From IMG/VR virus record IMGVR_UViG_3300034418_007369, positions 16,292 to 80,291 of that record: a stretch of DNA of 64,000 bases. One strand, 5' to 3'. A program made the position numbers and the translations under genes. Source of the DNA: a virus. A model generated the notes under the pieces. The model made no database searches. It worked only from the letters and a program-made list of their open reading frames with translations, and was not told the DNA's origin. This document shows, piece by piece, positions 1 through 64,000 of the stretch (the stretch's first letter is position 1; the number at the start of each line of letters is the position of its first letter).

Positions 1-840
1 GAAGAAGTAGAAGGCGAAGAGACAATAGAATGGGATGTCGCTGCCGAACGACCCGGATTGTGGGAGAATATTCGCAGAAAGAAAGAGCGCGAGGGCAAGA
101 ATTACAAGCCAGCCAAGACCGTAGAAGAGGGTAGACCAACCCAAGACCAGCTAAAGCGAGCGCAGTCTGAGTATGAGGCTTACGCAGATCACGCAGAAGC
201 AGACAAGCCGAGCAAAGATGATCCACGCAGAACGCCCGCGCCCAAAAAAGATCAGAAGAAAGGTTCTGATAAAAACAAACCAGACAGCGCGAAAAATCCA
301 AGCGGCAAAATCACTTTCAGTAAAGAGGTGACTGCCCAACTTTCTGCAAAAGTAAAAGAACACAACGCAAAAGGCAAAGGCTCTAAGGCAACTTTGGGTA
401 TGCTCAAAGCCGTATATCGTCGTGGAGCTGGCGCTTATTCGACGAGCCATGCTCCAAAAATGAGTCGTCATGGATGGGCTATCGCAAGAGTTAATGCCTT
501 CTTAACATTACTTAGAACCGGAAAACCCTCAAACTCGAACTACACCACTGATAACGATTTGCTGCCTAAAGGACATCCTAGAAAATCCAAGGCCGCAGAG
601 TATCAGGGACGTAAGGTTACTCTAAACAAGCCGTTCCGAACTCCAGATGGGCCAAAAAAGTTCGCAGTTTACACCAAAAATGGAAGCGGTAAGGTTGTTA
701 TCGTGCGCTTTGGAGACCCAAACATGGAAATCAAGAAAGACAATCCAGCACGACGAAAGAGCTTTAGAGCGAGACATAAGTGCGATACAGCTCCCGGCCC
801 GAAGTGGAAAGCTAGATATTGGTCTTGCAAAAAATGGTAG
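1..840 (+). CDS. C-terminal part of a conserved phage protein, probably virion or morphogenesis related (5' truncated)
   Basis: The frame is open from base 1 to the TAG at 838-840, so the real start lies upstream; the TTG at 58 is only the first possible internal start. The readable part begins acidic, then has WENIRRKKEREG, a Lys/Pro-rich charged linker (residues ~60-105), a globular block with GMLKAVYRRGAGAY and LLPKGHP, and a C-terminal domain with KPFRTPDGPKKFAV, FGDPNMEIK, ARRKSFRARH and two late Cys. From memory, similar C-terminal blocks recur in uncharacterised phage proteins near head genes; that link is recall, not proof. Strongly basic overall, so it could bind DNA or act as scaffold. 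Function unknown. Confidence 0.75.
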   Translation, partial: EEVEGEETIEWDVAAERPGLWENIRRKKEREGKNYKPAKTVEEGRPTQDQLKRAQSEYEAYADHAEADKPSKDDPRRTPAPKKDQKKGSDKNKPDSAKNPSGKITFSKEVTAQLSAKVKEHNAKGKGSKATLGMLKAVYRRGAGAYSTSHAPKMSRHGWAIARVNAFLTLLRTGKPSNSNYTTDNDLLPKGHPRKSKAAEYQGRKVTLNKPFRTPDGPKKFAVYTKNGSGKVVIVRFGDPNMEIKKDNPARRKSFRARHKCDTAPGPKWKARYWSCKKW

Positions 841-850
841 GAGATATACA

Positions 851-1147
851 ATGATACGGGGTGTAAAAGCTGGTAAAATTTACAGAGTCGAAAATAAAGA
901 TAAGCATGGAGCAGCAAACGATCACTATAATATGGTGATAATTGAGTGCAGTGATGGCTCTATTGATGAAATATTATTGACTGATTCTGAAGTAATAAAA
1001 GGATTAGAAAGAACCAAAAGAAATAGAGAGGATATACCAAAATACTCTTTAGATTCAGATTGCTGTGCTTACTGGTATGGGCTAATCATTATCTCGGCCA
1101 TATCTAGTGCTTTAGGATACTTTATCAGAGATTTAAATTTATTTTAA
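851..1147 (+). CDS. Small protein with a C-terminal membrane segment, unknown function
   Basis: 98 residues from the ATG at 851, which follows GGAGATATACA immediately after the previous stop. A longer in-frame reading from 647 would lie inside the preceding gene and is not needed. The first ~65 residues are soluble and charged, with an SH3-like or small-beta look (GKIYRVENK, MVIIECSDGS, EILLTD). After DCCAYW there is one hydrophobic segment (about residues 75-92), then a short polar tail. No family recognised. Confidence 0.7.
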   Translation: MIRGVKAGKIYRVENKDKHGAANDHYNMVIIECSDGSIDEILLTDSEVIKGLERTKRNREDIPKYSLDSDCCAYWYGLIIISAISSALGYFIRDLNLF

Positions 1148-1163
1148 AACGATAGGACGATTG

Positions 1164-2228
1164 ATGATTAATTTGCAGACTCCAATTAATTCGCTTGGAT
1201 ATGGTGTCGCCGGATATAATATATTAAAAGAGCTTTTTGCTAGAGATGATTCAGTTGCTTTATATCCAATAGGAAAACCGGATCAAACGGATGACTTTAT
1301 AGCTAAAGCCATAAGCAATATATCAAACTTAAAATTAAACAGGTCGCACGTTAAAATATGGCATCAACATGACCTCTTTCAAAGAGTCGGCAACGGTAAG
1401 CATTTTGGATTTCCTATCTTCGAGTTAACCGAGTTCGACCAAAGAGAAAAAGTAAGCCTTCATCATTGTGACGAGCTATTGGTCTGTTCTAAATGGGCTT
1501 CTGAAATCGTCGATAACCAGACAGGAATCAAAGCCAGTGTTGTTCCGCTTGGTGTAGACACTAAAATATTCTATCCTAACAGCCAGTATCAGGTGCATAA
1601 TCCTTATAAAACAATCTTTTTTAATTGTGGGAAATGGGAAAAAAGAAAAGGTCATGATATTTTAGGGGAATGTTTCAATAAGGCTTTCACAAAATACGAT
1701 AATGTAGAACTGTGGATGATGTGCGACAATCCATTTTTAAAGCCAGAACAAAAAGAGTATTGGGAAAAACTTTACAAAACGTCGGGACTTGGCGATAAGA
1801 TCCGACTAATCCCTAGACAGCAACGGCATGAGGATGTTGCTAGGCTTATGAATATGGCTGACTGTGGAGTGTTTCCTGCGCGAGCAGAGGGGTGGAACCT
1901 TGAGTTGCTTGAGATGATGGCGTGCGGTAAACACGTTATAACCACCAACTACTCAGCTCATACAGAGTTCTGCTCCCCCGTAAATTCACGACTCATAAAC
2001 ATAGAAAACTTGGAAACAGCTTTTGACGGGGTGTTTTTTGATGGTAAAAAAGGACTTTGGGCAGAATTGTCTTGCGATCAAGAGAATGTCGTGATAGAAT
2101 ATATGAGAGATGTCCACAGGCTAAAACAAGGCGGGCAGCTCATGGTTAATAATAATGGAATAGAAACGGCTAATAAATTTTCTTGGAAGAACACTGTTGA
2201 TAAGCTATTGGAGGCTATAAATGAATAA
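1164..2228 (+). CDS. GT-B glycosyltransferase (GT4-like)
   Basis: 354 residues. The start is the ATG at 1164, with AGGA six bases upstream; the TTG at 1161 is less likely. The N-terminal half opens with a glycine-rich loop (LGYGVAGYNILKEL). The linker has VPLGVDTKIFYP, typical of GT4 enzymes, then FNCGKWEKRKGHD at the start of the nucleotide-sugar-binding half. The C-terminal donor motif region is PARAEGWNLELLEMMACGKHVITT, with the E-x7-E-type arrangement of retaining GT-B enzymes. It should transfer a sugar from an activated donor; substrate unknown. It stands alone among small unknown genes, far from the 27-45 kb sugar island, and overlaps the next gene by 8 bases. Confidence 0.85.
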   Translation: MINLQTPINSLGYGVAGYNILKELFARDDSVALYPIGKPDQTDDFIAKAISNISNLKLNRSHVKIWHQHDLFQRVGNGKHFGFPIFELTEFDQREKVSLHHCDELLVCSKWASEIVDNQTGIKASVVPLGVDTKIFYPNSQYQVHNPYKTIFFNCGKWEKRKGHDILGECFNKAFTKYDNVELWMMCDNPFLKPEQKEYWEKLYKTSGLGDKIRLIPRQQRHEDVARLMNMADCGVFPARAEGWNLELLEMMACGKHVITTNYSAHTEFCSPVNSRLINIENLETAFDGVFFDGKKGLWAELSCDQENVVIEYMRDVHRLKQGGQLMVNNNGIETANKFSWKNTVDKLLEAINE

Positions 2229-2451
2229 AAAAAATCAGTTGCTAAATGCGGCAGAATCACACTATAGGTCGTTATTAGATAGATATACACTATCAATTTC
2301 TAACATTGTTGAGCGAGGCGAAGCGTCTGGAGATAAAGATCTCGATCAACTAATTGACAACATCCAAAAATATACTAATATACTATCTCAGTATAATTTT
2401 ATACAAAGACTTAAAGCACAATCTCCTAAAGAAGAAGAAAATGCTAACTAA
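2221..2451 (+). CDS. Small alpha-helical protein, unknown function
   Basis: 76 residues, starting inside the end of the glycosyltransferase gene (GAGGCTATAAATG), so probably translationally coupled to it. The sequence is charged and looks wholly helical (LLNAAESHYRSLLDRY, LDQLIDNIQKYTNILSQY), with no Cys and no hydrophobic segment. It may be a small coiled-coil phage protein. No family recognised; the call rests on the open frame and the coupling. Confidence 0.6.
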   Translation: MNKKNQLLNAAESHYRSLLDRYTLSISNIVERGEASGDKDLDQLIDNIQKYTNILSQYNFIQRLKAQSPKEEENAN

Positions 2452-2836
2452 ACTGACTATAATTTTTGCAAAAATAGAGAAAAAGAGACAGATATTTTCT
2501 GATGAATATTTCATGCTTTTTTTAAATAAAGAAAATAAGTTACCTTCGGAAACGGTAACGCAGTCGGGAATAAGCGCCTGCATGGATAAAATTTTCGGAA
2601 AATATTTTAAAATAGATAAGCACTGGCCTAATATAAAATTATCTGATGCTAGGGTTTATTTAGATTCTGGAAAATTAACGACAGAGCTGGTTTATACATG
2701 CTTTATACCCTCTGTTTGGTCGATAGAAAAAACCGGCGGTTTTTATACGAGGAAAACAATTAACGACTTATCAATAAAAATTGATCCGTTTTTACTGGAC
2801 GTTATATCTAAGCAGTCTGCTTCTGTGTATAGATAG
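2441..2836 (+). CDS. Hypothetical protein
   Basis: 131 residues from the ATG at 2441, which overlaps the end of the previous gene by 11 bases and has AAAGAAGAAGAA upstream as a weak ribosome site. The in-frame reading from 2354 would overlap the preceding gene by about 100 bases and is unlikely. Mixed alpha/beta, lysine-rich at the start (LTIIFAKIEKKRQIF), with a central TVTQSGISACMDKIF and a later ELVYTCFIPSVWSIEKTGG. No catalytic pattern or membrane segment seen. Function unknown. Confidence 0.6.
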   Translation: MLTKLTIIFAKIEKKRQIFSDEYFMLFLNKENKLPSETVTQSGISACMDKIFGKYFKIDKHWPNIKLSDARVYLDSGKLTTELVYTCFIPSVWSIEKTGGFYTRKTINDLSIKIDPFLLDVISKQSASVYR

Positions 2837-2863
2837 GTATAGCTTTATAAATGAGGTGTTGTT

Positions 2864-3181
2864 TTGGAAGAAGATCAAGCTGCCTGTATAGTAATAGAAT
2901 GCTCCGCTGACGGAGAATTGTCATTTTCCTGTGATTGGATTGGAGCGGAAGATGGTATAACTTCTATGGCGACCATCCTTATGGCTTTAGATAATCAATC
3001 TTTAAGCGAAAAAATATTAGAAAACTTAAAAAGTTTACATAAAGAATCGCAAGGCGAACAGGATCAGGTATTAAAAATAGATGCTTTTTATCGAGCTATT
3101 AAAAAATTAGCAGATCATAGAAATCAGTATGAAGATGAAGATGTTGTCGTATATCCACTAGACGTTTCCTCGTTAATGTAG
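2864..3181 (+). CDS. Small acidic protein, unknown function (TTG start)
   Basis: 105 residues starting with TTG at 2864, preceded by GAGGTG five bases upstream; no ATG lies near the 5' end of the frame. The protein is acidic. It begins with beta-type sequence (ACIVIECSADGELSFSCDW), then GITSMATILMALDN, a helical middle (LSEKILENLKSLHKE) and a YEDEDVVVYPLDVSSLM tail. The pattern suggests a small alpha/beta domain with a binding role. No family recognised. Confidence 0.6.
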   Translation: MEEDQAACIVIECSADGELSFSCDWIGAEDGITSMATILMALDNQSLSEKILENLKSLHKESQGEQDQVLKIDAFYRAIKKLADHRNQYEDEDVVVYPLDVSSLM

Positions 3182-3188
3182 GATTATA

Positions 3189-3833
3189 ATGAAAACAAAA
3201 AAGAAGATATCTTGGGAAAGCTGGAACGCAAAAGTTGTAGAGTACTTGTCCCAAGATGAAGAAAAAGAAGCGGCTATTCAAGATGTCGAATTGTCTGAAT
3301 CGGAAAGCCAATTTTTTTTTCCGGTTCCACAAAGTAACGTACTCTACACTCCAATGGGGGCTTATCCTGAAGAATCAATGCTAAAACCATCGGACAGATG
3401 GGACTGCTGGACAGCCTCTACTAACTTTCCTATAACTAAAAAAATTGTAAACATACTAAATGAAGAGATTGATGGTGTCGAAGCTTTGAAAATCATGGGT
3501 AAATATTCATTTTTTATTGGTGTGGCTCAGATGTTTGACATAAGAGACGTGCGAAAACAAATAGATGAAAAAATTTGCTCTTATACCGAGAACGAGATAT
3601 TTGAGAATAATGAAATACAAGAAACTGTGAATTTATTAAAAAACCAGTTGAAAGATAATAATTTCTGGTCTATACTAGTATACCCAGAAGGTATGGTTGA
3701 ATATGTTGTTGCTAACGAAATTAATGCTGAATATCTTGACGCCTTGAGTTCGTTAATAGAAAAGAAAAATAACTTTGGTGGAATAATTTTGAGGAGTGAT
3801 AATGGACAGCAGAATGAACGAGCTTATGAGTGA
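3189..3833 (+). CDS. Hypothetical protein upstream of the sigma factor
   Basis: 214 residues from the ATG at 3189, seven bases after the previous stop. The N-terminus is charged (KTKKKISWESW), followed by an acidic linker (about residues 20-38) and a globular part with RWDCWTASTNFPITKKIVNIL and IMGKYSFFIGVAQMF. The end overlaps the sigma-factor gene by 32 bases, so the two are probably translated together. Whether it acts on the sigma factor, for example as an anti-sigma or co-factor, cannot be told from sequence. Confidence 0.6.
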   Translation: MKTKKKISWESWNAKVVEYLSQDEEKEAAIQDVELSESESQFFFPVPQSNVLYTPMGAYPEESMLKPSDRWDCWTASTNFPITKKIVNILNEEIDGVEALKIMGKYSFFIGVAQMFDIRDVRKQIDEKICSYTENEIFENNEIQETVNLLKNQLKDNNFWSILVYPEGMVEYVVANEINAEYLDALSSLIEKKNNFGGIILRSDNGQQNERAYE

Positions 3834-4263
3834 TCCTAATGTAGTAGGAATTATGAACGCGGTTGGCGCTAGATATAGGTCTATTGACCCAGATCAACTA
3901 GACTCAATTAAATTAAATACGCTTTGGGAGTGCGCCAAGAAATATGATCCCAAAAGAGGCACTAAATTTACTTCGTTTTTATATCAAAATCTAGTGTTCG
4001 CGTTTAAGAACGAGCTAAAAAAGAGAATCAGAGAGTTTCCAACGGAAACTATTGAGGCTAATACCCCGTCTAGAGCGTCTAGTCTTACGGACATTTTTGA
4101 TGGTATGCCAAAAGAATATGCATCGCTACTAGAACAGAAGTATGTATACAATATGACCATGAATGAAATCGGCAATCAAAATGGTTATAGTCGAGAAACG
4201 GCCAGAAGAAAAGTGGCGAAAGCGGTTAAATTTTATAAAAACAATAACAAGATTGAAATCTGA
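3802..4263 (+). CDS. Compact sigma-70-like RNA polymerase sigma factor
   Basis: 153 residues. Start is the ATG at 3802, with GAGGAG five bases upstream. Residues ~30-75 match a sigma region 2 core: LNTLWECAKKYDPKRGTKFT followed by FLYQNLVFAFKNELKKRIRE, the helix that normally touches the -10 element. A short linker leads to a region-4-like helix-turn-helix at ~105-150 (EYASLLEQKYVYNMTMNEIG, then NGYSRETARRKVAKAV). Regions 1 and 3 are absent, as in short phage sigma factors. It should redirect host RNA polymerase to phage promoters. It lies directly upstream of a candidate promoter motif (4264-4274) and a strongly expressed-looking virion gene. Confidence 0.8.
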   Translation: MDSRMNELMSDPNVVGIMNAVGARYRSIDPDQLDSIKLNTLWECAKKYDPKRGTKFTSFLYQNLVFAFKNELKKRIREFPTETIEANTPSRASSLTDIFDGMPKEYASLLEQKYVYNMTMNEIGNQNGYSRETARRKVAKAVKFYKNNNKIEI

Positions 4264-4274
4264 ATTGTGTATAT
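4264..4274 (+). promoter_or_regulatory. Candidate phage promoter motif ATTGTGTATAT
   Basis: This 11-mer lies in the 87-base gap between the sigma factor and the virion gene at 4351. The same 11-mer occurs on the minus strand at 49199-49189, just upstream of another virion gene. Both copies sit in two of the few real intergenic gaps. The element could be a -10-type late promoter read by the phage sigma factor, but no separate -35 is obvious. Confidence 0.4.
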
Positions 4275-4350
4275 CAATCTAGGAACTGGACCTTATATCG
4301 GATTTGGAAAATTGTAGTTTATTTCATCACTTTTACATGGAGAACTTATA

Positions 4351-5019
4351 ATGGCAGTTCCTAGTAGCAATAGCCACCTAGTCAATACTACTGGTGGATC
4401 GTTTTCGGCCCAATCTCAGGGCGGAACAATTCTTGGAAACATCACCACTGGCGGTGTTATCACTAGAGCTTCGTCACTCAAAGACAACGCTTCTGATTTC
4501 GGCAAGACTCCGGGGCCAGTAGAAGCAGCAAACGGCCTTGTTGCAAATACCAAGGCTTTGAGCGGCGGAACTTTCGCATATAGTTCGGCTGGCAACTATG
4601 TCATCCGTACAATTAGCACTACTCTTTCTGGCGTGGCTGGCACGAAAATGTTGATTCCGGGATCGGATTCCAACACTCGTCGCTCGATTCATCAGTTTGA
4701 ACACTCCTTTGGTGCTAAGACTTTGACCAAGTTTAGAGCTGGTCAGTACACCTTGACCGGAACCAAGGCAAACGGTTCGTCAAACCTCTCCAGACTAATC
4801 TGGTTGAACGCTGGCGGAACCGCTGCTCAGGCTCCAGTAGCATTGAACGAAAACATGCACGACATCGCGGATGGTGATGAAGCGGATAGAGCAGCAGACA
4901 GCGCTGCAAATCCAAGCAGAGCTATTCCGGGCGAATTGGTTATGAAAGTTGACTTCGTTACCACCAATGTAGCTTCTGGTGGCGACTTCTTCGATTACAA
5001 GCCAATCACTGGTAAGTAA
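4351..5019 (+). CDS. Probable abundant virion structural protein
   Basis: 222 residues, ATG at 4351 with GGAGA seven bases upstream. It is rich in Gly, Ala, Ser, Thr and Asn with little Lys or Cys, starting AVPSSNSHLVNTTGGSF, the composition of phage capsid-decoration or tail-tube proteins. Codons look more uniform (many GGC, ACC, AAG) than in neighbouring genes, suggesting high expression. It is a one-gene unit with a candidate promoter motif upstream and a strong terminator downstream. No fold could be assigned; head decoration, tail tube and capsid fibre are all possible. Confidence 0.65.
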   Translation: MAVPSSNSHLVNTTGGSFSAQSQGGTILGNITTGGVITRASSLKDNASDFGKTPGPVEAANGLVANTKALSGGTFAYSSAGNYVIRTISTTLSGVAGTKMLIPGSDSNTRRSIHQFEHSFGAKTLTKFRAGQYTLTGTKANGSSNLSRLIWLNAGGTAAQAPVALNENMHDIADGDEADRAADSAANPSRAIPGELVMKVDFVTTNVASGGDFFDYKPITGK

Positions 5020-5045
5020 TTTATTATTTTATAAATAATTATTCT

Positions 5046-5079
5046 GGGGTTGGCGGCAATCGTTGCCAGCCCCTTTTTT
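5046..5079 (+). terminator. Intrinsic terminator
   Basis: A 12-pair stem (5046-5057 with 5062-5073, starting GGGGTTGGC and ending GCCAGCCCC, three G-T wobbles) with a four-base AATC loop is followed by six T at 5074-5079. It lies 27 bases after the stop of the virion gene and 15 before the next start, so it should end that transcript. It is the only clear intrinsic terminator found in the window. Confidence 0.9.
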
Positions 5080-5093
5080 CGCCAAGGTGTGAA

Positions 5094-5648
5094 ATGAGCA
5101 TTACCGATATATTAATTATGATAATTGAGGTTGTTATTATACCATTTTGCGTTTGGCTTGCGGCTCTTTTTTGGAAAAAAATTATAAAACCCGTGGCTAA
5201 AATGGTCAAGGGGCATGATTATTTAGTGTGTAGCATTAAAGAAATAAAACACGAACTAACTACCAATGGTGGATCGTCTATAAAAGATGCTATCAACAGA
5301 ATAGAAAGCAGGCAAATAACAGTAGACCATAGATCAAAAGCTATATTTTACAACTTTGAGCAGCCAATTTTTGAGATAAGTAGCACAGGAGATTTTCTTT
5401 GGTCAAATGAAAAATTCAAAGAGGCAACAGACCACAAAGAATTTAAAGGACTTGACTGGGTTAATATTGTAGATGAGCCAGAAAGACATCATGTGTTACA
5501 TGAGTTTGAATCTTGCTCAAAGGGCAACAGAGAAATAAAAATAAAAACTGTATCAATGGACGGTACATCTATATGTTTACACGGTTTCCCATATAGGGGA
5601 GAAAAGAAAAATCACGGTTTTTTAGTTTATTTAAAAATAGGAGAATGA
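5094..5648 (+). CDS. Membrane-anchored PAS-domain protein
   Basis: 184 residues. Residues ~5-27 form one hydrophobic segment (IMIIEVVIIPFCVWLAALFW) followed by KKIIKP, which fits an N-out, C-in anchor. A helical linker (~45-80, with IKDAINRIESRQI) leads to a PAS-like domain at ~88-182: FYNFEQPIFEISSTGDFLW, SNEKFKEATDHKEF, GLDWVNIVDEPERH and a late GFPYRGEKKNHGF strand. PAS domains sense small ligands, redox state or partners. No kinase, cyclase or other output domain follows. Next to a holin-like gene, it may sense membrane state or regulate lysis, but that is inference. Confidence 0.65.
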   Translation: MSITDILIMIIEVVIIPFCVWLAALFWKKIIKPVAKMVKGHDYLVCSIKEIKHELTTNGGSSIKDAINRIESRQITVDHRSKAIFYNFEQPIFEISSTGDFLWSNEKFKEATDHKEFKGLDWVNIVDEPERHHVLHEFESCSKGNREIKIKTVSMDGTSICLHGFPYRGEKKNHGFLVYLKIGE

Positions 5649-5649
5649 A

Positions 5650-5859
5650 ATGGGTTCAGCTAAATTCAAATTGAACTGGTCTGACATTATCGGTGTTGGC
5701 AAAAATGCGGCTCTTGTTGGTGGCGCTGCCGCGCTTACCGTTGTTGCACAGAGTCTTGGGACTATCGACCTTGGAACATATGGCCCTCTTGTAGTTCCGA
5801 TTATCGCAGTAGGTCTTGATACTGCAATTAAATGGATGAAAAATAACGCAGCAGAATAG
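5650..5859 (+). CDS. Small two-segment membrane protein, holin-like
   Basis: 69 residues, one base after the PAS gene. A short polar start (GSAKFKLNWSDIIGVG) is followed by two hydrophobic stretches, about residues 18-35 (AALVGGAAALTVVAQSLG) and 43-58 (YGPLVVPIIAVGLDTAI), then KWMKNNAAE. Size, two segments and a charged tail fit a class II-type holin or another small phage membrane protein. The next gene encodes a peptidase, consistent with a lysis module. Holin function is not proven. Confidence 0.6.
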   Translation: MGSAKFKLNWSDIIGVGKNAALVGGAAALTVVAQSLGTIDLGTYGPLVVPIIAVGLDTAIKWMKNNAAE

Positions 5860-5868
5860 GACTATATC

Positions 5869-6792
5869 ATGGATTTTAAAACGCCACGCGAGCTTTTAAA
5901 CGCTTATCGTGAAGGATTTAAAGGCGCAGAGTGTGACAAAAAAGAAGTCGCAAAACTGCTTGGCGAGCTTAAAAATCCACTATTCGGAGCTGCCGCATAC
6001 CAATTATGGGGAGATGGAGAAGGGAAACTCTCTCTCCCGTTTAAATCTCTGTTAAAGTTCGACCCAAGTTTTGGGCCATCAGAACGTCAAACAACTGGCG
6101 ACTGCGTATCTCACGCCACTAGAAACGCTATAGACGTAACAAGAAGCGTAGAGATAGATATAAAGGGAGACATGGAGCAGTTTGTTGCCAGAGGTGCAAC
6201 AGAGGCCATCTACCAAAGCAGAGGACACAAAAAGCAAGGCATGATGTGTTCTACTGCTGCAAAATATGTTCATGAGCATGGGGGTATTGTATTAAGAAAA
6301 GATTACGGTATTGTCGATCTATCTAAATATGATTCAAGCCTTGGCGCTAAACATAAAATCCCTTTTGATATTTATACAAAAGAAGCAAGAAAGCACCAAG
6401 TTAAAACCATATCTTTAATCACAACTATACAGGAAGCGCGAGATGCGCTTGCTAATGGTTACGGTATCTCTGTCTGTTCTAGTTACGGCTTTTCTTCAAA
6501 GAGAGATAAATATGGAATAGCTAAACGTAGTGGTGGCTGGTCACATGCTATGGCTTGGATCGCCTGCGATGATACAGACGAAAGATACAAAGAGTCATTG
6601 TTTCTAGTACAGAATAGTTGGGGTAAATGGAATAGTGGCCCAAAATTCCATGAGCAGCCAGATGGTAGCTTTTGGATTAGAGAAAAAGACGCAAGAGGCA
6701 TGTTGGCTCAAAAGGGAGCTTGGGTGTTTAGCGATGTAGATGGATTTCCAGCAAGAGAACTACCGGATTACGGAACTACAAAATTTTTATAG
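5869..6792 (+). CDS. Papain-like (C1 family) cysteine protease
   Basis: 307 residues. The C1 catalytic set is visible: Cys79 in RQTTGDCVSHA with Gln74 as oxyanion-hole candidate, His226 in GGWSHAMAW, and Asn249 in LVQNSWGKWN, the NSWG signature of the papain family. No signal peptide is seen, and the first ~70 residues could be a propeptide or targeting part. It follows the holin-like gene and precedes a lipoprotein gene. Possible roles are lysis, cleavage of host proteins or virion maturation. Protease assignment is strong; role is unknown. Confidence 0.85.
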   Translation: MDFKTPRELLNAYREGFKGAECDKKEVAKLLGELKNPLFGAAAYQLWGDGEGKLSLPFKSLLKFDPSFGPSERQTTGDCVSHATRNAIDVTRSVEIDIKGDMEQFVARGATEAIYQSRGHKKQGMMCSTAAKYVHEHGGIVLRKDYGIVDLSKYDSSLGAKHKIPFDIYTKEARKHQVKTISLITTIQEARDALANGYGISVCSSYGFSSKRDKYGIAKRSGGWSHAMAWIACDDTDERYKESLFLVQNSWGKWNSGPKFHEQPDGSFWIREKDARGMLAQKGAWVFSDVDGFPARELPDYGTTKFL

Positions 6793-6801
6793 GATAGAAA
6801 G

Positions 6802-7254
6802 ATGAAATATCTATCAACTTTGATTGTGCTTGTTTTATTTGTCGGATGCGCAGAAACAAAAAATAGTGAGTGGCAAAGCAACCCAGAATACAGAGCCTAT
6901 ATTGCAACAAGACTTGCCGATGCTATAATAGAGTATAACGTCATCACAGAAGAAGTTGTTGAAGAGGGCTGTGATGGTTCTGGCTGGATAACACAGGGGG
7001 ATGGACATAAAACGGAGTGTCCCGGATGCGATGCCTGTAAATCTGCTGGCGACATACCACAAATAGAATGGTCAACAGATACGCTACTAGACATTCCACA
7101 AATATTAGAAGAATTTAAAATTCCGATTGAGGAAGAGCCTGAGCCTGAAGTCATCATAGAACCAGAGCCAACACAAGAAATAATAGTCGAAGAAAAACCA
7201 ATAATTCAAACTAATCAAGATAGGTCAAGAGGACTATTTAGGAGACGTAGGTAA
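6802..7254 (+). CDS. Predicted lipoprotein with a DnaJ-type Cys motif
   Basis: 150 residues. The N-terminus MKYLSTLIVLVLFVGC is a lipoprotein signal with lipobox Cys16. Residues ~57-80 carry CDGSGWITQGDG and CPGCDAC, resembling one half of a DnaJ zinc-finger repeat. The C-terminal half is Glu/Pro-rich (EEEPEPEVIIEPEPTQE), ending in the basic SRGLFRRRR. It should be an outer- or inner-membrane-anchored lipoprotein. Near a holin-like gene it could be an outer spanin, but it is longer than typical Rz1 proteins. It overlaps the next start (TAATGA). Confidence 0.7.
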   Translation: MKYLSTLIVLVLFVGCAETKNSEWQSNPEYRAYIATRLADAIIEYNVITEEVVEEGCDGSGWITQGDGHKTECPGCDACKSAGDIPQIEWSTDTLLDIPQILEEFKIPIEEEPEPEVIIEPEPTQEIIVEEKPIIQTNQDRSRGLFRRRR

Positions 7255-7583
7255 TGAGTATAGAAAATTTAGCAGAAAGAATATCAGAGAGCGCCCAGAA
7301 AAAAGATGGAAATTACGGTATTGACCCTATCACTATTAGTATTATAATATCTATCGTTACAAACCTAATAAAACTATGGTGGGCTTGTAAAGATAAACAA
7401 AGCATTAAAGGAGAACTACAAAATCCGTCTCTTATTTTTAAGGTCTTGTTAAAAAGAGAGATACGAAAACGCGCGCGAAGAGAAGATAGGACTGCACTCT
7501 ATGGGGCATTTTTAGATGTTGTTCCGGCGCTAACCGAACAGGAAATTAATGAAATTATAAAACAAATTGGAGAACAGGAATGA
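7254..7583 (+). CDS. Small protein with one membrane segment, unknown function
   Basis: 109 residues. A short polar start leads to a hydrophobic stretch at ~25-45 (DPITISIIISIVTNLIKLWW), then a basic helix-rich tail (LLKREIRKRARRED) and an acidic end. The start overlaps the lipoprotein stop by one base and the end overlaps the next start by four. Third of a series of membrane-linked small genes. No family recognised. Confidence 0.6.
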   Translation: MSIENLAERISESAQKKDGNYGIDPITISIIISIVTNLIKLWWACKDKQSIKGELQNPSLIFKVLLKREIRKRARREDRTALYGAFLDVVPALTEQEINEIIKQIGEQE

Positions 7584-7855
7584 GTGAATTATTTAGTGCG
7601 TTGAGTGTATTTCAGTGGTTCATGCTTGGCATTGGGGCGTTTTTGATTGGGCCAGTTTTATTTAGCAAAATCTTAGATAGATATGTACATGGAAAGCCAG
7701 AGCCTCCACCTCTTCCGGGTGACGAGAGCCTCACTGACGTTGTAGAGTGCTGGGAAAATCTTAAAAAATTATGCAAGAGGCATGGATTAGCCGAGGCCGA
7801 ACAAGAAGTCCACAAAGTCTTTCCTCTTTTTGCAAAATCAAAGGATGTGCTATGA
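7580..7855 (+). CDS. Small single-span membrane protein, unknown function
   Basis: 91 residues. One hydrophobic segment at about residues 11-32 (FQWFMLGIGAFLIGPVLF) is followed by a Pro-rich stretch (GKPEPPPLPGDESL) and a soluble helical tail with two Cys (VVECWENLKKLCKRHGL). Start and stop overlap both neighbours by four bases (ATGA), so it is co-translated with them. Anchor plus cytoplasmic tail; no family recognised. Confidence 0.6.
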   Translation: MSELFSALSVFQWFMLGIGAFLIGPVLFSKILDRYVHGKPEPPPLPGDESLTDVVECWENLKKLCKRHGLAEAEQEVHKVFPLFAKSKDVL

Positions 7856-8319
7856 GTGATAACCTTAGAATATTCTTAGCTTTAGTAGTTATTGTGGTTG
7901 GACTTTTTGGGGAAAAAGCTGCCGAATTTGTGAAAGATAACGTTGAAATTGTCGATGAGTCTGTGTATACTATCACTGAACCATCTTTGGAAAACAAAGA
8001 GCTTGTCAAGCCAATTACTGAGATTGAAATCTCCCCAGAAGATGCAAAACTAATTTCTTCATTTTATCTGGAATTAGCTGATGTAATTGACAAAGATGAT
8101 ACTATAATAGATTCTACAGGACAGTTTAGAAACCTAAACACTTTTGCCGGAGTGTTGCACTTTGATACATCTCTGTTAGGAAAATACGACTCTCTTGGAG
8201 AAAACATAGACTCGGCTATTGTTAATACTATTGGAAAACAGGACGCGCCTATGGATGACGACAAAAGAGATGACTTGATCGAAATACTAAATGCGGTAGC
8301 TTGGAGTGTCACCCAATGA
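7852..8319 (+). CDS. N-terminally membrane-anchored acidic protein, unknown function
   Basis: 155 residues from the ATG at 7852, in an ATGA overlap with the previous stop; an in-frame reading from 7771 would lie within the preceding gene. Residues 4-20 are hydrophobic (LRIFLALVVIVVGLFG), a signal anchor or uncleaved signal. The rest is acidic, with SPEDAKLISSFYLELADVI, TFAGVLHFDTSLLG and DDDKRDDLIEIL. It could be periplasmic if the segment acts as a signal. Function unknown. Confidence 0.6.
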   Translation: MSDNLRIFLALVVIVVGLFGEKAAEFVKDNVEIVDESVYTITEPSLENKELVKPITEIEISPEDAKLISSFYLELADVIDKDDTIIDSTGQFRNLNTFAGVLHFDTSLLGKYDSLGENIDSAIVNTIGKQDAPMDDDKRDDLIEILNAVAWSVTQ

Positions 8320-8501
8320 TTATCAACAAAATTTTAGATGTCCTTCTTGACAAATATGACATTGAAAAAGAAGATGTTGATAAAGTCAAAAAGATTTTAG
8401 ATAAGGTGAGCTTTACAAAAAGAGATGGCAAAGATATAATGGTCATCAGTATAGGCGAAGGAATTGAGCTGTCTATAGTTCAGAAAAAAGAAGAAAAATA
8501 A
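8316..8501 (+). CDS. Small helical protein, unknown function
   Basis: 61 residues from the ATG at 8316, ATGA-overlapping the previous stop. An amphipathic helical first half (INKILDVLLDKYDIEKED, VDKVKKILDKV) is followed by beta-type DIMVISIGEGIELSIVQ and a Lys/Glu tail. No Cys, no membrane segment. Last gene before the RNR gene and a 34-base gap. No family recognised. Confidence 0.5.
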   Translation: MIINKILDVLLDKYDIEKEDVDKVKKILDKVSFTKRDGKDIMVISIGEGIELSIVQKKEEK

Positions 8502-8535
8502 ATTAATTTAGTTTTACAATCATGAGGAATATTTA

Positions 8536-10743
8536 ATGTCTTTGAAATCTTTAATGGATTATACATTTGTTAGTAAGTATGCGCGTTGGATTCCTGAAAA
8601 GAAAAGGCGAGAAACTTGGAACGAGGCAGTAGATAGAGTCAAGCAAATGATGCTCGACAAATATGTTGCAGGTCAAGAGGGCGAGAACGTAGAAGAAATT
8701 AAAACCGAGATCGAGTGGGCGTATGAACAAATGCGCAAGAAAAAAGTTCTTGGCAGTCAGCGCGCTCTACAGTTTGGCGGATCGCCAATCTTTAAGCACA
8801 ATGCTCGTATGTATAATTGTATTGTGTCATACTGCGACCGTGTAAGATTCTTCCAAGAGTGTATGTATCTTCTTCTGTGTGGATGCGGTACTGGATTTTC
8901 CGTACAGAAACACCATATTGAAAAACTGCCAGACCTTTTACCAAAGAAAGAGGGTAGTAAAAAATACGTTATTCCAGATACCATTGAAGGATGGAGTGAC
9001 GCTGTAGGTATTTTGGTGTCGAGTTATTTCGATCAATATCTACAAGATGAACTATTCGGTGAATATTCTGGCAAGACTGTTAATTTTGACTACAGTCAAA
9101 TTCGTCCCGCCGGATCTTACCTAAAGTCAAGTGGCGGCAAAGCTCCCGGCCCTGAACCTCTACGCAATGCTCTAACAAACATTAGAAAAATCTTAGACAA
9201 GGCAATTAAAGATGGACAGAAAAAGCTCAAACCTATCCAAGCTTATGACATTATTATGCACACCGCTGATGCTGTTATATCTGGTGGCGTTCGCCGCTCT
9301 GCTACCATTTGCGTATTTAGTCCTGACGATAGTGAGATGGCAAGGGCTAAAACAGGAACTTGGTTCATTGACAATCCCCAACGAGGAAGATCAAACAATT
9401 CTGCACTACTTGTACGAAATGAAACAACAAAAGAACAATTTGCAGAACTAATGAACTCTGTCAAAGAGTTTGGCGAGCCGGGATTTGTATGGGCAGACAG
9501 CACAGAACTTCTGGTAAATCCATGTGTTGAAATTGGCATGTGGCCTGTATGTGAGGAAACTGGTGAATCTGGATGGCAGGCATGTAACCTATCAACTATT
9601 AACTGCTCAAAAGTAAAAACCGAACAAGACTTCTTTGATGCTTGCCGTGCCGCTACAATCATTGGTACACTACAGGCGGGTTTCTCGGAGTTTGAGTATC
9701 TGGGCGGTGCGTCGGAGCGAATCATCGCAAGAGAAGCTCTGCTGGGCGTTAGTATGACAGGCATGATGGAGAACGCAGAAGTTTGTCTTGATCCATCATC
9801 ACAGAAGCGCGGCGCTAATATTGTAAAGAAAACAAACGCTAGAATGGCAGAACTGCTGGGTATTCGTCAAGCAGCAAGAACCACATGTATTAAACCAGAA
9901 GGAACATCAAGTTGTATTCTTGGAACATCTAGTGGTATTCACCCGCACCATGCGAAACGATATATCCGCCGAGTCCAAGCAAACAAAATGGAACCCATTT
10001 ATAATTATTTTAGAACACAAAACCCAAGAGCATGTGAAGAAAGTGTTTGGAGTAATAATGATAGTGATGACGTTGTATCGTTCTGTGTAGAAGTTAAAGA
10101 CGGCGGCAAAACTAAAAACCAAGTGAGCGCACTACAGTTATTGGACTATGTAAAATCTACACAGCAAAGCTGGGTTCTCAATGGTACAAACCCAGAGCTA
10201 TGTACTCAACCTTGGTTAAATCATAATGTAAGTAATACTATTAATGTTAAGCCAGATGAATGGGACGAAGTAGAGAAATATATTTATAAGAATAGAAAAT
10301 ACTTCTGTGGTATTTCATTGCTTCCTATCTCTGGCGATAAAGATTTTCCACAAGCACCATTCACTACGGTTTATCTACCAAGTGAACAGGTCGCACACTA
10401 CGGCAATGCCTCTATCTTTGTGAGTGGACTTATCGAGGTTGCACTTACTCTATGGGAGGACAACCTTTGGGCGGCATGTGACAGTCTACTTGGGTTTGGC
10501 GAAAAGATTAAAGGCAATGGAAAGAAAGAGTGGAAAGAGCGATGTGAAAGATTTGCCGAAAAATACTTCGCAGGAGACCTAAAACAGTTGACATATTGTA
10601 TGAAAGATGTCTATAATTGGAAAGAGTGGGTGGATCTTAACAGAGAATACCAAGATGTAGACTTCACACAAGTTGTCGAAGAAACTAATAATGTAAATCC
10701 CGTTCAACAAGTCGCCTGTGCTGGCGGTAAATGTGACTTTTAA
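8536..10743 (+). CDS. nrdJ: Class II (adenosylcobalamin-dependent) ribonucleotide reductase
   Basis: 735 residues, close to the ~739 of the monomeric Lactobacillus-type enzyme. It reduces ribonucleoside triphosphates to dNTPs using a B12-generated thiyl radical. Visible residues: Cys95 (RMYNC) as one redox-pair Cys; NPCVEIG at 328-334 with Cys330 as the radical Cys plus Asn328 and Glu332; Cys350 (QACNLSTIN) as the likely partner; and the C-terminal relay pair Cys728/Cys733 (CAGGKCDF). CILGTSSGIHPHHAKRY is also typical. It starts at ATG 8536 after ATGAGGA. dUTPase follows 11 bases later. No inserted intron or intein. Confidence 0.93.
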   Translation: MSLKSLMDYTFVSKYARWIPEKKRRETWNEAVDRVKQMMLDKYVAGQEGENVEEIKTEIEWAYEQMRKKKVLGSQRALQFGGSPIFKHNARMYNCIVSYCDRVRFFQECMYLLLCGCGTGFSVQKHHIEKLPDLLPKKEGSKKYVIPDTIEGWSDAVGILVSSYFDQYLQDELFGEYSGKTVNFDYSQIRPAGSYLKSSGGKAPGPEPLRNALTNIRKILDKAIKDGQKKLKPIQAYDIIMHTADAVISGGVRRSATICVFSPDDSEMARAKTGTWFIDNPQRGRSNNSALLVRNETTKEQFAELMNSVKEFGEPGFVWADSTELLVNPCVEIGMWPVCEETGESGWQACNLSTINCSKVKTEQDFFDACRAATIIGTLQAGFSEFEYLGGASERIIAREALLGVSMTGMMENAEVCLDPSSQKRGANIVKKTNARMAELLGIRQAARTTCIKPEGTSSCILGTSSGIHPHHAKRYIRRVQANKMEPIYNYFRTQNPRACEESVWSNNDSDDVVSFCVEVKDGGKTKNQVSALQLLDYVKSTQQSWVLNGTNPELCTQPWLNHNVSNTINVKPDEWDEVEKYIYKNRKYFCGISLLPISGDKDFPQAPFTTVYLPSEQVAHYGNASIFVSGLIEVALTLWEDNLWAACDSLLGFGEKIKGNGKKEWKERCERFAEKYFAGDLKQLTYCMKDVYNWKEWVDLNREYQDVDFTQVVEETNNVNPVQQVACAGGKCDF

Positions 10744-10754
10744 GGAATAAAAAA

Positions 10755-11294
10755 ATGGAAGGTAATACAAACAAAAACGTGCCGCCGTTTCCGGTATGGC
10801 AAAACTCTTGTTGCAGACATGAGACGGTAGTAACTTCTCTGCCAATGGGCATGAAGCCTTACACTGGTCCTGAATTAAAAGTTAAGAAACTGGCCCCAGA
10901 AGCAATCATTCCAACAAAAGCAAATAAAACAGATGCGGGCTATGATCTCTATGCCCTAGAAGATGTAGAGATTCCAGCTGTAAATCATAAACTAATCAAG
11001 ACAGGTATTTCTATGGCGATCCCAGCCGGTTACGTTGGTCTCATCTGGCCTCGCTCTGGCCTTGCTTATAAGAATGGACTAGATGTGTTTGCTGGCGTTA
11101 TTGACGCCGGTTATAGAGGTGATGTGGGGGTAATACTCTATAATTCAAGAGTAACTGACCACTATCAAGTCAAAAAGGGAGACAGAATAGCGCAGATAGT
11201 TTTTCAAAAGATAAAAGGCTTTAATCTTATTGAAGTGGACGATCTTGATGAAAGTCAAAGGGGTGAAGGCGGATTTGGGAGTAGCGGAGTATGA
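10755..11294 (+). CDS. dut: dUTP diphosphatase with an N-terminal extension
   Basis: 179 residues. All five trimeric dUTPase motifs are present in order: TDAGYDLYA, PRSGLA, GVIDAGYRGDVGV, KGDRIAQ and the C-terminal RGEGGFGSSG. It hydrolyses dUTP to dUMP and keeps uracil out of phage DNA. The usual core starts near residue 41, so the first ~40 residues (VWQNSCCRHETVV) are an extension with two Cys and one His, of unknown role. It lies directly downstream of RNR and overlaps the next gene by four bases. Confidence 0.93.
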   Translation: MEGNTNKNVPPFPVWQNSCCRHETVVTSLPMGMKPYTGPELKVKKLAPEAIIPTKANKTDAGYDLYALEDVEIPAVNHKLIKTGISMAIPAGYVGLIWPRSGLAYKNGLDVFAGVIDAGYRGDVGVILYNSRVTDHYQVKKGDRIAQIVFQKIKGFNLIEVDDLDESQRGEGGFGSSGV

Positions 11295-12289
11295 CCGATA
11301 GAATATTTTGGGCTACTCAGGGAGTACTCTTAAACGGTTCTTTTTTGGGAGGTGTTCAGTCAGTAGGCGTTAACTCTAGCCATTCGGCCTCTGCGCTGTT
11401 TAATAACGGCAGTCCCACAAGACGCCACATCTTCTATAATAGACCCTCTACAGAAATAACAATAGAAAGACTCCTAACAGGCGCCCCCGCAGAAGTTGAT
11501 GATGGTGTCGCCGCTGGTGAACATGATATTGAAATTGCCTATGGTTCAGACGAAAACGGGAATATCGGCGAGAACTCATCGTTAGGCGGGGTTCAATATA
11601 AAAAATGCTTAATCAGTTCTATTTCATATTCTATGTCTGTAGACCGTGTTACAGAGACAGTAACATATATAAACAGATGGATGGAGCCGGGCGGAGCGTC
11701 TCCTAGCGATTTTTCAGGGGTTGGCGGGGGAGGAGGGGAAACTATGAAAAGGCAGCACATAAAACCACAAAGTAGCACATTACCAGAAGAAGTGAAAAAG
11801 TTATTCGACATTGGGACTGAACTTAACGGCATTGATGTTCTAGGACTTCAATCCATAGATATAAATGTAAACATAGAACGAACACAATTATTGGATCACG
11901 GATACTGGGGCGGATCGGATGGCGATTTGAGCAGGATTAATGAGTTTTATATTCCCAATCTTCCAATAAGTATTTCTTGTTCTTTTCGCGGGATAATAAG
12001 GCAGCCGATTCCTTGGACTGGAATTATGAAAAATTTAGATAACGCGGTGCGCCCTGTTGATAACAACTTTACTCAATCTTATGGCGGCCCAGCCGCTAAT
12101 CCATTCTATGAAGCCGATAGGGTGATTGTTATTAATTCGGAATTTTCGGGATCAAATAGTTCATGGAATCTTGGCGCTAAAAATTATTTAACATCAATAG
12201 AAACAAACGGAGGAGATGCTGGAGACGATTCAAATGTCGAAGTTACTATAACTTATCAAAATAGCAACAACTTTATTGAAGTATCATAA
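11291..12289 (+). CDS. Putative virion structural protein, tail-tube-like
   Basis: 332 residues starting in the ATGA overlap with the dUTPase stop. It begins IFWATQGVLLNGSFLGGVQSVGV and holds a five-glycine stretch near residue 145 (GVGGGGGE), followed by a second similar-looking half with NGIDVLGLQSIDINVNIERTQ. The two halves may be a duplicated beta domain, as in tail-tube or baseplate proteins. Asn/Ser/Gly-rich composition supports a structural role. It is odd to find it between dUTPase and PhoH. Confidence 0.5.
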   Translation: MTDRIFWATQGVLLNGSFLGGVQSVGVNSSHSASALFNNGSPTRRHIFYNRPSTEITIERLLTGAPAEVDDGVAAGEHDIEIAYGSDENGNIGENSSLGGVQYKKCLISSISYSMSVDRVTETVTYINRWMEPGGASPSDFSGVGGGGGETMKRQHIKPQSSTLPEEVKKLFDIGTELNGIDVLGLQSIDINVNIERTQLLDHGYWGGSDGDLSRINEFYIPNLPISISCSFRGIIRQPIPWTGIMKNLDNAVRPVDNNFTQSYGGPAANPFYEADRVIVINSEFSGSNSSWNLGAKNYLTSIETNGGDAGDDSNVEVTITYQNSNNFIEVS

Positions 12290-12317
12290 TCAATAACATT
12301 ATAGTGGTAAACACCTT

Positions 12318-12995
12318 ATGACAAAAAAAATAAGAAGAACGCTAAAAAAAGAAAATATTCCCCAGCAAGTTAAAATAGTAGAGCCAAAAACACCCAACCA
12401 AAAAAAATACATTAGATCAATAATAGAAAACGATATTATTTTTTGCACCGGTCCTTCGGGTTGTGGAAAATCCTTTATTGCCGCTGGCCTGTCGGCACAA
12501 AAACTTCACCATGATGAAATTGAGAATATAATAATTACTAGACCCCTTGTATGCACCGGAAAAGAAATTGGATCTTTACCGGGAGAGCTGGGAGAAAAAA
12601 TAGCCCCATACCTCATGCCAATGCAGGAAAATTTAAAACATTTTCTTGGGCGCGCTTATTACGGAGAATACTATAATGCAGGTAGGATCAAGTACATGCC
12701 GCTAGAGGTTATGCGCGGTAGCACATTTAATCATTCATATATGATTCTTGATGAGGCGCAAAACTGTAGCTTTGAACAGATCAAGATGTTTATAACTAGA
12801 ATGGGTGAAGGCTCTAAGGTTTTAATAAATGGAGACATTAAACAAACTGACATAAAATCTAGAAGCGGTCTTGCACATTGTATTGAAAAACTCTATAATA
12901 TAGAGGGAATCGCTTATTGCCAGCTAACAATTCAAGATATACAAAGAAACGGAATATTGGGCAGAGTGTTAAATGCCCTAGAGAATGACGATTAA
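12318..12995 (+). CDS. phoH: PhoH-like P-loop ATPase
   Basis: 225 residues. Walker A is FCTGPSGCGKSF (Lys51-Ser52), followed by IIITRPLVCTGKEIGSLPGELGEK split around the PhoH-typical RP and LPG elements. Walker B is YMILDEAQN, and LINGDIKQTD is the characteristic sensor region. PhoH proteins are frequent in marine and freshwater phages and have proposed RNA helicase or RNase-linked ATPase activity; the phage role is unsettled. The first 25 residues are basic. A 28-base gap with no good ribosome site precedes it. Confidence 0.9.
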   Translation: MTKKIRRTLKKENIPQQVKIVEPKTPNQKKYIRSIIENDIIFCTGPSGCGKSFIAAGLSAQKLHHDEIENIIITRPLVCTGKEIGSLPGELGEKIAPYLMPMQENLKHFLGRAYYGEYYNAGRIKYMPLEVMRGSTFNHSYMILDEAQNCSFEQIKMFITRMGEGSKVLINGDIKQTDIKSRSGLAHCIEKLYNIEGIAYCQLTIQDIQRNGILGRVLNALENDD

Positions 12996-13008
12996 TTGAG
13001 GTAAAAAT

Positions 13009-13350
13009 ATGCCATTATATGATTTTGAATGTGAGCCTTGTGCGTATTATACGGAAATAAGACAAGGACCGGAAGATCCAGATGTTCATGAGTGTCCATT
13101 TTGCGCAAGCAATACTCTTAAAAAAGTTTTCATTAATGCTCCATCTATCAGTGTGATCGGAGAACCCACTACTGTAAAACATTTAGCAGATAGAAATACC
13201 AAAAAGATGGGAAGATATGAGCTAGAGTCTAAAAACGCAAAGAACAATTCGGAACAGTACAAGGAGGCTAAAAAAGCAAGAGACCAGCGCCGCAAGATCA
13301 ACTCTATGACACAGGAACAGAAGATTAAATGGATAAAGGAAGGTGACTAA
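13009..13350 (+). CDS. FmdB-type zinc-ribbon protein
   Basis: 113 residues. The N-terminus (MPLYDFECEPC, then HECPFC at ~28-33) is the FmdB or CxxC...CxxC small zinc ribbon; the first pair is C9-x2-C12. The rest is a highly charged helical tail (KNAKNNSEQYKEAKKARDQR). These proteins are thought to be regulatory or nucleic-acid binding, but the function is not established. It follows PhoH by 13 bases and abuts the next gene by one base. Confidence 0.75.
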   Translation: MPLYDFECEPCAYYTEIRQGPEDPDVHECPFCASNTLKKVFINAPSISVIGEPTTVKHLADRNTKKMGRYELESKNAKNNSEQYKEAKKARDQRRKINSMTQEQKIKWIKEGD

Positions 13351-13616
13351 TGGAACTGGAAAAAGTATTATTAGGTAATAAAAGCGATGAAACGGTTAAA
13401 TTAAATAGAAAAGATTTCCCACATCACGCAACTGTTACTCTTAAAATCGACATAAGAAAAATGAATAAGGATGGCTCTTTAGAAAATAAAGTTTTGAGCG
13501 CGTCAGAACTCTCAAAATATGGCATGGGTATCAAGGCTCAGATATGCACATCTGGAGCTACTCAATCCGAATGCATCAAGAATCTTAAAGAAATGTTGGA
13601 GAAAATGAATGGCTAG
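13350..13616 (+). CDS. Small hypothetical protein
   Basis: 88 residues, ATG sharing one base with the previous stop. Contains NRKDFPHHATVTLKIDIRKMN and a C-terminal GMGIKAQICTSGATQSECIKN split by a short turn, then a helical end (EMLEKMNG). It may be a small alpha/beta domain. Sits in a run of four unknown genes between PhoH and RecA; overlaps the next gene by 8 bases. Confidence 0.6.
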   Translation: MELEKVLLGNKSDETVKLNRKDFPHHATVTLKIDIRKMNKDGSLENKVLSASELSKYGMGIKAQICTSGATQSECIKNLKEMLEKMNG

Positions 13617-13956
13617 ATGGGAAAATGAAGACGTGTCTGGACTAGGTATTCCAGAACCGATTACTTCAGTTGTAAAATATTTGAATAAGGAAGGTAGAGA
13701 CTGTCAAAACGAAAGATATGGTTTCGTGAAAACTGTTTCTACAACTCTTCCAGATAAGAGTGTTTTTGTAAAATACTATATTAGATTTTATAGAGGCGAG
13801 CTTGTTGATCCTCATTCTGTTGACATTAATTTTAAATCTAAAATACCAGAGTTTAAAAAAGTATCAGAAGATTGTTATAATCTATATAAAAAATATTTGT
13901 CTACAAAAAATCGTTTGTATTTCACTAGGTCAAGAAGATTGTTCATGGAGAATTAA
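13609..13956 (+). CDS. Hypothetical protein
   Basis: 115 residues, starting inside the end of the previous gene. Basic and aromatic-rich in the second half (FVKYYIRFYRGELVDPHSVD, YNLYKKYLSTKNRLYFTRS). No catalytic pattern and no Cys cluster seen. Basic charge and its place between the zinc-ribbon and RecA genes would allow a nucleic-acid role, but this is only context. One base before the next start. Confidence 0.6.
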   Translation: MARWENEDVSGLGIPEPITSVVKYLNKEGRDCQNERYGFVKTVSTTLPDKSVFVKYYIRFYRGELVDPHSVDINFKSKIPEFKKVSEDCYNLYKKYLSTKNRLYFTRSRRLFMEN

Positions 13957-14268
13957 ATGAAAAAGGGACCACTTTCTAACGAAGAGAAAAGCTATATTGA
14001 AGAAAACTCAAAAGTAGGCGCTAAAGATTTAGCGGAATCTATGGATAGATCGCTAAAGCTAGTAAAGGCGCATCTAGGTAAAATTTCTAAAAAAGAACAA
14101 ACAAAACCAAAAGAAGAATCTAAAACTATGCAACTATTAGCAAGAAATGCCGATAGGGGCGTGGTGGTTATGACGGAATCGGCCTCTTCGCATTTTGATA
14201 AAAATAGGAAAAAGTCAGAACCGCCCAAAAGATACAGAGGGATTATTCATAAAATAAAGGAAGACTAA
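13957..14268 (+). CDS. Small basic protein with a helix-turn-helix-like N-terminus
   Basis: 103 residues. Residues ~5-42 (SNEEKSYIEENSKVGAKDLA, then SMDRSLKLVKAHLGK) look like a winged or simple helix-turn-helix of the kind that starts small phage transcription or replication accessory proteins. The middle is Lys/Glu-rich. A conserved-looking NADRGVVVMTESASSHFD follows and the end is basic. From memory, similar small proteins recur in large phages with no known function. DNA binding is inferred only. Confidence 0.6.
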   Translation: MKKGPLSNEEKSYIEENSKVGAKDLAESMDRSLKLVKAHLGKISKKEQTKPKEESKTMQLLARNADRGVVVMTESASSHFDKNRKKSEPPKRYRGIIHKIKED

Positions 14269-14269
14269 T

Positions 14270-14785
14270 ATGATTTGCACCAAGCTTGATTCATTCCTTA
14301 GAAAAAAAGTTATGACAGATCTTGAAATGACTTGGGAAGCAGAGCTAAAAAGCGGCGTCACTGTTTATGGAGACTATGAAAGAAGCGGACAAGATAATCC
14401 TTGGAATAGACTTTCTAAACACTGCGAGGAAAATAATGATAGTATTATTAAAATAAAACTTCTAATGTTTGGAGCAAAGAAAGAAACGTTTTTTGAAGAC
14501 GAAAACGGTCTCGATGGAATTTTTGTTCTTAGAGGCGCTGCGAAAGAGCAAACAATGTCAGACGATTCTTTTAGGGTGTATCAAACACTCACGGTTGGGC
14601 TTTTGCGAGACGACTGTGATTCAGTAGATGTTAAAAAATATTGCTGGCCCAATAATGAATTTGAACAAGGCTCTTCTTCTAGAAAGCTGACAGCCGGAAA
14701 TTTGGAATATATGATATTTAAAAATGAATCAGAAAAACTCAAACATCCTAAAGTACAAGAGCTTATCAACGGGGCAGCCGTGTAA
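14270..14785 (+). CDS. Hypothetical protein
   Basis: 171 residues, one base after the previous stop. Contains FLRKKVMTDLEMTWEAELK, TVYGDYERSGQDNPWNRL, the beta-type KIKLLMFGAKKETFFEDENG and a late CWPNNEFEQGSSSRKLTAGN. It looks like a soluble alpha/beta protein without an obvious active site. In operon with the following gene, which starts 62 bases before its end. Function unknown. Confidence 0.6.
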   Translation: MICTKLDSFLRKKVMTDLEMTWEAELKSGVTVYGDYERSGQDNPWNRLSKHCEENNDSIIKIKLLMFGAKKETFFEDENGLDGIFVLRGAAKEQTMSDDSFRVYQTLTVGLLRDDCDSVDVKKYCWPNNEFEQGSSSRKLTAGNLEYMIFKNESEKLKHPKVQELINGAAV

Positions 14786-15197
14786 TGCGGCTCAATACGC
14801 TGCTGAACTTGTCTGTTTAAGAAAAAGAGAGAAAGAAAATTGCGGCAGTTTAGAGTTTAAGTTTTGGAACAGATCTCAAAAAGAAGAGTACCAAACTCAA
14901 ATACGTGTTGCTTCTAACTTGATAAGTAAATATAGTGAAAAAGCACTAATTAGATATCTAAATAGTCCAAGCGGTAACAATGTTTATGCCTTGGGCTTTC
15001 TACATAAAAGTAAAAAGTTCGCGTTAACACTTAGATTTGTTGAAAAGGGTGTAAAAGAAATACATGCCAAATTGAAAGAAGAGTCGAAGCGCGAAAAGAA
15101 AATAATCGAAGCCCCTAAAGGCGATTATAAACCAAAGAAATCAAAAGGCAAAAATAGCCTCTTTTCAAAAATAAGGAAGATAGATGGCAAAGGTTAA
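14724..15197 (+). CDS. Conserved-looking hypothetical protein upstream of recA
   Basis: 157 residues from the ATG at 14724, overlapping the previous gene by 62 bases; the recognisable part begins at CNAAQYAAELVCLRKRE (residue ~20), so the true start might be later at a non-ATG codon. The middle KFWNRSQKEEYQTQIRVA and LISKYSEKALIRYLNSP is helical. The tail is very basic (KGDYKPKKSKGKNSLFSKI). It ends 14 bases inside recA. A small DNA-binding or recombination accessory role is possible from context only. Confidence 0.6.
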   Translation: MNQKNSNILKYKSLSTGQPCNAAQYAAELVCLRKREKENCGSLEFKFWNRSQKEEYQTQIRVASNLISKYSEKALIRYLNSPSGNNVYALGFLHKSKKFALTLRFVEKGVKEIHAKLKEESKREKKIIEAPKGDYKPKKSKGKNSLFSKIRKIDGKG

Positions 15198-16257
15198 AGA
15201 CTGGAAGAAACAAATCACAGATAAGTATGGCGATATTCTTGTTTCTGGGACAAATGTTTTAAGTAATAGAAAAGATTATAAAGTATTATCAATTTCTCCA
15301 ATGCTAGATATCGCTCTGGGCGGGGGAATCAAAGAAGGTTCGTGGCTCATGCTTTCAGGCGATCCCAAGTGTGGTAAGACGACCACAGCGATGCAGTTGG
15401 CGGCGAACGCGCAGAAAGATGGTAGACATGTTATCTATCTTGATGCAGAGGGGCGACTCAAAGAAATGAACTTTGAAGTCCCAGAACTAGATCCAGAAAA
15501 TATGACAATCATTCAACCTAAAGACAAACCTATTCCTGCTGAAATATTTTTAGAAACAGCATACAAATACATGACTGATCCAGAATATCATGGGGCGGTT
15601 TTGATTGTTGACTCTATCTCGTCTTTGATTTCAGAGAAAGAACTAGACGGCGACTTCTCTCCCACTAGAGCTGGCCTACCTAAGATTCTCTCTATCTTCA
15701 CTAAAAAGATGGGACAGGTCTTACCTAATCAAAGAGGATTGGTGATACTGATTACCCATACTATCTCAAACACGTCTGGAATGGGCGCGTCTAAGATGGC
15801 TGACGGAGGTAGAAAGATTCAATATCAGGCGGATACTAGAATGGAAGTCAAAAGCGGTGGAGAGAAAATTCCAGCCGTCAAGCCTTGGACAGATGAAAGC
15901 GGCGAGATCATCGGGCAGCAGGTTAACTGGCGCATCCTCTGCTCGTCTATGGGATCGCCGGGCGGAAACTGTCAGAGTTTTATTCGTTATGGCGAAGGTA
16001 TCGACGAATGTCAAGAGTATCTACAGCTAGCTCAACAGCTTGCCCTTATCGACAGAAGTGGCGCTTGGTTCAAGCTCATATTCATGCTAGAAGATAAAAA
16101 ATTAATGAAGAAGCTAGAACCGGATTTAGATGTTGAAGACGAGACCGCATGTATTAAAGCCTTTCAGTTTCAAGGACAGCCAAAGGTGTATAATTTCCTG
16201 AAAGAAAATCCAGAGTGCATAAAGCTGTTGGCTAAATCAATTAAGGACATGCTATGA
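15184..16257 (+). CDS. recA: RecA/UvsX-type recombinase
   Basis: 357 residues. RecA core: LDIALGGGIKEGSW, Walker A GDPKCGKT at 59-66, a Walker B-type strand AVLIVDSISSLIS near residue 140, and the loop region ITHTISNTSGMGASKMADGG. It should form ATP-dependent filaments on single-stranded DNA and promote strand exchange and replication restart. Start ATG 15184 has AAGGAAGA upstream. The C-terminal ~100 residues have no obvious RecA C-domain, as in phage forms. It overlaps the nuclease gene by four bases. Confidence 0.9.
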   Translation: MAKVKDWKKQITDKYGDILVSGTNVLSNRKDYKVLSISPMLDIALGGGIKEGSWLMLSGDPKCGKTTTAMQLAANAQKDGRHVIYLDAEGRLKEMNFEVPELDPENMTIIQPKDKPIPAEIFLETAYKYMTDPEYHGAVLIVDSISSLISEKELDGDFSPTRAGLPKILSIFTKKMGQVLPNQRGLVILITHTISNTSGMGASKMADGGRKIQYQADTRMEVKSGGEKIPAVKPWTDESGEIIGQQVNWRILCSSMGSPGGNCQSFIRYGEGIDECQEYLQLAQQLALIDRSGAWFKLIFMLEDKKLMKKLEPDLDVEDETACIKAFQFQGQPKVYNFLKENPECIKLLAKSIKDML

Positions 16258-16685
16258 AAATAGAAATAGTAGGATTAGACGCAAGGGGCTACATATGGAT
16301 GCCGCTATCCGCAGCCGCCGAGAATGTTAATAGATCAAAACTTCATGAAAAAGCATACAAACTTATTGAAGAATTCTATCCGTATGATACGATATTGGAA
16401 GAAGTGACACTCCCCGGAAGCAAAGACCAATTTGGAGGAAAATCCCTTAGAGCGGACTTGTTTTTACCAGCTAGAAGAATTATAATAGAAGTTCATGGAG
16501 AGCAACATTATAAGTTTAACAAGTTCTTTTTTAAGAGCAAGCTAGACTTTTATAAAGCCAAAGCCAGAGACTCAGACAAAAGAGAGTGGTGCGAGTTGAA
16601 CGAAATAGAACTGATAGAATTAAATTATAATGAGGACATTGATGAGTGGAGAACAAAAATTAGAAGAGTTTCTTCTAGCGATTGA
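16254..16685 (+). CDS. Small EDxHD/PD-(D/E)xK-type nuclease
   Basis: 143 residues, ATGA-coupled to recA. The catalytic-looking core is RADLFLPARRIIIEVHGEQH (Asp and Glu on adjacent strands, then His), followed by DKREWCELNEIELIELNY, where the last strand and its Glu end the fold. This resembles the EDxHD branch shared by Vsr-like and phage endonucleases. Tight linkage to recA suggests a recombination nuclease rather than a selfish homing gene. A second protein with a similar core lies at 43202-43972. Confidence 0.65.
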   Translation: MKIEIVGLDARGYIWMPLSAAAENVNRSKLHEKAYKLIEEFYPYDTILEEVTLPGSKDQFGGKSLRADLFLPARRIIIEVHGEQHYKFNKFFFKSKLDFYKAKARDSDKREWCELNEIELIELNYNEDIDEWRTKIRRVSSSD

Positions 16686-17103
16686 TAATTGGATAGAGTG
16701 TAAAGGGCTTCCGAAGGTTGAGCAAAAAGAAGACATTGAAGCTATTCTTAATATGCGATCTCACGATATAAACCATCTCTCTGCAAAAGAATGTCTGGCG
16801 TATGCCTATGAGCTATACGCATATTCAGACTATCTTGAATCCATAAAAGCCAAAGAAAAGATCGTTTTAGATTGGGCGGATTCCAGTATTTGGTATATAA
16901 TATCTAAGTCTCTAGACTCTTACGGCACAAGCTATACGAAATGGGAACAGAAGTATTATTCTGCCGTAAAAGAAAACCCTCTAGCGTCTGATATATTAAA
17001 AATCAAGAAGCACGCAGAAGCAAGACTGTCTTGCGTAGATGGTAAATCTAACAAGGTATTGAGAATGGCAGACACATTAAGTAATTTATCAAAAACAAGA
17101 TGA
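16642..17103 (+). CDS. Hypothetical helical protein
   Basis: 153 residues from the ATG at 16642, with AGGAC close upstream; the ATG at 16630 is in frame but has no ribosome site. It overlaps the nuclease gene by 44 bases. Helical throughout, with LSAKECLAYAYELYAYSDYL, DWADSSIWYIISKSLDSYG and YTKWEQKYYSAVKEN. No Cys cluster. From its place between recombination and helicase genes it may be a helicase loader or recombination mediator, but no sequence hallmark supports either. Confidence 0.6.
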   Translation: MSGEQKLEEFLLAIDNWIECKGLPKVEQKEDIEAILNMRSHDINHLSAKECLAYAYELYAYSDYLESIKAKEKIVLDWADSSIWYIISKSLDSYGTSYTKWEQKYYSAVKENPLASDILKIKKHAEARLSCVDGKSNKVLRMADTLSNLSKTR

Positions 17104-17110
17104 GGTTAAA

Positions 17111-17521
17111 ATGCTAGACAAATTTATTGAATCACTAACCGCAGAACAAAAGATGGCGCTCATAGAAACCCTAAGTGAAAGTATTGAAAAACCAGCGGAG
17201 ACTAAAAAAGAACAACGTCCAGAACCAGTAAAATTATCAAGTGCAGATATTGGCTTGGACTTTACGGTTTCTAAAGACGGCGGGCAAGTTAGAACTAGAA
17301 TCCCCGTTACGGAGAACAAAAGGTTTAATAGCTTTACTGATGACGGAACAGAAGCAAAGGGCGCAGAGTTTAAAACGCCGGATGTCAAGCCTACCGAGCG
17401 ACGACGACAGCCAACCAAGATGATAGATCAGAAATGCACCAAGTGTCAAAACTCTGTTAAGGTTCATCCTACGCACGCTAGGGAGTGGTATGTTTGCGAC
17501 AGGTGCATTGGTGGCCGATAA
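17111..17521 (+). CDS. Small protein with a C-terminal zinc ribbon
   Basis: 136 residues. A helical N-terminus (LDKFIESLTAEQKMALIETL) is followed by a charged linker, a beta-like middle (DIGLDFTVSKDGGQVRTRI) and a C-terminal zinc ribbon, CTKCQNSVKVHP to CDRC, giving a CxxC...CxxC site in the last 30 residues. It abuts the DnaB start (TAATGA) and is probably a replication accessory or single-strand binding factor by context; function not established. Confidence 0.65.
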   Translation: MLDKFIESLTAEQKMALIETLSESIEKPAETKKEQRPEPVKLSSADIGLDFTVSKDGGQVRTRIPVTENKRFNSFTDDGTEAKGAEFKTPDVKPTERRRQPTKMIDQKCTKCQNSVKVHPTHAREWYVCDRCIGGR

Positions 17522-18984
17522 TGAAAAAGAACAAACTACAGGACTTAGCTTCTGAAAGGGCTGTACTGGCGGCACTGTGTCAGTACGGGCTAGACTGTTA
17601 TCTTGACATTGATTTTGTAGATGGCGACCATTTTACAGATGACATGAATCAAGTTTTGTTTAGCTGTATTCATAAAACAATATCTGACAACGCAAAGGTA
17701 GAATTAACATCTATTCTATCTGCTGCAAATAGTCTTGGTGTTGGCGATGCGCTAAACAACAAGGAAGAAATGGGGTTCATCAGATCCCTGTTTAATTTCC
17801 CAGTAAATTTAGAAAACTCGCAAATTCATGCCGCTAAAATCGCAAAGCTAAAGCTGGCTAGAGATTTAAAGAAAACACTAAGCGGCTGCCAGAAAAGCGT
17901 AGAGTCCATGACGGGCGAAGAAGATATTGTAGACCTTATCTCTATGGTAGAATCTCCTATCTTAGATGCTACATCTGCAATATATCAAACATCAAGTAAT
18001 AAAACAGAAGTAATGGGAGAGGGTATTGATGAATACTTGGATTTTCTCACAGAGAATGTATCAGATTTTGTTGGAATCCCCACAGGGTTTGCACGATATG
18101 ATGCTGCTATTGGCGGTGGGCTGCGTCGAAAATGTGTTGACTTAGTAGCGGCGCGACCCAAGGTTGGTAAGTCTATGTTTTGCGATGCTGTTGCGCTCAA
18201 CATATCAATGCAAAATGTTCCCGTTCTTGTTCTAGATACTGAAATGTCTAAAGAAGATCACTACAATAGAATTCTAGCTAGTATTAGTGGTGTTGAAATT
18301 AACAAAATATCCACTGGTAAATATTCTGATAATGTAATAGAAAATGAAAAGGTTCGTGCCGCCGGTGAAAAACTTAAAAACATACCATACCACTATATTA
18401 GTATTGCAGGTCAGTCTTTTGATAATATACTTTCTATTATGCGTAAATGGATTTATCAGCACGTTGGGTTTGACGAAAGCGGCAGAACTAACGATTGTGT
18501 AATTATTTATGATTATCTTAAACTGATGAGTTCAGACGGCATTAGTGCGTCTATGCAGGAATATCAAGTTCTTGGCTTTCAAATTACCAAGCTGCATAAC
18601 TTTATGGTTAAATATGATGTTCCATGTTTGAGCTTTGTGCAGTTGAACAGAGATGGTATCACAAAAGAAAGCACCGATGCGGTATCTGGCTCCGACCGTC
18701 TTATTTGGCTTTGTACCAGTTTTACAATTTTTAAGATGAAATCAGACGAAGAAAAAGCGGAGGACAATCCTAAAAATGGAAATAGAAAACTTGTTCCCAT
18801 TGTAGCCAGACATGGTGAAGGATTAGATGATGGTGATTATATTTCGATGAAGATGTTTGGTAATATTGGACGTTTAGAAGAAGGCATGACTAGAAATGAA
18901 ATTCATAACAATGCCAAATCAAGAAGTGAAGGATTTGAAATAAATGAAAACTTTGACCCCGAATCAGATCTCAGCAGCGTGTGA
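17521..18984 (+). CDS. dnaB: DnaB-type replicative helicase
   Basis: 487 residues from the ATG at 17521; the in-frame start at 17485 lies inside the previous gene. An N-terminal helical domain opens with SERAVLAALCQYG, the DnaB entry motif. The RecA-type motor has Walker A ARPKVGKSMF (Lys217-Ser218), VLVLDTEMSKE (Walker 1a/catalytic Glu), CVIIYDYLKLM as Walker B, and FVQLNRDG...GSDRLIW near the arginine-finger region. It forms a hexamer that unwinds the fork. The next gene, the primase, overlaps its end by 41 bases. Confidence 0.92.
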   Translation: MKKNKLQDLASERAVLAALCQYGLDCYLDIDFVDGDHFTDDMNQVLFSCIHKTISDNAKVELTSILSAANSLGVGDALNNKEEMGFIRSLFNFPVNLENSQIHAAKIAKLKLARDLKKTLSGCQKSVESMTGEEDIVDLISMVESPILDATSAIYQTSSNKTEVMGEGIDEYLDFLTENVSDFVGIPTGFARYDAAIGGGLRRKCVDLVAARPKVGKSMFCDAVALNISMQNVPVLVLDTEMSKEDHYNRILASISGVEINKISTGKYSDNVIENEKVRAAGEKLKNIPYHYISIAGQSFDNILSIMRKWIYQHVGFDESGRTNDCVIIYDYLKLMSSDGISASMQEYQVLGFQITKLHNFMVKYDVPCLSFVQLNRDGITKESTDAVSGSDRLIWLCTSFTIFKMKSDEEKAEDNPKNGNRKLVPIVARHGEGLDDGDYISMKMFGNIGRLEEGMTRNEIHNNAKSRSEGFEINENFDPESDLSSV

Positions 18985-19963
18985 CGCGCTAAAAGATTCT
19001 ATTCCAGAAGTGCTTGAAAGACTTGATATTGAGTATATAGAATACAGCAATAGATACGCTTTTCCTTGTCCTATTCACGGCGGCGACAATCCAGAAGGAT
19101 GTTGTGTCTTTCTAGATGGTGATGACGTTGTGGGAAACTGGAAATGCTGGACAGCCGGGTGTGACGACGACTATGCGAGAAACATATTTGGATTTATTAG
19201 AGGCTGTTTAACCACCAAGAAGGGATCAGAAGCGACTCTTTCAGAAACATATAAATTTTGTGAGTCTATAGCAAAAGCAGAAGAAAGAGAAGAAATAGAC
19301 ATCAATCCTGCTAAAGAAGCTAAAATGATTGATATTTTTTTGAAGCAGTCTGTCGCGACAATACCAACAATCTCAAGACAGGATGTTCGATCTAAAATAC
19401 AAATACCATCACAATATTATATGGACAGAGGATACTCAGAGGAAGTTCTTGACTTGTTTGATGTTGGTACATGTTTAGATAGCAATAGGCCAATGTGTAA
19501 TCGGGCCGTTGTTCCTATCTATGATGTAAACGATTGTTATGTTGGATGTGTTGGTAGATCAATCTATGATAACATGCAACCAAAATGGCTACACAGTAAA
19601 GGTTTTAAAAAAGAACATCTTTATGGGTTAAATATCGCAAAAGACCATATAATAAGAAGTAGAACCGTTTTCTTGCTAGAAGGTCAGGGCGATGTTTGGA
19701 GAATGCACGAGGCCGGATATAGCAACTCTGTTAGTATATTCGGCGCGTCCATAACAGATGAACAGCTGATATTGCTTGAAGAGATAGGAGTCATGAATGT
19801 AATAATATTAACAGACTATGATGAGGCCGGAAACAAGGCGGCCACTCAAATCATGAAAAAATGTGGAAGAAGATTTAATTATTTACGGCCAACTCTTGAC
19901 GCTAAAGATGTTGGCGATTTATCCGTTGAACAATTGCAAGAACAATTAAAGGCTATCTTATGA
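18944..19963 (+). CDS. DNA primase with zinc-binding and Toprim domains
   Basis: 339 residues. A zinc-binding site at the N-terminus has Cys42 and His45 (PCPIHGGDNP), then Cys68 and Cys73 (WKCWTAGC). The catalytic Toprim core has Glu246 (FLLEGQGDVWRM) and the DxD pair Asp291/Asp293 (ILTDYDEAG). It should lay RNA primers for the DnaB helicase. At 339 residues it is as short as phage T4 or T7-type primase units. ATG at 18944 is the only plausible start. It overlaps the kinase gene by four bases. Confidence 0.9.
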   Translation: MKTLTPNQISAACDALKDSIPEVLERLDIEYIEYSNRYAFPCPIHGGDNPEGCCVFLDGDDVVGNWKCWTAGCDDDYARNIFGFIRGCLTTKKGSEATLSETYKFCESIAKAEEREEIDINPAKEAKMIDIFLKQSVATIPTISRQDVRSKIQIPSQYYMDRGYSEEVLDLFDVGTCLDSNRPMCNRAVVPIYDVNDCYVGCVGRSIYDNMQPKWLHSKGFKKEHLYGLNIAKDHIIRSRTVFLLEGQGDVWRMHEAGYSNSVSIFGASITDEQLILLEEIGVMNVIILTDYDEAGNKAATQIMKKCGRRFNYLRPTLDAKDVGDLSVEQLQEQLKAIL

Positions 19964-20772
19964 CTAAAATATTAGCGTTTTCTGGAAAGAAACAATCTGG
20001 CAAAAGCACATCTTCAAACTTTATTCATGGCTATCAACTAAGAGCCTTTAGAGTTATAGAAAACTTCGCCCTAAATGAAAAAGGCGACCTCTTAATAAGA
20101 ACAGGAGAATCAAATGACTCTTACGGGATGCTGGATGTTAACAGGTTCGATGCGCAATTTGCCGAGTGGGCTGGATATAATATGTGGCCCTATATTAAAA
20201 AATACTCACTAGCCACGCCACTGAAGCTAATGGCTGTAGAGCTGTTTGGCCTAAGTGACGAGCAGGTGTTTGGCACAGACGTTCAAAAAAATACAAAGAC
20301 TCACATAAAGTGGGAAAACATGCCAATTTCAATAGCACAAAGAAAAAAGCTAAACAAGTACGGCAGAATGACAGCTAGAGAATTTCTACAGTTTTTTGGA
20401 ACAGAAATTTGCAGAAAGATTCATAATGATGTTTGGGTCGAGCGTCTTGTTAAAGATATTGAGATGGAATCTTCTTTGCTTGCGGTCGTTGATGATGTTA
20501 GATTTCAAAATGAAGTAGAGCTTATTCAGAAAGCGGGCGGCAGGGTTATAAGACTAACAAGACAGCCACATGAAGATAATCACTCTAGCGAAACAGAGCT
20601 AGATAATTATGAAGATTTTGATGCGGTTATTGACAATACAGACCTAAGCATTACCGAAACAAATAAACAAATTATTGATTTGTTAGAAAAATGGGGATGG
20701 CTAGGAGAAGAAGTTTTACTACAGAGCGAAGAACAGGAGAGATTAACAGGTATTCAAGCAATAAGGAGCTAG
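19960..20772 (+). CDS. Deoxynucleoside monophosphate kinase
   Basis: 270 residues. P-loop GKKQSGKSTS at 9-18, then a lid-type region (LKLMAVELFGLSDEQVFG, TAREFLQFFGTEICRKI), DVRFQNEVELIQKAGGRVIR as the conserved base- and phosphate-binding segment, and VIDNTDLSITETNKQI at the end. This order matches T4 gp1-like dNMP kinases, which phosphorylate dNMPs to dNDPs. It completes the nucleotide supply set (RNR, dUTPase). The ATGA start overlaps the primase stop. Confidence 0.85.
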   Translation: MTKILAFSGKKQSGKSTSSNFIHGYQLRAFRVIENFALNEKGDLLIRTGESNDSYGMLDVNRFDAQFAEWAGYNMWPYIKKYSLATPLKLMAVELFGLSDEQVFGTDVQKNTKTHIKWENMPISIAQRKKLNKYGRMTAREFLQFFGTEICRKIHNDVWVERLVKDIEMESSLLAVVDDVRFQNEVELIQKAGGRVIRLTRQPHEDNHSSETELDNYEDFDAVIDNTDLSITETNKQIIDLLEKWGWLGEEVLLQSEEQERLTGIQAIRS

Positions 20773-20773
20773 G

Positions 20774-21796
20774 ATGATAGTAACGTATATTAGGTCGTCT
20801 AGCTATGGCAACTATGAATTTTGTCAGATGCAGTATTTTATGACATATGTCTTAGGTCATAGATCGGCTTCTGGAAAAAAGGCGCAACAGGGTACAGCCT
20901 GTCATAAGGTCATGGAATGCTTAGCGGCATGTAAAAAAGAACTACAAGAAAAGCCAGAAGAAAAAAATCTATCTATTACAGATGATGCTATTGGCGAAGT
21001 AGAATTTACACCCAAAAAGCTCTACACTAAAAAATTTGTAAAAGATTTAATGGATAGAAGTTATGAGTATTATACCTCTATGGATGACCATAAGTACTAT
21101 CCGGCAGATTTTAGATTTTGTGAACAGCAAGTTGAAACGGCACTTACTTACAATGATGGTCAGTTCGACCCTAGAAATAGAACCATTGTAGACACAGAGC
21201 CTACTTTCGATATTCCTATTGAAGAAGATTGGGCTAAGTTTGAATATGAAATGCCAGATGGAACCAAACTAAATGGACAGCTCGCTATCAAAGGAACTAT
21301 TGACTTAGTTACACAAATTGATGACGGCGTTATAGAGGTCATAGACTGGAAAACAGGACAAAGAAAGAACTGGGCGACCGGAGAAGAAAAAACTTACGAA
21401 AAACTTCTTGAAGATCCTCAACTTCTATTGTATAACTATGCGATATCTAAATTATATCCAGACTATGAACAGGCTATTATGTCTATCTTCTTCACAAGAG
21501 ACGGCGGCCCTTTTAGCATGTGTTTTGATGCGTCAGATCAAGACAGGTTTTTGGGTATGCTAAAAGCCAGATACGAAGAAATAAAACAAAATATTAAACC
21601 AAAGCCAATTAAACAAAACAGAATGGATTTTAGATGTCAAAAACTATGTCATTTTTATAAGAATAATTGGCCCGGAACAAATACTACAATGTGTCAGCAT
21701 GTCGAGGGCAGGCTGCACACGATTGGCTATAAAGAGACCCTCAAAGAGTGTACTAAGGAAGGATTTAACATAGGATATTATGAGGCTCCGGGATAA
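20774..21796 (+). CDS. RecB/Cas4-like PD-(D/E)xK exonuclease, probable iron-sulfur protein
   Basis: 340 residues. The N-terminus has SSYGNYEFCQMQYF with Cys17, then His44 in GTACHKVMECL (RecB motif I). The PD-(D/E)xK core is GTIDLV followed by EVIDWKTGQ, and QLLLYNYAISKLYPDY is the RecB QxxxY motif. The C-terminus carries three more Cys (CQKLC and MCQH). With Cys17 these give the four ligands expected for the AddB/Cas4-type 4Fe-4S cluster. It probably processes DNA ends for recombination. No Cas1 or Cas2 is present, so it is not a CRISPR gene. Confidence 0.8.
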   Translation: MIVTYIRSSSYGNYEFCQMQYFMTYVLGHRSASGKKAQQGTACHKVMECLAACKKELQEKPEEKNLSITDDAIGEVEFTPKKLYTKKFVKDLMDRSYEYYTSMDDHKYYPADFRFCEQQVETALTYNDGQFDPRNRTIVDTEPTFDIPIEEDWAKFEYEMPDGTKLNGQLAIKGTIDLVTQIDDGVIEVIDWKTGQRKNWATGEEKTYEKLLEDPQLLLYNYAISKLYPDYEQAIMSIFFTRDGGPFSMCFDASDQDRFLGMLKARYEEIKQNIKPKPIKQNRMDFRCQKLCHFYKNNWPGTNTTMCQHVEGRLHTIGYKETLKECTKEGFNIGYYEAPG

Positions 21797-21797
21797 T

Positions 21798-22520
21798 ATG
21801 AAGGGAATAATTTTAGCAGGTGGCACAGGAAGCAGGCTTTACCCGCTTACAAAAGTTACAAACAAGCATCTTTTACCAGTCGGAAAATTTCCAATGATTC
21901 ACTATCCAATAGTGAACATGAAAAACGCTGGCATAACAGACATATTGATTGTTAGCGGAACAGATCATGTGGGAGACATGATAGCTTTTTTAGGCAGCGG
22001 AAGCGAATATGGTTGCGACTTTACCTTTAAGGTTCAGGATCAGCCAGATGGAATCGCCGGAGCTTTAAAACTGTGCAAGTCTTTTGTTGGGAGTGATAAT
22101 TTTTTGGTTGTCTTGGGGGATAATATTTTTGAAATTGACATTAAGCATCACATAGATTCATTTAACACATCTGCAAAGTTTTTCTTTAAACGCATGGAAA
22201 ATCCTAATAGGTTTGGTGTTGCTGTTCTAAATGACGATTTTGAATTATTAGAAATAGAAGAAAAGCCAAGCAATCCCAAGAGTGATTTAGCCTGTATGGG
22301 CATATATATGTATACAAGCGAACTTTTTAATTATGTGGACGATCTTAAAAAATCAGAGAGAATGGAGTACGAAGTTTCCGATTTAAATAATCTCATGATA
22401 AAAAACCATAAGACGAGTTACGTTATCATGGATGAATTTTGCATGGACGCAGGCACTATGGACTCCTATCACTATACAAATAAAATTTTAATAGAAAATG
22501 ATAAACGACCAAGGGGGTAG
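21798..22520 (+). CDS. rmlA: Glucose-1-phosphate thymidylyltransferase (RmlA-like)
   Basis: 240 residues from the ATG at 21798. Nucleotidyltransferase signature ILAGGTGSRLYPLTKVTNKH at the N-terminus, then LLPVGKFPMIHYP, LVVLGDNIFE (metal Asp) and AGTMDSY near the end. It should make dTDP-glucose from dTTP and glucose 1-phosphate. It lies between the RecB-like nuclease and a glycosyltransferase, ~20 kb away from the RmlB gene it would feed (41809-42714). At 240 residues it is shorter than the ~290 of bacterial RmlA and lacks the C-terminal helical part. Confidence 0.85.
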   Translation: MKGIILAGGTGSRLYPLTKVTNKHLLPVGKFPMIHYPIVNMKNAGITDILIVSGTDHVGDMIAFLGSGSEYGCDFTFKVQDQPDGIAGALKLCKSFVGSDNFLVVLGDNIFEIDIKHHIDSFNTSAKFFFKRMENPNRFGVAVLNDDFELLEIEEKPSNPKSDLACMGIYMYTSELFNYVDDLKKSERMEYEVSDLNNLMIKNHKTSYVIMDEFCMDAGTMDSYHYTNKILIENDKRPRG

Positions 22521-22522
22521 CC

Positions 22523-23404
22523 GTGTCGCAGTTGATAGACCTAAAAAAAGACTTTGATTTGGGGAATAAATTTTTACTAGACGTAGCGTCAGAGCTATCT
22601 AACACTCTAGATGATAGTTATAGGGTTGTTATTAAGTATGATCTACAAGATTACAATATTCCAAAAGACGACAAGAAAAATATACTTTTTGCGCTGTCTA
22701 GAGAAACACATGAACTACCAAGATACACAGAAGACGAAAGGATTTTTCTTACGTTTCATAACTATGCTCCTTTAGACGCTTGGGGACATCCGATAAATCA
22801 TCCGAAAGTTGTGCCGCTGCCGCTTGGATTCTTTATAAATGATATGACCTCCAAGGTTGAAGAAATAAAGCCTCACGAAGATAGAGAATATGACTTCTGT
22901 TTCGTTGGACAGATACCGCATACCGGAACAAGAGATAAGTTTAAAAGATGTTTAGACAATATGCTAGAGCGCATAGGAAATAAATACAAATACTACGTCA
23001 AATATACTGAGTCTTTTGGTTGCGGCTTAGATCATCAAGAATATATTGACTTATTAAACAACTCAAAAATTTGCCTATGTCCGACTGGGGCATATAGTGA
23101 TGAGTCTTTTAGATTTTTTGAATCTATAGCTATGGGGGCGTTCCCTATGGTTGAAATGCTGCCAAGGTTTTGGTATTATGAACAGGCACCAATGTTTTTC
23201 GCTAAATGGCAATTCTTAGATAGCTTTCTAGAAAATTCTTTAAATTTTTTACGATCTGAAAATAAAAGAGTTGCACTTGAACAAATTGTAAACTACAATA
23301 ATACAATATTGAATACTGTCACCCTTTCTGGATTTTTGAAAAAGATAATTGATGAACAGCAAATACATACCAATAAATTGCAAGACCCACTTCAGTCTCC
23401 TTAA
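22523..23404 (+). CDS. Exostosin-like glycosyltransferase
   Basis: 293 residues from a GTG at 22523 after a strong AAGGGGG ribosome site. The middle has CFVGQIPHTGTRDKFKRCL and the donor half has SKICLCPTGAYSDESFRFFE, then SIAMGAFPMVEML, the pattern seen in exostosin-family and related GT-B transferases. The first ~100 residues are a mixed acceptor-side domain. It follows RmlA by two bases, suggesting use of a dTDP-sugar. The last 53 bases overlap the polymerase gene. Confidence 0.65.
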   Translation: MSQLIDLKKDFDLGNKFLLDVASELSNTLDDSYRVVIKYDLQDYNIPKDDKKNILFALSRETHELPRYTEDERIFLTFHNYAPLDAWGHPINHPKVVPLPLGFFINDMTSKVEEIKPHEDREYDFCFVGQIPHTGTRDKFKRCLDNMLERIGNKYKYYVKYTESFGCGLDHQEYIDLLNNSKICLCPTGAYSDESFRFFESIAMGAFPMVEMLPRFWYYEQAPMFFAKWQFLDSFLENSLNFLRSENKRVALEQIVNYNNTILNTVTLSGFLKKIIDEQQIHTNKLQDPLQSP

Positions 23405-24944
23405 AGGATTCTCTAATCCCGATAGACTAGCGAAACTGTGCGCTTCATATAACTATGGGGCGTGCGTTCTTGCTGATGTCAACACTCTTTCTGGCGCCGT
23501 GAACTTTCATCAGGCGTGTACGAAGAATGGCGTCAAGCCAATACTAGGACTAGACACAGAGCAATTCCTCCTAATTGCAAAGAATAAAGCTGGATGGCTA
23601 GACCTTATTAAATATTCTTCAGAAGAACAAGATATTGACACTCTGAAAAGAATAGCTGATAATGGCAACATTTTGTTTATAACAACAGAAGATAGTCCAG
23701 CCCAAAAGAAAATGTGGGGAAAGAATTATTTTTGTTATGATTATATTTCTGATGCGGTGTATTATTGCACCAAAGAAGAAGCAGAGCTACATAGAATCAT
23801 TCTGTGTTCTGGGATGAAAACCAGCATTCCGAAAGTTACGGCAAAGCTGCAAAAGGGAGAAGATTTTGAAAACAAACACTTCTTTACAAGTGAAGATTAT
23901 TGCTTAAAGCCGACAAGCAGAGTCACAGGTAATAAAAAATTATTTGACGCACTCGCTTCGTGCGAAGAGTATGAAATCACCGGAAAGCCAATGCTGCCAG
24001 AGTTTGATGTGCCTGAAGGGTTTGATAGTGATGAGTATCTTAAAGAGCTTTGTCGGCATGGTTGGAAATCTAAACTCGCCCCCGCTGGCAAAGTGTCCGA
24101 CCCAAAACAGAAAGAAATCTATCTGCAAAGAGTAAAGACTGAGCTTGAAGTTATCTTTAAGGCTAATCTTAGTGGTTATTTTTTGATCGTGCAAGATATT
24201 GTCAATTATGTTAAAAATCGTGGCTGGATCGCTGGTCCCGGTCGAGGATCTGCTGCCGGGTGTTTGATCTCTTATTTAGTTGGAATCACAGAAGTTGATC
24301 CAATTGAATTTGACTTACTCTTTGAGAGATTTTATAACGAGGGACGGAATACGGAAGATCACGTCTCGCTTCCAGATGTTGATATGGATGTTCCCGCAGA
24401 ACATCGAGACGAAGTAATTGACTACATTAAAGAAAAGTATGGAATTGATAAGGTCTCCCAGATGGTAACATTTGGTAAACTACAAGGTCGCGCGGCGATC
24501 AAAGAAGTTTTAAGAATCAATGATGCTGTATCTTTTTCTGAAATGAACGCTATTACAGATAGTATTCCAGATGAAGCTAAAATTTCTGACCAGCTAGAAC
24601 TCATGGAAGATAAGTCTATTATCAGATGGGCGCTAGAAAACGAATCAGAAGCGCTAAAGAGCTGGTGCTATTATGATGAAGAAGGAAACTTAGAAGGACC
24701 GCTATCAAGATATTTTGAACAAGCTATTAAAATTGAAGGAACAAATAAATCTCAGGGCAAACATGCTGCCGGTGTAATTATATCTAAACATCCACTAGCA
24801 GAGGTTTGTCCAATGGTTAAAGACAAGAATGGTAAAATGATTGCCGCGCTTGAGATGAATGACCTAGAGGCTATGGGTCATGTTAAGTTTGATGTTCTTG
24901 GAATTGACTTGTTAAGTAAAATTATGGAAATATGTGAGGATTAA
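23352..24944 (+). CDS. dnaE: DNA polymerase III alpha, N-terminal half (PHP and palm)
   Basis: 530 residues from the ATG at 23352 (TTG at 23349 is less likely). The first ~80 residues are a PHP-like domain, but its first motif reads KTHFSLLKG instead of HxH, so it is probably not metal-active. The palm has GPGRGSAAGCLISYL and all three catalytic Asp: Asp344 and Asp346 in PDVDMDVPAE, Asp514 in VKFDVLG. The gene ends 16 residues after the last one, where the fingers should begin. The rest is encoded at 25850-27391. No intein sequence is seen at the break. Confidence 0.9.
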   Translation: MNSKYIPINCKTHFSLLKGFSNPDRLAKLCASYNYGACVLADVNTLSGAVNFHQACTKNGVKPILGLDTEQFLLIAKNKAGWLDLIKYSSEEQDIDTLKRIADNGNILFITTEDSPAQKKMWGKNYFCYDYISDAVYYCTKEEAELHRIILCSGMKTSIPKVTAKLQKGEDFENKHFFTSEDYCLKPTSRVTGNKKLFDALASCEEYEITGKPMLPEFDVPEGFDSDEYLKELCRHGWKSKLAPAGKVSDPKQKEIYLQRVKTELEVIFKANLSGYFLIVQDIVNYVKNRGWIAGPGRGSAAGCLISYLVGITEVDPIEFDLLFERFYNEGRNTEDHVSLPDVDMDVPAEHRDEVIDYIKEKYGIDKVSQMVTFGKLQGRAAIKEVLRINDAVSFSEMNAITDSIPDEAKISDQLELMEDKSIIRWALENESEALKSWCYYDEEGNLEGPLSRYFEQAIKIEGTNKSQGKHAAGVIISKHPLAEVCPMVKDKNGKMIAALEMNDLEAMGHVKFDVLGIDLLSKIMEICED

Positions 24945-25160
24945 ATGAATGCTACAAAAGAAGAATATATGTCTGTGATTTTTTCTGGTTGCAGTATTGA
25001 CTATAAAGATATTACATTTTGTAATTTGGCTAATCACTATAGAAGATTGGCAAGATCAAATGAATATCAAGTATGGTCAGACAGACAAAACGAATATCAC
25101 CTATTTAAAAATATCGAAGATGCTGTTGATAAGTTTATTGAACTAAAGAAAAGGAAGTAA
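24945..25160 (+). CDS. Small protein inserted between the two polymerase genes, unknown function
   Basis: 71 residues, starting at the base after the dnaE-N stop. It has two Cys (FSGCSIDYKDITFCN), a basic helix NLANHYRRLARSNEY, then a WSDRQNEYHLFK and a helical end (AVDKFIELKKRK). No homology to polymerase domains or intein motifs is visible. Its position suggests it either arrived with the split or helps the two halves associate, but neither can be shown. Confidence 0.6.
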   Translation: MNATKEEYMSVIFSGCSIDYKDITFCNLANHYRRLARSNEYQVWSDRQNEYHLFKNIEDAVDKFIELKKRK

Positions 25161-25161
25161 C

Positions 25162-25857
25162 ATGGCGAACTATAGAGATATTATTGTTTTTGACTTTGAG
25201 ACCGGCGGCGCTAATCCATATACGTGTCAGCCAACTCAAATCGCGGCTGTGGCTATCCACGCTAGAAAGCTAGAGCTACAGCCCGGAGGCGTGTTTAACA
25301 GCGAGATTCGCCCTATTATCGACGACGATGAGGCCATTAAAGCGGGAGTCGGCCCGTTGGAGGAAGAGGCTCTGCGGGTAACGCGCAAAAACCGTGACGA
25401 CCTAGCAAAAGCACCTTTGCCCAAAACAGTATGGAAAAAGTTTGCTCAGTTTTGCGACAAATATAATTTTAAGAAAACTAATTATTATGCACCTATCGCT
25501 GCTGGCTATAATATCAATGGCTTTGATATGCCTATTGTGGAGAGAATGTGTCAACAATATGGTCCAACTCATGCAAAGAATGGCAGGCAGGGAATCTTTA
25601 ACCCTATTTTTACCATTGATGTAATGCAACATATTTACTGCTGGTTTGAAAACAATACAGAAGTAAAGGGATATGGTATGGATTACTTGCGCGACTATTT
25701 TGGAATGAGTCAGGCTAGTAAGGATAATGCTCACGATGCGTTGCAAGACGTTAAGGATACCGCTAATATCATGATTAAGTTCATGAAATTGCAAAGAACA
25801 TTGCTACATAAAGTTAAATTTGAAAAAACATTTGCGAACGGGGATATTTATGTCTAA
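25162..25857 (+). CDS. DnaQ-like DEDDh 3'-5' exonuclease (proofreading)
   Basis: 231 residues. DEDDh residues: Asp11 and Glu13 in VFDFETGGAN (ExoI), Asp in YNINGFDMPIVER (ExoII) and His/Asp in NAHDALQDVKDTANI (ExoIII). These coordinate two metals for 3'-5' cleavage. It lies between the two polymerase halves, whose alpha subunit has no exonuclease of its own, so it is the natural proofreader. The end overlaps the second polymerase gene by eight bases. Confidence 0.88.
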   Translation: MANYRDIIVFDFETGGANPYTCQPTQIAAVAIHARKLELQPGGVFNSEIRPIIDDDEAIKAGVGPLEEEALRVTRKNRDDLAKAPLPKTVWKKFAQFCDKYNFKKTNYYAPIAAGYNINGFDMPIVERMCQQYGPTHAKNGRQGIFNPIFTIDVMQHIYCWFENNTEVKGYGMDYLRDYFGMSQASKDNAHDALQDVKDTANIMIKFMKLQRTLLHKVKFEKTFANGDIYV

Positions 25858-27391
25858 ATTTGACATTAATAATTTTGAAGATGAAGAAGTTTGGGATTTG
25901 ATTTGCGAAGGACGCACAAAGGGCGTTTTTCAACTTGAGTCTAGCCTTGGTAAGCATTGGGCTAAAGAAGTCAAACCCAGAAGCATCAGTGAATTAGCGG
26001 CTCTTATTTCGTTGATTCGTCCCGGCTGTTTGAAGGCTTACACAGATGGTAAATCCATGACACAGCACTATGCGGATAGAAAAAAGGGAACTGATGCTGT
26101 TGATTACCCAGATGATTCTTTGGAGCCTATTCTAAAAGGAACCTATGGTGTTTTGGTATACCAAGAGCAAAGCATGAAAATCGCCCAGCAACTAGCTGGG
26201 TTTGACCTTAAAGAAGCTGATTCGCTTCGTAAGGCTATTGGTAAAAAGAAAGCTGAACTCATGGAAGAAATGAAACAGGTCTTTATGGATGGCGCCGAAA
26301 AGCAGGGGATTATCAAGAAGGAAGTGGCGGGAGAGATTTTTTCATGGATCGAGAAGTCTAACCGCTACGCCTTCAACAAAAGTCACGCTGTTTCATATGC
26401 TATTGATGCATACTGGAGCGCGTACTGTAAATGTCATAGATTAGAGAGGTTTTACGTGAGTTACATGAATCGCTCTGACCGTAAGCCAAAGCCTGAGATT
26501 GAGCTAAAACAGCTTATCATGGATGCTAAGATGCATGGGCTAGACACCTATCCGCCAAGGCTTAATCACATGCACACAAATTTTCTACATGAGAATGGTA
26601 AAATTTATTTTGGTATGAGGCACATTAAAAATGTAGGCACGAAAGAGTGTGATAAAATTGAAGAATTAAAACAAACAGAAGATTTGTCTTTGTTTACTTG
26701 GATGGATTGTCTTATCAAGATTGTTCACCGTACCAAGATCAACAAGCGAGCGGCAATTGCTATGATTTCTGTTGGTGCGTTTAATGGCAAGAACAATAGA
26801 GAGTCTCGCCAGAAAATGCTGTATGAATATGATAGCTGGAATAATCTTTCTGCAAGAGAAAAAGATGCCATCGCTGATAATTACAAAAGTAATTTAACTT
26901 TGGCTCAGTGTGTAGACCTGCTATCAGACTGGGTTAAGATTAATTCTAGAAGGGCGCAAGCGATAGAGGACATCAAGCAGTCTCTCATTTCGCCATTCTA
27001 TAGCCTAGATGACGATCCCGCCTCTATTGCAGATTATGAAATTAAATTAATGGGGTGTGCCTTGACATGCAGTAAGGCAGATTCTATAAATATTTCTACA
27101 AATATGTGCAAAGATGTGACACAGGGTACTATAAGAGGTAAGGTAAATCTTTCTGTGATGATTAATTCTATCCGTACCTATAAAACTAAAAAGGGAAAGA
27201 ATCCCGGCCAAGAGATGGCTTTTTTGTGTATTGAAGACGCGAGCGGCGAACTGGATTCCGTTACAATTTTTCCAGAAGCATTTATAAAATATAAAGATTT
27301 ATTGATAGAAAGAAACACTGTCTTCATAGATGGTGAGGTTTCTAAGAGGGATAAAAATTCCATCGTTGTTAATAAAGTTATACAAGTTTGA
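25850..27391 (+). CDS. dnaE: DNA polymerase III alpha, C-terminal half (fingers to OB fold)
   Basis: 513 residues. The start is the ATG at 25850 in GATATTTATG; the in-frame codon at 25820 lies inside the exonuclease gene. It starts NNFEDEEVWDLICEGRTKG, then VFQLESSLGKHWAKEV and LIRPGCLKAYTDGKSM, which continue the alpha chain straight after the palm. GVLVYQEQSMKIAQQLAGF and the NRYAFNKSHAVSYAI element follow. The end (~430-510) is an OB fold (GKVNLSVMINSIRTYK, EDASGELDSVTIFPE). No tau-binding or clamp-binding tail follows it. Confidence 0.9.
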   Translation: MSKFDINNFEDEEVWDLICEGRTKGVFQLESSLGKHWAKEVKPRSISELAALISLIRPGCLKAYTDGKSMTQHYADRKKGTDAVDYPDDSLEPILKGTYGVLVYQEQSMKIAQQLAGFDLKEADSLRKAIGKKKAELMEEMKQVFMDGAEKQGIIKKEVAGEIFSWIEKSNRYAFNKSHAVSYAIDAYWSAYCKCHRLERFYVSYMNRSDRKPKPEIELKQLIMDAKMHGLDTYPPRLNHMHTNFLHENGKIYFGMRHIKNVGTKECDKIEELKQTEDLSLFTWMDCLIKIVHRTKINKRAAIAMISVGAFNGKNNRESRQKMLYEYDSWNNLSAREKDAIADNYKSNLTLAQCVDLLSDWVKINSRRAQAIEDIKQSLISPFYSLDDDPASIADYEIKLMGCALTCSKADSINISTNMCKDVTQGTIRGKVNLSVMINSIRTYKTKKGKNPGQEMAFLCIEDASGELDSVTIFPEAFIKYKDLLIERNTVFIDGEVSKRDKNSIVVNKVIQV

Positions 27392-27402
27392 AAAGGATTA
27401 TT

Positions 27403-27729
27403 ATGAATAATTGCTCTTTTTTAGGCAAGCTCAAAGAGCCTGTCTTTTCTACAGTATCTAATGATGTTGATATGGTTAATTTTGTACTTGAAGTTGAAGA
27501 ATATAGAAAAAATAAATCTGGTCAAAAAACAAGACGTGTTGAAAATCTAACATTTGAAGCATGGCACACCGCCGCTATTACCCTGAGAGAAAAATTAAAT
27601 GTTGGCGATCTCGTTCTGGTAGAATGTACAGCCAGAAGCAAAAGAGACGAAGATGATTTTTGCTACTTTAGAGTCAATAGTTTCAAGATTTTTAACAAAG
27701 AAAGATACTCCACGCAATCGGAAGACTAA
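27403..27729 (+). CDS. ssb: Single-stranded DNA-binding protein (OB fold)
   Basis: 108 residues from the ATG at 27403; AAGGATTATT precedes it, while the TTG at 27388 has no ribosome site. It reads as a small OB fold: NNCSFLGKLKEPVF, DMVNFVLEVEEYRKNKSGQ, then NLTFEAWHTAAITLREKLNVGDL and a final CYFRVNSFKIF strand. These match the order of bacterial SSB strands, and the C-terminal DDF-type tail is absent. It should coat unwound DNA for the split polymerase just upstream. Confidence 0.75.
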   Translation: MNNCSFLGKLKEPVFSTVSNDVDMVNFVLEVEEYRKNKSGQKTRRVENLTFEAWHTAAITLREKLNVGDLVLVECTARSKRDEDDFCYFRVNSFKIFNKERYSTQSED

Positions 27730-29381
27730 TGAGAAAAAAGAAGATATTGTTTGTTTCTGAGGCTTCGTGGCTTAGTACCGGATATTCCGTATATACCAAG
27801 GAAGTTCTTAGTAGACTAAATCAGATAGAAGAATTTGAAGTTGCTGAACTAGCCTGCTATACGGACGCAGCAAATCCAAATATAAAAAAAACACCTTGGA
27901 AGGTATACGCCAATAAACCATTACCAGACGATCCAAATCTAAATATTTACAAATCTAACACAATTGCTCAATTTGGTGAATTATCATTTAATAGCGTACT
28001 GCTAGACTTTATGCCAGATATTGTGATGGATATTAGAGACTGGTGGATGCTAGAGTTTGAACAGCGCTCGCCTTTTAGAGACATGTTTCACTGGGCGATT
28101 ATGCCAACGGTAGACGCATCGCCACAAAATATGCAATGGATAAATACGTATGACTCTGCGGATTCCGTGTTTGCTTATTCTGAATTTGGAAGAGATACGA
28201 TGAGTCGTCAATGCGACACGATAAAGTTTGTTGATGTGGCGTCTCCGGCGGCCAGTAAGGTATTCAGTCCAGTAGATGATAAGCGCCAGCATAAGATTAA
28301 CATGGGCGTGTCCCCAGATAGTATTATAGTGGGAACCGTAATGAGGAATCAAAAAAGAAAACTATATCCAGATCTGTTTTCTTCATTTAGAAAATTTTTA
28401 GATATTGCAAATAAAGATAACGTGTTTTTATACGCGCACACCTACTATCCAGATGTTGGATGGGAGATTCCACAGCTAATACAAGAAAACGGTCTTTCTA
28501 ATCGCGTACTGATGACATATAAGTGTAAGAAGTGTGACACTATCAGTGTTGACTTTTTTCAGAATTCTGTTCAGGTATGTAATAAATGTAAGAGTTTGTC
28601 TAATCAGCTTGTTGGCATAGGCAATTCAATAGAAGAAAATAGACTCTCGCAGATTTACAATCTGTTTGATATTTATGTCCAATACGCAAACAGCGAAGGC
28701 TTTGGTATGCCGCAGCTTGAAGCGGCGCACTGCTCTCTTCCTGTTATTTCTACTTATTATTCTGCCATGCAGTCTGTAATAGACAATATTGGTGGAATCG
28801 GAATAGAGCCAATTTCATACTATAAAGAATGTGAAACGGGATGCAACAGGGCGGTTCCAGATAATGAGCTTTTTGTTCAGGCTTTACTAGACCTAATTTC
28901 ACGCCATGAAAACGATTCTAATTATTTGGTTGATCTGGGTAGGACCATTATGGAAAAAGCCAAACATCACTATACTTGGGATGCAGCTGCCGACAAGTGG
29001 GCTGCTAGATTTAAAGAGGTGGAACTAAAAGACCCAAAAGAAACTTGGCTGTCTCCATCAAAAATTAGAGTACCAAAAACTGAACTACCCGCCTCACTTA
29101 AAAACGCCAAAGAAATAACGGATTTTATTTTTAATAGTGTTTTGTGCAAGCCCGAATGGATCGGTAATCATATTTGGAGAAGGATGTTAAGAGATTTGAC
29201 ATTTGGCTATAAGTGCGAAAGTTCTAATAAAGAGTTTTACTTTAATGAGTCTCATAACAAATCTCAAAAATCAAGTTTGCCCTTTTCTCCTCAAGATGCA
29301 CTAAAAGAAATGTTAAACTTTAGAAATCAGATGAACTCTTGGGAACAGGCCAGATTAAGAAAAATCGGAGCAATAAAATGA
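27729..29381 (+). CDS. GT-B glycosyltransferase with an embedded zinc ribbon
   Basis: 550 residues. It starts ILFVSEASWLSTGYSVYTKE, a GT4-type loop, and the donor half has YVQYANSEGFGMPQLEAAHC, the retaining GT-B signature. Between them lies a four-Cys ribbon, Cys266 and Cys269 (YKCKKC) with Cys284 and Cys287 (VCNKCKS), inserted right after the first strand of the donor domain. The last ~140 residues have no family match. The ribbon may bind protein, nucleic acid or the acceptor. Starts in TAATG with SSB and ATGA-couples to the next transferase. Confidence 0.8.
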   Translation: MRKKKILFVSEASWLSTGYSVYTKEVLSRLNQIEEFEVAELACYTDAANPNIKKTPWKVYANKPLPDDPNLNIYKSNTIAQFGELSFNSVLLDFMPDIVMDIRDWWMLEFEQRSPFRDMFHWAIMPTVDASPQNMQWINTYDSADSVFAYSEFGRDTMSRQCDTIKFVDVASPAASKVFSPVDDKRQHKINMGVSPDSIIVGTVMRNQKRKLYPDLFSSFRKFLDIANKDNVFLYAHTYYPDVGWEIPQLIQENGLSNRVLMTYKCKKCDTISVDFFQNSVQVCNKCKSLSNQLVGIGNSIEENRLSQIYNLFDIYVQYANSEGFGMPQLEAAHCSLPVISTYYSAMQSVIDNIGGIGIEPISYYKECETGCNRAVPDNELFVQALLDLISRHENDSNYLVDLGRTIMEKAKHHYTWDAAADKWAARFKEVELKDPKETWLSPSKIRVPKTELPASLKNAKEITDFIFNSVLCKPEWIGNHIWRRMLRDLTFGYKCESSNKEFYFNESHNKSQKSSLPFSPQDALKEMLNFRNQMNSWEQARLRKIGAIK

Positions 29382-30454
29382 AAATATTGTATATAGGACA
29401 CTACAAGGATGGAACGGGTTGGGGAGATGCCGCCAAGAATAATATTATAGCTTTATCTAAAGCCGGTGTTGATGTTGTGCCTAGAGCCATTTCTTACAAC
29501 GAAAAAGATTCTGAGCCAGATGAAGAAATAAGTAAATTAGAACAAAAAAGCTCCGAAGGTTGCGATATCTGTATTCAGCATACGCTTCCGTCTAATTATG
29601 TTTATGATTCTAATTTTAAAAACATCGGATATCTAGCCACGGAAAGTAGCGATTTTGTAGATACGGCTTGGCAGAAAAATATAAATATGATGGATGAACT
29701 TTGGGTTCCGTCTGAATACGTCAAAAATTCTTGCGTAAAAAGCGGTGTCACAATACCCATCAAGATCGCCCCGCACTGTCTTAATATAGATTCATATTTA
29801 AAAGCAGAAGACGGCGCGAAAATTTCACAACTGCTAAACACTTTTAACTTTGCTTTTGTGGGAGAATTTATAGAGAGAAAAAATATACAAGCCTTAATTA
29901 AAGCGTTCCATACAGAATTTCATCCAAAAGAAAATGTAAGCCTGCTTATTAAGACTTCTGGTGTTGACATTAGTGTTGTAAATAATCTAATTCAAGCAAC
30001 CAAAAAGGGCCTAAAACTAAGAGAAAAATATAAGGAAGATATTGTTATATCGGGAAAACTAGAAAAAAAAGACTATCTTTCAGTGCTCAAGCAGTGTCAT
30101 GCTTTTGTCATGCCAAGCAGAGGCGAGGGTTTTTGTATTCCGGCGCTAGAAGCGATGGCTCTTGGCGTTCCCGCCATCTACACAAAAGGAACGGCCATGT
30201 CTGAATTTTGCATAGGCTCGGCTGTTGAAAGCCATAGCGTAGCATGTTTTGGCGGCATGGGATCACTGCCAAACATATACACCGCAAATAGTAACTGGCA
30301 AGAAATTAATATTAGAGACCTTCAAGCAAAAATGAGAAACGCTTATACAAAAGGAACAGACATAGACAAAAAAGAAAGATGTCAAAATAAGGCAAAAGAA
30401 TACTCTCACGAAAATATTGGAAAGCTATTTAAGGAGTTGTTGAATGACAAGTAG
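29378..30454 (+). CDS. GT-B glycosyltransferase
   Basis: 358 residues from the ATG at 29378, overlapping the previous stop as ATGA; the in-frame start at 29339 lies inside the previous gene. N-terminal ILYIGHYKDGTGWGDAAKN is a GT-B entry loop, NFAFVGEFIERKNIQALIKA opens the donor half, and PSRGEGFCIPALEAMALGVP is the donor-binding signature. The pattern fits GT4. Sits second in a run of three transferase genes. Sugar and acceptor unknown. Confidence 0.85.
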   Translation: MKILYIGHYKDGTGWGDAAKNNIIALSKAGVDVVPRAISYNEKDSEPDEEISKLEQKSSEGCDICIQHTLPSNYVYDSNFKNIGYLATESSDFVDTAWQKNINMMDELWVPSEYVKNSCVKSGVTIPIKIAPHCLNIDSYLKAEDGAKISQLLNTFNFAFVGEFIERKNIQALIKAFHTEFHPKENVSLLIKTSGVDISVVNNLIQATKKGLKLREKYKEDIVISGKLEKKDYLSVLKQCHAFVMPSRGEGFCIPALEAMALGVPAIYTKGTAMSEFCIGSAVESHSVACFGGMGSLPNIYTANSNWQEINIRDLQAKMRNAYTKGTDIDKKERCQNKAKEYSHENIGKLFKELLNDK

Positions 30455-31505
30455 AGCCAGTCAAAGATCAGTTAGAAGCATATTAAGGTCCGCCCACAGA
30501 CCCAAAAAACTTAATATATTAACATTTTGCGCACATGAAAGATATGAACAAAATCTTTGTAAGACTGGTCATAATTTTTATTCAGTTGGCGTTGGTAAAA
30601 CTTGGGACACCGATTACGGAAAAATACCAGAAAACTATCACGTCATTAATAGTATTCCAGATTACTTAGATTTTGATTTGATATTGGCGCACACGGACGA
30701 CAACAGAGTGGCCGCTGTTTACAGCCATCTGTCTGGAGACGATAAAAAAAATCTAAACAGAACTCATATCCCGATTTTGAGGCACAATCATGTTCTTCCA
30801 GATGTTAGATATGACATAGAGATGCAAAAAAAAGCAGCAGTAAATCCAATTTTTAATTTCTTTTCTTTTATTTCAAACTATTCTAGGGATCGGTGGGGCT
30901 TTAGCAAAGATAATTCATTAGTTATCGAGCATGGTATTGATACAGATTTCTGGAATCCGGGATCAGAAAAAAGAGACAATGTTTGTCTTTCTGTTGTAAA
31001 CGATTGGCCCAATAGGGATTGGTGCTGTGGATGGAATGTTTGGAGGCATACGGTTGGAATGAAGGGCGGATCTGGAACCAAGACAGACCCTTGGCAGTGC
31101 GATCTTCCAATTAGAGTGTTTGGCAAGAGTCCCGGATTATCTGTTCCGGCTGAGTCAACAGAGCATCTAAGAGAGATTTACCAAAAGTCAAGAATATTTT
31201 ATAACACATCTATACATTCGCCTGTTCCAACTGTATTATTAGAAGCTATGGCGTGTGGATGCGCAATTGTTTCAACCGCAACATGTATGATACCAGAATT
31301 TATAAAACACGGCCAAAATGGATTAATATCAAATGATGTCAATGAGCTAAAATCTTATCTAAAGATGCTTATGGAAAACGAAAACATTGCCAAAAAACTA
31401 GGACAAAACGCAAGAAAAACAATTGAAGAAAAATTTAGCCTAGACAAATTTGTTAACAATTGGAATAAAACTTTTGACTTGGCGACGACTCTATACAAAG
31501 GATAA
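30444..31505 (+). CDS. GT-B glycosyltransferase
   Basis: 353 residues, starting 11 bases inside the previous gene (GTTGAATG). Acceptor half has LTFCAHERYEQNLCKTGHNF and NYSRDRWGFSKDNSLVIEHG. Donor half has PVPTVLLEAMACGCAIVSTA, the retaining GT-B signature, followed by NGLISNDVNELKSYLKML and the typical C-terminal ARKTIEEKFSLDKFV. A Trp/Cys-rich segment near residue 190-205 (NRDWCCGWNVW) is unusual and may bind the acceptor. Third of three linked transferase genes. Confidence 0.82.
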   Translation: MTSRASQRSVRSILRSAHRPKKLNILTFCAHERYEQNLCKTGHNFYSVGVGKTWDTDYGKIPENYHVINSIPDYLDFDLILAHTDDNRVAAVYSHLSGDDKKNLNRTHIPILRHNHVLPDVRYDIEMQKKAAVNPIFNFFSFISNYSRDRWGFSKDNSLVIEHGIDTDFWNPGSEKRDNVCLSVVNDWPNRDWCCGWNVWRHTVGMKGGSGTKTDPWQCDLPIRVFGKSPGLSVPAESTEHLREIYQKSRIFYNTSIHSPVPTVLLEAMACGCAIVSTATCMIPEFIKHGQNGLISNDVNELKSYLKMLMENENIAKKLGQNARKTIEEKFSLDKFVNNWNKTFDLATTLYKG

Positions 31506-31508
31506 TCC

Positions 31509-31931
31509 ATGAAAATATATTTATCAGAAAAAAAATTAACTAATGACGATTTTATTCATGTCTCTAGTATCATGCATCTTGATAATGCTGTATTAGATGG
31601 CGAGGCGACGGAAATTGTTGCAGACAGTTTTTTAAATCAATTTAAGATTGAAGATTTAGAAAAAGTCATACAAAAAATAGTAAGCAAAATGAGAATTAAA
31701 TCAGAAATTAGTATTCAGGGCAAAGACTTGGATATTTTGATCCTTAAATATAACCGGGGAGAAATTTCTATACAAGATTTAAACAGGGATCTTATTGGCG
31801 AATCGCCTGTGTCAAGTTTAATAAATGTAGAAACTCTTCAAGAAGCTCTACCAAAAAACATAGAGGTTTCTTACATGTCTGTAGACCAACAAACAGGAAA
31901 TTTTTTAATAAAAGGGAAAAGATCAAAATGA
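31509..31931 (+). CDS. Small methyltransferase-fold-like protein, possibly degenerate
   Basis: 140 residues, three bases after the previous stop. KIYLSEKKLTND, NAVLDGEATEIVADSFLNQF and IQKIVSKMRIKSEISIQG follow the order seen in the back half of class I methyltransferases (strand 4 to 5), but the glycine-rich SAM-binding loop is absent. From memory, related small proteins occur in other phage sugar islands. It may be catalytically dead or a partner subunit. Overlaps the next gene by four bases. Confidence 0.45.
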   Translation: MKIYLSEKKLTNDDFIHVSSIMHLDNAVLDGEATEIVADSFLNQFKIEDLEKVIQKIVSKMRIKSEISIQGKDLDILILKYNRGEISIQDLNRDLIGESPVSSLINVETLQEALPKNIEVSYMSVDQQTGNFLIKGKRSK

Positions 31932-32722
31932 TGGAAATGAAATGTTCGGGTTGTGTTTTTACTAAAGTCAAGGACTCTAAACAGGCCGGATGCATGTTGA
32001 ATAGAATAGAGAAACTTCAAGAAACCAACACGGAAGAAAAGGACGGAGTAGAGTACAAGGTTTTAAAAAGATTTTGCAATACGCATCGCCCAGAGCGATG
32101 GCTACAAAAGCTCACGCTTGACAAGAGTCTAGACGCCACTAGCACTGCGCTCGAAGAAGTAAGACCAAGAGTTGGATTTATTGTTTATTTAGACCACTCA
32201 AAAGATAATCCGTTGACATGGCTTGAGTCAACTCTCATGGATATCAGAGATCAAACAGAGTCGGCTGCCAGATATGTGATTGTTGTTAACGAAAAAGTGG
32301 AATATAATCAACAAATTCATGATATGCTGCTGCTATTTTTCAATAAAGAAAAAACAGAGATTCACCTTTTACAATTATTAGAAGTACCTACAAATAAAAT
32401 ATGGATTGTTGATGAGTGCTTTCGGTTCGCTTTAAACGGATGGATTTATGTAACAACATCTGGCGAAGCGGTTAGTAGAAGCCTATTACAAGACATGCAT
32501 GAGCACATTAATATAAAAATGAAAAGACTGTCTGTAGTTAAGCCATACGAAGGTATTAATGGGCTTCTATTTCAAACGGCGCTATTTAAATATTTAAATG
32601 GCAATAAAACAAAGATTTGGGATGAAGATAAAAAAGACTCTAGACTATTTCTAGATAAAATAAAAGATCTAGACGCCGAGAATGATTGTATTTTAGAATG
32701 GAGTGATGTCAATGTTGCCTAA
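31928..32722 (+). CDS. Protein with an N-terminal Cys cluster, glycosyltransferase-like body
   Basis: 264 residues. The ATG at 31928 overlaps the previous stop (ATGA); a second ATG follows at once. Four Cys at the start (CSGCVFTK, AGCML and FCNTHRPERWL) look like a metal or iron-sulfur site. The body starts RPRVGFIVYLDHSKDNPLTW, like a GT-A fold's first strand, with RYVIVVNEKVEYN and WIVDECFRF, but no clear DxD. It could be an inactive or divergent GT2-type enzyme. Embedded among transferases; function unsure. Confidence 0.5.
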   Translation: MMEMKCSGCVFTKVKDSKQAGCMLNRIEKLQETNTEEKDGVEYKVLKRFCNTHRPERWLQKLTLDKSLDATSTALEEVRPRVGFIVYLDHSKDNPLTWLESTLMDIRDQTESAARYVIVVNEKVEYNQQIHDMLLLFFNKEKTEIHLLQLLEVPTNKIWIVDECFRFALNGWIYVTTSGEAVSRSLLQDMHEHINIKMKRLSVVKPYEGINGLLFQTALFKYLNGNKTKIWDEDKKDSRLFLDKIKDLDAENDCILEWSDVNVA

Positions 32723-33467
32723 AGTAGCCATCATATGTGCAAATTATAATTATGGCAGGTATATTGTTGCCGCCATGAATAGTATAATAAATCAGACATA
32801 CGAAGGTGAGCTTCGTTTGTATGTTGTAGACGATGGATCGTCTGACGATTCATGGGATAAAATTTGCGGCTATGTTAATAGCTATAGTCACCCAGCAGAA
32901 GGTCAAGATAAGATTTACACGAAGCGAATCGAAAACTCTGGTGCTAGTGTCGCCCGCAATACAGCAATTGAAATGTGCTGGGACTGGGCCGATATCATTG
33001 GCGTTCTCGATGCGGATGACGAATACAAACCAAGAAAAGTAGAAAAGTTTGTAAACAAGCTGATTGAATATCCTGAGATTGGCGCGGTTTATGGGGACTA
33101 TGATATTCATAAAACATATGCAGGTAAATCATATACAAAAGAAGAGTTCAAGCCATCATATTCTAGAGAAGAACTGTTAAAAAATTGCATCGTTCATAGC
33201 AACTCTTTGATAAAAAAAGAATTTTTACAATCCGTCAGATTGCCCAATGGAGAATTTTTTGACAGTAGGCTGCATGGGCCAGCCAGTAAAGGATTTATCG
33301 GATGCACAGAGGATTACGATCTATGGCTCAGGATATCTAAAGTTTGTATCATTTGCCACGTTCCAGAATCGTTATCTATTGTTAATGAATCCGGTCAAAA
33401 TCAGTCCATGAAAATGACAAACGATGTCTTTAAACAAAACGCCGAAATATTAAGGAGTAGGTTTTGA
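32712..33467 (+). CDS. GT2-family glycosyltransferase (GT-A fold)
   Basis: 251 residues from the ATG at 32712, with GGAG eight bases upstream; earlier GTG and ATG codons (32703, 32706) lie too near that site. GT2 motifs in order: VAIICANYNYGRYIV, LYVVDDGSSDDSWD, ENSGASVARNTAIEM and the metal-binding VLDADDEYKPRK (DxD). TEDYDLWLRISK is the ED acceptor-side motif. It should use a nucleotide-sugar with inversion. Overlaps the preceding gene by 11 bases and the next by four. Confidence 0.88.
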   Translation: MLPKVAIICANYNYGRYIVAAMNSIINQTYEGELRLYVVDDGSSDDSWDKICGYVNSYSHPAEGQDKIYTKRIENSGASVARNTAIEMCWDWADIIGVLDADDEYKPRKVEKFVNKLIEYPEIGAVYGDYDIHKTYAGKSYTKEEFKPSYSREELLKNCIVHSNSLIKKEFLQSVRLPNGEFFDSRLHGPASKGFIGCTEDYDLWLRISKVCIICHVPESLSIVNESGQNQSMKMTNDVFKQNAEILRSRF

Positions 33468-34180
33468 ACAGGTCTACAACATCAATTAAGAAAAATATAA
33501 CAGAGAAAGGATTGTCTGTTGTTATTCTTTCTGCTGGCGCAGGATCTAGAATTAGGTCTAATGAACCAAGAAGCCTAATAAAAGTTAAAGATGACTATCT
33601 TATAAATCATCAGATAAAAGCTGTTAAAAGCATATTTAAAAATGTAGAAGTTATTGGCGTTTTTGGAACACATCTAGAAAAAATAATAAAAAAGCTAGAT
33701 AACAAAATAAGGGTTGTAGAAAACCAATTACATAATACAACAAACAACTCAGAAAGCATGAGGCTTGGTTTAAATAACTGCCTATATGACAATGTTTTGT
33801 TTATTCATGGAGATATTTTTTTTAAAAGCTGCTTACTAGAAAGTGCAGACTTTAATAAATCGTTTTTAGTGGTTGATGCTAACCAAGACATGGAAGAAAA
33901 AGAAGTTGGGGTAACTATTAATAAAAAAGACGTTTCCATACTGTCATACGGGCTGCCAAAAAAATGGTGTCAAATCTGTTTTGTCACGGGTAAAGAACTA
34001 AGAATTCTTAAATCAATATTTTTAAAGTTTCAGGCAGTAGATAAAAAAATGTTATCTTTTGAGATTTTAAACAAAGTCATAGAAAACGGCGGATCTTTCC
34101 GGCATCATGAAAAAAAAGATTCGCACACTATAGAAATAGACTGCATCAAGGATTTAGAAAATGAAAATTTTAATTTGTAA
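33464..34180 (+). CDS. Sugar-phosphate nucleotidyltransferase
   Basis: 238 residues. The start is a TTG at 33464, with AAGGAG seven bases upstream and no early ATG, overlapping the previous stop as TTGA. N-terminal VVILSAGAGSRIRSNEPRSL is the nucleotidyltransferase loop, with Arg where the usual Lys follows the Pro. VLFIHGDIFF has the metal Asp. GLPKKWCQICFVTG and HTIEIDCIKDLENE end it. It probably charges a sugar phosphate with a nucleotide; the sugar is unknown. The substitution makes activity less sure. Confidence 0.7.
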   Translation: MNRSTTSIKKNITEKGLSVVILSAGAGSRIRSNEPRSLIKVKDDYLINHQIKAVKSIFKNVEVIGVFGTHLEKIIKKLDNKIRVVENQLHNTTNNSESMRLGLNNCLYDNVLFIHGDIFFKSCLLESADFNKSFLVVDANQDMEEKEVGVTINKKDVSILSYGLPKKWCQICFVTGKELRILKSIFLKFQAVDKKMLSFEILNKVIENGGSFRHHEKKDSHTIEIDCIKDLENENFNL

Positions 34181-35198
34181 CGACGGACGACACGCCCATT
34201 TCTTTCAAAGAATGTCGTGGGCTAATGCTCTTACGGCGGCTGGCCATCAGGTGTTCCTTTGGGAAAAGGATACTATGCCAGCTTTTGACGCTTTTGATAC
34301 GTGTGAGCCAGATATTTTTCTTGGGCAGGCTTATAATCTAGACGAAGCGACGATTAAATGCGTCAAAGAAAGACCACACCTAAGAGTTGGACTGCGCGCC
34401 GGAGACTGGGGCGATCAAACAAAAGATATAGATCAAAATAAATTTAACATCTTGACACTTACAACAAAAGAAGTTAAGATGCTAGAAGAATTAAAAAACG
34501 AAACAGGCGCTCCTGATTTTGTTCATATACACTATCCAGAATGGGCGGTAGAACAAACACATAATCGCTTTGAAAGTATCGGAATCAAAGCTGTATCACT
34601 AATGATGTGCGCAGACACTACCGTATATGGAGGCGGACAAAGAAGAGAAGAGCTTATGTGCGATATAGGATTTGTTGGAGGATACTGGCCCTATAAAGGA
34701 CAGATTATAGATCAATATCTTATGCCTCTTTTACATCCTGTTGGCAGATATAATGTAAAAATATTCGGCAATCAACCTTGGCCTGCAAATCAATATTGCG
34801 GATTAATACAAGACAATAAAGTAAAAGACTTATTTGTTTCTTCTAAAATATGTCCAAACCTTAGTGAGCCTCACGCGCACGAGTTTGGATTTGATGTAAA
34901 TGAAAGAATATTTAAAGTTTTATATGCTGGCGGCTTCTGTATCACTGATAATGTAGAAGGGTATAAAATGTTTGGTGATGGCATTGTAATTGCAGATTCC
35001 CCAAAAGATTTTACAGACAAAGTAGAATACTACGCAAACACTGATGCCGGAACAATGGATAGGTCAGAGATAATCCAAAAAGGACAAACACTTGTGAAAG
35101 AAAATCACACAAACTATCATAGGACCGCACAGATTATGGATTTATTTGGCTACAAAGACGAAGCTAAAAAACTATTAGGGATTGCTAATGAACTCTAG
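34161..35198 (+). CDS. CgeB-like GT-B glycosyltransferase
   Basis: 345 residues; the start overlaps the previous gene by 20 bases. ILICNDGRHAHFFQRMSWAN begins a GT-B acceptor half, and DIGFVGGYWPYKGQIID opens the donor half. The signature ICPNLSEPHAHEFGFDVNER and LYAGGFCITDNVEG matches the CgeB or spore-maturation-like glycosyltransferase family (Glyco_trans_1_2). It transfers a sugar to an unknown acceptor. Followed directly by the Fcl-like gene. Confidence 0.78.
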   Translation: MKILICNDGRHAHFFQRMSWANALTAAGHQVFLWEKDTMPAFDAFDTCEPDIFLGQAYNLDEATIKCVKERPHLRVGLRAGDWGDQTKDIDQNKFNILTLTTKEVKMLEELKNETGAPDFVHIHYPEWAVEQTHNRFESIGIKAVSLMMCADTTVYGGGQRREELMCDIGFVGGYWPYKGQIIDQYLMPLLHPVGRYNVKIFGNQPWPANQYCGLIQDNKVKDLFVSSKICPNLSEPHAHEFGFDVNERIFKVLYAGGFCITDNVEGYKMFGDGIVIADSPKDFTDKVEYYANTDAGTMDRSEIIQKGQTLVKENHTNYHRTAQIMDLFGYKDEAKKLLGIANEL

Positions 35199-36150
35199 AA
35201 AAATTGTAATTACTGGCGGTACTGGATTTCTTGGTAAGGCCGTTCGTAAAGCGTTGTTGGATTCTAATGATACTATTATTCCACTTAGAGGAAGAGGTGA
35301 ATGGGACTTAACAAAACAAAAACATGTTGAATATTTGTTTGCTCATAATACTCCAGATGTCATTGTGCATCTCGCTGCTAGAGTTGGCGGAATAGGGGCG
35401 AATAAGGAAAACCCCGGATTGTTCATGTATGAGAATCTGGCGATGGGGATGAACTTGATTGAAACGGCCAGAAAATATGGCGCGCTAAAGAAGTTTGTTA
35501 TGGTTGGGACAGTGTGCGCATATCCAAAGTTTACGCCGGTTCCATTCAAAGAAGAAGATATATGGAACGGCTATCCAGAAGAGACCAATGCGCCTTATGG
35601 GATCGCTAAAAAAGCCCTTATGGAAATGCTTGCGGCTTATAATGCTCAATATGGACTTAACTGTACTAATCTCATTCCTGTAAATATGTATGGGCCGCAT
35701 GATAATTTTCACCCAAGCATTAGTCATGTTATTCCCGCCATTATTTTAAAGATAGATAAAGCTATTCAAAATAAAGAAAGTTCTGTAGAACTCTGGGGAA
35801 CTGGAAACGCCAGTAGAGAATTCCTTTATGTGGATGACTGTGCCGAAGCTATTAAACTAGCAATAGATACAGACACCACACCAGACCCAATCAACATTGG
35901 AACAGGTGTAGAGTTTACAATATCCGCTCTAGCCGAGAAGATAGCATCAATTATGGGATATGAAGGCGATGTCTTATTCAATGCAAACGGAATGGATGGG
36001 CAGCCGCGACGATGTTTAGACACCTCGAAAGCAAAAGACGCGCTAGGATTTGAGGCGCAAACAGGTTTAATATCAGGACTGAAACAAACTATTGAATGGT
36101 ACAATAATAATAAAGAAAAATTTACTAGTTACTTTAAGGATATTGACTAA
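35188..36150 (+). CDS. fcl: GDP-L-fucose synthase-like epimerase/reductase
   Basis: 320 residues from the ATG at 35188 (TTG at 35182 less likely). Rossmann loop TGGTGFLG, HLAARVGGIGANKENP, then GTVCAYPKF with Cys110, and Tyr137/Lys141 in PYGIAKK. NMYGPHDNFHPSISHVIPA is the signature of GDP-fucose synthase. The usual Ser before the Cys is Thr108, which can serve. It would turn GDP-4-keto-6-deoxymannose into GDP-fucose, but no GDP-mannose 4,6-dehydratase is in the window, so the substrate must come from the host or from elsewhere in the phage. Confidence 0.85.
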   Translation: MNSRKIVITGGTGFLGKAVRKALLDSNDTIIPLRGRGEWDLTKQKHVEYLFAHNTPDVIVHLAARVGGIGANKENPGLFMYENLAMGMNLIETARKYGALKKFVMVGTVCAYPKFTPVPFKEEDIWNGYPEETNAPYGIAKKALMEMLAAYNAQYGLNCTNLIPVNMYGPHDNFHPSISHVIPAIILKIDKAIQNKESSVELWGTGNASREFLYVDDCAEAIKLAIDTDTTPDPINIGTGVEFTISALAEKIASIMGYEGDVLFNANGMDGQPRRCLDTSKAKDALGFEAQTGLISGLKQTIEWYNNNKEKFTSYFKDID

Positions 36151-36152
36151 AC

Positions 36153-36629
36153 ATGAAAATATTAGTTACTGGACTAGAAAGCTCTTGTACAAAAATAGTG
36201 TCTAAAATTTTTAGTGATAATCTTAAAATAGATGGATATGAAAAATATAATGGAGTAATGAGAATAAGCGATGATAAAAACCTAGTTTCACACATGAGCT
36301 TACCCTCTGGACAGAGAACGTTTTTCTATATACCAAAAATTAAAGATTGGGATATTATAACTATCGCTACTAGGGATTATAATTGTTCTTTAAAATCAAA
36401 AATAAATAACCATCAGCCAATAGTTAAAAATGCAATTGCCGAGCACGATAATGGCGCATATATACTATCTGAAATGATAAAATTTGATAACGTGCATGTT
36501 TTTTCTTATGAAAGCTGGTTTTTACTTGGGGATCTATATGTTAAGAAATTTTTAAATCAGTTCAATATAGACTACTCAAAAAAAATAAATCCCGAAAACG
36601 TTAATAAAAAATACATGAAAGATTTTTAA
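36153..36629 (+). CDS. Sulfotransferase-like small protein
   Basis: 158 residues. Starts ILVTGLESSCTKIVSKIF, close to the PAPS-binding loop of sulfotransferases (GxxxSGTxxL), but with Cys in place of the key Gly. The C-terminal VHVFSYESWFLLGDLYVKKF also fits the second sulfotransferase element (helix and YExW). It is shorter than a full domain, so it may be a divergent form or non-catalytic. One base overlap with the next gene. Confidence 0.5.
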   Translation: MKILVTGLESSCTKIVSKIFSDNLKIDGYEKYNGVMRISDDKNLVSHMSLPSGQRTFFYIPKIKDWDIITIATRDYNCSLKSKINNHQPIVKNAIAEHDNGAYILSEMIKFDNVHVFSYESWFLLGDLYVKKFLNQFNIDYSKKINPENVNKKYMKDF

Positions 36630-37477
36630 TGATTACATCTATTATATTCAGTAAAAATAGACCTTTGCAGCTTGACTTATGTCTAAATAGCATAAAGCAA
36701 AACTTTCCACAATCAACACAGAATATTGTGATTCACAACAACTCTGTTGAGTTTGGGAAGGCTCATTTGCAGCAAAAGAAAGAACATCCAGACGTTGAGT
36801 TCTGGCAGCAAACAGAGTCGCTGTTTTGTGATATCTGGGACGCCATGAAAGAAGCCAAGAACGACTATGTGTGCTTTTTTGTAGATGATTGCATTGTCTA
36901 TAATAAGGTATTCCTTGAAGAAATAAATTTACAAAATCTAGAAAAAGATATTGTCTCTTGTATTTCGCTGCGCTTGGGCATGAATATATGTGAAAGAAGT
37001 CACGACAATCAAGCCTTTCCTGACAGGCCAGTAACGTATGGTTTTTCTGAATGTGGCGGATGGATGATTGTCAATAGAACCAGTAATACATATGGGTCAT
37101 ACTGGTCTTATAACTTGTCTGTAGACGGTCACATCTTTAAAAAATCAAGCATGAAAGAAATGTCTTTTGAGCTATGGAAAATTTCTCAATTTAAAGACTG
37201 GAAACAAACGCCAAATGAATTTGAAGGCGCGCTACAGAGGTTCTGGACCATTACTCCCGCTGCCATAGTCTGCCCTTTTCAAAGTGCCGTGGTAAATAGC
37301 CCAAACAATAAAACACAAGACTCTCATGATAATAGGTCTGGAGACTACTACGACTATGATGAGTTTTCTTTATTAAGGAAATATGAAGATGGTAAAAGAA
37401 TTAAATTAAGTAACATTGATTTCGGACACATAAAATGTCCACACACCGAAATAGACATCTTAAAGGACTTAAAATGA
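36629..37477 (+). CDS. GT-A glycosyltransferase
   Basis: 282 residues. N-terminal ITSIIFSKNRPLQLDLCLNS is a GT2-like entry loop (SKNRP), NIVIHNNSVEFGKAHL continues it, and YVCFFVDDCIVYN carries a DD pair as a candidate DxD metal site. The second half has SECGGWMIVNRTSN and TPNEFEGALQRFW, an acidic acceptor-side element. Likely a divergent GT-A transferase acting on an unknown glycan. It ATGA-couples to the methyltransferase gene downstream. Confidence 0.7.
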   Translation: MITSIIFSKNRPLQLDLCLNSIKQNFPQSTQNIVIHNNSVEFGKAHLQQKKEHPDVEFWQQTESLFCDIWDAMKEAKNDYVCFFVDDCIVYNKVFLEEINLQNLEKDIVSCISLRLGMNICERSHDNQAFPDRPVTYGFSECGGWMIVNRTSNTYGSYWSYNLSVDGHIFKKSSMKEMSFELWKISQFKDWKQTPNEFEGALQRFWTITPAAIVCPFQSAVVNSPNNKTQDSHDNRSGDYYDYDEFSLLRKYEDGKRIKLSNIDFGHIKCPHTEIDILKDLK

Positions 37478-38211
37478 GCATATACGTACATTACGTACAA
37501 TCTATAATAGAAAACTTAGAGCTAAGTCGTGAGCAGTTATTTTTTAAAAGCGACCCAAGATATCAATATGTACTAGAGCACGTAAGCAAAAATCATGGAT
37601 CAGAATATCTTGATCTAATAAAAGAAGAATTTCACAACGTTTACAAAGAACACAAAAACCTATTTGTAAACTTGAGTAAAAAAAACGACTCAGTAGGCAA
37701 GCCTACGCAATATTATTATTTTGATTTCTGTGAATGTTCTCCTACAAACTTGAGATACATCTATCAGTCTTTGTTGATACTCAAATATGCTAATGAGCTT
37801 GGTTTAAAAACACTAGACATCATAGAAATTGGTGGTGGATATGGTGGTCTTTGTTTTTTCTTAAAAAATATGTGCCATATATACTCTGTCAATATAGCAT
37901 CATATGTAATATATGATCTCCCGGAGGCAGAATCATTACAATCAAAATACTTAGAGTATCATGATTTAAGACTCAGCGAAAAACAAACATTAAAAGGCGA
38001 ACATTTCCTGATAAGTAACTACGCATTTAGCGAGCTTCCAGAGCCAATAAGAAAAACATACGAAAAAGAAGTAATAAACCCGTTTTGCTCTTTTGGGTTT
38101 TTGGCTTGGAATGGGTGTGAGTTTTATCGTTTTGTAGACGATAAAGATTTTTTAATAGAAGAAGAAAAACCACAAACACACCCAAACAATAGATACATTT
38201 ATTTCAAATAA
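37474..38211 (+). CDS. Putative sugar O-methyltransferase
   Basis: 245 residues from the ATG at 37474 in an ATGA overlap; the in-frame start at 37435 lies inside the previous gene. SAM-binding loop DIIEIGGGYGGLCFFL, preceded by helical YIYQSLLILKYANELGL and followed by YVIYDLPEAESLQSKYL and EHFLISNYAFSEL. This matches the putative sugar O-methyltransferase family found in LPS and polysaccharide clusters. It would methylate a hydroxyl on a sugar residue, in the same operon as the transferases. Confidence 0.72.
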   Translation: MSIYVHYVQSIIENLELSREQLFFKSDPRYQYVLEHVSKNHGSEYLDLIKEEFHNVYKEHKNLFVNLSKKNDSVGKPTQYYYFDFCECSPTNLRYIYQSLLILKYANELGLKTLDIIEIGGGYGGLCFFLKNMCHIYSVNIASYVIYDLPEAESLQSKYLEYHDLRLSEKQTLKGEHFLISNYAFSELPEPIRKTYEKEVINPFCSFGFLAWNGCEFYRFVDDKDFLIEEEKPQTHPNNRYIYFK

Positions 38212-38221
38212 GGATTAGAAT

Positions 38222-39079
38222 ATGAGATATTTAATACTGGGTAAAGACGATCTAAAGGGTATTCCGGGCAGCGATTCAGCGAAGGATGGGGATATTAATA
38301 GATACTGGGAGCTTGGATGGGAGTCTGTTGGCGGCAGGATTGATTTTATTTCTTTTTATAATCAAGGCTTTTGGGATCAAGACAACATGACAGCCGTGGC
38401 AATAGAAGACAGGATGTTTCTGTACACTAAAATGTGCAAAAATGTAATTTCTTATACAGAGTTTAAAAAATTAAATGTGTCAAGAGAACAAATAATTTTT
38501 GACATTCCCGCCAACCATATGAGCTGCTGTTTTACAAAAAAAAGTATTTTTTTAAAACCCGGAACGATTGAGTATTACAGAAAAAAAGAAGACCAAGAAT
38601 TAATTTTTAATGGATTCGATCTAGATGGAGCCATTGAACCAGAAGAACCCTTTGTTACAATGTGCATCAGGAGAAGGGGCTGGTGTCCAGATAGAAACAG
38701 TGATATATCATTTTTTCAGAGGCTTGTAGACGGCATAAAAGATCATTATCCAATATATGTAGTTGGCAAAGGTAATGAACAGTTTTGCGAAGAAAACGGA
38801 ATCAACTTTGTTGAAAAATTAAAAGATTATGTTTCATTAATTAAAAATAAAAATTGTGCAAGGTTGATAACACAGGCAACAGGATTAGTCGCCCTAGCTC
38901 TAACTTGCGCAGAGACAGATATAGAACTAATAGATCAGTCTAAATGTTCAAGACTAGATAGTTCAGACGCGATATTGGGAGGAAAATGTATACATTTTTT
39001 CAAAGGTGAAGTAACTCCGTATTTTTATGCAGACGATAAAACTTGTCAAGAAATAATATCAAAAACAATCAAAAAATAA
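38222..39079 (+). CDS. Possible GT-B-type transferase, uncertain
   Basis: 285 residues, 10 bases after the previous stop. Starts YLILGKDDLKGIPGS; middle has PFVTMCIRRRGWCPDRNSD, then HYPIYVVGKGNEQF, and ends with ARLITQATGLVALALTCAETD. The last part resembles the donor-side Rossmann domain of a GT-B or heptosyltransferase-type enzyme that finds its substrate by position. No exact signature is present. Within the glycan island, so a glycan role is likely by context. Confidence 0.5.
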   Translation: MRYLILGKDDLKGIPGSDSAKDGDINRYWELGWESVGGRIDFISFYNQGFWDQDNMTAVAIEDRMFLYTKMCKNVISYTEFKKLNVSREQIIFDIPANHMSCCFTKKSIFLKPGTIEYYRKKEDQELIFNGFDLDGAIEPEEPFVTMCIRRRGWCPDRNSDISFFQRLVDGIKDHYPIYVVGKGNEQFCEENGINFVEKLKDYVSLIKNKNCARLITQATGLVALALTCAETDIELIDQSKCSRLDSSDAILGGKCIHFFKGEVTPYFYADDKTCQEIISKTIKK

Positions 39080-39094
39080 TAGATGGGAGAAGAT

Positions 39095-39403
39095 ATGGCA
39101 GATACGCTTGGCGGTCTTATTGATAAACTGATAACCGTAGACATGAAAATGTGGAACAACCAAGAGTTTCTTTATGAAGTTCGTAGAATTCCATTTGAAG
39201 AATTTAAAGAAAAGTATACTAGCGATGACACTAAACAACTAGCTCTTTTTTCTTCTCTCAAAAAATGTTGTGATCTTAACTTCCAAAGGAATGTGTTGAT
39301 AGATGAAATAGATGAAATGATCGCGTCGGTTTTAGAGGCTCTTTCCTCTGGGGAAAAAATAGATTATGAAAAATTCATCCAGAGAAAACACAAAACATAC
39401 TAA
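39095..39403 (+). CDS. Small conserved-looking helical protein
   Basis: 102 residues from the ATG at 39095, since the GGGAGA just before it serves as ribosome site; the ATG at 39083 overlaps that site. Contains ADTLGGLIDKLITVDMKMWN, EFLYEVRRIPFEEFKEKY and ACDLN-like CCDLNFQRNVLIDEIDEMI. From memory, similar small proteins accompany sugar genes in other phages. Helical, no Cys motif of note. Role unknown. Confidence 0.6.
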   Translation: MADTLGGLIDKLITVDMKMWNNQEFLYEVRRIPFEEFKEKYTSDDTKQLALFSSLKKCCDLNFQRNVLIDEIDEMIASVLEALSSGEKIDYEKFIQRKHKTY

Positions 39404-39521
39404 AAAGATACAAGAAATAGCAGAACATATCAAATATAAATATGGACTGTCTGAGTGGAGCGCAAAAGTTTTAGTCAATGATATTGTAGAATTATATAAT
39501 AGATCAAAAAGTGAGGAATAA
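39366..39521 (+). CDS. Short helical protein (51 aa), possible gene
   Basis: An open frame from ATG 39366 to TAA 39519-39521, which overlaps the previous gene by 38 bases and ends at the base before the next start (TAAATG). It reads as a charged helical protein (IQEIAEHIKYKYGLSEWSAK, LVNDIVELYNRS). It fills the 118-base stretch between the two flanking genes, which would otherwise be empty, and this tight fit supports coding. No strong ribosome site is seen before the ATG. Confidence 0.5.
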   Translation: MKNSSRENTKHTKKIQEIAEHIKYKYGLSEWSAKVLVNDIVELYNRSKSEE

Positions 39522-40091
39522 ATGTTTAACGATGGTTATTTTTCTGAAAATGATATAAAAGATAGATTTAAGTCTGTTGGTAAAAATGTTTTAATTTCTA
39601 AGAACTGCACAATTATAGGAACAGAAAACATAGAAATAGGTAATAATGTTAGAATTGATGACTACTGTTGTATTATGGTTGGTAGTGACGGGGCAAGTCT
39701 TAAAATTGGCTCATATGTTCACATCGCGGCAAATTGTTATCTGTCTGCGAAAAATGGAATTATAATGGAAGATTTCACTGGAATATCTCAAGGCGTTAAG
39801 ATATATAGTAATTCAGATGATTACTCTGGAGCATTTTTAACAAACCCAACCGTTCCGTCTGAGTTTACAAACGCTACCGGGAGAACCGTCACGTTGAAAA
39901 AACATGCGATAGTCGGTTCTGGGGCTGTTATCTTGCCGGGAGTCACCATACATGAAGGCACATCTGTAGGGGCTTTATCATTAGTAACTAAAGACTTAAA
40001 AGAATGGAGTATTTATTTTGGTATTCCAGCAAAGAGGTTGAAGAACAGATTAAAAAATCTTTTAGACTTAGAAAAAAAACTTGAGGAATAA
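39522..40091 (+). CDS. Hexapeptide-repeat acyltransferase
   Basis: 189 residues. Left-handed beta-helix repeats run from residue ~20 to ~150: LISKNCTIIGTENIEIGNNV, IDDYCCIMVGSDG, GSYVHIAANCYLSAK and VGSGAVILPGVTIHEGTSV, then GIPAKRLKNRL. This is the WbbJ or galactoside-acetyltransferase-like fold. With the aminotransferase and RmlB genes downstream, it may N-acylate a dTDP-amino-dideoxyhexose. O-acetylation of another sugar is equally possible from sequence. Start ATG 39522 follows GTGAGGAATAA. Confidence 0.8.
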   Translation: MFNDGYFSENDIKDRFKSVGKNVLISKNCTIIGTENIEIGNNVRIDDYCCIMVGSDGASLKIGSYVHIAANCYLSAKNGIIMEDFTGISQGVKIYSNSDDYSGAFLTNPTVPSEFTNATGRTVTLKKHAIVGSGAVILPGVTIHEGTSVGALSLVTKDLKEWSIYFGIPAKRLKNRLKNLLDLEKKLEE

Positions 40092-40092
40092 T

Positions 40093-40764
40093 ATGAAAAT
40101 ATCGTCTATAATAGAAGCTGCATACAAATTGCCGGATAAATTTTACGCTTTAGAGTGTGGAGCCTGTAGACCGGAGTATATTGAAACAGAAGACTGGAGA
40201 AGAAAGCATGAAGTCTGGCTACTTGAACCAAATTTAGAAGTATACAATCAATTAAAATCATTAGATTATAAAGTACTTAATCTTGCGCTTTCAGATAATA
40301 ATCAAAAACAAACTTTTTATATTTCAAAATCTGAAGGGTTTTGTTATTTAGAATCATCAAGCTTAAACGATAGTCAAAAAAATAATGAGCAAGAATTACT
40401 AAGTTATGAGGTGGAGTGCATAACATACAAAAATCTACAAAAAAAACTAGGTATAATATATGACATTCTTATACTAGACATAGAAGGTCAAGAAGATAGA
40501 GTATTAAAAAATTTACTAACAATAGAAAAAAAATACTTACCTAAAATTTTATGTGTTGAGTGTGGATATGAATGGGAAGATAGAAAAAAAATATGTAAAA
40601 AACTTGGCTACAATTTAGATTTCTATTACTATAACAATGCCTATTTTTCTTTATGTAATACTTTTACAAAAGACATAAACACGATTGAGACGTATAATAA
40701 ATCTTGGCCTAACTGGGACTATAGCGGGAAAAGAATTTATGACAACGAAAATACCAATATATAA
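40093..40764 (+). CDS. FkbM-family methyltransferase
   Basis: 223 residues from the ATG at 40093, just after the acyltransferase stop; the in-frame TTG at 40081 lies inside that gene. Starts AAYKLPDKFYALECGACRPE, a methyltransferase strand-1 region, then VWLLEPNLEVYNQL, LNLALSDNNQK and DILILDIEGQEDRVLKNL, the FkbM catalytic region. These enzymes O-methylate sugars or sugar-like groups. Codons are very AT-rich. It overlaps the aminotransferase gene by 26 bases. Confidence 0.75.
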   Translation: MKISSIIEAAYKLPDKFYALECGACRPEYIETEDWRRKHEVWLLEPNLEVYNQLKSLDYKVLNLALSDNNQKQTFYISKSEGFCYLESSSLNDSQKNNEQELLSYEVECITYKNLQKKLGIIYDILILDIEGQEDRVLKNLLTIEKKYLPKILCVECGYEWEDRKKICKKLGYNLDFYYYNNAYFSLCNTFTKDINTIETYNKSWPNWDYSGKRIYDNENTNI

Positions 40765-41812
40765 ACCCTACTTACCCAGCAAGTCTATAGAGTACGCAAA
40801 AGACGCAATAGACAGTGGCTGGGTGTCTTCTATTGGAGAATATGTAGAAAAAGCCACAGAGGAACTCAAGAAGCGCACAGGATCTAAATATGCAGTATTA
40901 GTGAATAATGGAACATCTGCTACTCACTTATGCGCTAGAGTTCTTAAAAGATGGCATCCTGAAACCAAAAGAGTGTTCTTGCCAAGCGCCTGCTATGTAG
41001 CGGCGTACAATTCGCTGCTATACGATGATAATGAATGGGTACTACAGCCCGTGGATCTAGACACAGAAACTTGGAATATGCGTATTCCAGAATACGAAGA
41101 GGGTGACGCTATCATGGCTGTCCACAACCTCGGCAATATCATGCCGCTTAACAGTATTGAATGTCCAGTCATAGAGGACTCCTGCGAAACTTTATTTGGA
41201 AAAACCAAACAGAAACAATCGCTATGCGCCTCTCTTTCTTTTTTTGGCAACAAAAACATGACGAGCGGCGAAGGTGGAGCCGTGCTGACGGACGATGAAG
41301 ATATTTTTAAATTCTTGACAAAGTTAAAAGGTCAAGGACAAACATCTAGAAGATATATTCATGATGAACTCGGCTACAATTATAGGATGACCAATATTCA
41401 AGCCGCACTACTACTGGGCCAGCTAGAAGAGTGGGATAATATATATGGCGGAAAACGAGTATTGTTTCTGAAATATAACGAAGCGTTTAAAGACCATCCA
41501 AATATAATTCCACAGAAAGTGGTTTGCGATCACTCTAAATGGATGTATGGGGTCAGAATTCTTGGGTCTAAATCTTACGAAGATAACAAACGTATTTTTG
41601 ACGCCCATAATATAGAGACTAGACCAATGTTTTATTCTTTTAAACATCACAAACATTTAGACTTCTTGCACAATATGGCAGGAAGAACCCATGCAAACGC
41701 AACAAGGCTACATAACGAGATAGTAATTCTTCCATCATATCCAGAACTAACCAATGAAGAAGTAAGTCATATAACAGAAACAACATTAAGTATAGCGAGG
41801 CGAAATAAATGA
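40739..41812 (+). CDS. DegT/DnrJ/EryC1-family sugar aminotransferase
   Basis: 357 residues from the ATG at 40739; the in-frame start at 40685 lies inside the previous gene. PLP enzyme: the cofactor Lys172 is in SFFGNKNMTSGEGG, preceded by VIEDSCETLFGK as the PLP-phosphate and Asp region, and followed by LGYNYRMTNIQAALLLGQLE. The N-terminal IPIYKPYLPSKSIEYAKDAI and GTSATHLCARVL are also typical. It should transfer an amino group to a keto-dideoxy sugar nucleotide, plausibly the RmlB product encoded next. Overlaps rmlB by four bases. Confidence 0.88.
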   Translation: MTTKIPIYKPYLPSKSIEYAKDAIDSGWVSSIGEYVEKATEELKKRTGSKYAVLVNNGTSATHLCARVLKRWHPETKRVFLPSACYVAAYNSLLYDDNEWVLQPVDLDTETWNMRIPEYEEGDAIMAVHNLGNIMPLNSIECPVIEDSCETLFGKTKQKQSLCASLSFFGNKNMTSGEGGAVLTDDEDIFKFLTKLKGQGQTSRRYIHDELGYNYRMTNIQAALLLGQLEEWDNIYGGKRVLFLKYNEAFKDHPNIIPQKVVCDHSKWMYGVRILGSKSYEDNKRIFDAHNIETRPMFYSFKHHKHLDFLHNMAGRTHANATRLHNEIVILPSYPELTNEEVSHITETTLSIARRNK

Positions 41813-42714
41813 TATACTTAGTCACGGGAGGCAGGGGTTTTATAGGGAGCCATTTTGTAGAAAAGGTTCTTGCCGATAATCACGAAGTTATTGATATAGA
41901 TAAAATGACCTATGCGGCCAGTAATAGTCTCCCTTGGGACAATAATCCTAATTATAAACATATAAAAAAAGACATATGCGAACTTAAACATCTACCATGC
42001 TGTGATATAATTGTAAATTTTGCAGCAGAATCGCACGTAGATAACTCAATTGAATCTCCGGGCGTCTTTCTGAAATCTAATACAGAGGGCGTTTTTAACT
42101 TATTAAACCTAATCAAAAACAAAACATATGAAAAACCAACCCTTGTCCATATCAGCACAGATGAGGTCTATGGCGAGGTCGCCCTAGATGAAGAAGAAAA
42201 AACAGAAGAAAGCATATTGAATCCGGGCAATCCCTACTCAGCAAGCAAAGCCGCTGCGGAAATGTTTATTTTTTCTTATGCCAAAACTCATGATATAAAC
42301 TATCATATAGTTAGAAGCGCAAACAACTATGGACCAAGACAGTTTCCAGAGAAGCTAATACCAAAAATTATAAAGCACCTAAAGACAAATAAAAAAATAC
42401 CAATACAGGGAGACGGCAGCAACATTAGAGACTGGCTGTATGTCGAAGATAACGCAGAAGCAATCTACAAAATAACTCAATACAATGGCAAAAACGAGAT
42501 ATGGAATGTATCTGCCTATAACTATCTTAAAAATACCGATGTCGTTAAAACAATATGTATGTGGATGGGCATTGAAAATTACGAGCAGCATATCGAATAT
42601 GTTGAAAACAGATTGGGACACGACTATAGATATTCCATATGCTCAGAAAAGATTAGACAAAAACTGAAATGGAAACCAGAACACGACTCTCTAACAAATT
42701 TTTTAGAGACCTAG
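41809..42714 (+). CDS. rmlB: dTDP-glucose 4,6-dehydratase (RmlB-like)
   Basis: 301 residues. Rossmann GGRGFIG at 7-13, catalytic Thr117-Asp118-Glu119 in ISTDEVYG, and Tyr143/Lys147 in NPYSASKAAAE. NNYGPRQFPEKLIP and GSNIRDWLYVEDNAEAI are the usual later motifs. It turns dTDP-glucose into dTDP-4-keto-6-deoxyglucose. It could use the RmlA product (21798-22520) and feed the aminotransferase it overlaps. At 301 residues it is slightly shorter than bacterial RmlB. Confidence 0.92.
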   Translation: MIYLVTGGRGFIGSHFVEKVLADNHEVIDIDKMTYAASNSLPWDNNPNYKHIKKDICELKHLPCCDIIVNFAAESHVDNSIESPGVFLKSNTEGVFNLLNLIKNKTYEKPTLVHISTDEVYGEVALDEEEKTEESILNPGNPYSASKAAAEMFIFSYAKTHDINYHIVRSANNYGPRQFPEKLIPKIIKHLKTNKKIPIQGDGSNIRDWLYVEDNAEAIYKITQYNGKNEIWNVSAYNYLKNTDVVKTICMWMGIENYEQHIEYVENRLGHDYRYSICSEKIRQKLKWKPEHDSLTNFLET

Positions 42715-42741
42715 ACGAATAACAAAGAAAGGAAATACTAA

Positions 42742-43212
42742 ATGAAAATAGCGGCACTAACCGATAATTTAGCACCATCGCAAAAGTCTTTTTATTTAAT
42801 AAAAGAGTTCAACAAATTATCACAAAAAAGCAAAAACTCTTGCTGTGTTTTTACTAATATCTCTGGGTCTGCTGTTACTAAGCCGCTTTTTGCCTGCTAT
42901 AGCTCGGCGTTTTTGTCCGAATACAACGGGGCCGTAATTGCCACGTCTATAGCCGAAGCAAAAACCCTATTAGAAACGAGCAGTAGCGCTAAAAAATATT
43001 TATACCTATGGGAAACTGAATGGACAATGGCGCCAATCAATCACGACGCAGCGTGTAAAATAATGCGTAATCCAAGACTAGAAATAGTAGCCAGAAGCGA
43101 AAGCCACGCAAAAGCAATAGAAAATTTCTGTAACAGAAAACCCATTGAGATAGTTGATGACTGGAATAGCCATCAATTATTAAAACTTATCGGAGGACAA
43201 AATGAAAATTGA
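42742..43212 (+). CDS. Half-sized GT-like protein, unknown function
   Basis: 156 residues, 27 bases after rmlB. Reads IAALTDNLAPSQKSFYLIKE, then AVIATSIAEAKTLLETS and YLYLWETEWTMAPINHDAAC, ending with IVARSESHAKAIENFCNRKP and IEIVDDWNSHQLLKL. This looks like the acceptor half of a GT-B enzyme alone, ending before a donor domain would start. From memory, similar short proteins recur in phage sugar islands. It may pair with another transferase or bind glycans. Overlaps the next gene by 11 bases. Confidence 0.55.
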   Translation: MKIAALTDNLAPSQKSFYLIKEFNKLSQKSKNSCCVFTNISGSAVTKPLFACYSSAFLSEYNGAVIATSIAEAKTLLETSSSAKKYLYLWETEWTMAPINHDAACKIMRNPRLEIVARSESHAKAIENFCNRKPIEIVDDWNSHQLLKLIGGQNEN

Positions 43213-43972
43213 TGAAGAGTTTGTAATAAGCAGATATAGTGAAAATGAAAGCACGTACTCTATTGCTAAAGAACTTGGAACTTATCCTAAAAAGATAGAG
43301 CGTATTCTCAAGAAGAATAATATTCAGCTTAGAAGCAAGTCTGAGTCTCAAAAACTGGCTCTAAAAGCTGGAAGGTGCGAGCATCCAACAAAAGGAAAGA
43401 AAAGAACAAAAGAAGAAAAAGTTAATATTAGTGAGGGCGTATATAATAATTGGCAAACCAAAACCAAGGAGGAAAGAAAAGAAATATCCAGAAAAGCCAG
43501 ACAGCGCTGGGACGAAATTCCCGCAGACAAAAAGCGCGACATGATGGAGGCCGCTGGCAGGGCGCTTCATAAAACTTGTAGTGAAGGCTCTAAGGCAGAG
43601 AGATATCTCTACAGGCAAATGAAAGAAGAAGGTCGCGAAGTTGTCATGCATAAAAAGAATCTTATCAGTGGAAACTTTGAAATAGATTTGTTTTTACCAG
43701 ACATTAAGACTATAATAGAGATAGATGGACCACAACACTTTTTACCATTATTTGGTCAAGATAAATTAAAAGAAGTAATCAAGCTAGATTCTATCAAGAA
43801 TGGATTGCTTTTAGCTGAAGGATATTGTATAATTAGAGTAAAGTATATGCTGAAGGGATTGTCCCAAAAATCAGCTAGGACATTGTGGGAGCTTGTTTCT
43901 GAACAGCTATATAAAATTGACAAGAAATTTCCTCCCAAGGACAGACGTTTCATTGAATTGGAGATAAAGTAA
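43202..43972 (+). CDS. EDxHD-type endonuclease with helix-turn-helix N-terminus, homing-like
   Basis: 256 residues. The N-terminus (TYSIAKELGTYPKKIERILK, then KKNNIQLRSKSESQ) looks like a DNA-binding HTH, followed by a Lys/Arg-rich linker with repeated KTKEERKEISRKARQRW units like NUMOD modules. The nuclease core is GNFEIDLFLPDIKTIIEIDG followed by PQHF, and a last strand with YCIIRVKYM. This resembles EDxHD homing or Vsr-like enzymes, also seen at 16254. It may be a free-standing homing endonuclease between sugar and recombination genes. Confidence 0.7.
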   Translation: MKIDEEFVISRYSENESTYSIAKELGTYPKKIERILKKNNIQLRSKSESQKLALKAGRCEHPTKGKKRTKEEKVNISEGVYNNWQTKTKEERKEISRKARQRWDEIPADKKRDMMEAAGRALHKTCSEGSKAERYLYRQMKEEGREVVMHKKNLISGNFEIDLFLPDIKTIIEIDGPQHFLPLFGQDKLKEVIKLDSIKNGLLLAEGYCIIRVKYMLKGLSQKSARTLWELVSEQLYKIDKKFPPKDRRFIELEIK

Positions 43973-44730
43973 TGAATTCTAGTACAGATTTGTTTGATAG
44001 AGAAGACATGATTGAGAATGTAATTGAAGTCGTACAAGAGGATAGGCCACCATATGGTTCTAAAGAATGGAACGACTTTGTTATGGAAAAGTTTGAACCT
44101 CACGAATTGATTGATGGAAATCCATTGGTTCATGGGCTACGAAGAATTGCAGAAGATTTGCTTGGAGATATTGTTGTTAGCAGGCCAACTCATGTGCTGG
44201 CTTCTGACGACCCTCATGGCCCCGGTAGGGCTACGATTGGTTTCGAGGTTGTGTTTGACTGGATGAACTCTGGTCAGCTTAGGACATACGGCGATGTTGC
44301 AGATGTGTGGCATGGCAATACAGACGATCTATTTTGCGCTCATCCCGCCGCTACAGCGGCTACGAAAGCTGAGTCAAGATGCCTAAGAAAAGCCCTTAAA
44401 ATACGCTGTGTGGCTGCTGAAGAGATCGCTAGAAACAAAGATGTGGCGGCTATCGTGCGTCAGTCTATCAAGGTTCAACCGAGCGATGGAGACTGGACAG
44501 AAGAAGATCCAATCACCACTCCACAGTTGAATTTTATTGATGGAAAATGTAAACAACTGAATGTAGACGTTTTGGCTTTTATTAATCAAGGAGAAAAGAC
44601 ATATAAAAATATTACAGAAGTAACAAAGATGACAGCATCTAAAATGTTGAAGCTGTTAAATGAGTATCAGAATGGTTCTAAAGAAATGCCCGAAGAAGTT
44701 AAGGGCTACAAAAGTAATTGGAGAGAATAA
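43972..44730 (+). CDS. Putative single-strand annealing protein, recombination-type
   Basis: 252 residues, sharing one base with the nuclease stop. The core GRATIGFEVVFDWMNSGQLR and YGDVADVWHGNTDDL precedes AATAATKAESRCLRKALKIR, a pattern like the A-x-T-x-A-E-S-R-A segment of Rad52- or Erf-like annealing proteins. The C-terminal third is a charged helical tail. The next gene, a zinc ribbon, is often its partner in phages by my recollection. Assignment to a specific family is uncertain. Confidence 0.55.
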   Translation: MNSSTDLFDREDMIENVIEVVQEDRPPYGSKEWNDFVMEKFEPHELIDGNPLVHGLRRIAEDLLGDIVVSRPTHVLASDDPHGPGRATIGFEVVFDWMNSGQLRTYGDVADVWHGNTDDLFCAHPAATAATKAESRCLRKALKIRCVAAEEIARNKDVAAIVRQSIKVQPSDGDWTEEDPITTPQLNFIDGKCKQLNVDVLAFINQGEKTYKNITEVTKMTASKMLKLLNEYQNGSKEMPEEVKGYKSNWRE

Positions 44731-45059
44731 TGAAGCTAAATTATAAACTTGGAAATCTTACTGTTGAATTTGAGTGCGATACTGTTAAAGAAGTTTTTAA
44801 TCAGTTGTCTACTTTTCAAGAGGTTTTCGGAGAAACGGAATGTGGAAAATGTGGATCTGAGAATCTAAGATTTGTTGTCCGCGAAAACGATGGCAACGAA
44901 TACTATGAGATCAGATGCAACGACTGTGGTGCAAGACTGTCATTCGGCGCGATGAAAAAGGGTGGAGGACTATTCCCGAAACGCAAAGACGGAGACGGAA
45001 ATTGGCTACCAGACAAGGGGTGGCAAAAGTGGAATAATCAAACTAAAAAATTGGAATAA
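44730..45059 (+). CDS. Zinc-ribbon protein
   Basis: 109 residues from the ATG at 44730, overlapping the previous stop (TAATGA); the ATG at 44718 lies inside that gene. Beta-type start (LNYKLGNLTVEFECDTVKEV), then a zinc ribbon with CGKCGSENLRFVV and a later IRCNDCGARLSFG, giving CxxC...CxxC. The tail is LFPKRKDGDGNWLPDKGWQK. Paired with the annealing-like gene upstream, suggesting a shared role in DNA recombination or repair. No exact family named. Confidence 0.7.
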   Translation: MKLNYKLGNLTVEFECDTVKEVFNQLSTFQEVFGETECGKCGSENLRFVVRENDGNEYYEIRCNDCGARLSFGAMKKGGGLFPKRKDGDGNWLPDKGWQKWNNQTKKLE

Positions 45060-45060
45060 A

Positions 45061-45927
45061 ATGAATATAATAATTTTTGGAGGCTCTGGCTACGTTGGAG
45101 CCTCCTTTTTAAAAAAACTTAAAACCGCTAATCATAACATAGATTCTGTATCAAGAAAAGACTGCGATCTTCTTTATGAAGAAAGCGTTTATAATTATTT
45201 GAAAATTAAAAAGCCAGATTATGTTATAAACTGCGCTGGATATACTGGCAAGCCAAATGTAGATGCCTGCGAAAACAATAAATCAGATTGTATAGCTGGT
45301 AATATAACCATACCAAGCATACTAGCAAGATGCTGCAAAAACCTTGGAATAACATGGGGGCATGTGTCATCTGGATGTATATATACGGGAAGAAACAAAG
45401 ATGGAAATGGTTTTACAGAACTAGATTTGCCAAACTTTTCTTTTAGGCAAAATAATTGCAGCTTTTATTCTGGAACCAAGGCTCTTTCCGAAGAGATTAT
45501 TTTAGATTATAATAATTGTCATATTTGGAGGTTAAGAGTCCCATTTTCAAATATCTCTGGAAACAGAAATTATATATCTAAAGTTATGAACTATAGCAAA
45601 CTTTTAGACGTAGAAAATAGCATCTCAAACATTGAAGAATTTGCTCAATGCGCCATAGACTGCATGGAAAAGTCATTACCGCTAGGTATTTATAATCTTA
45701 CAAATCCGGGATCTATAACAACAAAAAGGATCACCGAATTACTGAAAGAATACAATATCTGCAATAAAGAATTTGAATTCTTTGAATCTGAGGACGAATT
45801 CATGACAAATGCAGCCATCGCGCCAAGATCAAGCTGCGTGTTAGATAGCTCTAAAGCCATATCGCTTGGCCTAGAGTTGCTTCCGGCAGAAGAATCAGTT
45901 ATCAAGTGTTTAAAAAATTGGACATGA
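45061..45927 (+). CDS. RmlD-like nucleotide-sugar reductase
   Basis: 288 residues from the ATG at 45061, one base after the zinc-ribbon stop. Rossmann loop FGGSGYVG, NCAGYTGKPNVDACENN (the RmlD VDxxE element), and Tyr136/Lys140 in FYSGTK. WRLRVPFSNISGNRNYISKV completes the match to the dTDP-4-dehydrorhamnose reductase family. RmlC, the usual epimerase partner, is not seen, so the product may not be rhamnose. It is the last plus-strand gene, ending one base from a minus-strand gene. Confidence 0.8.
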   Translation: MNIIIFGGSGYVGASFLKKLKTANHNIDSVSRKDCDLLYEESVYNYLKIKKPDYVINCAGYTGKPNVDACENNKSDCIAGNITIPSILARCCKNLGITWGHVSSGCIYTGRNKDGNGFTELDLPNFSFRQNNCSFYSGTKALSEEIILDYNNCHIWRLRVPFSNISGNRNYISKVMNYSKLLDVENSISNIEEFAQCAIDCMEKSLPLGIYNLTNPGSITTKRITELLKEYNICNKEFEFFESEDEFMTNAAIAPRSSCVLDSSKAISLGLELLPAEESVIKCLKNWT

Positions 45928-45928
45928 T

Positions 45929-46489
45929 TTATTTTCTTACACACAGTAGAATATCATCAAATCTTCCTTTGACATGTCTTAGGTCTCTAATTTCCGGCAG
46001 ATGTGTCCCTCCAAGCTCTTTATACTTTAAAATAAGCCTGTTTGCGTTTTCTATGCTGCCTATATCTTCAATTATCAGAAGCCCATTGGGTTTTAATTTT
46101 TTGAAATATAACTCTAGGCAGGAAAATTGGGAATGTAAATTGTGAGGGCCATCATCTATGACAATATCAAAATCAGGTAGACGGCAAGAAACATCAAGGT
46201 CATATGCGTTTTCCTTCAAAAGAAAAACCCTATTTTTAAGAGGGCCGTTTTCTATAGTTTCCCACAAGATCTTAGGAATATTCAAGTCTATGCCATATAT
46301 TCTAGAGTTTGGAAAAACCTCAGACCATAACATTATCGAGTCCCCTTGTTCTACACCTATCTCTAATATGTCTAAATTTTTATTTCTATGACCAAGAAAC
46401 TTTTCTTCGTAAAAACAATCTATGTATGAATGACTGGTGTTCTTGTCGGTATTTTTATAATTAATAATTAATTCTTTTATTGTTTTCAT
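45929..46489 (-). CDS. Class I SAM-dependent methyltransferase
   Basis: 186 residues. SAM loop DILEIGVEQGDSIMLWSEVF near residue 40, then IYGIDLNIPKI as the acidic strand-2 end, DFDIVIDDGPHNLHSQF as the strand-4 region, and KPNGLLIIEDIGSIENANR. This set matches small methyltransferases in antibiotic and polysaccharide pathways. Start directly follows the upstream gene's stop (TAA then ATG). Probably modifies a sugar in the minus-strand decoration group. Confidence 0.75.
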   Translation of the reverse strand: MKTIKELIINYKNTDKNTSHSYIDCFYEEKFLGHRNKNLDILEIGVEQGDSIMLWSEVFPNSRIYGIDLNIPKILWETIENGPLKNRVFLLKENAYDLDVSCRLPDFDIVIDDGPHNLHSQFSCLELYFKKLKPNGLLIIEDIGSIENANRLILKYKELGGTHLPEIRDLRHVKGRFDDILLCVRK

Positions 46490-47785
46490 TTATCTGGCCT
46501 CAACCCTAAACAGAAATTGAACCTCGTGACATGTGTTTTGAATAAATCTATAAATATCTTCATCGGCAAATTTAGGAAATAATTGTTTGGCCCTATCGAA
46601 CCATTGAGTAGGAATATATTGCTTACTTTGAAGTTTTAGTTTTTTATTCATATCGTGCCACCAAGCCTCTTCAAACTCATCAAAGTGCTGAATCATATGC
46701 TCGCTAATCACATGAAGGTGTCCCGGACACATCGCCATCTCTTGCCCAAAATGAGGAACTTTAATTGTTACACTCGCTCCAACTCTACAAATACGCGCAA
46801 TATCTCTAATCAAAATAGAAACATTTGGCACATGCTCTAAACAATGAGATGAATATACCTCGTCAACGAAATCATCTGGTAAAGGTATCCCCATCGAAAA
46901 ATCTGCCTGAATATCTACCCTTGGGTCATCCAGTATATCACAATTTATAAAACCCTCCCTTGGGTAAATACCTCCACCAATATCAATTTTTATACCTTGA
47001 GAAAAATCGAATTTAGATTTTAGCTTTTGTAGCATTTCTTCACTTAACATGAGCCTCATAATCTCCTCTCTTTTTAGGCAGGGATTGTAGTCTTTACCCC
47101 TGTAAATTTTCCAAAATCTAGAACAGTATGCATTAGAACAATCTTCCGGCACCCCTTCTGGGGCCAGTTTTATTAGCGGTAATAGGTTGTAACCGTGCTC
47201 AACAATATATTGAACATCGAGATAATTATGTATGTGATGTAGATCAATACATTCATCAAGTTTTCCATATCTGTCGATTTTATCATTGATAAAACTATCT
47301 ATTTTATTTTCATGTACAACATGAACCAAATCATAAACATTATCATAAGCCCTACCCCTCGCGTCTGACGATCTAGAAAAAACATATACACATTCGTCAT
47401 CGTATGAATGATTACAAATATAGGACACGAAGTCTTCTTCCATAATAAGGTCCGATCTAATCAAAATAGTTAATTTTTTTGACAGTTCACTTAAAGCAAA
47501 GTGGGCCGTAGAAAACTGTAAAGAATCTTTCTCGTCTATGAGCAGTATATCTTTCAATAGCGGGAAGTCTTTTAAAGATTCTAGAACCTCGGATGGAGTA
47601 GAATAGTATGTAGCAAAATAAACATCTACATCATATTTTTTAGATAGTTTTTTGACAAGGTTTTCGTAATGAACACGAACCTGAGAAAAATCTATGGTGT
47701 AAGGCCACCACAAAGAACCATGAAAAGGGATTCTATTTTCTTTATAGAGATAACCTCTAATAATAAGATTAAGCCTCTTTTCCAT
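46490..47785 (-). CDS. Two-domain protein with a C-terminal methyltransferase
   Basis: 431 residues. The first ~240 residues (LIIRGYLYKENRIPFHGSLW, VYFATYYSTPSEVLE, LTILIRSDLIMEEDF) look like a GT-type alpha/beta domain with no clear signature. The C-terminal part is a class I methyltransferase: KIDIGGGIYPREGFINCDIL, ADFSMGIPLPDDFVDEVYSS, HCLEHVPN and then RVGASVTIKVPHFGQEM. It may combine transfer and methylation of the same glycan. Overlaps the cytidylyltransferase gene by 17 bases. Confidence 0.7.
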   Translation of the reverse strand: MEKRLNLIIRGYLYKENRIPFHGSLWWPYTIDFSQVRVHYENLVKKLSKKYDVDVYFATYYSTPSEVLESLKDFPLLKDILLIDEKDSLQFSTAHFALSELSKKLTILIRSDLIMEEDFVSYICNHSYDDECVYVFSRSSDARGRAYDNVYDLVHVVHENKIDSFINDKIDRYGKLDECIDLHHIHNYLDVQYIVEHGYNLLPLIKLAPEGVPEDCSNAYCSRFWKIYRGKDYNPCLKREEIMRLMLSEEMLQKLKSKFDFSQGIKIDIGGGIYPREGFINCDILDDPRVDIQADFSMGIPLPDDFVDEVYSSHCLEHVPNVSILIRDIARICRVGASVTIKVPHFGQEMAMCPGHLHVISEHMIQHFDEFEEAWWHDMNKKLKLQSKQYIPTQWFDRAKQLFPKFADEDIYRFIQNTCHEVQFLFRVEAR

Positions 47786-48206
47786 GCTTTAGCACTCTCT
47801 TCTTTATTTCGGAAGAGCTTATACCCTTCGTATATGGGATATAAACTAAAACAATTTTATTCAAGTCTAACCACTCTTGAGAAAATCTCATTTGAGAATA
47901 GTAGTCTTTGTTAACCCAGTCGTCGCCAATGGCTATAATATGAGGACGAACACTCATAATAGCCGGTTTACTATCGGCGCCAAAAGTGTTTTCTATAATA
48001 TCATCAACATACTGACAATGAAGTAAAGCCAGTCTTCTCTCTTCATAAGAAAAAACCGGCTCACTTTTGTATGACCGAATAAAACTATCCGTATTTAAAG
48101 AGACGACAACTCTATCCGAAATCTGCTTACACTTCTTTAAAAAATTAAAATGACCATAGTGCAGCAGATCGAAAGTCCCGCCGGTATAAAGAACCCTCTG
48201 AGACAT
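47769..48206 (-). CDS. Cytidylyltransferase (TagD/GCT-like)
   Basis: 145 residues from the ATG at 48206, which overlaps the upstream stop (TGATG); the GTG at 48209 is unlikely. YTGGTFDLLHYGHFNFL holds the nucleotidyltransferase HxGH (residues 16-19), followed by VVVSLNTDSFIR and KGISSSEIKKRV, the C-terminal ISSxxIxxR. It should form a CDP-activated group such as CDP-glycerol or an ADP/CDP-heptose precursor. Its gene follows a tail structural gene, so it may serve virion decoration. Confidence 0.82.
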   Translation of the reverse strand: MSQRVLYTGGTFDLLHYGHFNFLKKCKQISDRVVVSLNTDSFIRSYKSEPVFSYEERRLALLHCQYVDDIIENTFGADSKPAIMSVRPHIIAIGDDWVNKDYYSQMRFSQEWLDLNKIVLVYIPYTKGISSSEIKKRVLKHGKEA

Positions 48207-49168
48207 CACAGGTACTCTAGAGACACATAGAGTCCATACTGCTCCTTAGATCCAAGAGATAAAGGACTTGCAGACAAAGCTATTGCCCATGTGTGATGAG
48301 TATCGACGCCGGTTCCACCGTATGTTCTTGGCAGATTAGTAGATGACGAGCCATCGCCAAACTGAACCGCCGAACTGTGCCAAGTCAATTGATTACTTGA
48401 GCTTGTTAAATATTGCGTCCACTTTGGCCAAACCAATCCGGTTCCGCTAACGACCTCGCTAGCCTGAAGGCCCTTTTGACCACTTCCGGGAGAATCCAAA
48501 AGAGGAACAACAAGACCGCTACCGCCAACAGTTTCATCATCTCCAGTATAAGCGCCAAGCCTAGCATCACCATTTACGGCACTGGAGCTATCCAGCCCAT
48601 TATAGAAAACGGTACCAAGACTATTTGTATAATAATTCTTAGTAACAAGCTCTGCTGGCCAAGGCTCACCCCACCAAAAAGCGTCCCCGCTGCCAACAAC
48701 AGGAGAAGAAACTCCAGCAGACCCCTGAGACGTATATGTAGAACCACCAAAGTTTACAATTTCAGCGACTTTTGTATTTACACCACTAGCCGGGGCATTT
48801 ATGTAAGACCTATCATACACTCTAAGCTGGCAGTTTTGAACCTTTACAGCGGAAGTGTGTCCAAACCTAATGCCAACAGTAGATTGAAAACTAGGAACTC
48901 CACTCAGCCCAACAGAATATGCCGGTCCAGTATGGTCAACCTCACACATCCCGCTTGGAAAAGTATCACCAACATATTTTATATTCGTTACTGAAGAACC
49001 GATAGTGGCACCATTGGCAGATGATATGTTGGTTCTAGCTTGATACGAGCCTATCTGAACAGATGATCCAGCGGAAGCGCCAAAAAACCCAAGACCAGAA
49101 CCAGAAAGCGTCTCTACGCTCGGTGTCGCATCACTATTGTTTAATATTTGAAAATCTATTGTCGCCAT
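48206..49168 (-). CDS. Probable virion structural protein
   Basis: 320 residues. Ser/Gly/Asn-rich beta-type sequence with few charges: IDFQILNNSDATPSVETLSG, KYVGDTFPSGMCEVDHTGPA, AFWWGEPWPAELVT, THHTWAIALSASPLSLGSKE and the end QYGLYVSLEYL. From memory, the last part recurs in phage virion proteins. Strong AAAGGAG upstream and its own leader with a candidate promoter motif (49189-49199). Likely a tail or capsid-associated protein, exact position unknown. Confidence 0.65.
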   Translation of the reverse strand: MATIDFQILNNSDATPSVETLSGSGLGFFGASAGSSVQIGSYQARTNISSANGATIGSSVTNIKYVGDTFPSGMCEVDHTGPAYSVGLSGVPSFQSTVGIRFGHTSAVKVQNCQLRVYDRSYINAPASGVNTKVAEIVNFGGSTYTSQGSAGVSSPVVGSGDAFWWGEPWPAELVTKNYYTNSLGTVFYNGLDSSSAVNGDARLGAYTGDDETVGGSGLVVPLLDSPGSGQKGLQASEVVSGTGLVWPKWTQYLTSSSNQLTWHSSAVQFGDGSSSTNLPRTYGGTGVDTHHTWAIALSASPLSLGSKEQYGLYVSLEYL

Positions 49169-49188
49169 TGTTTATCTCCTTTAAGTAT

Positions 49189-49199
49189 ATATACACAAT
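49189..49199 (-). promoter_or_regulatory. Candidate phage promoter motif ATTGTGTATAT (minus strand)
   Basis: Exact second copy of the 11-mer found at 4264-4274, read on the minus strand and ending 20 bases before the ATG of the structural gene at 49168. If it is a -10-type element the leader would be very short. It lies in the 52-base gap after the oxygenase gene. Function is inferred from the match only. Confidence 0.4.
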
Positions 49200-49220
49200 A
49201 ACTATTGTATTTTGAATATT

Positions 49221-49781
49221 TTATAAGAAAAAAGCCCTATCTCTAATTTGATCGCCTTGCTCGTTTTTGCTCCACAGGAAAACACAAATCGTACACCTTG
49301 GCTGTGGACCAACAACCTTTAAAACCTCATGAAAACTCTCATCAGTACACCTGAACAGTGTCAGCTGGTTAAATTCTGGAAGAACCTTTGTTTCGTTCAA
49401 AACAAACTCGCCACCCCAAGAATCTTCCCAATGAGGATTTACAGACAGCACACAACTATATTCTCTTTTCCATCCAGTGGATCGCATGAGAGACGAATCT
49501 AAGTGCCTACTCAAAAACCCACCACCTGTAAGCATGTGCATACCAGCCCCATGAAGCTCTAAATCAGCGAACACATCGCCAGAAACATATGGAGACACCG
49601 CTTCGATCATACTATATATACACCTATTTGCTATATCCGGCAAATCCTTGTGACTCTTCGTTGCATATTTTTCTGCATTTTTATCACTATAATGATGCCA
49701 AATCCTAGAGTTTGGATCTGGCCAAGAATGCCACAAAGACCTCAAAATCAAGGGGTCTATAGCATTATTTATTATTTGCAT
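49221..49781 (-). CDS. 2OG-Fe(II) dioxygenase
   Basis: 186 residues. The facial triad is visible: His93 and Asp95 in FLSRHLDSS, His151 in ESFHEVLKV, and Arg162 in PQPRCTICVF as the 2-oxoglutarate anchor. This is the prolyl-hydroxylase-like 2OG oxygenase family, which hydroxylates a protein or small substrate. Set between a structural gene and a small Cys-containing gene in the virion block, it may hydroxylate a virion protein to allow glycosylation, but this is inference. Confidence 0.82.
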   Translation of the reverse strand: MQIINNAIDPLILRSLWHSWPDPNSRIWHHYSDKNAEKYATKSHKDLPDIANRCIYSMIEAVSPYVSGDVFADLELHGAGMHMLTGGGFLSRHLDSSLMRSTGWKREYSCVLSVNPHWEDSWGGEFVLNETKVLPEFNQLTLFRCTDESFHEVLKVVGPQPRCTICVFLWSKNEQGDQIRDRAFFL

Positions 49782-50226
49782 CTTCTATCTTCCTTTGCTT
49801 TTTAACAGCCAAATAAAACATCTTTGATGCCATCGCAGATTTTATTTTTCTTGGCATATATGAAATACCATATCCAAGCATGTCTGATTTTTTTACTAGG
49901 TATTCGACAATTTCTTTTTCTCTTCTTAAACACTCGTCCACGCCCCAAATATTCATTTTGACCTCATAATCAGCGCAACCGCATGACTCTGGAGGTATTT
50001 TGTCCAACATGTTTTTTGGTATAGATTTTTCTATAATCTTCTTTAACATGGAGCCAACCCCAGTCTCTGACTTGCTTTTTAGCTCTTCTATTATCTCCTT
50101 CTTGTTTATTAAGATATATCTTTGATGATCCGGCGAACACATTTTCCAGTTCTCAACAAATAAAAACTTCTTTTTGGATAATGATGCTTCATATCCCCAT
50201 TTACGTATTTGATCTAAATGACTCAT
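49765..50226 (-). CDS. Small Cys-containing protein, unknown function
   Basis: 153 residues from the ATG at 50226, with a strong GGAGGGAGG just upstream; a longer in-frame reading would run into the next gene. It has WGYEASLSKKKFLFVENWKM, a SCGCADYEVKMNIWGVDECL cluster and a basic tail (MPRKIKSAMASKMFYLAVKK). A CxC pair followed by an NxWGxxxC arrangement recurs, from memory, in uncharacterised marine phage proteins. Overlaps the oxygenase gene by 17 bases. Confidence 0.6.
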   Translation of the reverse strand: MSHLDQIRKWGYEASLSKKKFLFVENWKMCSPDHQRYILINKKEIIEELKSKSETGVGSMLKKIIEKSIPKNMLDKIPPESCGCADYEVKMNIWGVDECLRREKEIVEYLVKKSDMLGYGISYMPRKIKSAMASKMFYLAVKKQRKIEDANNK

Positions 50227-51313
50227 GTTCCTCCCTCCATTGTTCAAGATCAGGCAAAACCTTCTCCCAAGTTGATGATTCATATAAACTTTCACCACGA
50301 TAAAGCGGCCTAAAAAGGCAATAACCCTCATCTCTACTGAAGTGTTTACCAACATAGGACTCTGCGCCCCACCATCTATTGCACATTTCCTGCCACCTTC
50401 TATTTTCAAATATTCTCTTCGATCTGCCCCACCAAAATGCGCCCGAATAATGCCACTTATGCGGCGTTGTTTGAAAAGCGGAAGTTGATTTAAACGAACC
50501 CGCCACCGGATATCCTGACTCCATAGCAACTTTGACCTCTTCCCAATTACGGACGCACGTTTCGTACATAACATCATTCCAATGATTTATATTTAAAGAA
50601 TTATGAGTATGCTGCTGCTGCCCCTTGCCATGCGCAAAGCATATAGCTCCGTCTTTGTATCTTGAAGCAATAATCTTGAGAGCTGGAACAAAACCAACCT
50701 TTTCTCTTTGCTTAGGGTCATTAGCAACCGTAATAACATCCGTAAAAATCTCTTCTAACTGAAATCTAAATTGTTCATGTATGGTTTGGCCGTCAATCGC
50801 AATAACACAAACCCTTTTTCCATCGAAAAGATCTATGCTTTTTTTAAGCTGCTCTATATGATATAGAACCGAATTTTCATATTTTGGATAGAGGAAAAAA
50901 TAAAGATGTTTTTTAAAATTATTCGCGAAGACATCTCTATTGATATCATATGATCTACTATATTTAAACGGATTTTTATTTCTTCTTCCGGTGGACACCT
51001 TCTCTAAACACCATTTACACATTCCAAAATGCTCATTAACTCTTTCTAGTCTTTCGCAAGAGGGACATATGACCGGAACATAATTCCATAATCCAAGCGG
51101 ACAAGCGCAAGATAATCTACGAACCCCATTTTCTATTATAGATCTATGAGGCTTGTGTTTTGCGGCAACAATCTCGCACACGCCATCCTTATTTCTAGGA
51201 CACTGAGAACAAACCATAGTTCTAGATTCCGCCAAGCCTTCTAGACTAGACATGCCGGGAACTACTAATTTTATATCCTGTCTAAAATTATTTTTATCTG
51301 AAGGTATAGCCAT
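50201..51313 (-). CDS. Cys-rich glycosyltransferase-like protein
   Basis: 370 residues. The first ~110 residues carry about ten Cys in pairs (MVCSQCPRNKDGVCEIV, RLSCACPLGLW, VICPSCERLERV, MCKWCLEKV), looking like two or more zinc ribbons or an iron-sulfur site. The body has VCVIAIDGQTIHEQFRF, ICFAHGKGQQQHTHNSLN and WHYSGAFWWGRSKRIFENRR, the last like a family of phage and bacterial transferase-type proteins. Enzyme activity is likely but not proven. Start and neighbours place it among tail genes. Confidence 0.6.
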   Translation of the reverse strand: MAIPSDKNNFRQDIKLVVPGMSSLEGLAESRTMVCSQCPRNKDGVCEIVAAKHKPHRSIIENGVRRLSCACPLGLWNYVPVICPSCERLERVNEHFGMCKWCLEKVSTGRRNKNPFKYSRSYDINRDVFANNFKKHLYFFLYPKYENSVLYHIEQLKKSIDLFDGKRVCVIAIDGQTIHEQFRFQLEEIFTDVITVANDPKQREKVGFVPALKIIASRYKDGAICFAHGKGQQQHTHNSLNINHWNDVMYETCVRNWEEVKVAMESGYPVAGSFKSTSAFQTTPHKWHYSGAFWWGRSKRIFENRRWQEMCNRWWGAESYVGKHFSRDEGYCLFRPLYRGESLYESSTWEKVLPDLEQWREEHESFRSNT

Positions 51314-51348
51314 TAAAATTTCTCATACAAGTTAAACGCTGGTTATTA

Positions 51349-52014
51349 TTAAATAAGTGGTTCGCCCGTAACAATGGGGAGACTTAAACAATTTTTACAT
51401 TGACTATCGCATAGCGGCCCAACGTGGTCATCGCGTTGCCATCCCTCATCTGCATACCCCTTGTCTGGATCATCTGGAAAACGATCAACAAGATCAGTTA
51501 AATCCATAGCTGGAAATACACGATCCAAAAACATAGAACAGCGGTAGTCATTATCTAAAACTTCAACACCATCCCAAGCTAAAGTAAAATCTTTATCCAT
51601 TATCCTCTTCCGCCTCTGCGCCCATTCATTTAACTCAGCCTCATAACTTTCATCAGGCGGCTGATTATCTTTAGGATTCCAGTCAAAATCGTTCCAGCAA
51701 TATTCTATAACCCAATAAAAACCCCAGTAAAATTTAGGCGCTATAGTATCATAAGATTCTCCAAAATAGAGAATATGGGATTCGCCATAAATGTCTCTCA
51801 TTGGAGGGCTATCAGGAGTTGGCCCCCATCCAGAGCTTGGCTCTACACCATTAATGTAAACAAAGAATGTTTTCCTAGAACAGTTATCAAGACAACAGCA
51901 CCCGCGATAAAATACAATCCTACCATCTCTAAAAAAGGGTTTGCCCTTTTTAAAAAAGATACCGGTGTCATTAGTATCCCTAAACCCCTCAAAAATATAA
52001 TCACTATCTGTCAT
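51349..52014 (-). CDS. Putative virion protein, Cys-containing
   Basis: 221 residues, starting in TAATG with the upstream gene's stop. Aromatic and Asp-rich beta-type sequence with a Cys run (FYRGCCCLDNCSRK) and a C-terminal CDSQCKNCLSLP that may hold disulfides or metal. WGFYWVIEYCWNDFDWNPKD lies in the middle. Its linkage to the hub-like gene suggests a tail or baseplate accessory. No family recognised. Confidence 0.55.
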   Translation of the reverse strand: MTDSDYIFEGFRDTNDTGIFFKKGKPFFRDGRIVFYRGCCCLDNCSRKTFFVYINGVEPSSGWGPTPDSPPMRDIYGESHILYFGESYDTIAPKFYWGFYWVIEYCWNDFDWNPKDNQPPDESYEAELNEWAQRRKRIMDKDFTLAWDGVEVLDNDYRCSMFLDRVFPAMDLTDLVDRFPDDPDKGYADEGWQRDDHVGPLCDSQCKNCLSLPIVTGEPLI

Positions 52015-55000
52015 TAAGATTCCTCACACGTATTTCCTTCGATATATTCATCATCGAGATCACAATGCCACCAAATATCTACTTTCTTTCTTTCTATGTT
52101 TACACCGCGAGTCCCAAACGTTATATCCGTGACCATCGTCACGGTGTCGAACATATCCATCCACAAGATAGCCCAATAACAGTCATACTCACCATCATTT
52201 TGGACATAGACAGCCGACCCCTTTCTGCCCTTAATATCATCAGCAGTTCTACCATACAAAAACGCATCCAAAGTATCAACAACGGTCACTCTTCCATCAG
52301 ACTCCTCTGGAACGGAAGTAGAACCACAAGGTCTTGCTAAAATAGTCACCTGTATAGATTGTTGACTTGTAGGCTCTGGCAGATTCTTGCAGTTGTTGGC
52401 GGTATCACAATTATCTGGGTCTACTCTAGCTGGGTCTATTGGAATCAAATCGACAGAATCCCATCCCGCTGGCTGAATTAATATAGCTTCTTTAGTGTCT
52501 TCTATGGTGTCTCTATCTGTAGACATTCTTCCGTGATCGTTAAAATACCAATCACTATTTCCGCCGTTTTGTTCCTCCAGATTTTCAACCCAAGTTACCA
52601 TGTCGTTGCTATCAGCCCACTCCAAAGCATTAAAATCATCATTACATATTCTATATATCCATCCATACGTAAGGTATGCATCCCCATCGCTTTGAATGTC
52701 ATAGGAATAACCCTTCCAGACTATTTCCCATCCATCTGGAAAACCCGGATACTCATGCGGGTCTTCGGAAGGAGCCTGAGTTCCTTGGCCCGCGCTCAAT
52801 CTATTTATAGTTACATAAATAATTTGCGCGGTAGGTACGTCTGTATATCCATCTGTTTCAAACAGGATAATATCTCCACCACCACCACCACCTTTTACTG
52901 GAACCCATTCATAATTAATTCTCTGAACCATTATAAAAGAATTATCACCAGCACTCTGGGTCAGAGAGGGATCTCTGTTGTATCCAGTTATTGTTTCACC
53001 TTTTAAAGCTAACGCATCTTGTCCTTTCGGAGTATTAATTTTTCTTAAAACTTCAACTTCAAAAGTCGTTGGATTATATGGACTGGGCGGCGCGGTTATA
53101 TCGGTTTTTAAAATTCCAACAAGAATATCATGCCCGCCAGACCAAACCTTTCGCTCCTTATCCCACATCAACTTAACTGGGCCTGTCTCCCATTTTGTTC
53201 TATCGTCAGACGAGGACTGATCGAAAACCGTAATATCTTCTTCTGTTCCCGAACCTTGGTCAGAAGCCTGAAAAGGCACAGGATTATTTGCTAGGTCATA
53301 TCCCCAGCCAGACATAACCGCTGGACCCCTAAGACCAACGCTTCTGATTTTTGAAATTGATGTTGTTTCAACCTTTCTTATTTGCAAATCTTCAGTCAGA
53401 TCTTGCGCGCCATCGACCTCGTTTATAACAGAATGGTAGTCGGTTTTTGCTAAAAACTGCCCACCGTCATCTTCTTGTTGATAAAGATTTCTAGGAAAAT
53501 ATGGATCTATATCTTCAGAACCCGGAATCGCGGCGCCTCTTGAAAAAGACGCGCTTTCACTAGAAACTTCCACGTATTCTATTTTTGGAACCTCGTCAGA
53601 AGAAGTAGCCTCTTTGTTCTTCGCTGTTTGATATGGTGAAAATATCTGCTCCTGAGAACACGTAAAACTTTTCTTGTACTGCGCCCAAGGATCATTAGCT
53701 AAAGAATTATAGGAAGTACCAAAAGCATCATTTAAATCTGAAACCGCCCCCTCAAAAGATTTAGCCGGAGCCTCCGAAATATGCGCAGCCCCAAGCGAGC
53801 CACCGGATCTTTGAAATTGAGTAAAGCCAAGGGCGGTTCCATTACCTCTATTTCTCTGATGTCTATCGTCTTTTTGGAAAGCAAAAATCTTATTTGCATA
53901 TGTGATGATTGGAGCCTTTTCTAATCTACCCCTTAAAAACTTCAACGCCCCAACCGTATCTTTATAGATTCTACTTAATCTATCAGCATTAAATTTTGCC
54001 AATTTTCCAAACTTAGGAGTCCAAGTATTAAATTCATAATCTGTATATATTCCACCCACATCAACAGAGCAAGATATACTTGTGACATATGGCCCACTTC
54101 CCGCAAGCCTGTCTGATATATTGAACGCAGGCTTTTCGGCAACTCTAACTCTACCAGATTCATTGCTAGTAACTTCTGCAAGATTCGACTCTACATATGA
54201 CAAACCCATTTGGTTCATCGCATCAACACTGCCAAAATTTTCAGGAGCTAGATTTGTATCAAAGCCAACCTGAGACCTGCCGTTAGTCCCGTTGAAAGAG
54301 AACCAAGGCCCCCAAGAATACCTATTACTAACTTGAGGCATACCAAATAAACCCGGAGCAACAATCCTTGGTGGCATTTCAATATTCGCAAGCTGATGAG
54401 AAAATCCTATAAGCTGATCCTCGGAAATTGATATTCCAAAGAATTTATGAGCAAAATAAACTAAGCCCATTCTTGGGCCAGTCCAGATATCAACCTCTTT
54501 AACCTGAGCGCCAGCATCAACAACAACACATGGGACACCATCATTGCCCGGATCAAGAGCGCAATTATCGCCGTTAGTACTCCTAAAATCTGTCCAGTAA
54601 ACGAATTCACCCCCGCTCGCATATCCAGCAGTAGAGCTAGCGACACCGAATAAGCCATTATAATTATAAAAACCATAATTTTGACCAAGAGCATTATAAT
54701 CATAAAAATTACTAGCACCCCATACAGCAATAGGCTTCATCTTTCCTGTATCATCGTAAAAATTCAAGTCATCAACTGGCTTTTCCTCGACCCAAGCAGA
54801 AGCAGATGGCGCCCAAGCCGCAACCTGATCGTTTAAACTTGCGTATTGGTCTATGGGGCGTTCGTTTTTATATTTTAAGTTATTATCTATGCCGCCCGGC
54901 TCCTCTGGAACCGCCGCGAGAAATACGCGACCAAAAAAGTTGTTAGCGCATTTCTGCACAGCGTTCCATATGGCCTCAACCCTTTGCTCTCTGAAAACCT

Positions 55001-57326
55001 GCTCATTCTCGTTGTATATCAGTCTAGCGAGCTTTAGAGACGTAGAAGAAAAAGCTAAAGTTCCAACACTCCTATTTGCTACCAGCTGCAATATTTCTTC
55101 TGTGACTTCTATATCAGAAACCCAAGGATCATAATCATAACTTCCAGCAGCAACAGACTCGAAAACTTTAAACGCTTGCCATGTAGCCCGTCCGCCTGTA
55201 GCCATTCTTAACTCATCTACAGTAGCATCATAATAAAACGCATCCTGATCTTGTGTTACTTGAATCGTCACCGGCGCGTCTACATCATATGCATTTGGAA
55301 AAGATAGCGGGCATCCGTTATTAGCTCTTTGCAGTATCCATTTACCATTTACATCTTTGCCCCAAACGGGAACCATTCCCGGAGTGTCACCAATCACATA
55401 TCTAGTAGCTGGCGCACCAACGATAAGCTGTTGAACAACCTCATCAGAAAGCTCTTTTCCGGTACTGTGAGAAACCAACTTTCCGGAATTCTTCTTCTCT
55501 GTTATCAGAGCTTGGATTCTGCCGCCTTCAGGCTGAGACGATCTCTCAATTATTTTTAATATTATATAGGGCCGATTTATCGGATGAGAACCATCTTCTG
55601 AAAAGTTTGGCGGGGGACTTCTGTCTTGAACGTCATAGGTATAGCTATACTGCAATATCTCGCAACACTCTTCTATTATATTTGTGATAGTCGCAACCTG
55701 ATTAGAAATTCTAAAATTCTCTGGAACGGTTTTAATTGCCGTTAGATCTATCTCAAATTCGCTTTCTCCAAAACTTATTTTAGAACCAAATACAGATTCA
55801 TTTCTAGACATAAGCTCAATCGTATCAAGCAACAGCCTAGCGGGAAAACCGGCAGAATTCGTTCCGGCGTCACCAAAAGTACCACCAGCAGAATAATTCT
55901 CGTAATGAGCAAGAGCATTGTATATATTTTTCATGCCTTGCGAATTATTGAAAATTGGACCATACTGTATTTCAGGAGTGCCAAACCCAAATTCTATAGG
56001 ATGGCCCGGATTTCCATAGTCAAAATTATTAAAGCTATTTATAGACCCGTAATTATAACTACCGCCATCAAAATCAGATAATATAACATTAACACCGCTT
56101 AAAATTTTTCCTCCGGGAGACTCAAGAATAAGATCAAATCTTTTGCCGCTGGTAGACTCGTCATATGTCCATCTCTGAACTATTCCACCAAAATAAAATT
56201 GACCATATTTAAAACAATAGGCAGTGCCAAGAGTTGGATAAGTGAAAAGCTTACCAGCGTCTGGATCTTCAACGAGGGTCAACTGCACAGAAGAGCTTTG
56301 AGCACCAAAAGAAACGCTGGAAGAAAATTTCTCAACCCAACAACCAAAAGCCTCCAAAGTCCCATCTGGCCCCTTGATAAATCTTTGAACGTTTATTGTA
56401 TGCTGCGTCGGTTCAGCATCATACCAATCAACCAGCCCATTTAAAGGATCTACGGGATCTGAAATAGGATCGGGCGTAAAAGTTGCCGTTACTGTGTAGC
56501 TAGAGTCCTGAATACTATCAAGATCTGGTGAAAAAGATAGACTCCCCTCTGGCTGCGATCCTGTTGACCCATCAATAAATTTGACACTATCCTCATTAAT
56601 ATTGTTTCGGGCATAGTTGTGATGCTCTATGGTAGAGCCATCTTTCAAGGTGCGCGTTTCAAACTCTCCCGTACTATCTAAATCCAAATTCCAAACTGGT
56701 TTAAGGCAGACATCTCTCACATCCTTTGTTACTCTAATATATGCTTGATGTTGCGAGGGAGCAGACCAGCATTTAGAATCTGCTTCATTGAGAGTGATAC
56801 TAAATGTAACTAACTTATCCTCATCAATCTCTTCGCCGGGAAGCGGAGAAACCTGAGTAAACGTAACGTTGGGATTACCGTCAGGAGTAACGACAGTAAA
56901 GAAACCTGTATAGTCTTCCACTTCGTGCTTCTTAAATACGACCTCTTCTCCACCACAAAGCCTGCGAAATACAGCCTCTCCATTGGGTATAGAACCTTTT
57001 ATTTTTGGAGTTCGATCTTTAAGAGTGTATGTAACTGGAATCTCTAAATTTAATGTGGCTGCTTCATAGTCTAAGATTGAGTCAGGGGTAAAAGTTAACT
57101 CTACTGAGACAGACTTCCTACCGTCATTATACGTAGTGCCAGCAGCCACAGACTGACTCCAAGCACCAGAAACACTGTCACCGTCTTCTGGATCATACGC
57201 GACCGCACCGGCAGTATAATCAATCAGAGTAATGTCGTCAAAACAAAGAACGGCACCGTTAGCAGTGTAGCCAGTACCTTGAAGTCTGTAGCTTTTAGAG
57301 TATAATGATGGAGTTTTTTGTGTCAT
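52014..57326 (-). CDS. Giant tail protein, probable baseplate hub
   Basis: 1770 residues. The first ~330 residues are three or more Ig-like beta domains, each ending in a Pro/Asp-rich linker (DRTPKIKGSIPNGEA, PDPISDPVDPLNGLV). Residues ~360-430 (FKYGQFYFGGIVQRWTYDES, FDLILESPGGKIL) resemble a baseplate-hub or late-control D-like domain. The rest has long Asn/Gly-rich beta stretches and a C-terminal Cys-rich end (DNCDTANNCKNL). At over 5 kb and set between tail genes it is the likely hub or central fibre. It starts 25 bases after the previous stop. Confidence 0.6.
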   Translation of the reverse strand: MTQKTPSLYSKSYRLQGTGYTANGAVLCFDDITLIDYTAGAVAYDPEDGDSVSGAWSQSVAAGTTYNDGRKSVSVELTFTPDSILDYEAATLNLEIPVTYTLKDRTPKIKGSIPNGEAVFRRLCGGEEVVFKKHEVEDYTGFFTVVTPDGNPNVTFTQVSPLPGEEIDEDKLVTFSITLNEADSKCWSAPSQHQAYIRVTKDVRDVCLKPVWNLDLDSTGEFETRTLKDGSTIEHHNYARNNINEDSVKFIDGSTGSQPEGSLSFSPDLDSIQDSSYTVTATFTPDPISDPVDPLNGLVDWYDAEPTQHTINVQRFIKGPDGTLEAFGCWVEKFSSSVSFGAQSSSVQLTLVEDPDAGKLFTYPTLGTAYCFKYGQFYFGGIVQRWTYDESTSGKRFDLILESPGGKILSGVNVILSDFDGGSYNYGSINSFNNFDYGNPGHPIEFGFGTPEIQYGPIFNNSQGMKNIYNALAHYENYSAGGTFGDAGTNSAGFPARLLLDTIELMSRNESVFGSKISFGESEFEIDLTAIKTVPENFRISNQVATITNIIEECCEILQYSYTYDVQDRSPPPNFSEDGSHPINRPYIILKIIERSSQPEGGRIQALITEKKNSGKLVSHSTGKELSDEVVQQLIVGAPATRYVIGDTPGMVPVWGKDVNGKWILQRANNGCPLSFPNAYDVDAPVTIQVTQDQDAFYYDATVDELRMATGGRATWQAFKVFESVAAGSYDYDPWVSDIEVTEEILQLVANRSVGTLAFSSTSLKLARLIYNENEQVFREQRVEAIWNAVQKCANNFFGRVFLAAVPEEPGGIDNNLKYKNERPIDQYASLNDQVAAWAPSASAWVEEKPVDDLNFYDDTGKMKPIAVWGASNFYDYNALGQNYGFYNYNGLFGVASSTAGYASGGEFVYWTDFRSTNGDNCALDPGNDGVPCVVVDAGAQVKEVDIWTGPRMGLVYFAHKFFGISISEDQLIGFSHQLANIEMPPRIVAPGLFGMPQVSNRYSWGPWFSFNGTNGRSQVGFDTNLAPENFGSVDAMNQMGLSYVESNLAEVTSNESGRVRVAEKPAFNISDRLAGSGPYVTSISCSVDVGGIYTDYEFNTWTPKFGKLAKFNADRLSRIYKDTVGALKFLRGRLEKAPIITYANKIFAFQKDDRHQRNRGNGTALGFTQFQRSGGSLGAAHISEAPAKSFEGAVSDLNDAFGTSYNSLANDPWAQYKKSFTCSQEQIFSPYQTAKNKEATSSDEVPKIEYVEVSSESASFSRGAAIPGSEDIDPYFPRNLYQQEDDGGQFLAKTDYHSVINEVDGAQDLTEDLQIRKVETTSISKIRSVGLRGPAVMSGWGYDLANNPVPFQASDQGSGTEEDITVFDQSSSDDRTKWETGPVKLMWDKERKVWSGGHDILVGILKTDITAPPSPYNPTTFEVEVLRKINTPKGQDALALKGETITGYNRDPSLTQSAGDNSFIMVQRINYEWVPVKGGGGGGDIILFETDGYTDVPTAQIIYVTINRLSAGQGTQAPSEDPHEYPGFPDGWEIVWKGYSYDIQSDGDAYLTYGWIYRICNDDFNALEWADSNDMVTWVENLEEQNGGNSDWYFNDHGRMSTDRDTIEDTKEAILIQPAGWDSVDLIPIDPARVDPDNCDTANNCKNLPEPTSQQSIQVTILARPCGSTSVPEESDGRVTVVDTLDAFLYGRTADDIKGRKGSAVYVQNDGEYDCYWAILWMDMFDTVTMVTDITFGTRGVNIERKKVDIWWHCDLDDEYIEGNTCEES

Positions 57327-57351
57327 TTCTTATTCTATGCCTTTAGTTTAA

Positions 57352-58899
57352 TCAATTGGTTGTTTCCGGTATAGCTTCCCATGTTTCACTAAGATTATAA
57401 GTACGAGTTTTTGGATTCCAAGATTCGGAAGAGGCTTGACACTTTCCGCCAGACGGCCTATATGCAGTAACAACGGCTGAAACGTCAGGCTTTCCATATC
57501 CTCTTTTCATAACAACATCTACAGTGACATCTGTTTTCCATAAATTAGTTGTATTCATATCTTGTATAATTGGCCCATCTAATTTTCCAATAATAGCTAT
57601 TACAGCATAAACATCTTCTATCCCATATCTATTTTTATGAGTTACATTTATATTTTCCGAGGCCGCTCCTAAAATTTCTATCTCTCTATCATCATATGTA
57701 ATTGCACACGTCACAACTCCTTCGGTTTTATTTTCGCCGTAGCTTAAATTTACCGGCTCGCTTCTTAGGGCGCCGGTAAAACCAGCGTCTGCATAAACTT
57801 TTTGCGCGTAGGATAATGCCGAAGGCTTAAATAGTTGATATGCGGCCTTAGCATTAGTAAATTTGTCTTTTTTCACTTTATCGCTAATTTTAGATTCTGT
57901 CAGCCCGTTAAAAGTCCCATTTATCACAACAGAAATATTTGGAGATTCTATATTATCTTCTATATTCGCCTCTACGGTATATGTAGCATTACGCTCTTGG
58001 TTGGAAATAACCCAGCTGGTCGTAACCGTATAGGTACCAGAAGATAAATCCGTCTGAACCTGACGAACGCGATTATAAGCCTTGTAACTTAGAGTATCTA
58101 ATTTATACTCCACTCTTTCCCGACCGTCCTTGTCCATCCTAGCAGCCTTAAACTTATCTGGCCAAAACTCAGAGTCGCCAGCCGCATTAGTGGTAACAAG
58201 TTCACTGATTGGATCATCAATAAGTTTTGCGTTAACCCAGATTGCAGCCTGAGCATAGGCCGTCCCATCTGAAGTCATACCGCCATTAGTATATTTTTTT
58301 TGCCCCTGTGCGGTTAGCGTATGAGTAATTTTATATACTTTTTCAACAGTATCATCGGTAGCCAGCCCGCTAAGAATATAAGCAGCGGACTCGTCTTCTG
58401 ATAATTCCCAGTTTTCTTCAGCCCTCTCTAGCTTAAACGCAGAAGTAGAGCCGCCGCCCAGATCATAGCACTCGAAAACAAGAGTATACGGTTGATATTG
58501 CACCCCGCCGGTTTCTTCTGGCACTTCTCCGGCTTCAGCAGAAACAAGTCTCGCATAACCAAACTCCATTCTACCAGACCCGCCACCGCGAGACTCAACC
58601 GCTAGCTTACCAGCAGCCTCCTTCAGTCCTTCGACCACGCTTGTTAAAGTCTTAGATTTTTCAAGCAGGGAACTCTGACGCTCGCCTTCGTTTCTAATAT
58701 TTTGCAAGTCGGAAGATGAAACCGTGGCATTGCCGCTAACAGAAACTGTATATTTTTTATTTAGCTGAGTAGAGTCTCCAGACGTTATATTTTCGCTAGA
58801 TATAGAAAAGTTAGGGAACGGGCCGGGAATACTTGCACCAGTGCCGCCCACTGACAAGACTGTAGCACCAGCCGCCCCAAAAGGTGTAAAAATTATCAT
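57352..58899 (-). CDS. Tail structural protein
   Basis: 515 residues, ATGA-coupled to the beta-repeat gene upstream. N-terminal IIFTPFGAAGATVLSVGGTG is Gly-rich; a helical segment (~60-100, NIRNEGERQSSLLEKSKTLT) is followed by long beta-sheet parts (TLVFECYDLGGGSTSAFKLE, TYTVEANIEDNIESPNISV). No Cys cluster of note and no enzyme motif. Place between hub-like and repeat genes suggests a tail or distal-tail component; family unknown. Confidence 0.55.
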   Translation of the reverse strand: MIIFTPFGAAGATVLSVGGTGASIPGPFPNFSISSENITSGDSTQLNKKYTVSVSGNATVSSSDLQNIRNEGERQSSLLEKSKTLTSVVEGLKEAAGKLAVESRGGGSGRMEFGYARLVSAEAGEVPEETGGVQYQPYTLVFECYDLGGGSTSAFKLERAEENWELSEDESAAYILSGLATDDTVEKVYKITHTLTAQGQKKYTNGGMTSDGTAYAQAAIWVNAKLIDDPISELVTTNAAGDSEFWPDKFKAARMDKDGRERVEYKLDTLSYKAYNRVRQVQTDLSSGTYTVTTSWVISNQERNATYTVEANIEDNIESPNISVVINGTFNGLTESKISDKVKKDKFTNAKAAYQLFKPSALSYAQKVYADAGFTGALRSEPVNLSYGENKTEGVVTCAITYDDREIEILGAASENINVTHKNRYGIEDVYAVIAIIGKLDGPIIQDMNTTNLWKTDVTVDVVMKRGYGKPDVSAVVTAYRPSGGKCQASSESWNPKTRTYNLSETWEAIPETTN

Positions 58900-59690
58900 T
58901 CTAAAAATCCTCTAGTATATAGGCTAATATTATCTTCTGGCATAGGACTAATAAACAGATCAAGCGAATTATTATTTAGCAATATTCCACTAACATATAA
59001 TGATATATCTCCAGAGGCTATTGTTGAATTAATATATATAGGCATTTGAGCGTCTGTTGGTCTTTCCATATATAATGACATGTCTCCAGAATTAGTTGGG
59101 CTAGCGCCCTGATTCTTTAAATATATACTCATGGAGCCATTTTTAGTATCATAGACCGAGCTATCATTATTTGAATCTACATATAGCGACATGTTTCCAG
59201 AAACAGGAACGCCAAACTGTCCATCGTCAACATTAACATAAACAGGAAGTGATTTATTGGTTTCTAGTTTTTGCTGCAAGGATGAAATAAATAGATTGAA
59301 AGAGCCGCTGTCTTTTGGATTTTCTCCACCTGTAAACAAATTTAAATATGCATATTCAACAGAGCCGTCACCAGAAGGTTGAGCATATTTATCATTATAT
59401 AAATATAAACTCAAGCTTCCAGACGGAATAATGTCTTGTTTTGCAAAAAGAGACATATTGCCACTATCGGGAATTGGCCCAAGGGCAAATAAATTGACCG
59501 AGCCGACTCCTGATGATGGGCCTTCAATGTAAGAATCGAGAGTAGATGTTGACTGAAAAGGGGCTTTTGTGTATATGGACGCAGCAGAAGCCGCGCTACT
59601 GGGGCCAATGCCAAATAGACTAAAGCTGCCCTCACTTGACTGGGGGCCGCTAATAAATAGTGTAAAATCTTCTGCTATACCAGAACCCAT
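58896..59690 (-). CDS. Beta-repeat virion protein with SGxxxLF/LY units
   Basis: 264 residues. About fourteen short units of the form S-G-x-x-x-L/I-F/Y are spaced 13-25 residues apart: SGNMSLFAK, SGSLSLYLY, SGSFNLFIS, SGNMSLYVD, SGDMSLYME, SGDISLYVS and others. They should form a repetitive beta-solenoid or fibre. From memory, similar repeats occur in phage virion proteins. Set between the tape measure and tail genes; likely part of a fibre or tail tip. Confidence 0.6.
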   Translation of the reverse strand: MGSGIAEDFTLFISGPQSSEGSFSLFGIGPSSAASAASIYTKAPFQSTSTLDSYIEGPSSGVGSVNLFALGPIPDSGNMSLFAKQDIIPSGSLSLYLYNDKYAQPSGDGSVEYAYLNLFTGGENPKDSGSFNLFISSLQQKLETNKSLPVYVNVDDGQFGVPVSGNMSLYVDSNNDSSVYDTKNGSMSIYLKNQGASPTNSGDMSLYMERPTDAQMPIYINSTIASGDISLYVSGILLNNNSLDLFISPMPEDNISLYTRGFLE

Positions 59691-59714
59691 CTCTTTTCCT
59701 TCATTTTATTTTTC

Positions 59715-62700
59715 CTAACCGCCACTCTGAAATTTGTTATTTTGCTCATCCATTTTCTTGGAAACTTCATCAGCCACGTACTTTCCAATAAATCCAGAAA
59801 GCTCATCCTTTATTGCTTCAACATTTATTCCAGCAATATTTATCTGTCCACCAACATCTACCTGATGCGACATATCAAAACCCTTCGCAAATATTTGTGC
59901 GACTCTTTCAAGACCCGAAAAAGCGCTACTAATATTATCAAACACAGAAGAGAAATTAGCAACAAAAGAATCAAAAGTATTTTGAATTCCTGAAGTGTCA
60001 ATACCAAGAGAAGAAGCGGCTCCAGCAGGCGAGCCAAGAATACCGCCCTGTTGACGATATTGAACTGGGCCGCCTTTGTTAAACCCTTGAACTTCTCCAC
60101 GATTTAATTTTTGCATGAAAGAAGATCCATATTTACCAACAGCGCTTTTGCTCATAACAAACTCTCCGGGCGTCAACATGGCAGGAATTGTGTCCTGTCC
60201 ATTAGCTCCACCATTAGCGAAGAAAGCGGCAGCATTTCCAAAAAGCATACGCTTATCAAACATCGGAATATTATATCCGCCACGACCCAACATGCTATTG
60301 TAAGGACTTCCGGGAATATATCCAAACGGAACCATGTTTGAATTGCGATTTCCACGCCCGGCCAATGAATCAACAAACCCACGACCAAGATTCCCTTGAT
60401 TCATCATTTGCTGATTCATCATCATCTGATTCATCATTTGCTGATTAAATTGCTGCTGCTGCATGAACTGTTGTTGTTCTGGCGTAAGCTGCTGCATGAA
60501 CTGTTGTTGTTCTGGCGCAAGCTGCTGTTGTCCTTGTGTTGCCTGCTGTGACGCGTCAGATTTTACTGTTTGGGTTGTAAGCGCTTTAGTAATATAATTA
60601 ATTATTCCGCCAAAAAGACTACCAGTACCTTTAGCGACAGAGGCGGCTGGTGCAGTTGGCGTAGTTGGCGCAGTTGGCGTAGTTGGCACAGAACCCTTGT
60701 CAGACGGCGAAGCGGGTTCTTCAACTACTGGCACTCCACCTCTTTCTGCGAGGTCTAGCGACATCGTTCCGTAACCTCTAGCGCTGTACGTATCTCTCCC
60801 GGTTAGCCTTTTTTTACGTCTGGCAGCCGCGCCGCCACGCTTAACCGCGCCTATATTCTCAAGGTCTTCCTGCGTTCTTATGCCTCTCCAGTTTTTTACG
60901 TTTTTAGAACCTAGTACATGGTTTTTGTCGAGAACCTGACCAACGTTGTCGGGCCTGTTTCTGCGCTCCCAGAATTCTCTAGTTCTTTCGTCTTCTTGAT
61001 AGCCAGCGCCGTAAAGACCGCCCGGATTGTTGGCCGTTCTGTTTCTGTTCCTTCGACCAGCCTGCTTCGCAAGCTCTTCGTCAATGCCTACGGGTGGCGG
61101 ACCATACATAGATTCGTCAGCCATTCTCCACGCTTCTGGACGAATACTGCCTCCAGAACGGTAAACGGGTCCACCATTGGCAAAATATGCGGCACCACCG
61201 GCCAAATACATATACTTGTTCACCATTGGAAGATTATAGCCGCCAGCACCAAGCATACTATTGTAGGGGCTTCCGGGGATAGTGCCATAACGAATCATGT
61301 TGTTAGAATTTCTACGATTCCCACGACCGGCGAGCGAATTGACAAATCCGCCACCAAGCGCGGCCTGATTCATCATCTGCTGATTCATCATCATCTGATT
61401 CATCATTCGCTGGTTGAACTGCTGCTGTGGTGTCATCTGTTGCTGCTGTCCTTGGCGACGACTGCCACCTCGCCCATAACCGAATTTATTTCCGTATTTT
61501 TGAGCATTATACTCTTTAATTCTTTCACTAGCGCTAAACTCGGCACCATCTCTAGTGGGTGGCCCACTACGAGTAACAGCGGCATAACGAGTATTTCCTT
61601 CACTATCTGTATATTGGCGCGCGCCCGGATAGGTATAAGTTTTTGCCCCGGTCAATCTCTCTCTTCTTCTGGACGTATACCCCGTTCTTCTAAATCTTAT
61701 TTGTTCTTGTTCTTCTTTTTTATAGGAAGGATCTTTCCGTGGACCAAATTTGACTTTCGGAGTTTCTTGCGTTGTTGGATTATTGGGGTTAACTCGAACA
61801 ATACCGGTTTTGGGAGTTTTTTGCGCGGGTGTTTGAACAGTACCGACTCCGGGAGCTTCAAAAGGAACGATTGGAGTTGGTGCGGTCGGCTTTGGCGCGG
61901 TCGGCTTTGGCGTGGTGGGCTTTGGCATGGTGGGCTTTGGCACGGTCGGCTTTGGCGCGGTCGGCTTTGGCGCGGTCGGCTTTGGCGCGGTCGGCTTTGG
62001 CGCAGCTGGATCTGTCGTAGGATCGTTAGGAACTGGAATTACGGGAGCAAAAGGCTTCTCGTCAGTTGGTATCTGTGGAGCCTGCCTTTCTCTTAAAATA
62101 GAATTTGGATTGATAAGAAGTTTTTGATAGCCGTCTACTAAAGGCCCAAGAAGATAGGGGTTCGCCCTGTCTCCAAGCTCGGCGCTCATTCTATCAAAAT
62201 AATCCTTAGCAATTTCTGGGTCGAGGTTTTTTTCTAATAAATAATCATCAAGAGTCTTAACCTTTTCTTTAGAATGAGCATAGGCGGGAGAAGTGCCGGG
62301 AGGAGCTACTACGGATTCGTTCTTAAACGTAGTAAAGAGGCCGCCCATTCCTGATGTGGCGGTCTTTAGATCTGGAGTATCAACAATACCAGTATCTCCA
62401 TAAAGAAGGTCTTGTCGATATTGCGCCCCTTCCGACATCTTCTGTATTTGATCTAAACCAATACCAGAATCTTGAACTTCATTTATTCTTTTAGTGATAT
62501 AAGACAACACATCTTCCGTAATAGCCCCTTCACCATAGGTATCTTTCAAGTCAGCAATAGCATCCTGTGCAAAATATAAGGACATACTCTTGCTAATCCG
62601 ACCATCTTTTACCCTATTAGAAATATCTATCCCGCCAACATCAGATTTATCAGGCGCATAGTTATACCAATTCTCCACACTCTTGCTCTTACCAATTTTT

Positions 62701-64000
62701 AGCTCTTCAAGTTTTTTGTCAAAATCTTGTTTTATTTTATTAATTTTTTCTTTTTGTAGAAGATCGCCATCGGTCTCAACGGGCGGCGTCGTAGGCTTCT
62801 TAGACGGAGAACTATCTAAATCACCTAAGTCATTTGCAAAAGTTTCAGTATATGTGTCATAAAGATCTGGAGCTTTTCTATAATCTATATCGGTAATTTG
62901 AGACCAACCAAAATGATCCAAAGCTTTTTTTTGTTCTTCTGAACCGTCGTACCTTATTGTGTTTTTAGCCTTTGTAAGAATAGATGCTACAAAGTCTTTG
63001 TCCGCGCTACCACTATCAAAATATTTCTTGAGGACTTTATTAAATTCATTCCCTCTGTTACTCACAGAAGCCCAATTAACATCTTTAAGATTTTCATACT
63101 TGGTTAAAGATTGAGCCACTAAAAACTCTTCTTCGAGAAAAGCATAAGCTTGAGCAAGCTCAGAAGCCAAGCTTTGTACTTCGGGAGCATACAAGAATTC
63201 CTCTCTACCATAGGCATCGCGAGCCATATTTTTGATAGAGTCAACCTCTAGCGATACACCAGAAGACCTTTTCCACTCTTCAGCTATCGCCTTATACATC
63301 TCATCATTTAAGACATGGCCATCTCTCTGCAAATCCGCAAGATAATCAGACATGGCATGTAAACTTTCGTGCTCCAAGTCTTGTATATGAAGCTCGTGCT
63401 TGCTACCTTTGTAGTTCTCTTTTCTATTGCTATTCAGGTAAATATCGGCAGACTGGTACTTGGATCTGGGGTCATGTATATTTTTGTTATAAAAAGCCCT
63501 ATTCTTATCAAGTTCACCATCAAAATTCCAATATTTAATATCTATATTCTTAAAACGATTTCTCGCGCCCTGTCTTATTTTCTCTACATCTCCACCATCT
63601 TCAAAATACTGAGCGCCAAACCCAAAACCACCCCCGCGTCGAGACCCCCGCTGTTGCTGCGTCATCTGCTGCATCATCTGCTGCATCATCATTTGCTGCA
63701 TCATCTGCTGTTGCTGCATCATCATTTGCATCATGAACTGGTTCTGCATCTGCTGCGGATCTACAACAGGGGCCGAAGGAGCGGTTGGCGAGGCTGTACC
63801 AGCAGCGCCAAAAACGGTTGCCCACGTCGCCCCATCCTCATTCGGGTATAAAGGCGGTCTTGTGGTAGAGGACGCCCCAGATGACGATCCAGACGAAGGC
63901 GCTCCACCTCTTTCTGCGAGGTCTAGCGACATCGTTCCGTAACCTCTAGCGCTGTACGTATCTCTCCCGGTTAGCCTTTTTTTACGTCTGGCAGCCGCGC
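59715..64000 (-). CDS. Tail tape-measure protein with internal modular repeats (5' end beyond the window)
   Basis: At least 1427 residues, open through the right edge; the Met at 63932 is internal. The C-terminal part has FANGGANGQDTIPAMLTPGE and FVMSKSAVGKYGSSFMQKLN, a signature of phage tape measures, then coiled-coil-like RVAQIFAKGF and ISGF-type ends. Upstream are Gln/Met-rich stretches, a KPTxP tandem tract and a 99-bp perfect repeat of the region around MSLDLAERGG at 60764 and 63932. The tape measure sets tail length and is built into the tail; the repeats make it unusually modular. Confidence 0.85.
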   Translation of the reverse strand, partial: AAARRKKRLTGRDTYSARGYGTMSLDLAERGGAPSSGSSSGASSTTRPPLYPNEDGATWATVFGAAGTASPTAPSAPVVDPQQMQNQFMMQMMMQQQQMMQQMMMQQMMQQMTQQQRGSRRGGGFGFGAQYFEDGGDVEKIRQGARNRFKNIDIKYWNFDGELDKNRAFYNKNIHDPRSKYQSADIYLNSNRKENYKGSKHELHIQDLEHESLHAMSDYLADLQRDGHVLNDEMYKAIAEEWKRSSGVSLEVDSIKNMARDAYGREEFLYAPEVQSLASELAQAYAFLEEEFLVAQSLTKYENLKDVNWASVSNRGNEFNKVLKKYFDSGSADKDFVASILTKAKNTIRYDGSEEQKKALDHFGWSQITDIDYRKAPDLYDTYTETFANDLGDLDSSPSKKPTTPPVETDGDLLQKEKINKIKQDFDKKLEELKIGKSKSVENWYNYAPDKSDVGGIDISNRVKDGRISKSMSLYFAQDAIADLKDTYGEGAITEDVLSYITKRINEVQDSGIGLDQIQKMSEGAQYRQDLLYGDTGIVDTPDLKTATSGMGGLFTTFKNESVVAPPGTSPAYAHSKEKVKTLDDYLLEKNLDPEIAKDYFDRMSAELGDRANPYLLGPLVDGYQKLLINPNSILRERQAPQIPTDEKPFAPVIPVPNDPTTDPAAPKPTAPKPTAPKPTAPKPTVPKPTMPKPTTPKPTAPKPTAPTPIVPFEAPGVGTVQTPAQKTPKTGIVRVNPNNPTTQETPKVKFGPRKDPSYKKEEQEQIRFRRTGYTSRRRERLTGAKTYTYPGARQYTDSEGNTRYAAVTRSGPPTRDGAEFSASERIKEYNAQKYGNKFGYGRGGSRRQGQQQQMTPQQQFNQRMMNQMMMNQQMMNQAALGGGFVNSLAGRGNRRNSNNMIRYGTIPGSPYNSMLGAGGYNLPMVNKYMYLAGGAAYFANGGPVYRSGGSIRPEAWRMADESMYGPPPVGIDEELAKQAGRRNRNRTANNPGGLYGAGYQEDERTREFWERRNRPDNVGQVLDKNHVLGSKNVKNWRGIRTQEDLENIGAVKRGGAAARRKKRLTGRDTYSARGYGTMSLDLAERGGVPVVEEPASPSDKGSVPTTPTAPTTPTAPAASVAKGTGSLFGGIINYITKALTTQTVKSDASQQATQGQQQLAPEQQQFMQQLTPEQQQFMQQQQFNQQMMNQMMMNQQMMNQGNLGRGFVDSLAGRGNRNSNMVPFGYIPGSPYNSMLGRGGYNIPMFDKRMLFGNAAAFFANGGANGQDTIPAMLTPGEFVMSKSAVGKYGSSFMQKLNRGEVQGFNKGGPVQYRQQGGILGSPAGAASSLGIDTSGIQNTFDSFVANFSSVFDNISSAFSGLERVAQIFAKGFDMSHQVDVGGQINIAGINVEAIKDELSGFIGKYVADEVSKKMDEQNNKFQSGG
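60208..60455 (-). repeat. Tape-measure module, copy B
   Basis: Encodes a Gln/Met-rich stretch, then GFVDSLAGRGNR, YIPGSPYNSMLGRGGYNIPM and a FANGG end. A second, diverged copy lies at 61171-61424. The shared SPYNSML and ANGG parts sit 963 bases apart, with a two-codon gap before them. It suggests an old duplication inside the tape-measure gene. Confidence 0.8.
60456..60521 (-). repeat. Two tandem 33-bp units (LTPEQQQFMQQ)
   Basis: Units at 60456-60488 and 60489-60521 differ at one base (T/C), which changes Thr to Ala (LTPEQQQFMQQ versus LAPEQQQFMQQ). They lie in the Gln/Met-rich part of the tape measure and look recently duplicated. Confidence 0.9.
60734..60832 (-). repeat. 99-bp perfect direct repeat, left copy
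   Basis: Identical over at least 99 bases to 63902-64000, exactly 3168 bases (1056 codons) away and in the same frame. It encodes the end of AAARRKKRLTGRDTYSARGY and MSLDLAERGG. The identity may extend past the window. Confidence 0.95.
61171..61424 (-). repeat. Tape-measure module, copy A
   Basis: Diverged partner of 60208-60455: Gln/Met-rich stretch, GFVNSLAGRGNRR, TIPGSPYNSMLGAGGYNLPM and AYFANGG. It lacks the DTIPAMLTPGE end of copy B, so only copy B leads to the classic tape-measure tail. Confidence 0.8.
61888..62007 (-). repeat. 15-bp tandem repeat encoding KPTxP
   Basis: Eight 15-base units starting GGCTTTGGC (plus-strand view), with changes at the last six positions (GCGGTC, GTGGTG, ATGGTG, ACGGTC, GCAGCT). 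On the coding strand they give (A/T/M/V)PKPT units, a proline-rich linker. Such arrays vary by slippage. Confidence 0.92.
63902..64000 (-). repeat. 99-bp perfect direct repeat, right copy
   Basis: Runs up to the window edge and matches 60734-60832 base for base. In the protein it precedes a third Gln/Met-rich block (63656-63770), as the left copy precedes its own module. Confidence 0.95.

What the first reader, a model, noticed from the sequence alone, without database searches (positions are those of the whole stretch)
23352..27391. DNA polymerase III alpha split between palm and fingers, with an exonuclease and a small gene inserted
All three catalytic Asp (344, 346, 514) are in the first gene, which stops 16 residues later. 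The fingers to OB fold are in a second gene 905 bases downstream. Between them lie a 71-residue unknown gene and a DEDDh exonuclease. No intein motif is visible at either end, so the halves should work as two chains. The cyanobacterial split DnaE is joined by a split intein; this one looks different. The PHP domain has lost its HxH start, which fits the separate exonuclease. The inserted genes may have moved in as a unit.
Basis: partly seen in the sequence, partly recalled or inferred. Interest (0 to 1): 0.75.

Follow-up and report, generated by a model that had tools for sequence, protein, structure and literature searches.

The report
Two-chain phage replicative DNA polymerase
A large group of uncultured phages makes its only recognisable DNA polymerase as two separate proteins, cut at one fixed point and encoded around a proofreading-type nuclease and a small unknown protein, so this core enzyme must assemble from pieces without protein splicing.

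Summary
The N gene (PHP+palm, 23349-24944), a 71-residue gene (S71), a DEDDh exonuclease (EXO) and the C gene (fingers to OB, 25850-27391) form one compact operon followed by an SSB gene. I found 102 distinct viral-contig loci with the N, S71 and EXO genes (N 55-100% identical); in every one that also reaches the C half, N and C are in separate ORFs broken at the same point, and none is unbroken. The break replaces a 4-11 residue variable linker of ordinary DnaE. N ends 4-10 residues past its last conserved motif and C starts 1-6 residues before its first, leaving no room for an intein; no intron was found. Catalytic residues are invariant, dN/dS is 0.02-0.06, and no PolA or PolB was found in eight contigs of 80-148 kb. 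The best reading is an intein-free two-chain replicase with EXO as proofreader; the role of S71 is unknown. The gaps between these genes collect HNH/EndoVII genes in relatives, and three relatives broke the C half again at the cyanobacterial intein site with a split intein and a Vsr-like nuclease. Split phage polymerases are known: a new variant, not a new kind.

The parts
23349..24944 (+). N half of DNA polymerase III alpha (531 aa from TTG; ATG at 23352): PHP (degenerate), thumb/palm with all three catalytic Asp (343, 345, 515 in TTG numbering), ends ...GIDLLSKIMEICED*
   Evidence: D343/D345/D515 in 102 of 102 loci
24945..25160 (+). S71, 71-aa conserved small protein, starts directly after the N stop (TAAATG); predicted alpha-beta4-alpha fold; function unknown
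   Evidence: pLDDT 88; 78 of 78 loci of the S71 scan lie beside N; no Pfam or PDB match
25162..25857 (+). EXO, 231-aa DEDDh 3'-5' exonuclease (D11, E13, D122, H191, D196), probable proofreading subunit
   Evidence: conserved in all loci that reach these positions
25850..27391 (+). C half of DNA polymerase III alpha (513 aa, ATG at 25850, overlapping the EXO end by 8 bases): fingers, (HhH)2, OB fold; starts MSKFDINNFEDEEVWDLI
   Evidence: AF2 pLDDT 89.3, Foldseek to Pol III alpha over about 530 columns
27388..27729 (+). SSB-like gene, next gene of the same operon in most relatives
   Evidence: PF00436
24942..25849 (+). Break zone between N and C: N stop, S71 and EXO; replaces a 4-11 residue linker of unbroken DnaE; the slots inside it host HNH/EndoVII and other genes in relatives

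Best explanation
The phage's replicase is a C-family DNA polymerase (DnaE type) made as two polypeptides that assemble non-covalently at the palm/fingers boundary. N carries the catalytic Asp and a dead PHP; C carries fingers, (HhH)2 and OB. Both, with EXO (a DnaQ/epsilon-like proofreader acting in trans) and S71, come from one translationally packed operon. The gene was broken once, in the ancestor of the clade, inside the short variable linker between palm and fingers, most likely by insertion of mobile or recombined genes of the homing-endonuclease kind that still enter the same slots in relatives. SHOWN by computation: the fixed break, open and conserved frames, catalytic residues, purifying selection, no room for an intein, no intron, no second polymerase found. 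INFERRED: assembly of the two chains, activity, EXO as the subunit, the cause of the break, any role of S71.
For: N and C separate in every family locus that covers both, none unbroken. Break point constant: N ends 4-10 aa after LLSKIM, C starts 1-6 aa before FDIN in nearly all. In the unbroken DnaE that could be measured, N531 and C1 equivalents are 4-11 residues apart, mostly 7. Catalytic D343/D345/D515 and GRGS in 102 of 102. dN/dS N 0.035-0.057, C 0.017-0.057, EXO up to 0.054, S71 mostly 0.1-0.2. Split clade monophyletic, SH-aLRT 100. One PF07733 and no PolA or PolB in 8 contigs of 80-148 kb. C half folds confidently alone and matches Pol III alpha. No intron family. Homing-type genes in the slots of relatives. 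Biochemical precedent: gp43A/gp43B of Aeromonas phage 25 co-purify and have polymerase activity; split Aeh1 NrdA is functional (PMC2988022).
Against: No experiment and no complex model; the tools predict single chains only. No isolate of this clade among 50,697 phage records. The family contigs are probably incomplete, so another polymerase could lie outside them. The cause of the break is not recorded in the window, which has no endonuclease in the zone. Scans used probes from the family and kept the best 80 hits, so a close unbroken sister could have been missed.
Confidence: 0.85

Rival explanations
1. S71 is not a passenger but an obligate assembly or bridging subunit that replaces the lost covalent link, so the replicase is a stable four-chain complex (N-S71-EXO-C). 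This is an extension of the main reading, not exclusive with it.
For: S71 lies beside N in 78 of 78 loci of its own scan and in every EXO-scan locus; under purifying selection; confident small fold.
Against: Lower conservation than EXO or C; no detectable relation to any known subunit; position next to N could be linkage only.
Confidence: 0.35
2. S71 and EXO entered dnaE together as one cassette, and this caused the break, rather than a homing endonuclease that was later lost (a rival on origin only).
For: The two genes are the only constant content of the break zone.
Against: In relatives other genes sit between S71 and EXO and between EXO and C, and no S71-EXO pair was seen outside this locus, so neither a donor nor a cassette boundary is visible.
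Confidence: 0.4
3. The halves are joined after translation by an unrecognised trans-splicing element, as in cyanobacterial DnaE.
For: Three relatives do carry a split intein, at another site in the C half.
Against: N ends 4-10 residues after, and C starts 1-6 residues before, the conserved polymerase sequence in nearly all loci; intein models hit only the second break of L013.
Confidence: 0.03
4. The mRNA is spliced or bypassed so that N and C are read as one protein.
For: None found.
Against: No Rfam intron in the window stretch or in seven relatives; the genes abut or overlap with about 0-20 bases between them in many loci, leaving no room for a ribozyme core.
Confidence: 0.02
5. A decayed or misassembled polymerase gene.
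For: Broken genes are often decay or assembly error.
Against: Same structure in 102 distinct loci, invariant active site, dN/dS far below 1.
Confidence: 0.01

Closest known systems
Split gp43A/gp43B family B polymerase of Aeromonas T4-like phages 25 and 44RR, and split NrdA of Aeh1 (PMC2988022)
   Same: Phage replication enzyme encoded as two chains without an intein, linked to homing endonucleases; the two chains shown to assemble and work
   Different: Family B polymerase or RNR in a few phages; here a C-family polymerase, fixed across a whole clade, with EXO and S71 always in the break
Minimal split Pol III alpha of group 2.2 jumbo phages (PMC7824862)
   Same: Intein-free two-protein version of the Pol III alpha catalytic core in phages
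   Different: There a minimal core, genes far apart, split between NTP-binding and Mg/template-binding parts, beside a family B polymerase; here full length (PHP to OB), one operon, split at palm/fingers, no other polymerase found
Split Pol III alpha of Lactobacillus phages Satyr and ATCC 8014-B2, Tenacibaculum phage Larrie, Cellulophaga phage phi13:1 and Staphylococcus phage CF9
   Same: Pol III alpha in two nearby genes, with a NUMOD3 protein between them in the Lactobacillus phages
   Different: Break lies before the PDxD catalytic motif (N residue about 336-348) or near residue 410, not at 531; separate branches of the tree
Cyanobacterial split DnaE with Npu/Ssp-type split intein
   Same: DnaE in two genes; the second break of L013, L168 and L227 is at the same YxFNK(C)|SHA site
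   Different: The window break is about 176 residues upstream and has no intein
Fractured genes with split inteins and free-standing endonucleases (Dassa et al. 2009, cited in PMC6892783 and PMC10448857; original not held)
   Same: Arrangement of the extra break in three relatives: IntN gene, Vsr-like nuclease gene, IntC gene
   Different: Not the arrangement of the window's own break

Membership tests
C-family DNA polymerase (DnaE/Pol III alpha) | PHP, palm with three catalytic Asp, fingers, (HhH)2, OB | tested here: met
   the domains are all present but on two chains; OB below the Pfam cut-off yet seen in the fold model
C-family DNA polymerase (DnaE/Pol III alpha) | Single polypeptide across palm and fingers (usual, not strictly defining) | tested here: not met
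   N and C separate in all family loci that cover both
Cyanobacterial-type split DnaE | Break at the YxFNK|S site in the fingers | tested here: not met
   NF007079 spans the window break and ends near C residue 176
Cyanobacterial-type split DnaE | Intein halves at both ends | tested here: not met
   Tails of 4-10 and 1-6 residues; no intein family in N or C
Homing-endonuclease split phage enzyme (gp43A/B, Aeh1 NrdA type) | Coding region of a known enzyme interrupted at one point by other genes, both parts open and conserved | tested here: met
Homing-endonuclease split phage enzyme (gp43A/B, Aeh1 NrdA type) | Homing endonuclease in the break | tested here: inconclusive
   Absent in the window; HNH or EndoVII-type genes in the N/S71, S71/EXO or EXO/C slot of a minority of relatives
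Homing-endonuclease split phage enzyme (gp43A/B, Aeh1 NrdA type) | Two chains assemble into an active enzyme | not testable with these tools
   Needs co-expression; only single-chain folds available
DnaQ/epsilon proofreading exonuclease | RNase H-like DEDDh motif | tested here: met
   PF00929 52 bits, phrog_192 polymerase exonuclease subunit, DEDDh residues conserved
DnaQ/epsilon proofreading exonuclease | Binds alpha (PHP) and proofreads | not testable with these tools
   Only genetic linkage and the degenerate PHP support it

The most novel reading that the evidence does not exclude
The clade's replicase is an obligate four-polypeptide machine in which a previously unknown small protein (S71) holds a naturally divided C-family polymerase together and couples it to a trans proofreader; three members went further and rebuild the C half by protein trans-splicing.
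Probability: 0.3. Interest if true: 0.75.

Novelty: new variant of a known kind. Interest (0 to 1): 0.6.

Why it matters
It shows that a full-length bacterial-type replicative polymerase can stay stably divided between palm and fingers, as two chains, across a diverse phage clade and apparently as the phage's only polymerase. It offers a natural two-part Pol III for structure work and engineering, a new conserved small subunit candidate, and a clear case of a core replication gene whose break zone acts as a landing site for homing-type genes, with a second, intein-based break seen in three relatives.

Tried and rejected
Intron or RNA element in the zone: Rfam found nothing credible. Family for S71: none in Pfam or NCBIfam, only a weak PHROG hit of unknown function; PDB by sequence and by fold found nothing; the viral fold library gave only uncharacterised small phage proteins (TM 0.64, E 0.018). 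Host or prophage: EXO has no relative in 84,980 genomes; N found bacterial dnaE and one 3.6-kb phage-like contig binned with a Flavobacteriales MAG (L256), too weak to name a host. Nearest named phages by RNR (KLEP7, RHph_I1_18) carry no Pol III alpha. No DNA_pol3_beta-type clamp in the own contig. Same break in named phages: of 60 spread over 1,349 records, 58 match in one piece and two are split elsewhere.

Full report
WHAT IS THERE. The window is bases 16292-80291 of an 80.3-kb IMG/VR contig. From 23349 on, four genes follow each other with 0-4 bases between them or overlapping by 8: N (531 aa), S71 (71 aa), EXO (231 aa), C (513 aa), then an SSB-like gene. N has the PHP and DNA_pol3_alpha families, EXO RNase_T, C the finger and HhH families plus a sub-threshold OB. 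N aligns to E. coli alpha to residue 563, C from 591. The PHP HxH reads NxK.

IT IS A FIXED STATE OF A WHOLE CLADE. Scans of 2.9 million viral contigs with N, C, S71 and EXO gave 238 loci with N, S71 and EXO that reduce to 102 distinct ones. N and C were in separate ORFs in every family locus holding both; the five single-ORF cases flagged were distant relatives at about 20-30% identity. N is 55-100% identical to the window's. N always stops 4-10 residues after LLSKIM; C starts 1-6 residues before FDIN with few exceptions. In the ordinary DnaE that could be measured the two points are 4-11 residues apart, usually 7, so nothing conserved is lost. A tree of joined halves against unbroken and otherwise split polymerases makes the clade one group with SH-aLRT 100 and a long stem (quick method, some long outgroup branches).

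IT IS UNDER SELECTION AND SEEMS TO BE THE ONLY POLYMERASE. D343, D345, D515 and the GRGS motif are present in 102 of 102 loci; the exonuclease DEDDh residues in all that reach them. dN/dS for N and C is about 0.02-0.06, EXO 0.05 or lower, S71 mostly 0.1-0.2 (dS is saturated for far pairs). Eight contigs of 80-148 kb each hold one Pol III palm and no PolA or PolB match; all may be incomplete. The C half alone gives a confident model (pLDDT 89.3) that matches Pol III alpha structures over about 530 columns with TM about 0.7.

HOW IT PROBABLY WORKS. With no room for inteins, no intein family at the ends and no intron, the two chains most likely assemble non-covalently. This is not far-fetched: split gp43A/43B of Aeromonas phage 25 co-purify and polymerise, and split NrdA of Aeh1 is fully active (PMC2988022). 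EXO probably proofreads in trans: DnaE enzymes take their proofreading exonuclease from a separate epsilon subunit bound to the PHP, and PHP sites are often degenerate where that is so, although the literature finds the link imperfect (PMC3919608). S71 has a confident small alpha-beta fold without known relatives and lies beside N in all 78 loci of its own scan; a bridging or accessory role is a hypothesis.

HOW IT AROSE. The gaps between the genes are landing sites. In 102 loci I counted 45 gaps over 150 bases: 2 between N and S71, 12 between S71 and EXO, 27 between EXO and C, and 4 inside C. Contents include HNH and endonuclease VII-like genes, FkbM and other methyltransferases and a family 2 glycosyltransferase. 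Three distinct loci (L013/L181, L168, L227) have the C half broken again at NRYAFNK(C)|SHA, the cyanobacterial DnaE site, with a split intein (TIGR01445 over cut-off in L013) and a free-standing Vsr/NUMOD3-type endonuclease gene between the halves. Two Patescibacteria dnaE genes have an in-frame insertion at the same site. So breakage by mobile genes is active in this family, but the first break itself no longer shows its cause.

KNOWN OR NEW. Split phage Pol III alpha is known in other forms: minimal split versions in jumbo phages (PMC7824862), and Lactobacillus, Tenacibaculum/Cellulophaga and Staphylococcus phages that break at other points. Of 60 named phages spread over 1,349 matching records, 58 match in one piece. 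I found no report of a break at the palm/fingers boundary with EXO and S71 in it; the paper library is open-access only. Hence 'new variant of a known kind'.

LIMITS. Counts of distinct loci remove identical sequences only, so close variants are counted.

Noticed in passing
L013:3191-6020 (also L168, L227): C half of the polymerase broken a second time at the cyanobacterial DnaE intein site, with split intein halves and a Vsr/NUMOD3-type endonuclease gene between them; the polymerase is then in three genes.
   Followed up: partly
window 16254-16685: 143-aa Vsr/EDxHD-like homing endonuclease gene directly after a UvsX-like recombinase gene (15184-16257).
   Followed up: no
window 1161-2228, 22523-23404, 27729-31505: Many glycosyltransferase-like genes interleaved with replication genes; methyltransferase and glycosyltransferase genes also enter the polymerase operon in relatives.
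   Followed up: no
L254:176-2610: Ribonucleotide reductase of Pseudaeromonas phage KLEP7, the nearest named relative of the window's RNR (49%), is annotated as two genes.
   Followed up: no
L228:5321-5863: 544-base insertion near residue 55-65 of the C half without a long plus-strand ORF and without an Rfam match; nature unknown.
   Followed up: partly
L265, L270: Patescibacteria dnaE genes with an in-frame insertion of about 420 residues at the same intein site; probably a cis intein.
   Followed up: no
L256: 3.6-kb contig binned in a Flavobacteriales MAG carries N-S71-EXO-C; a weak hint at the host.
   Followed up: no
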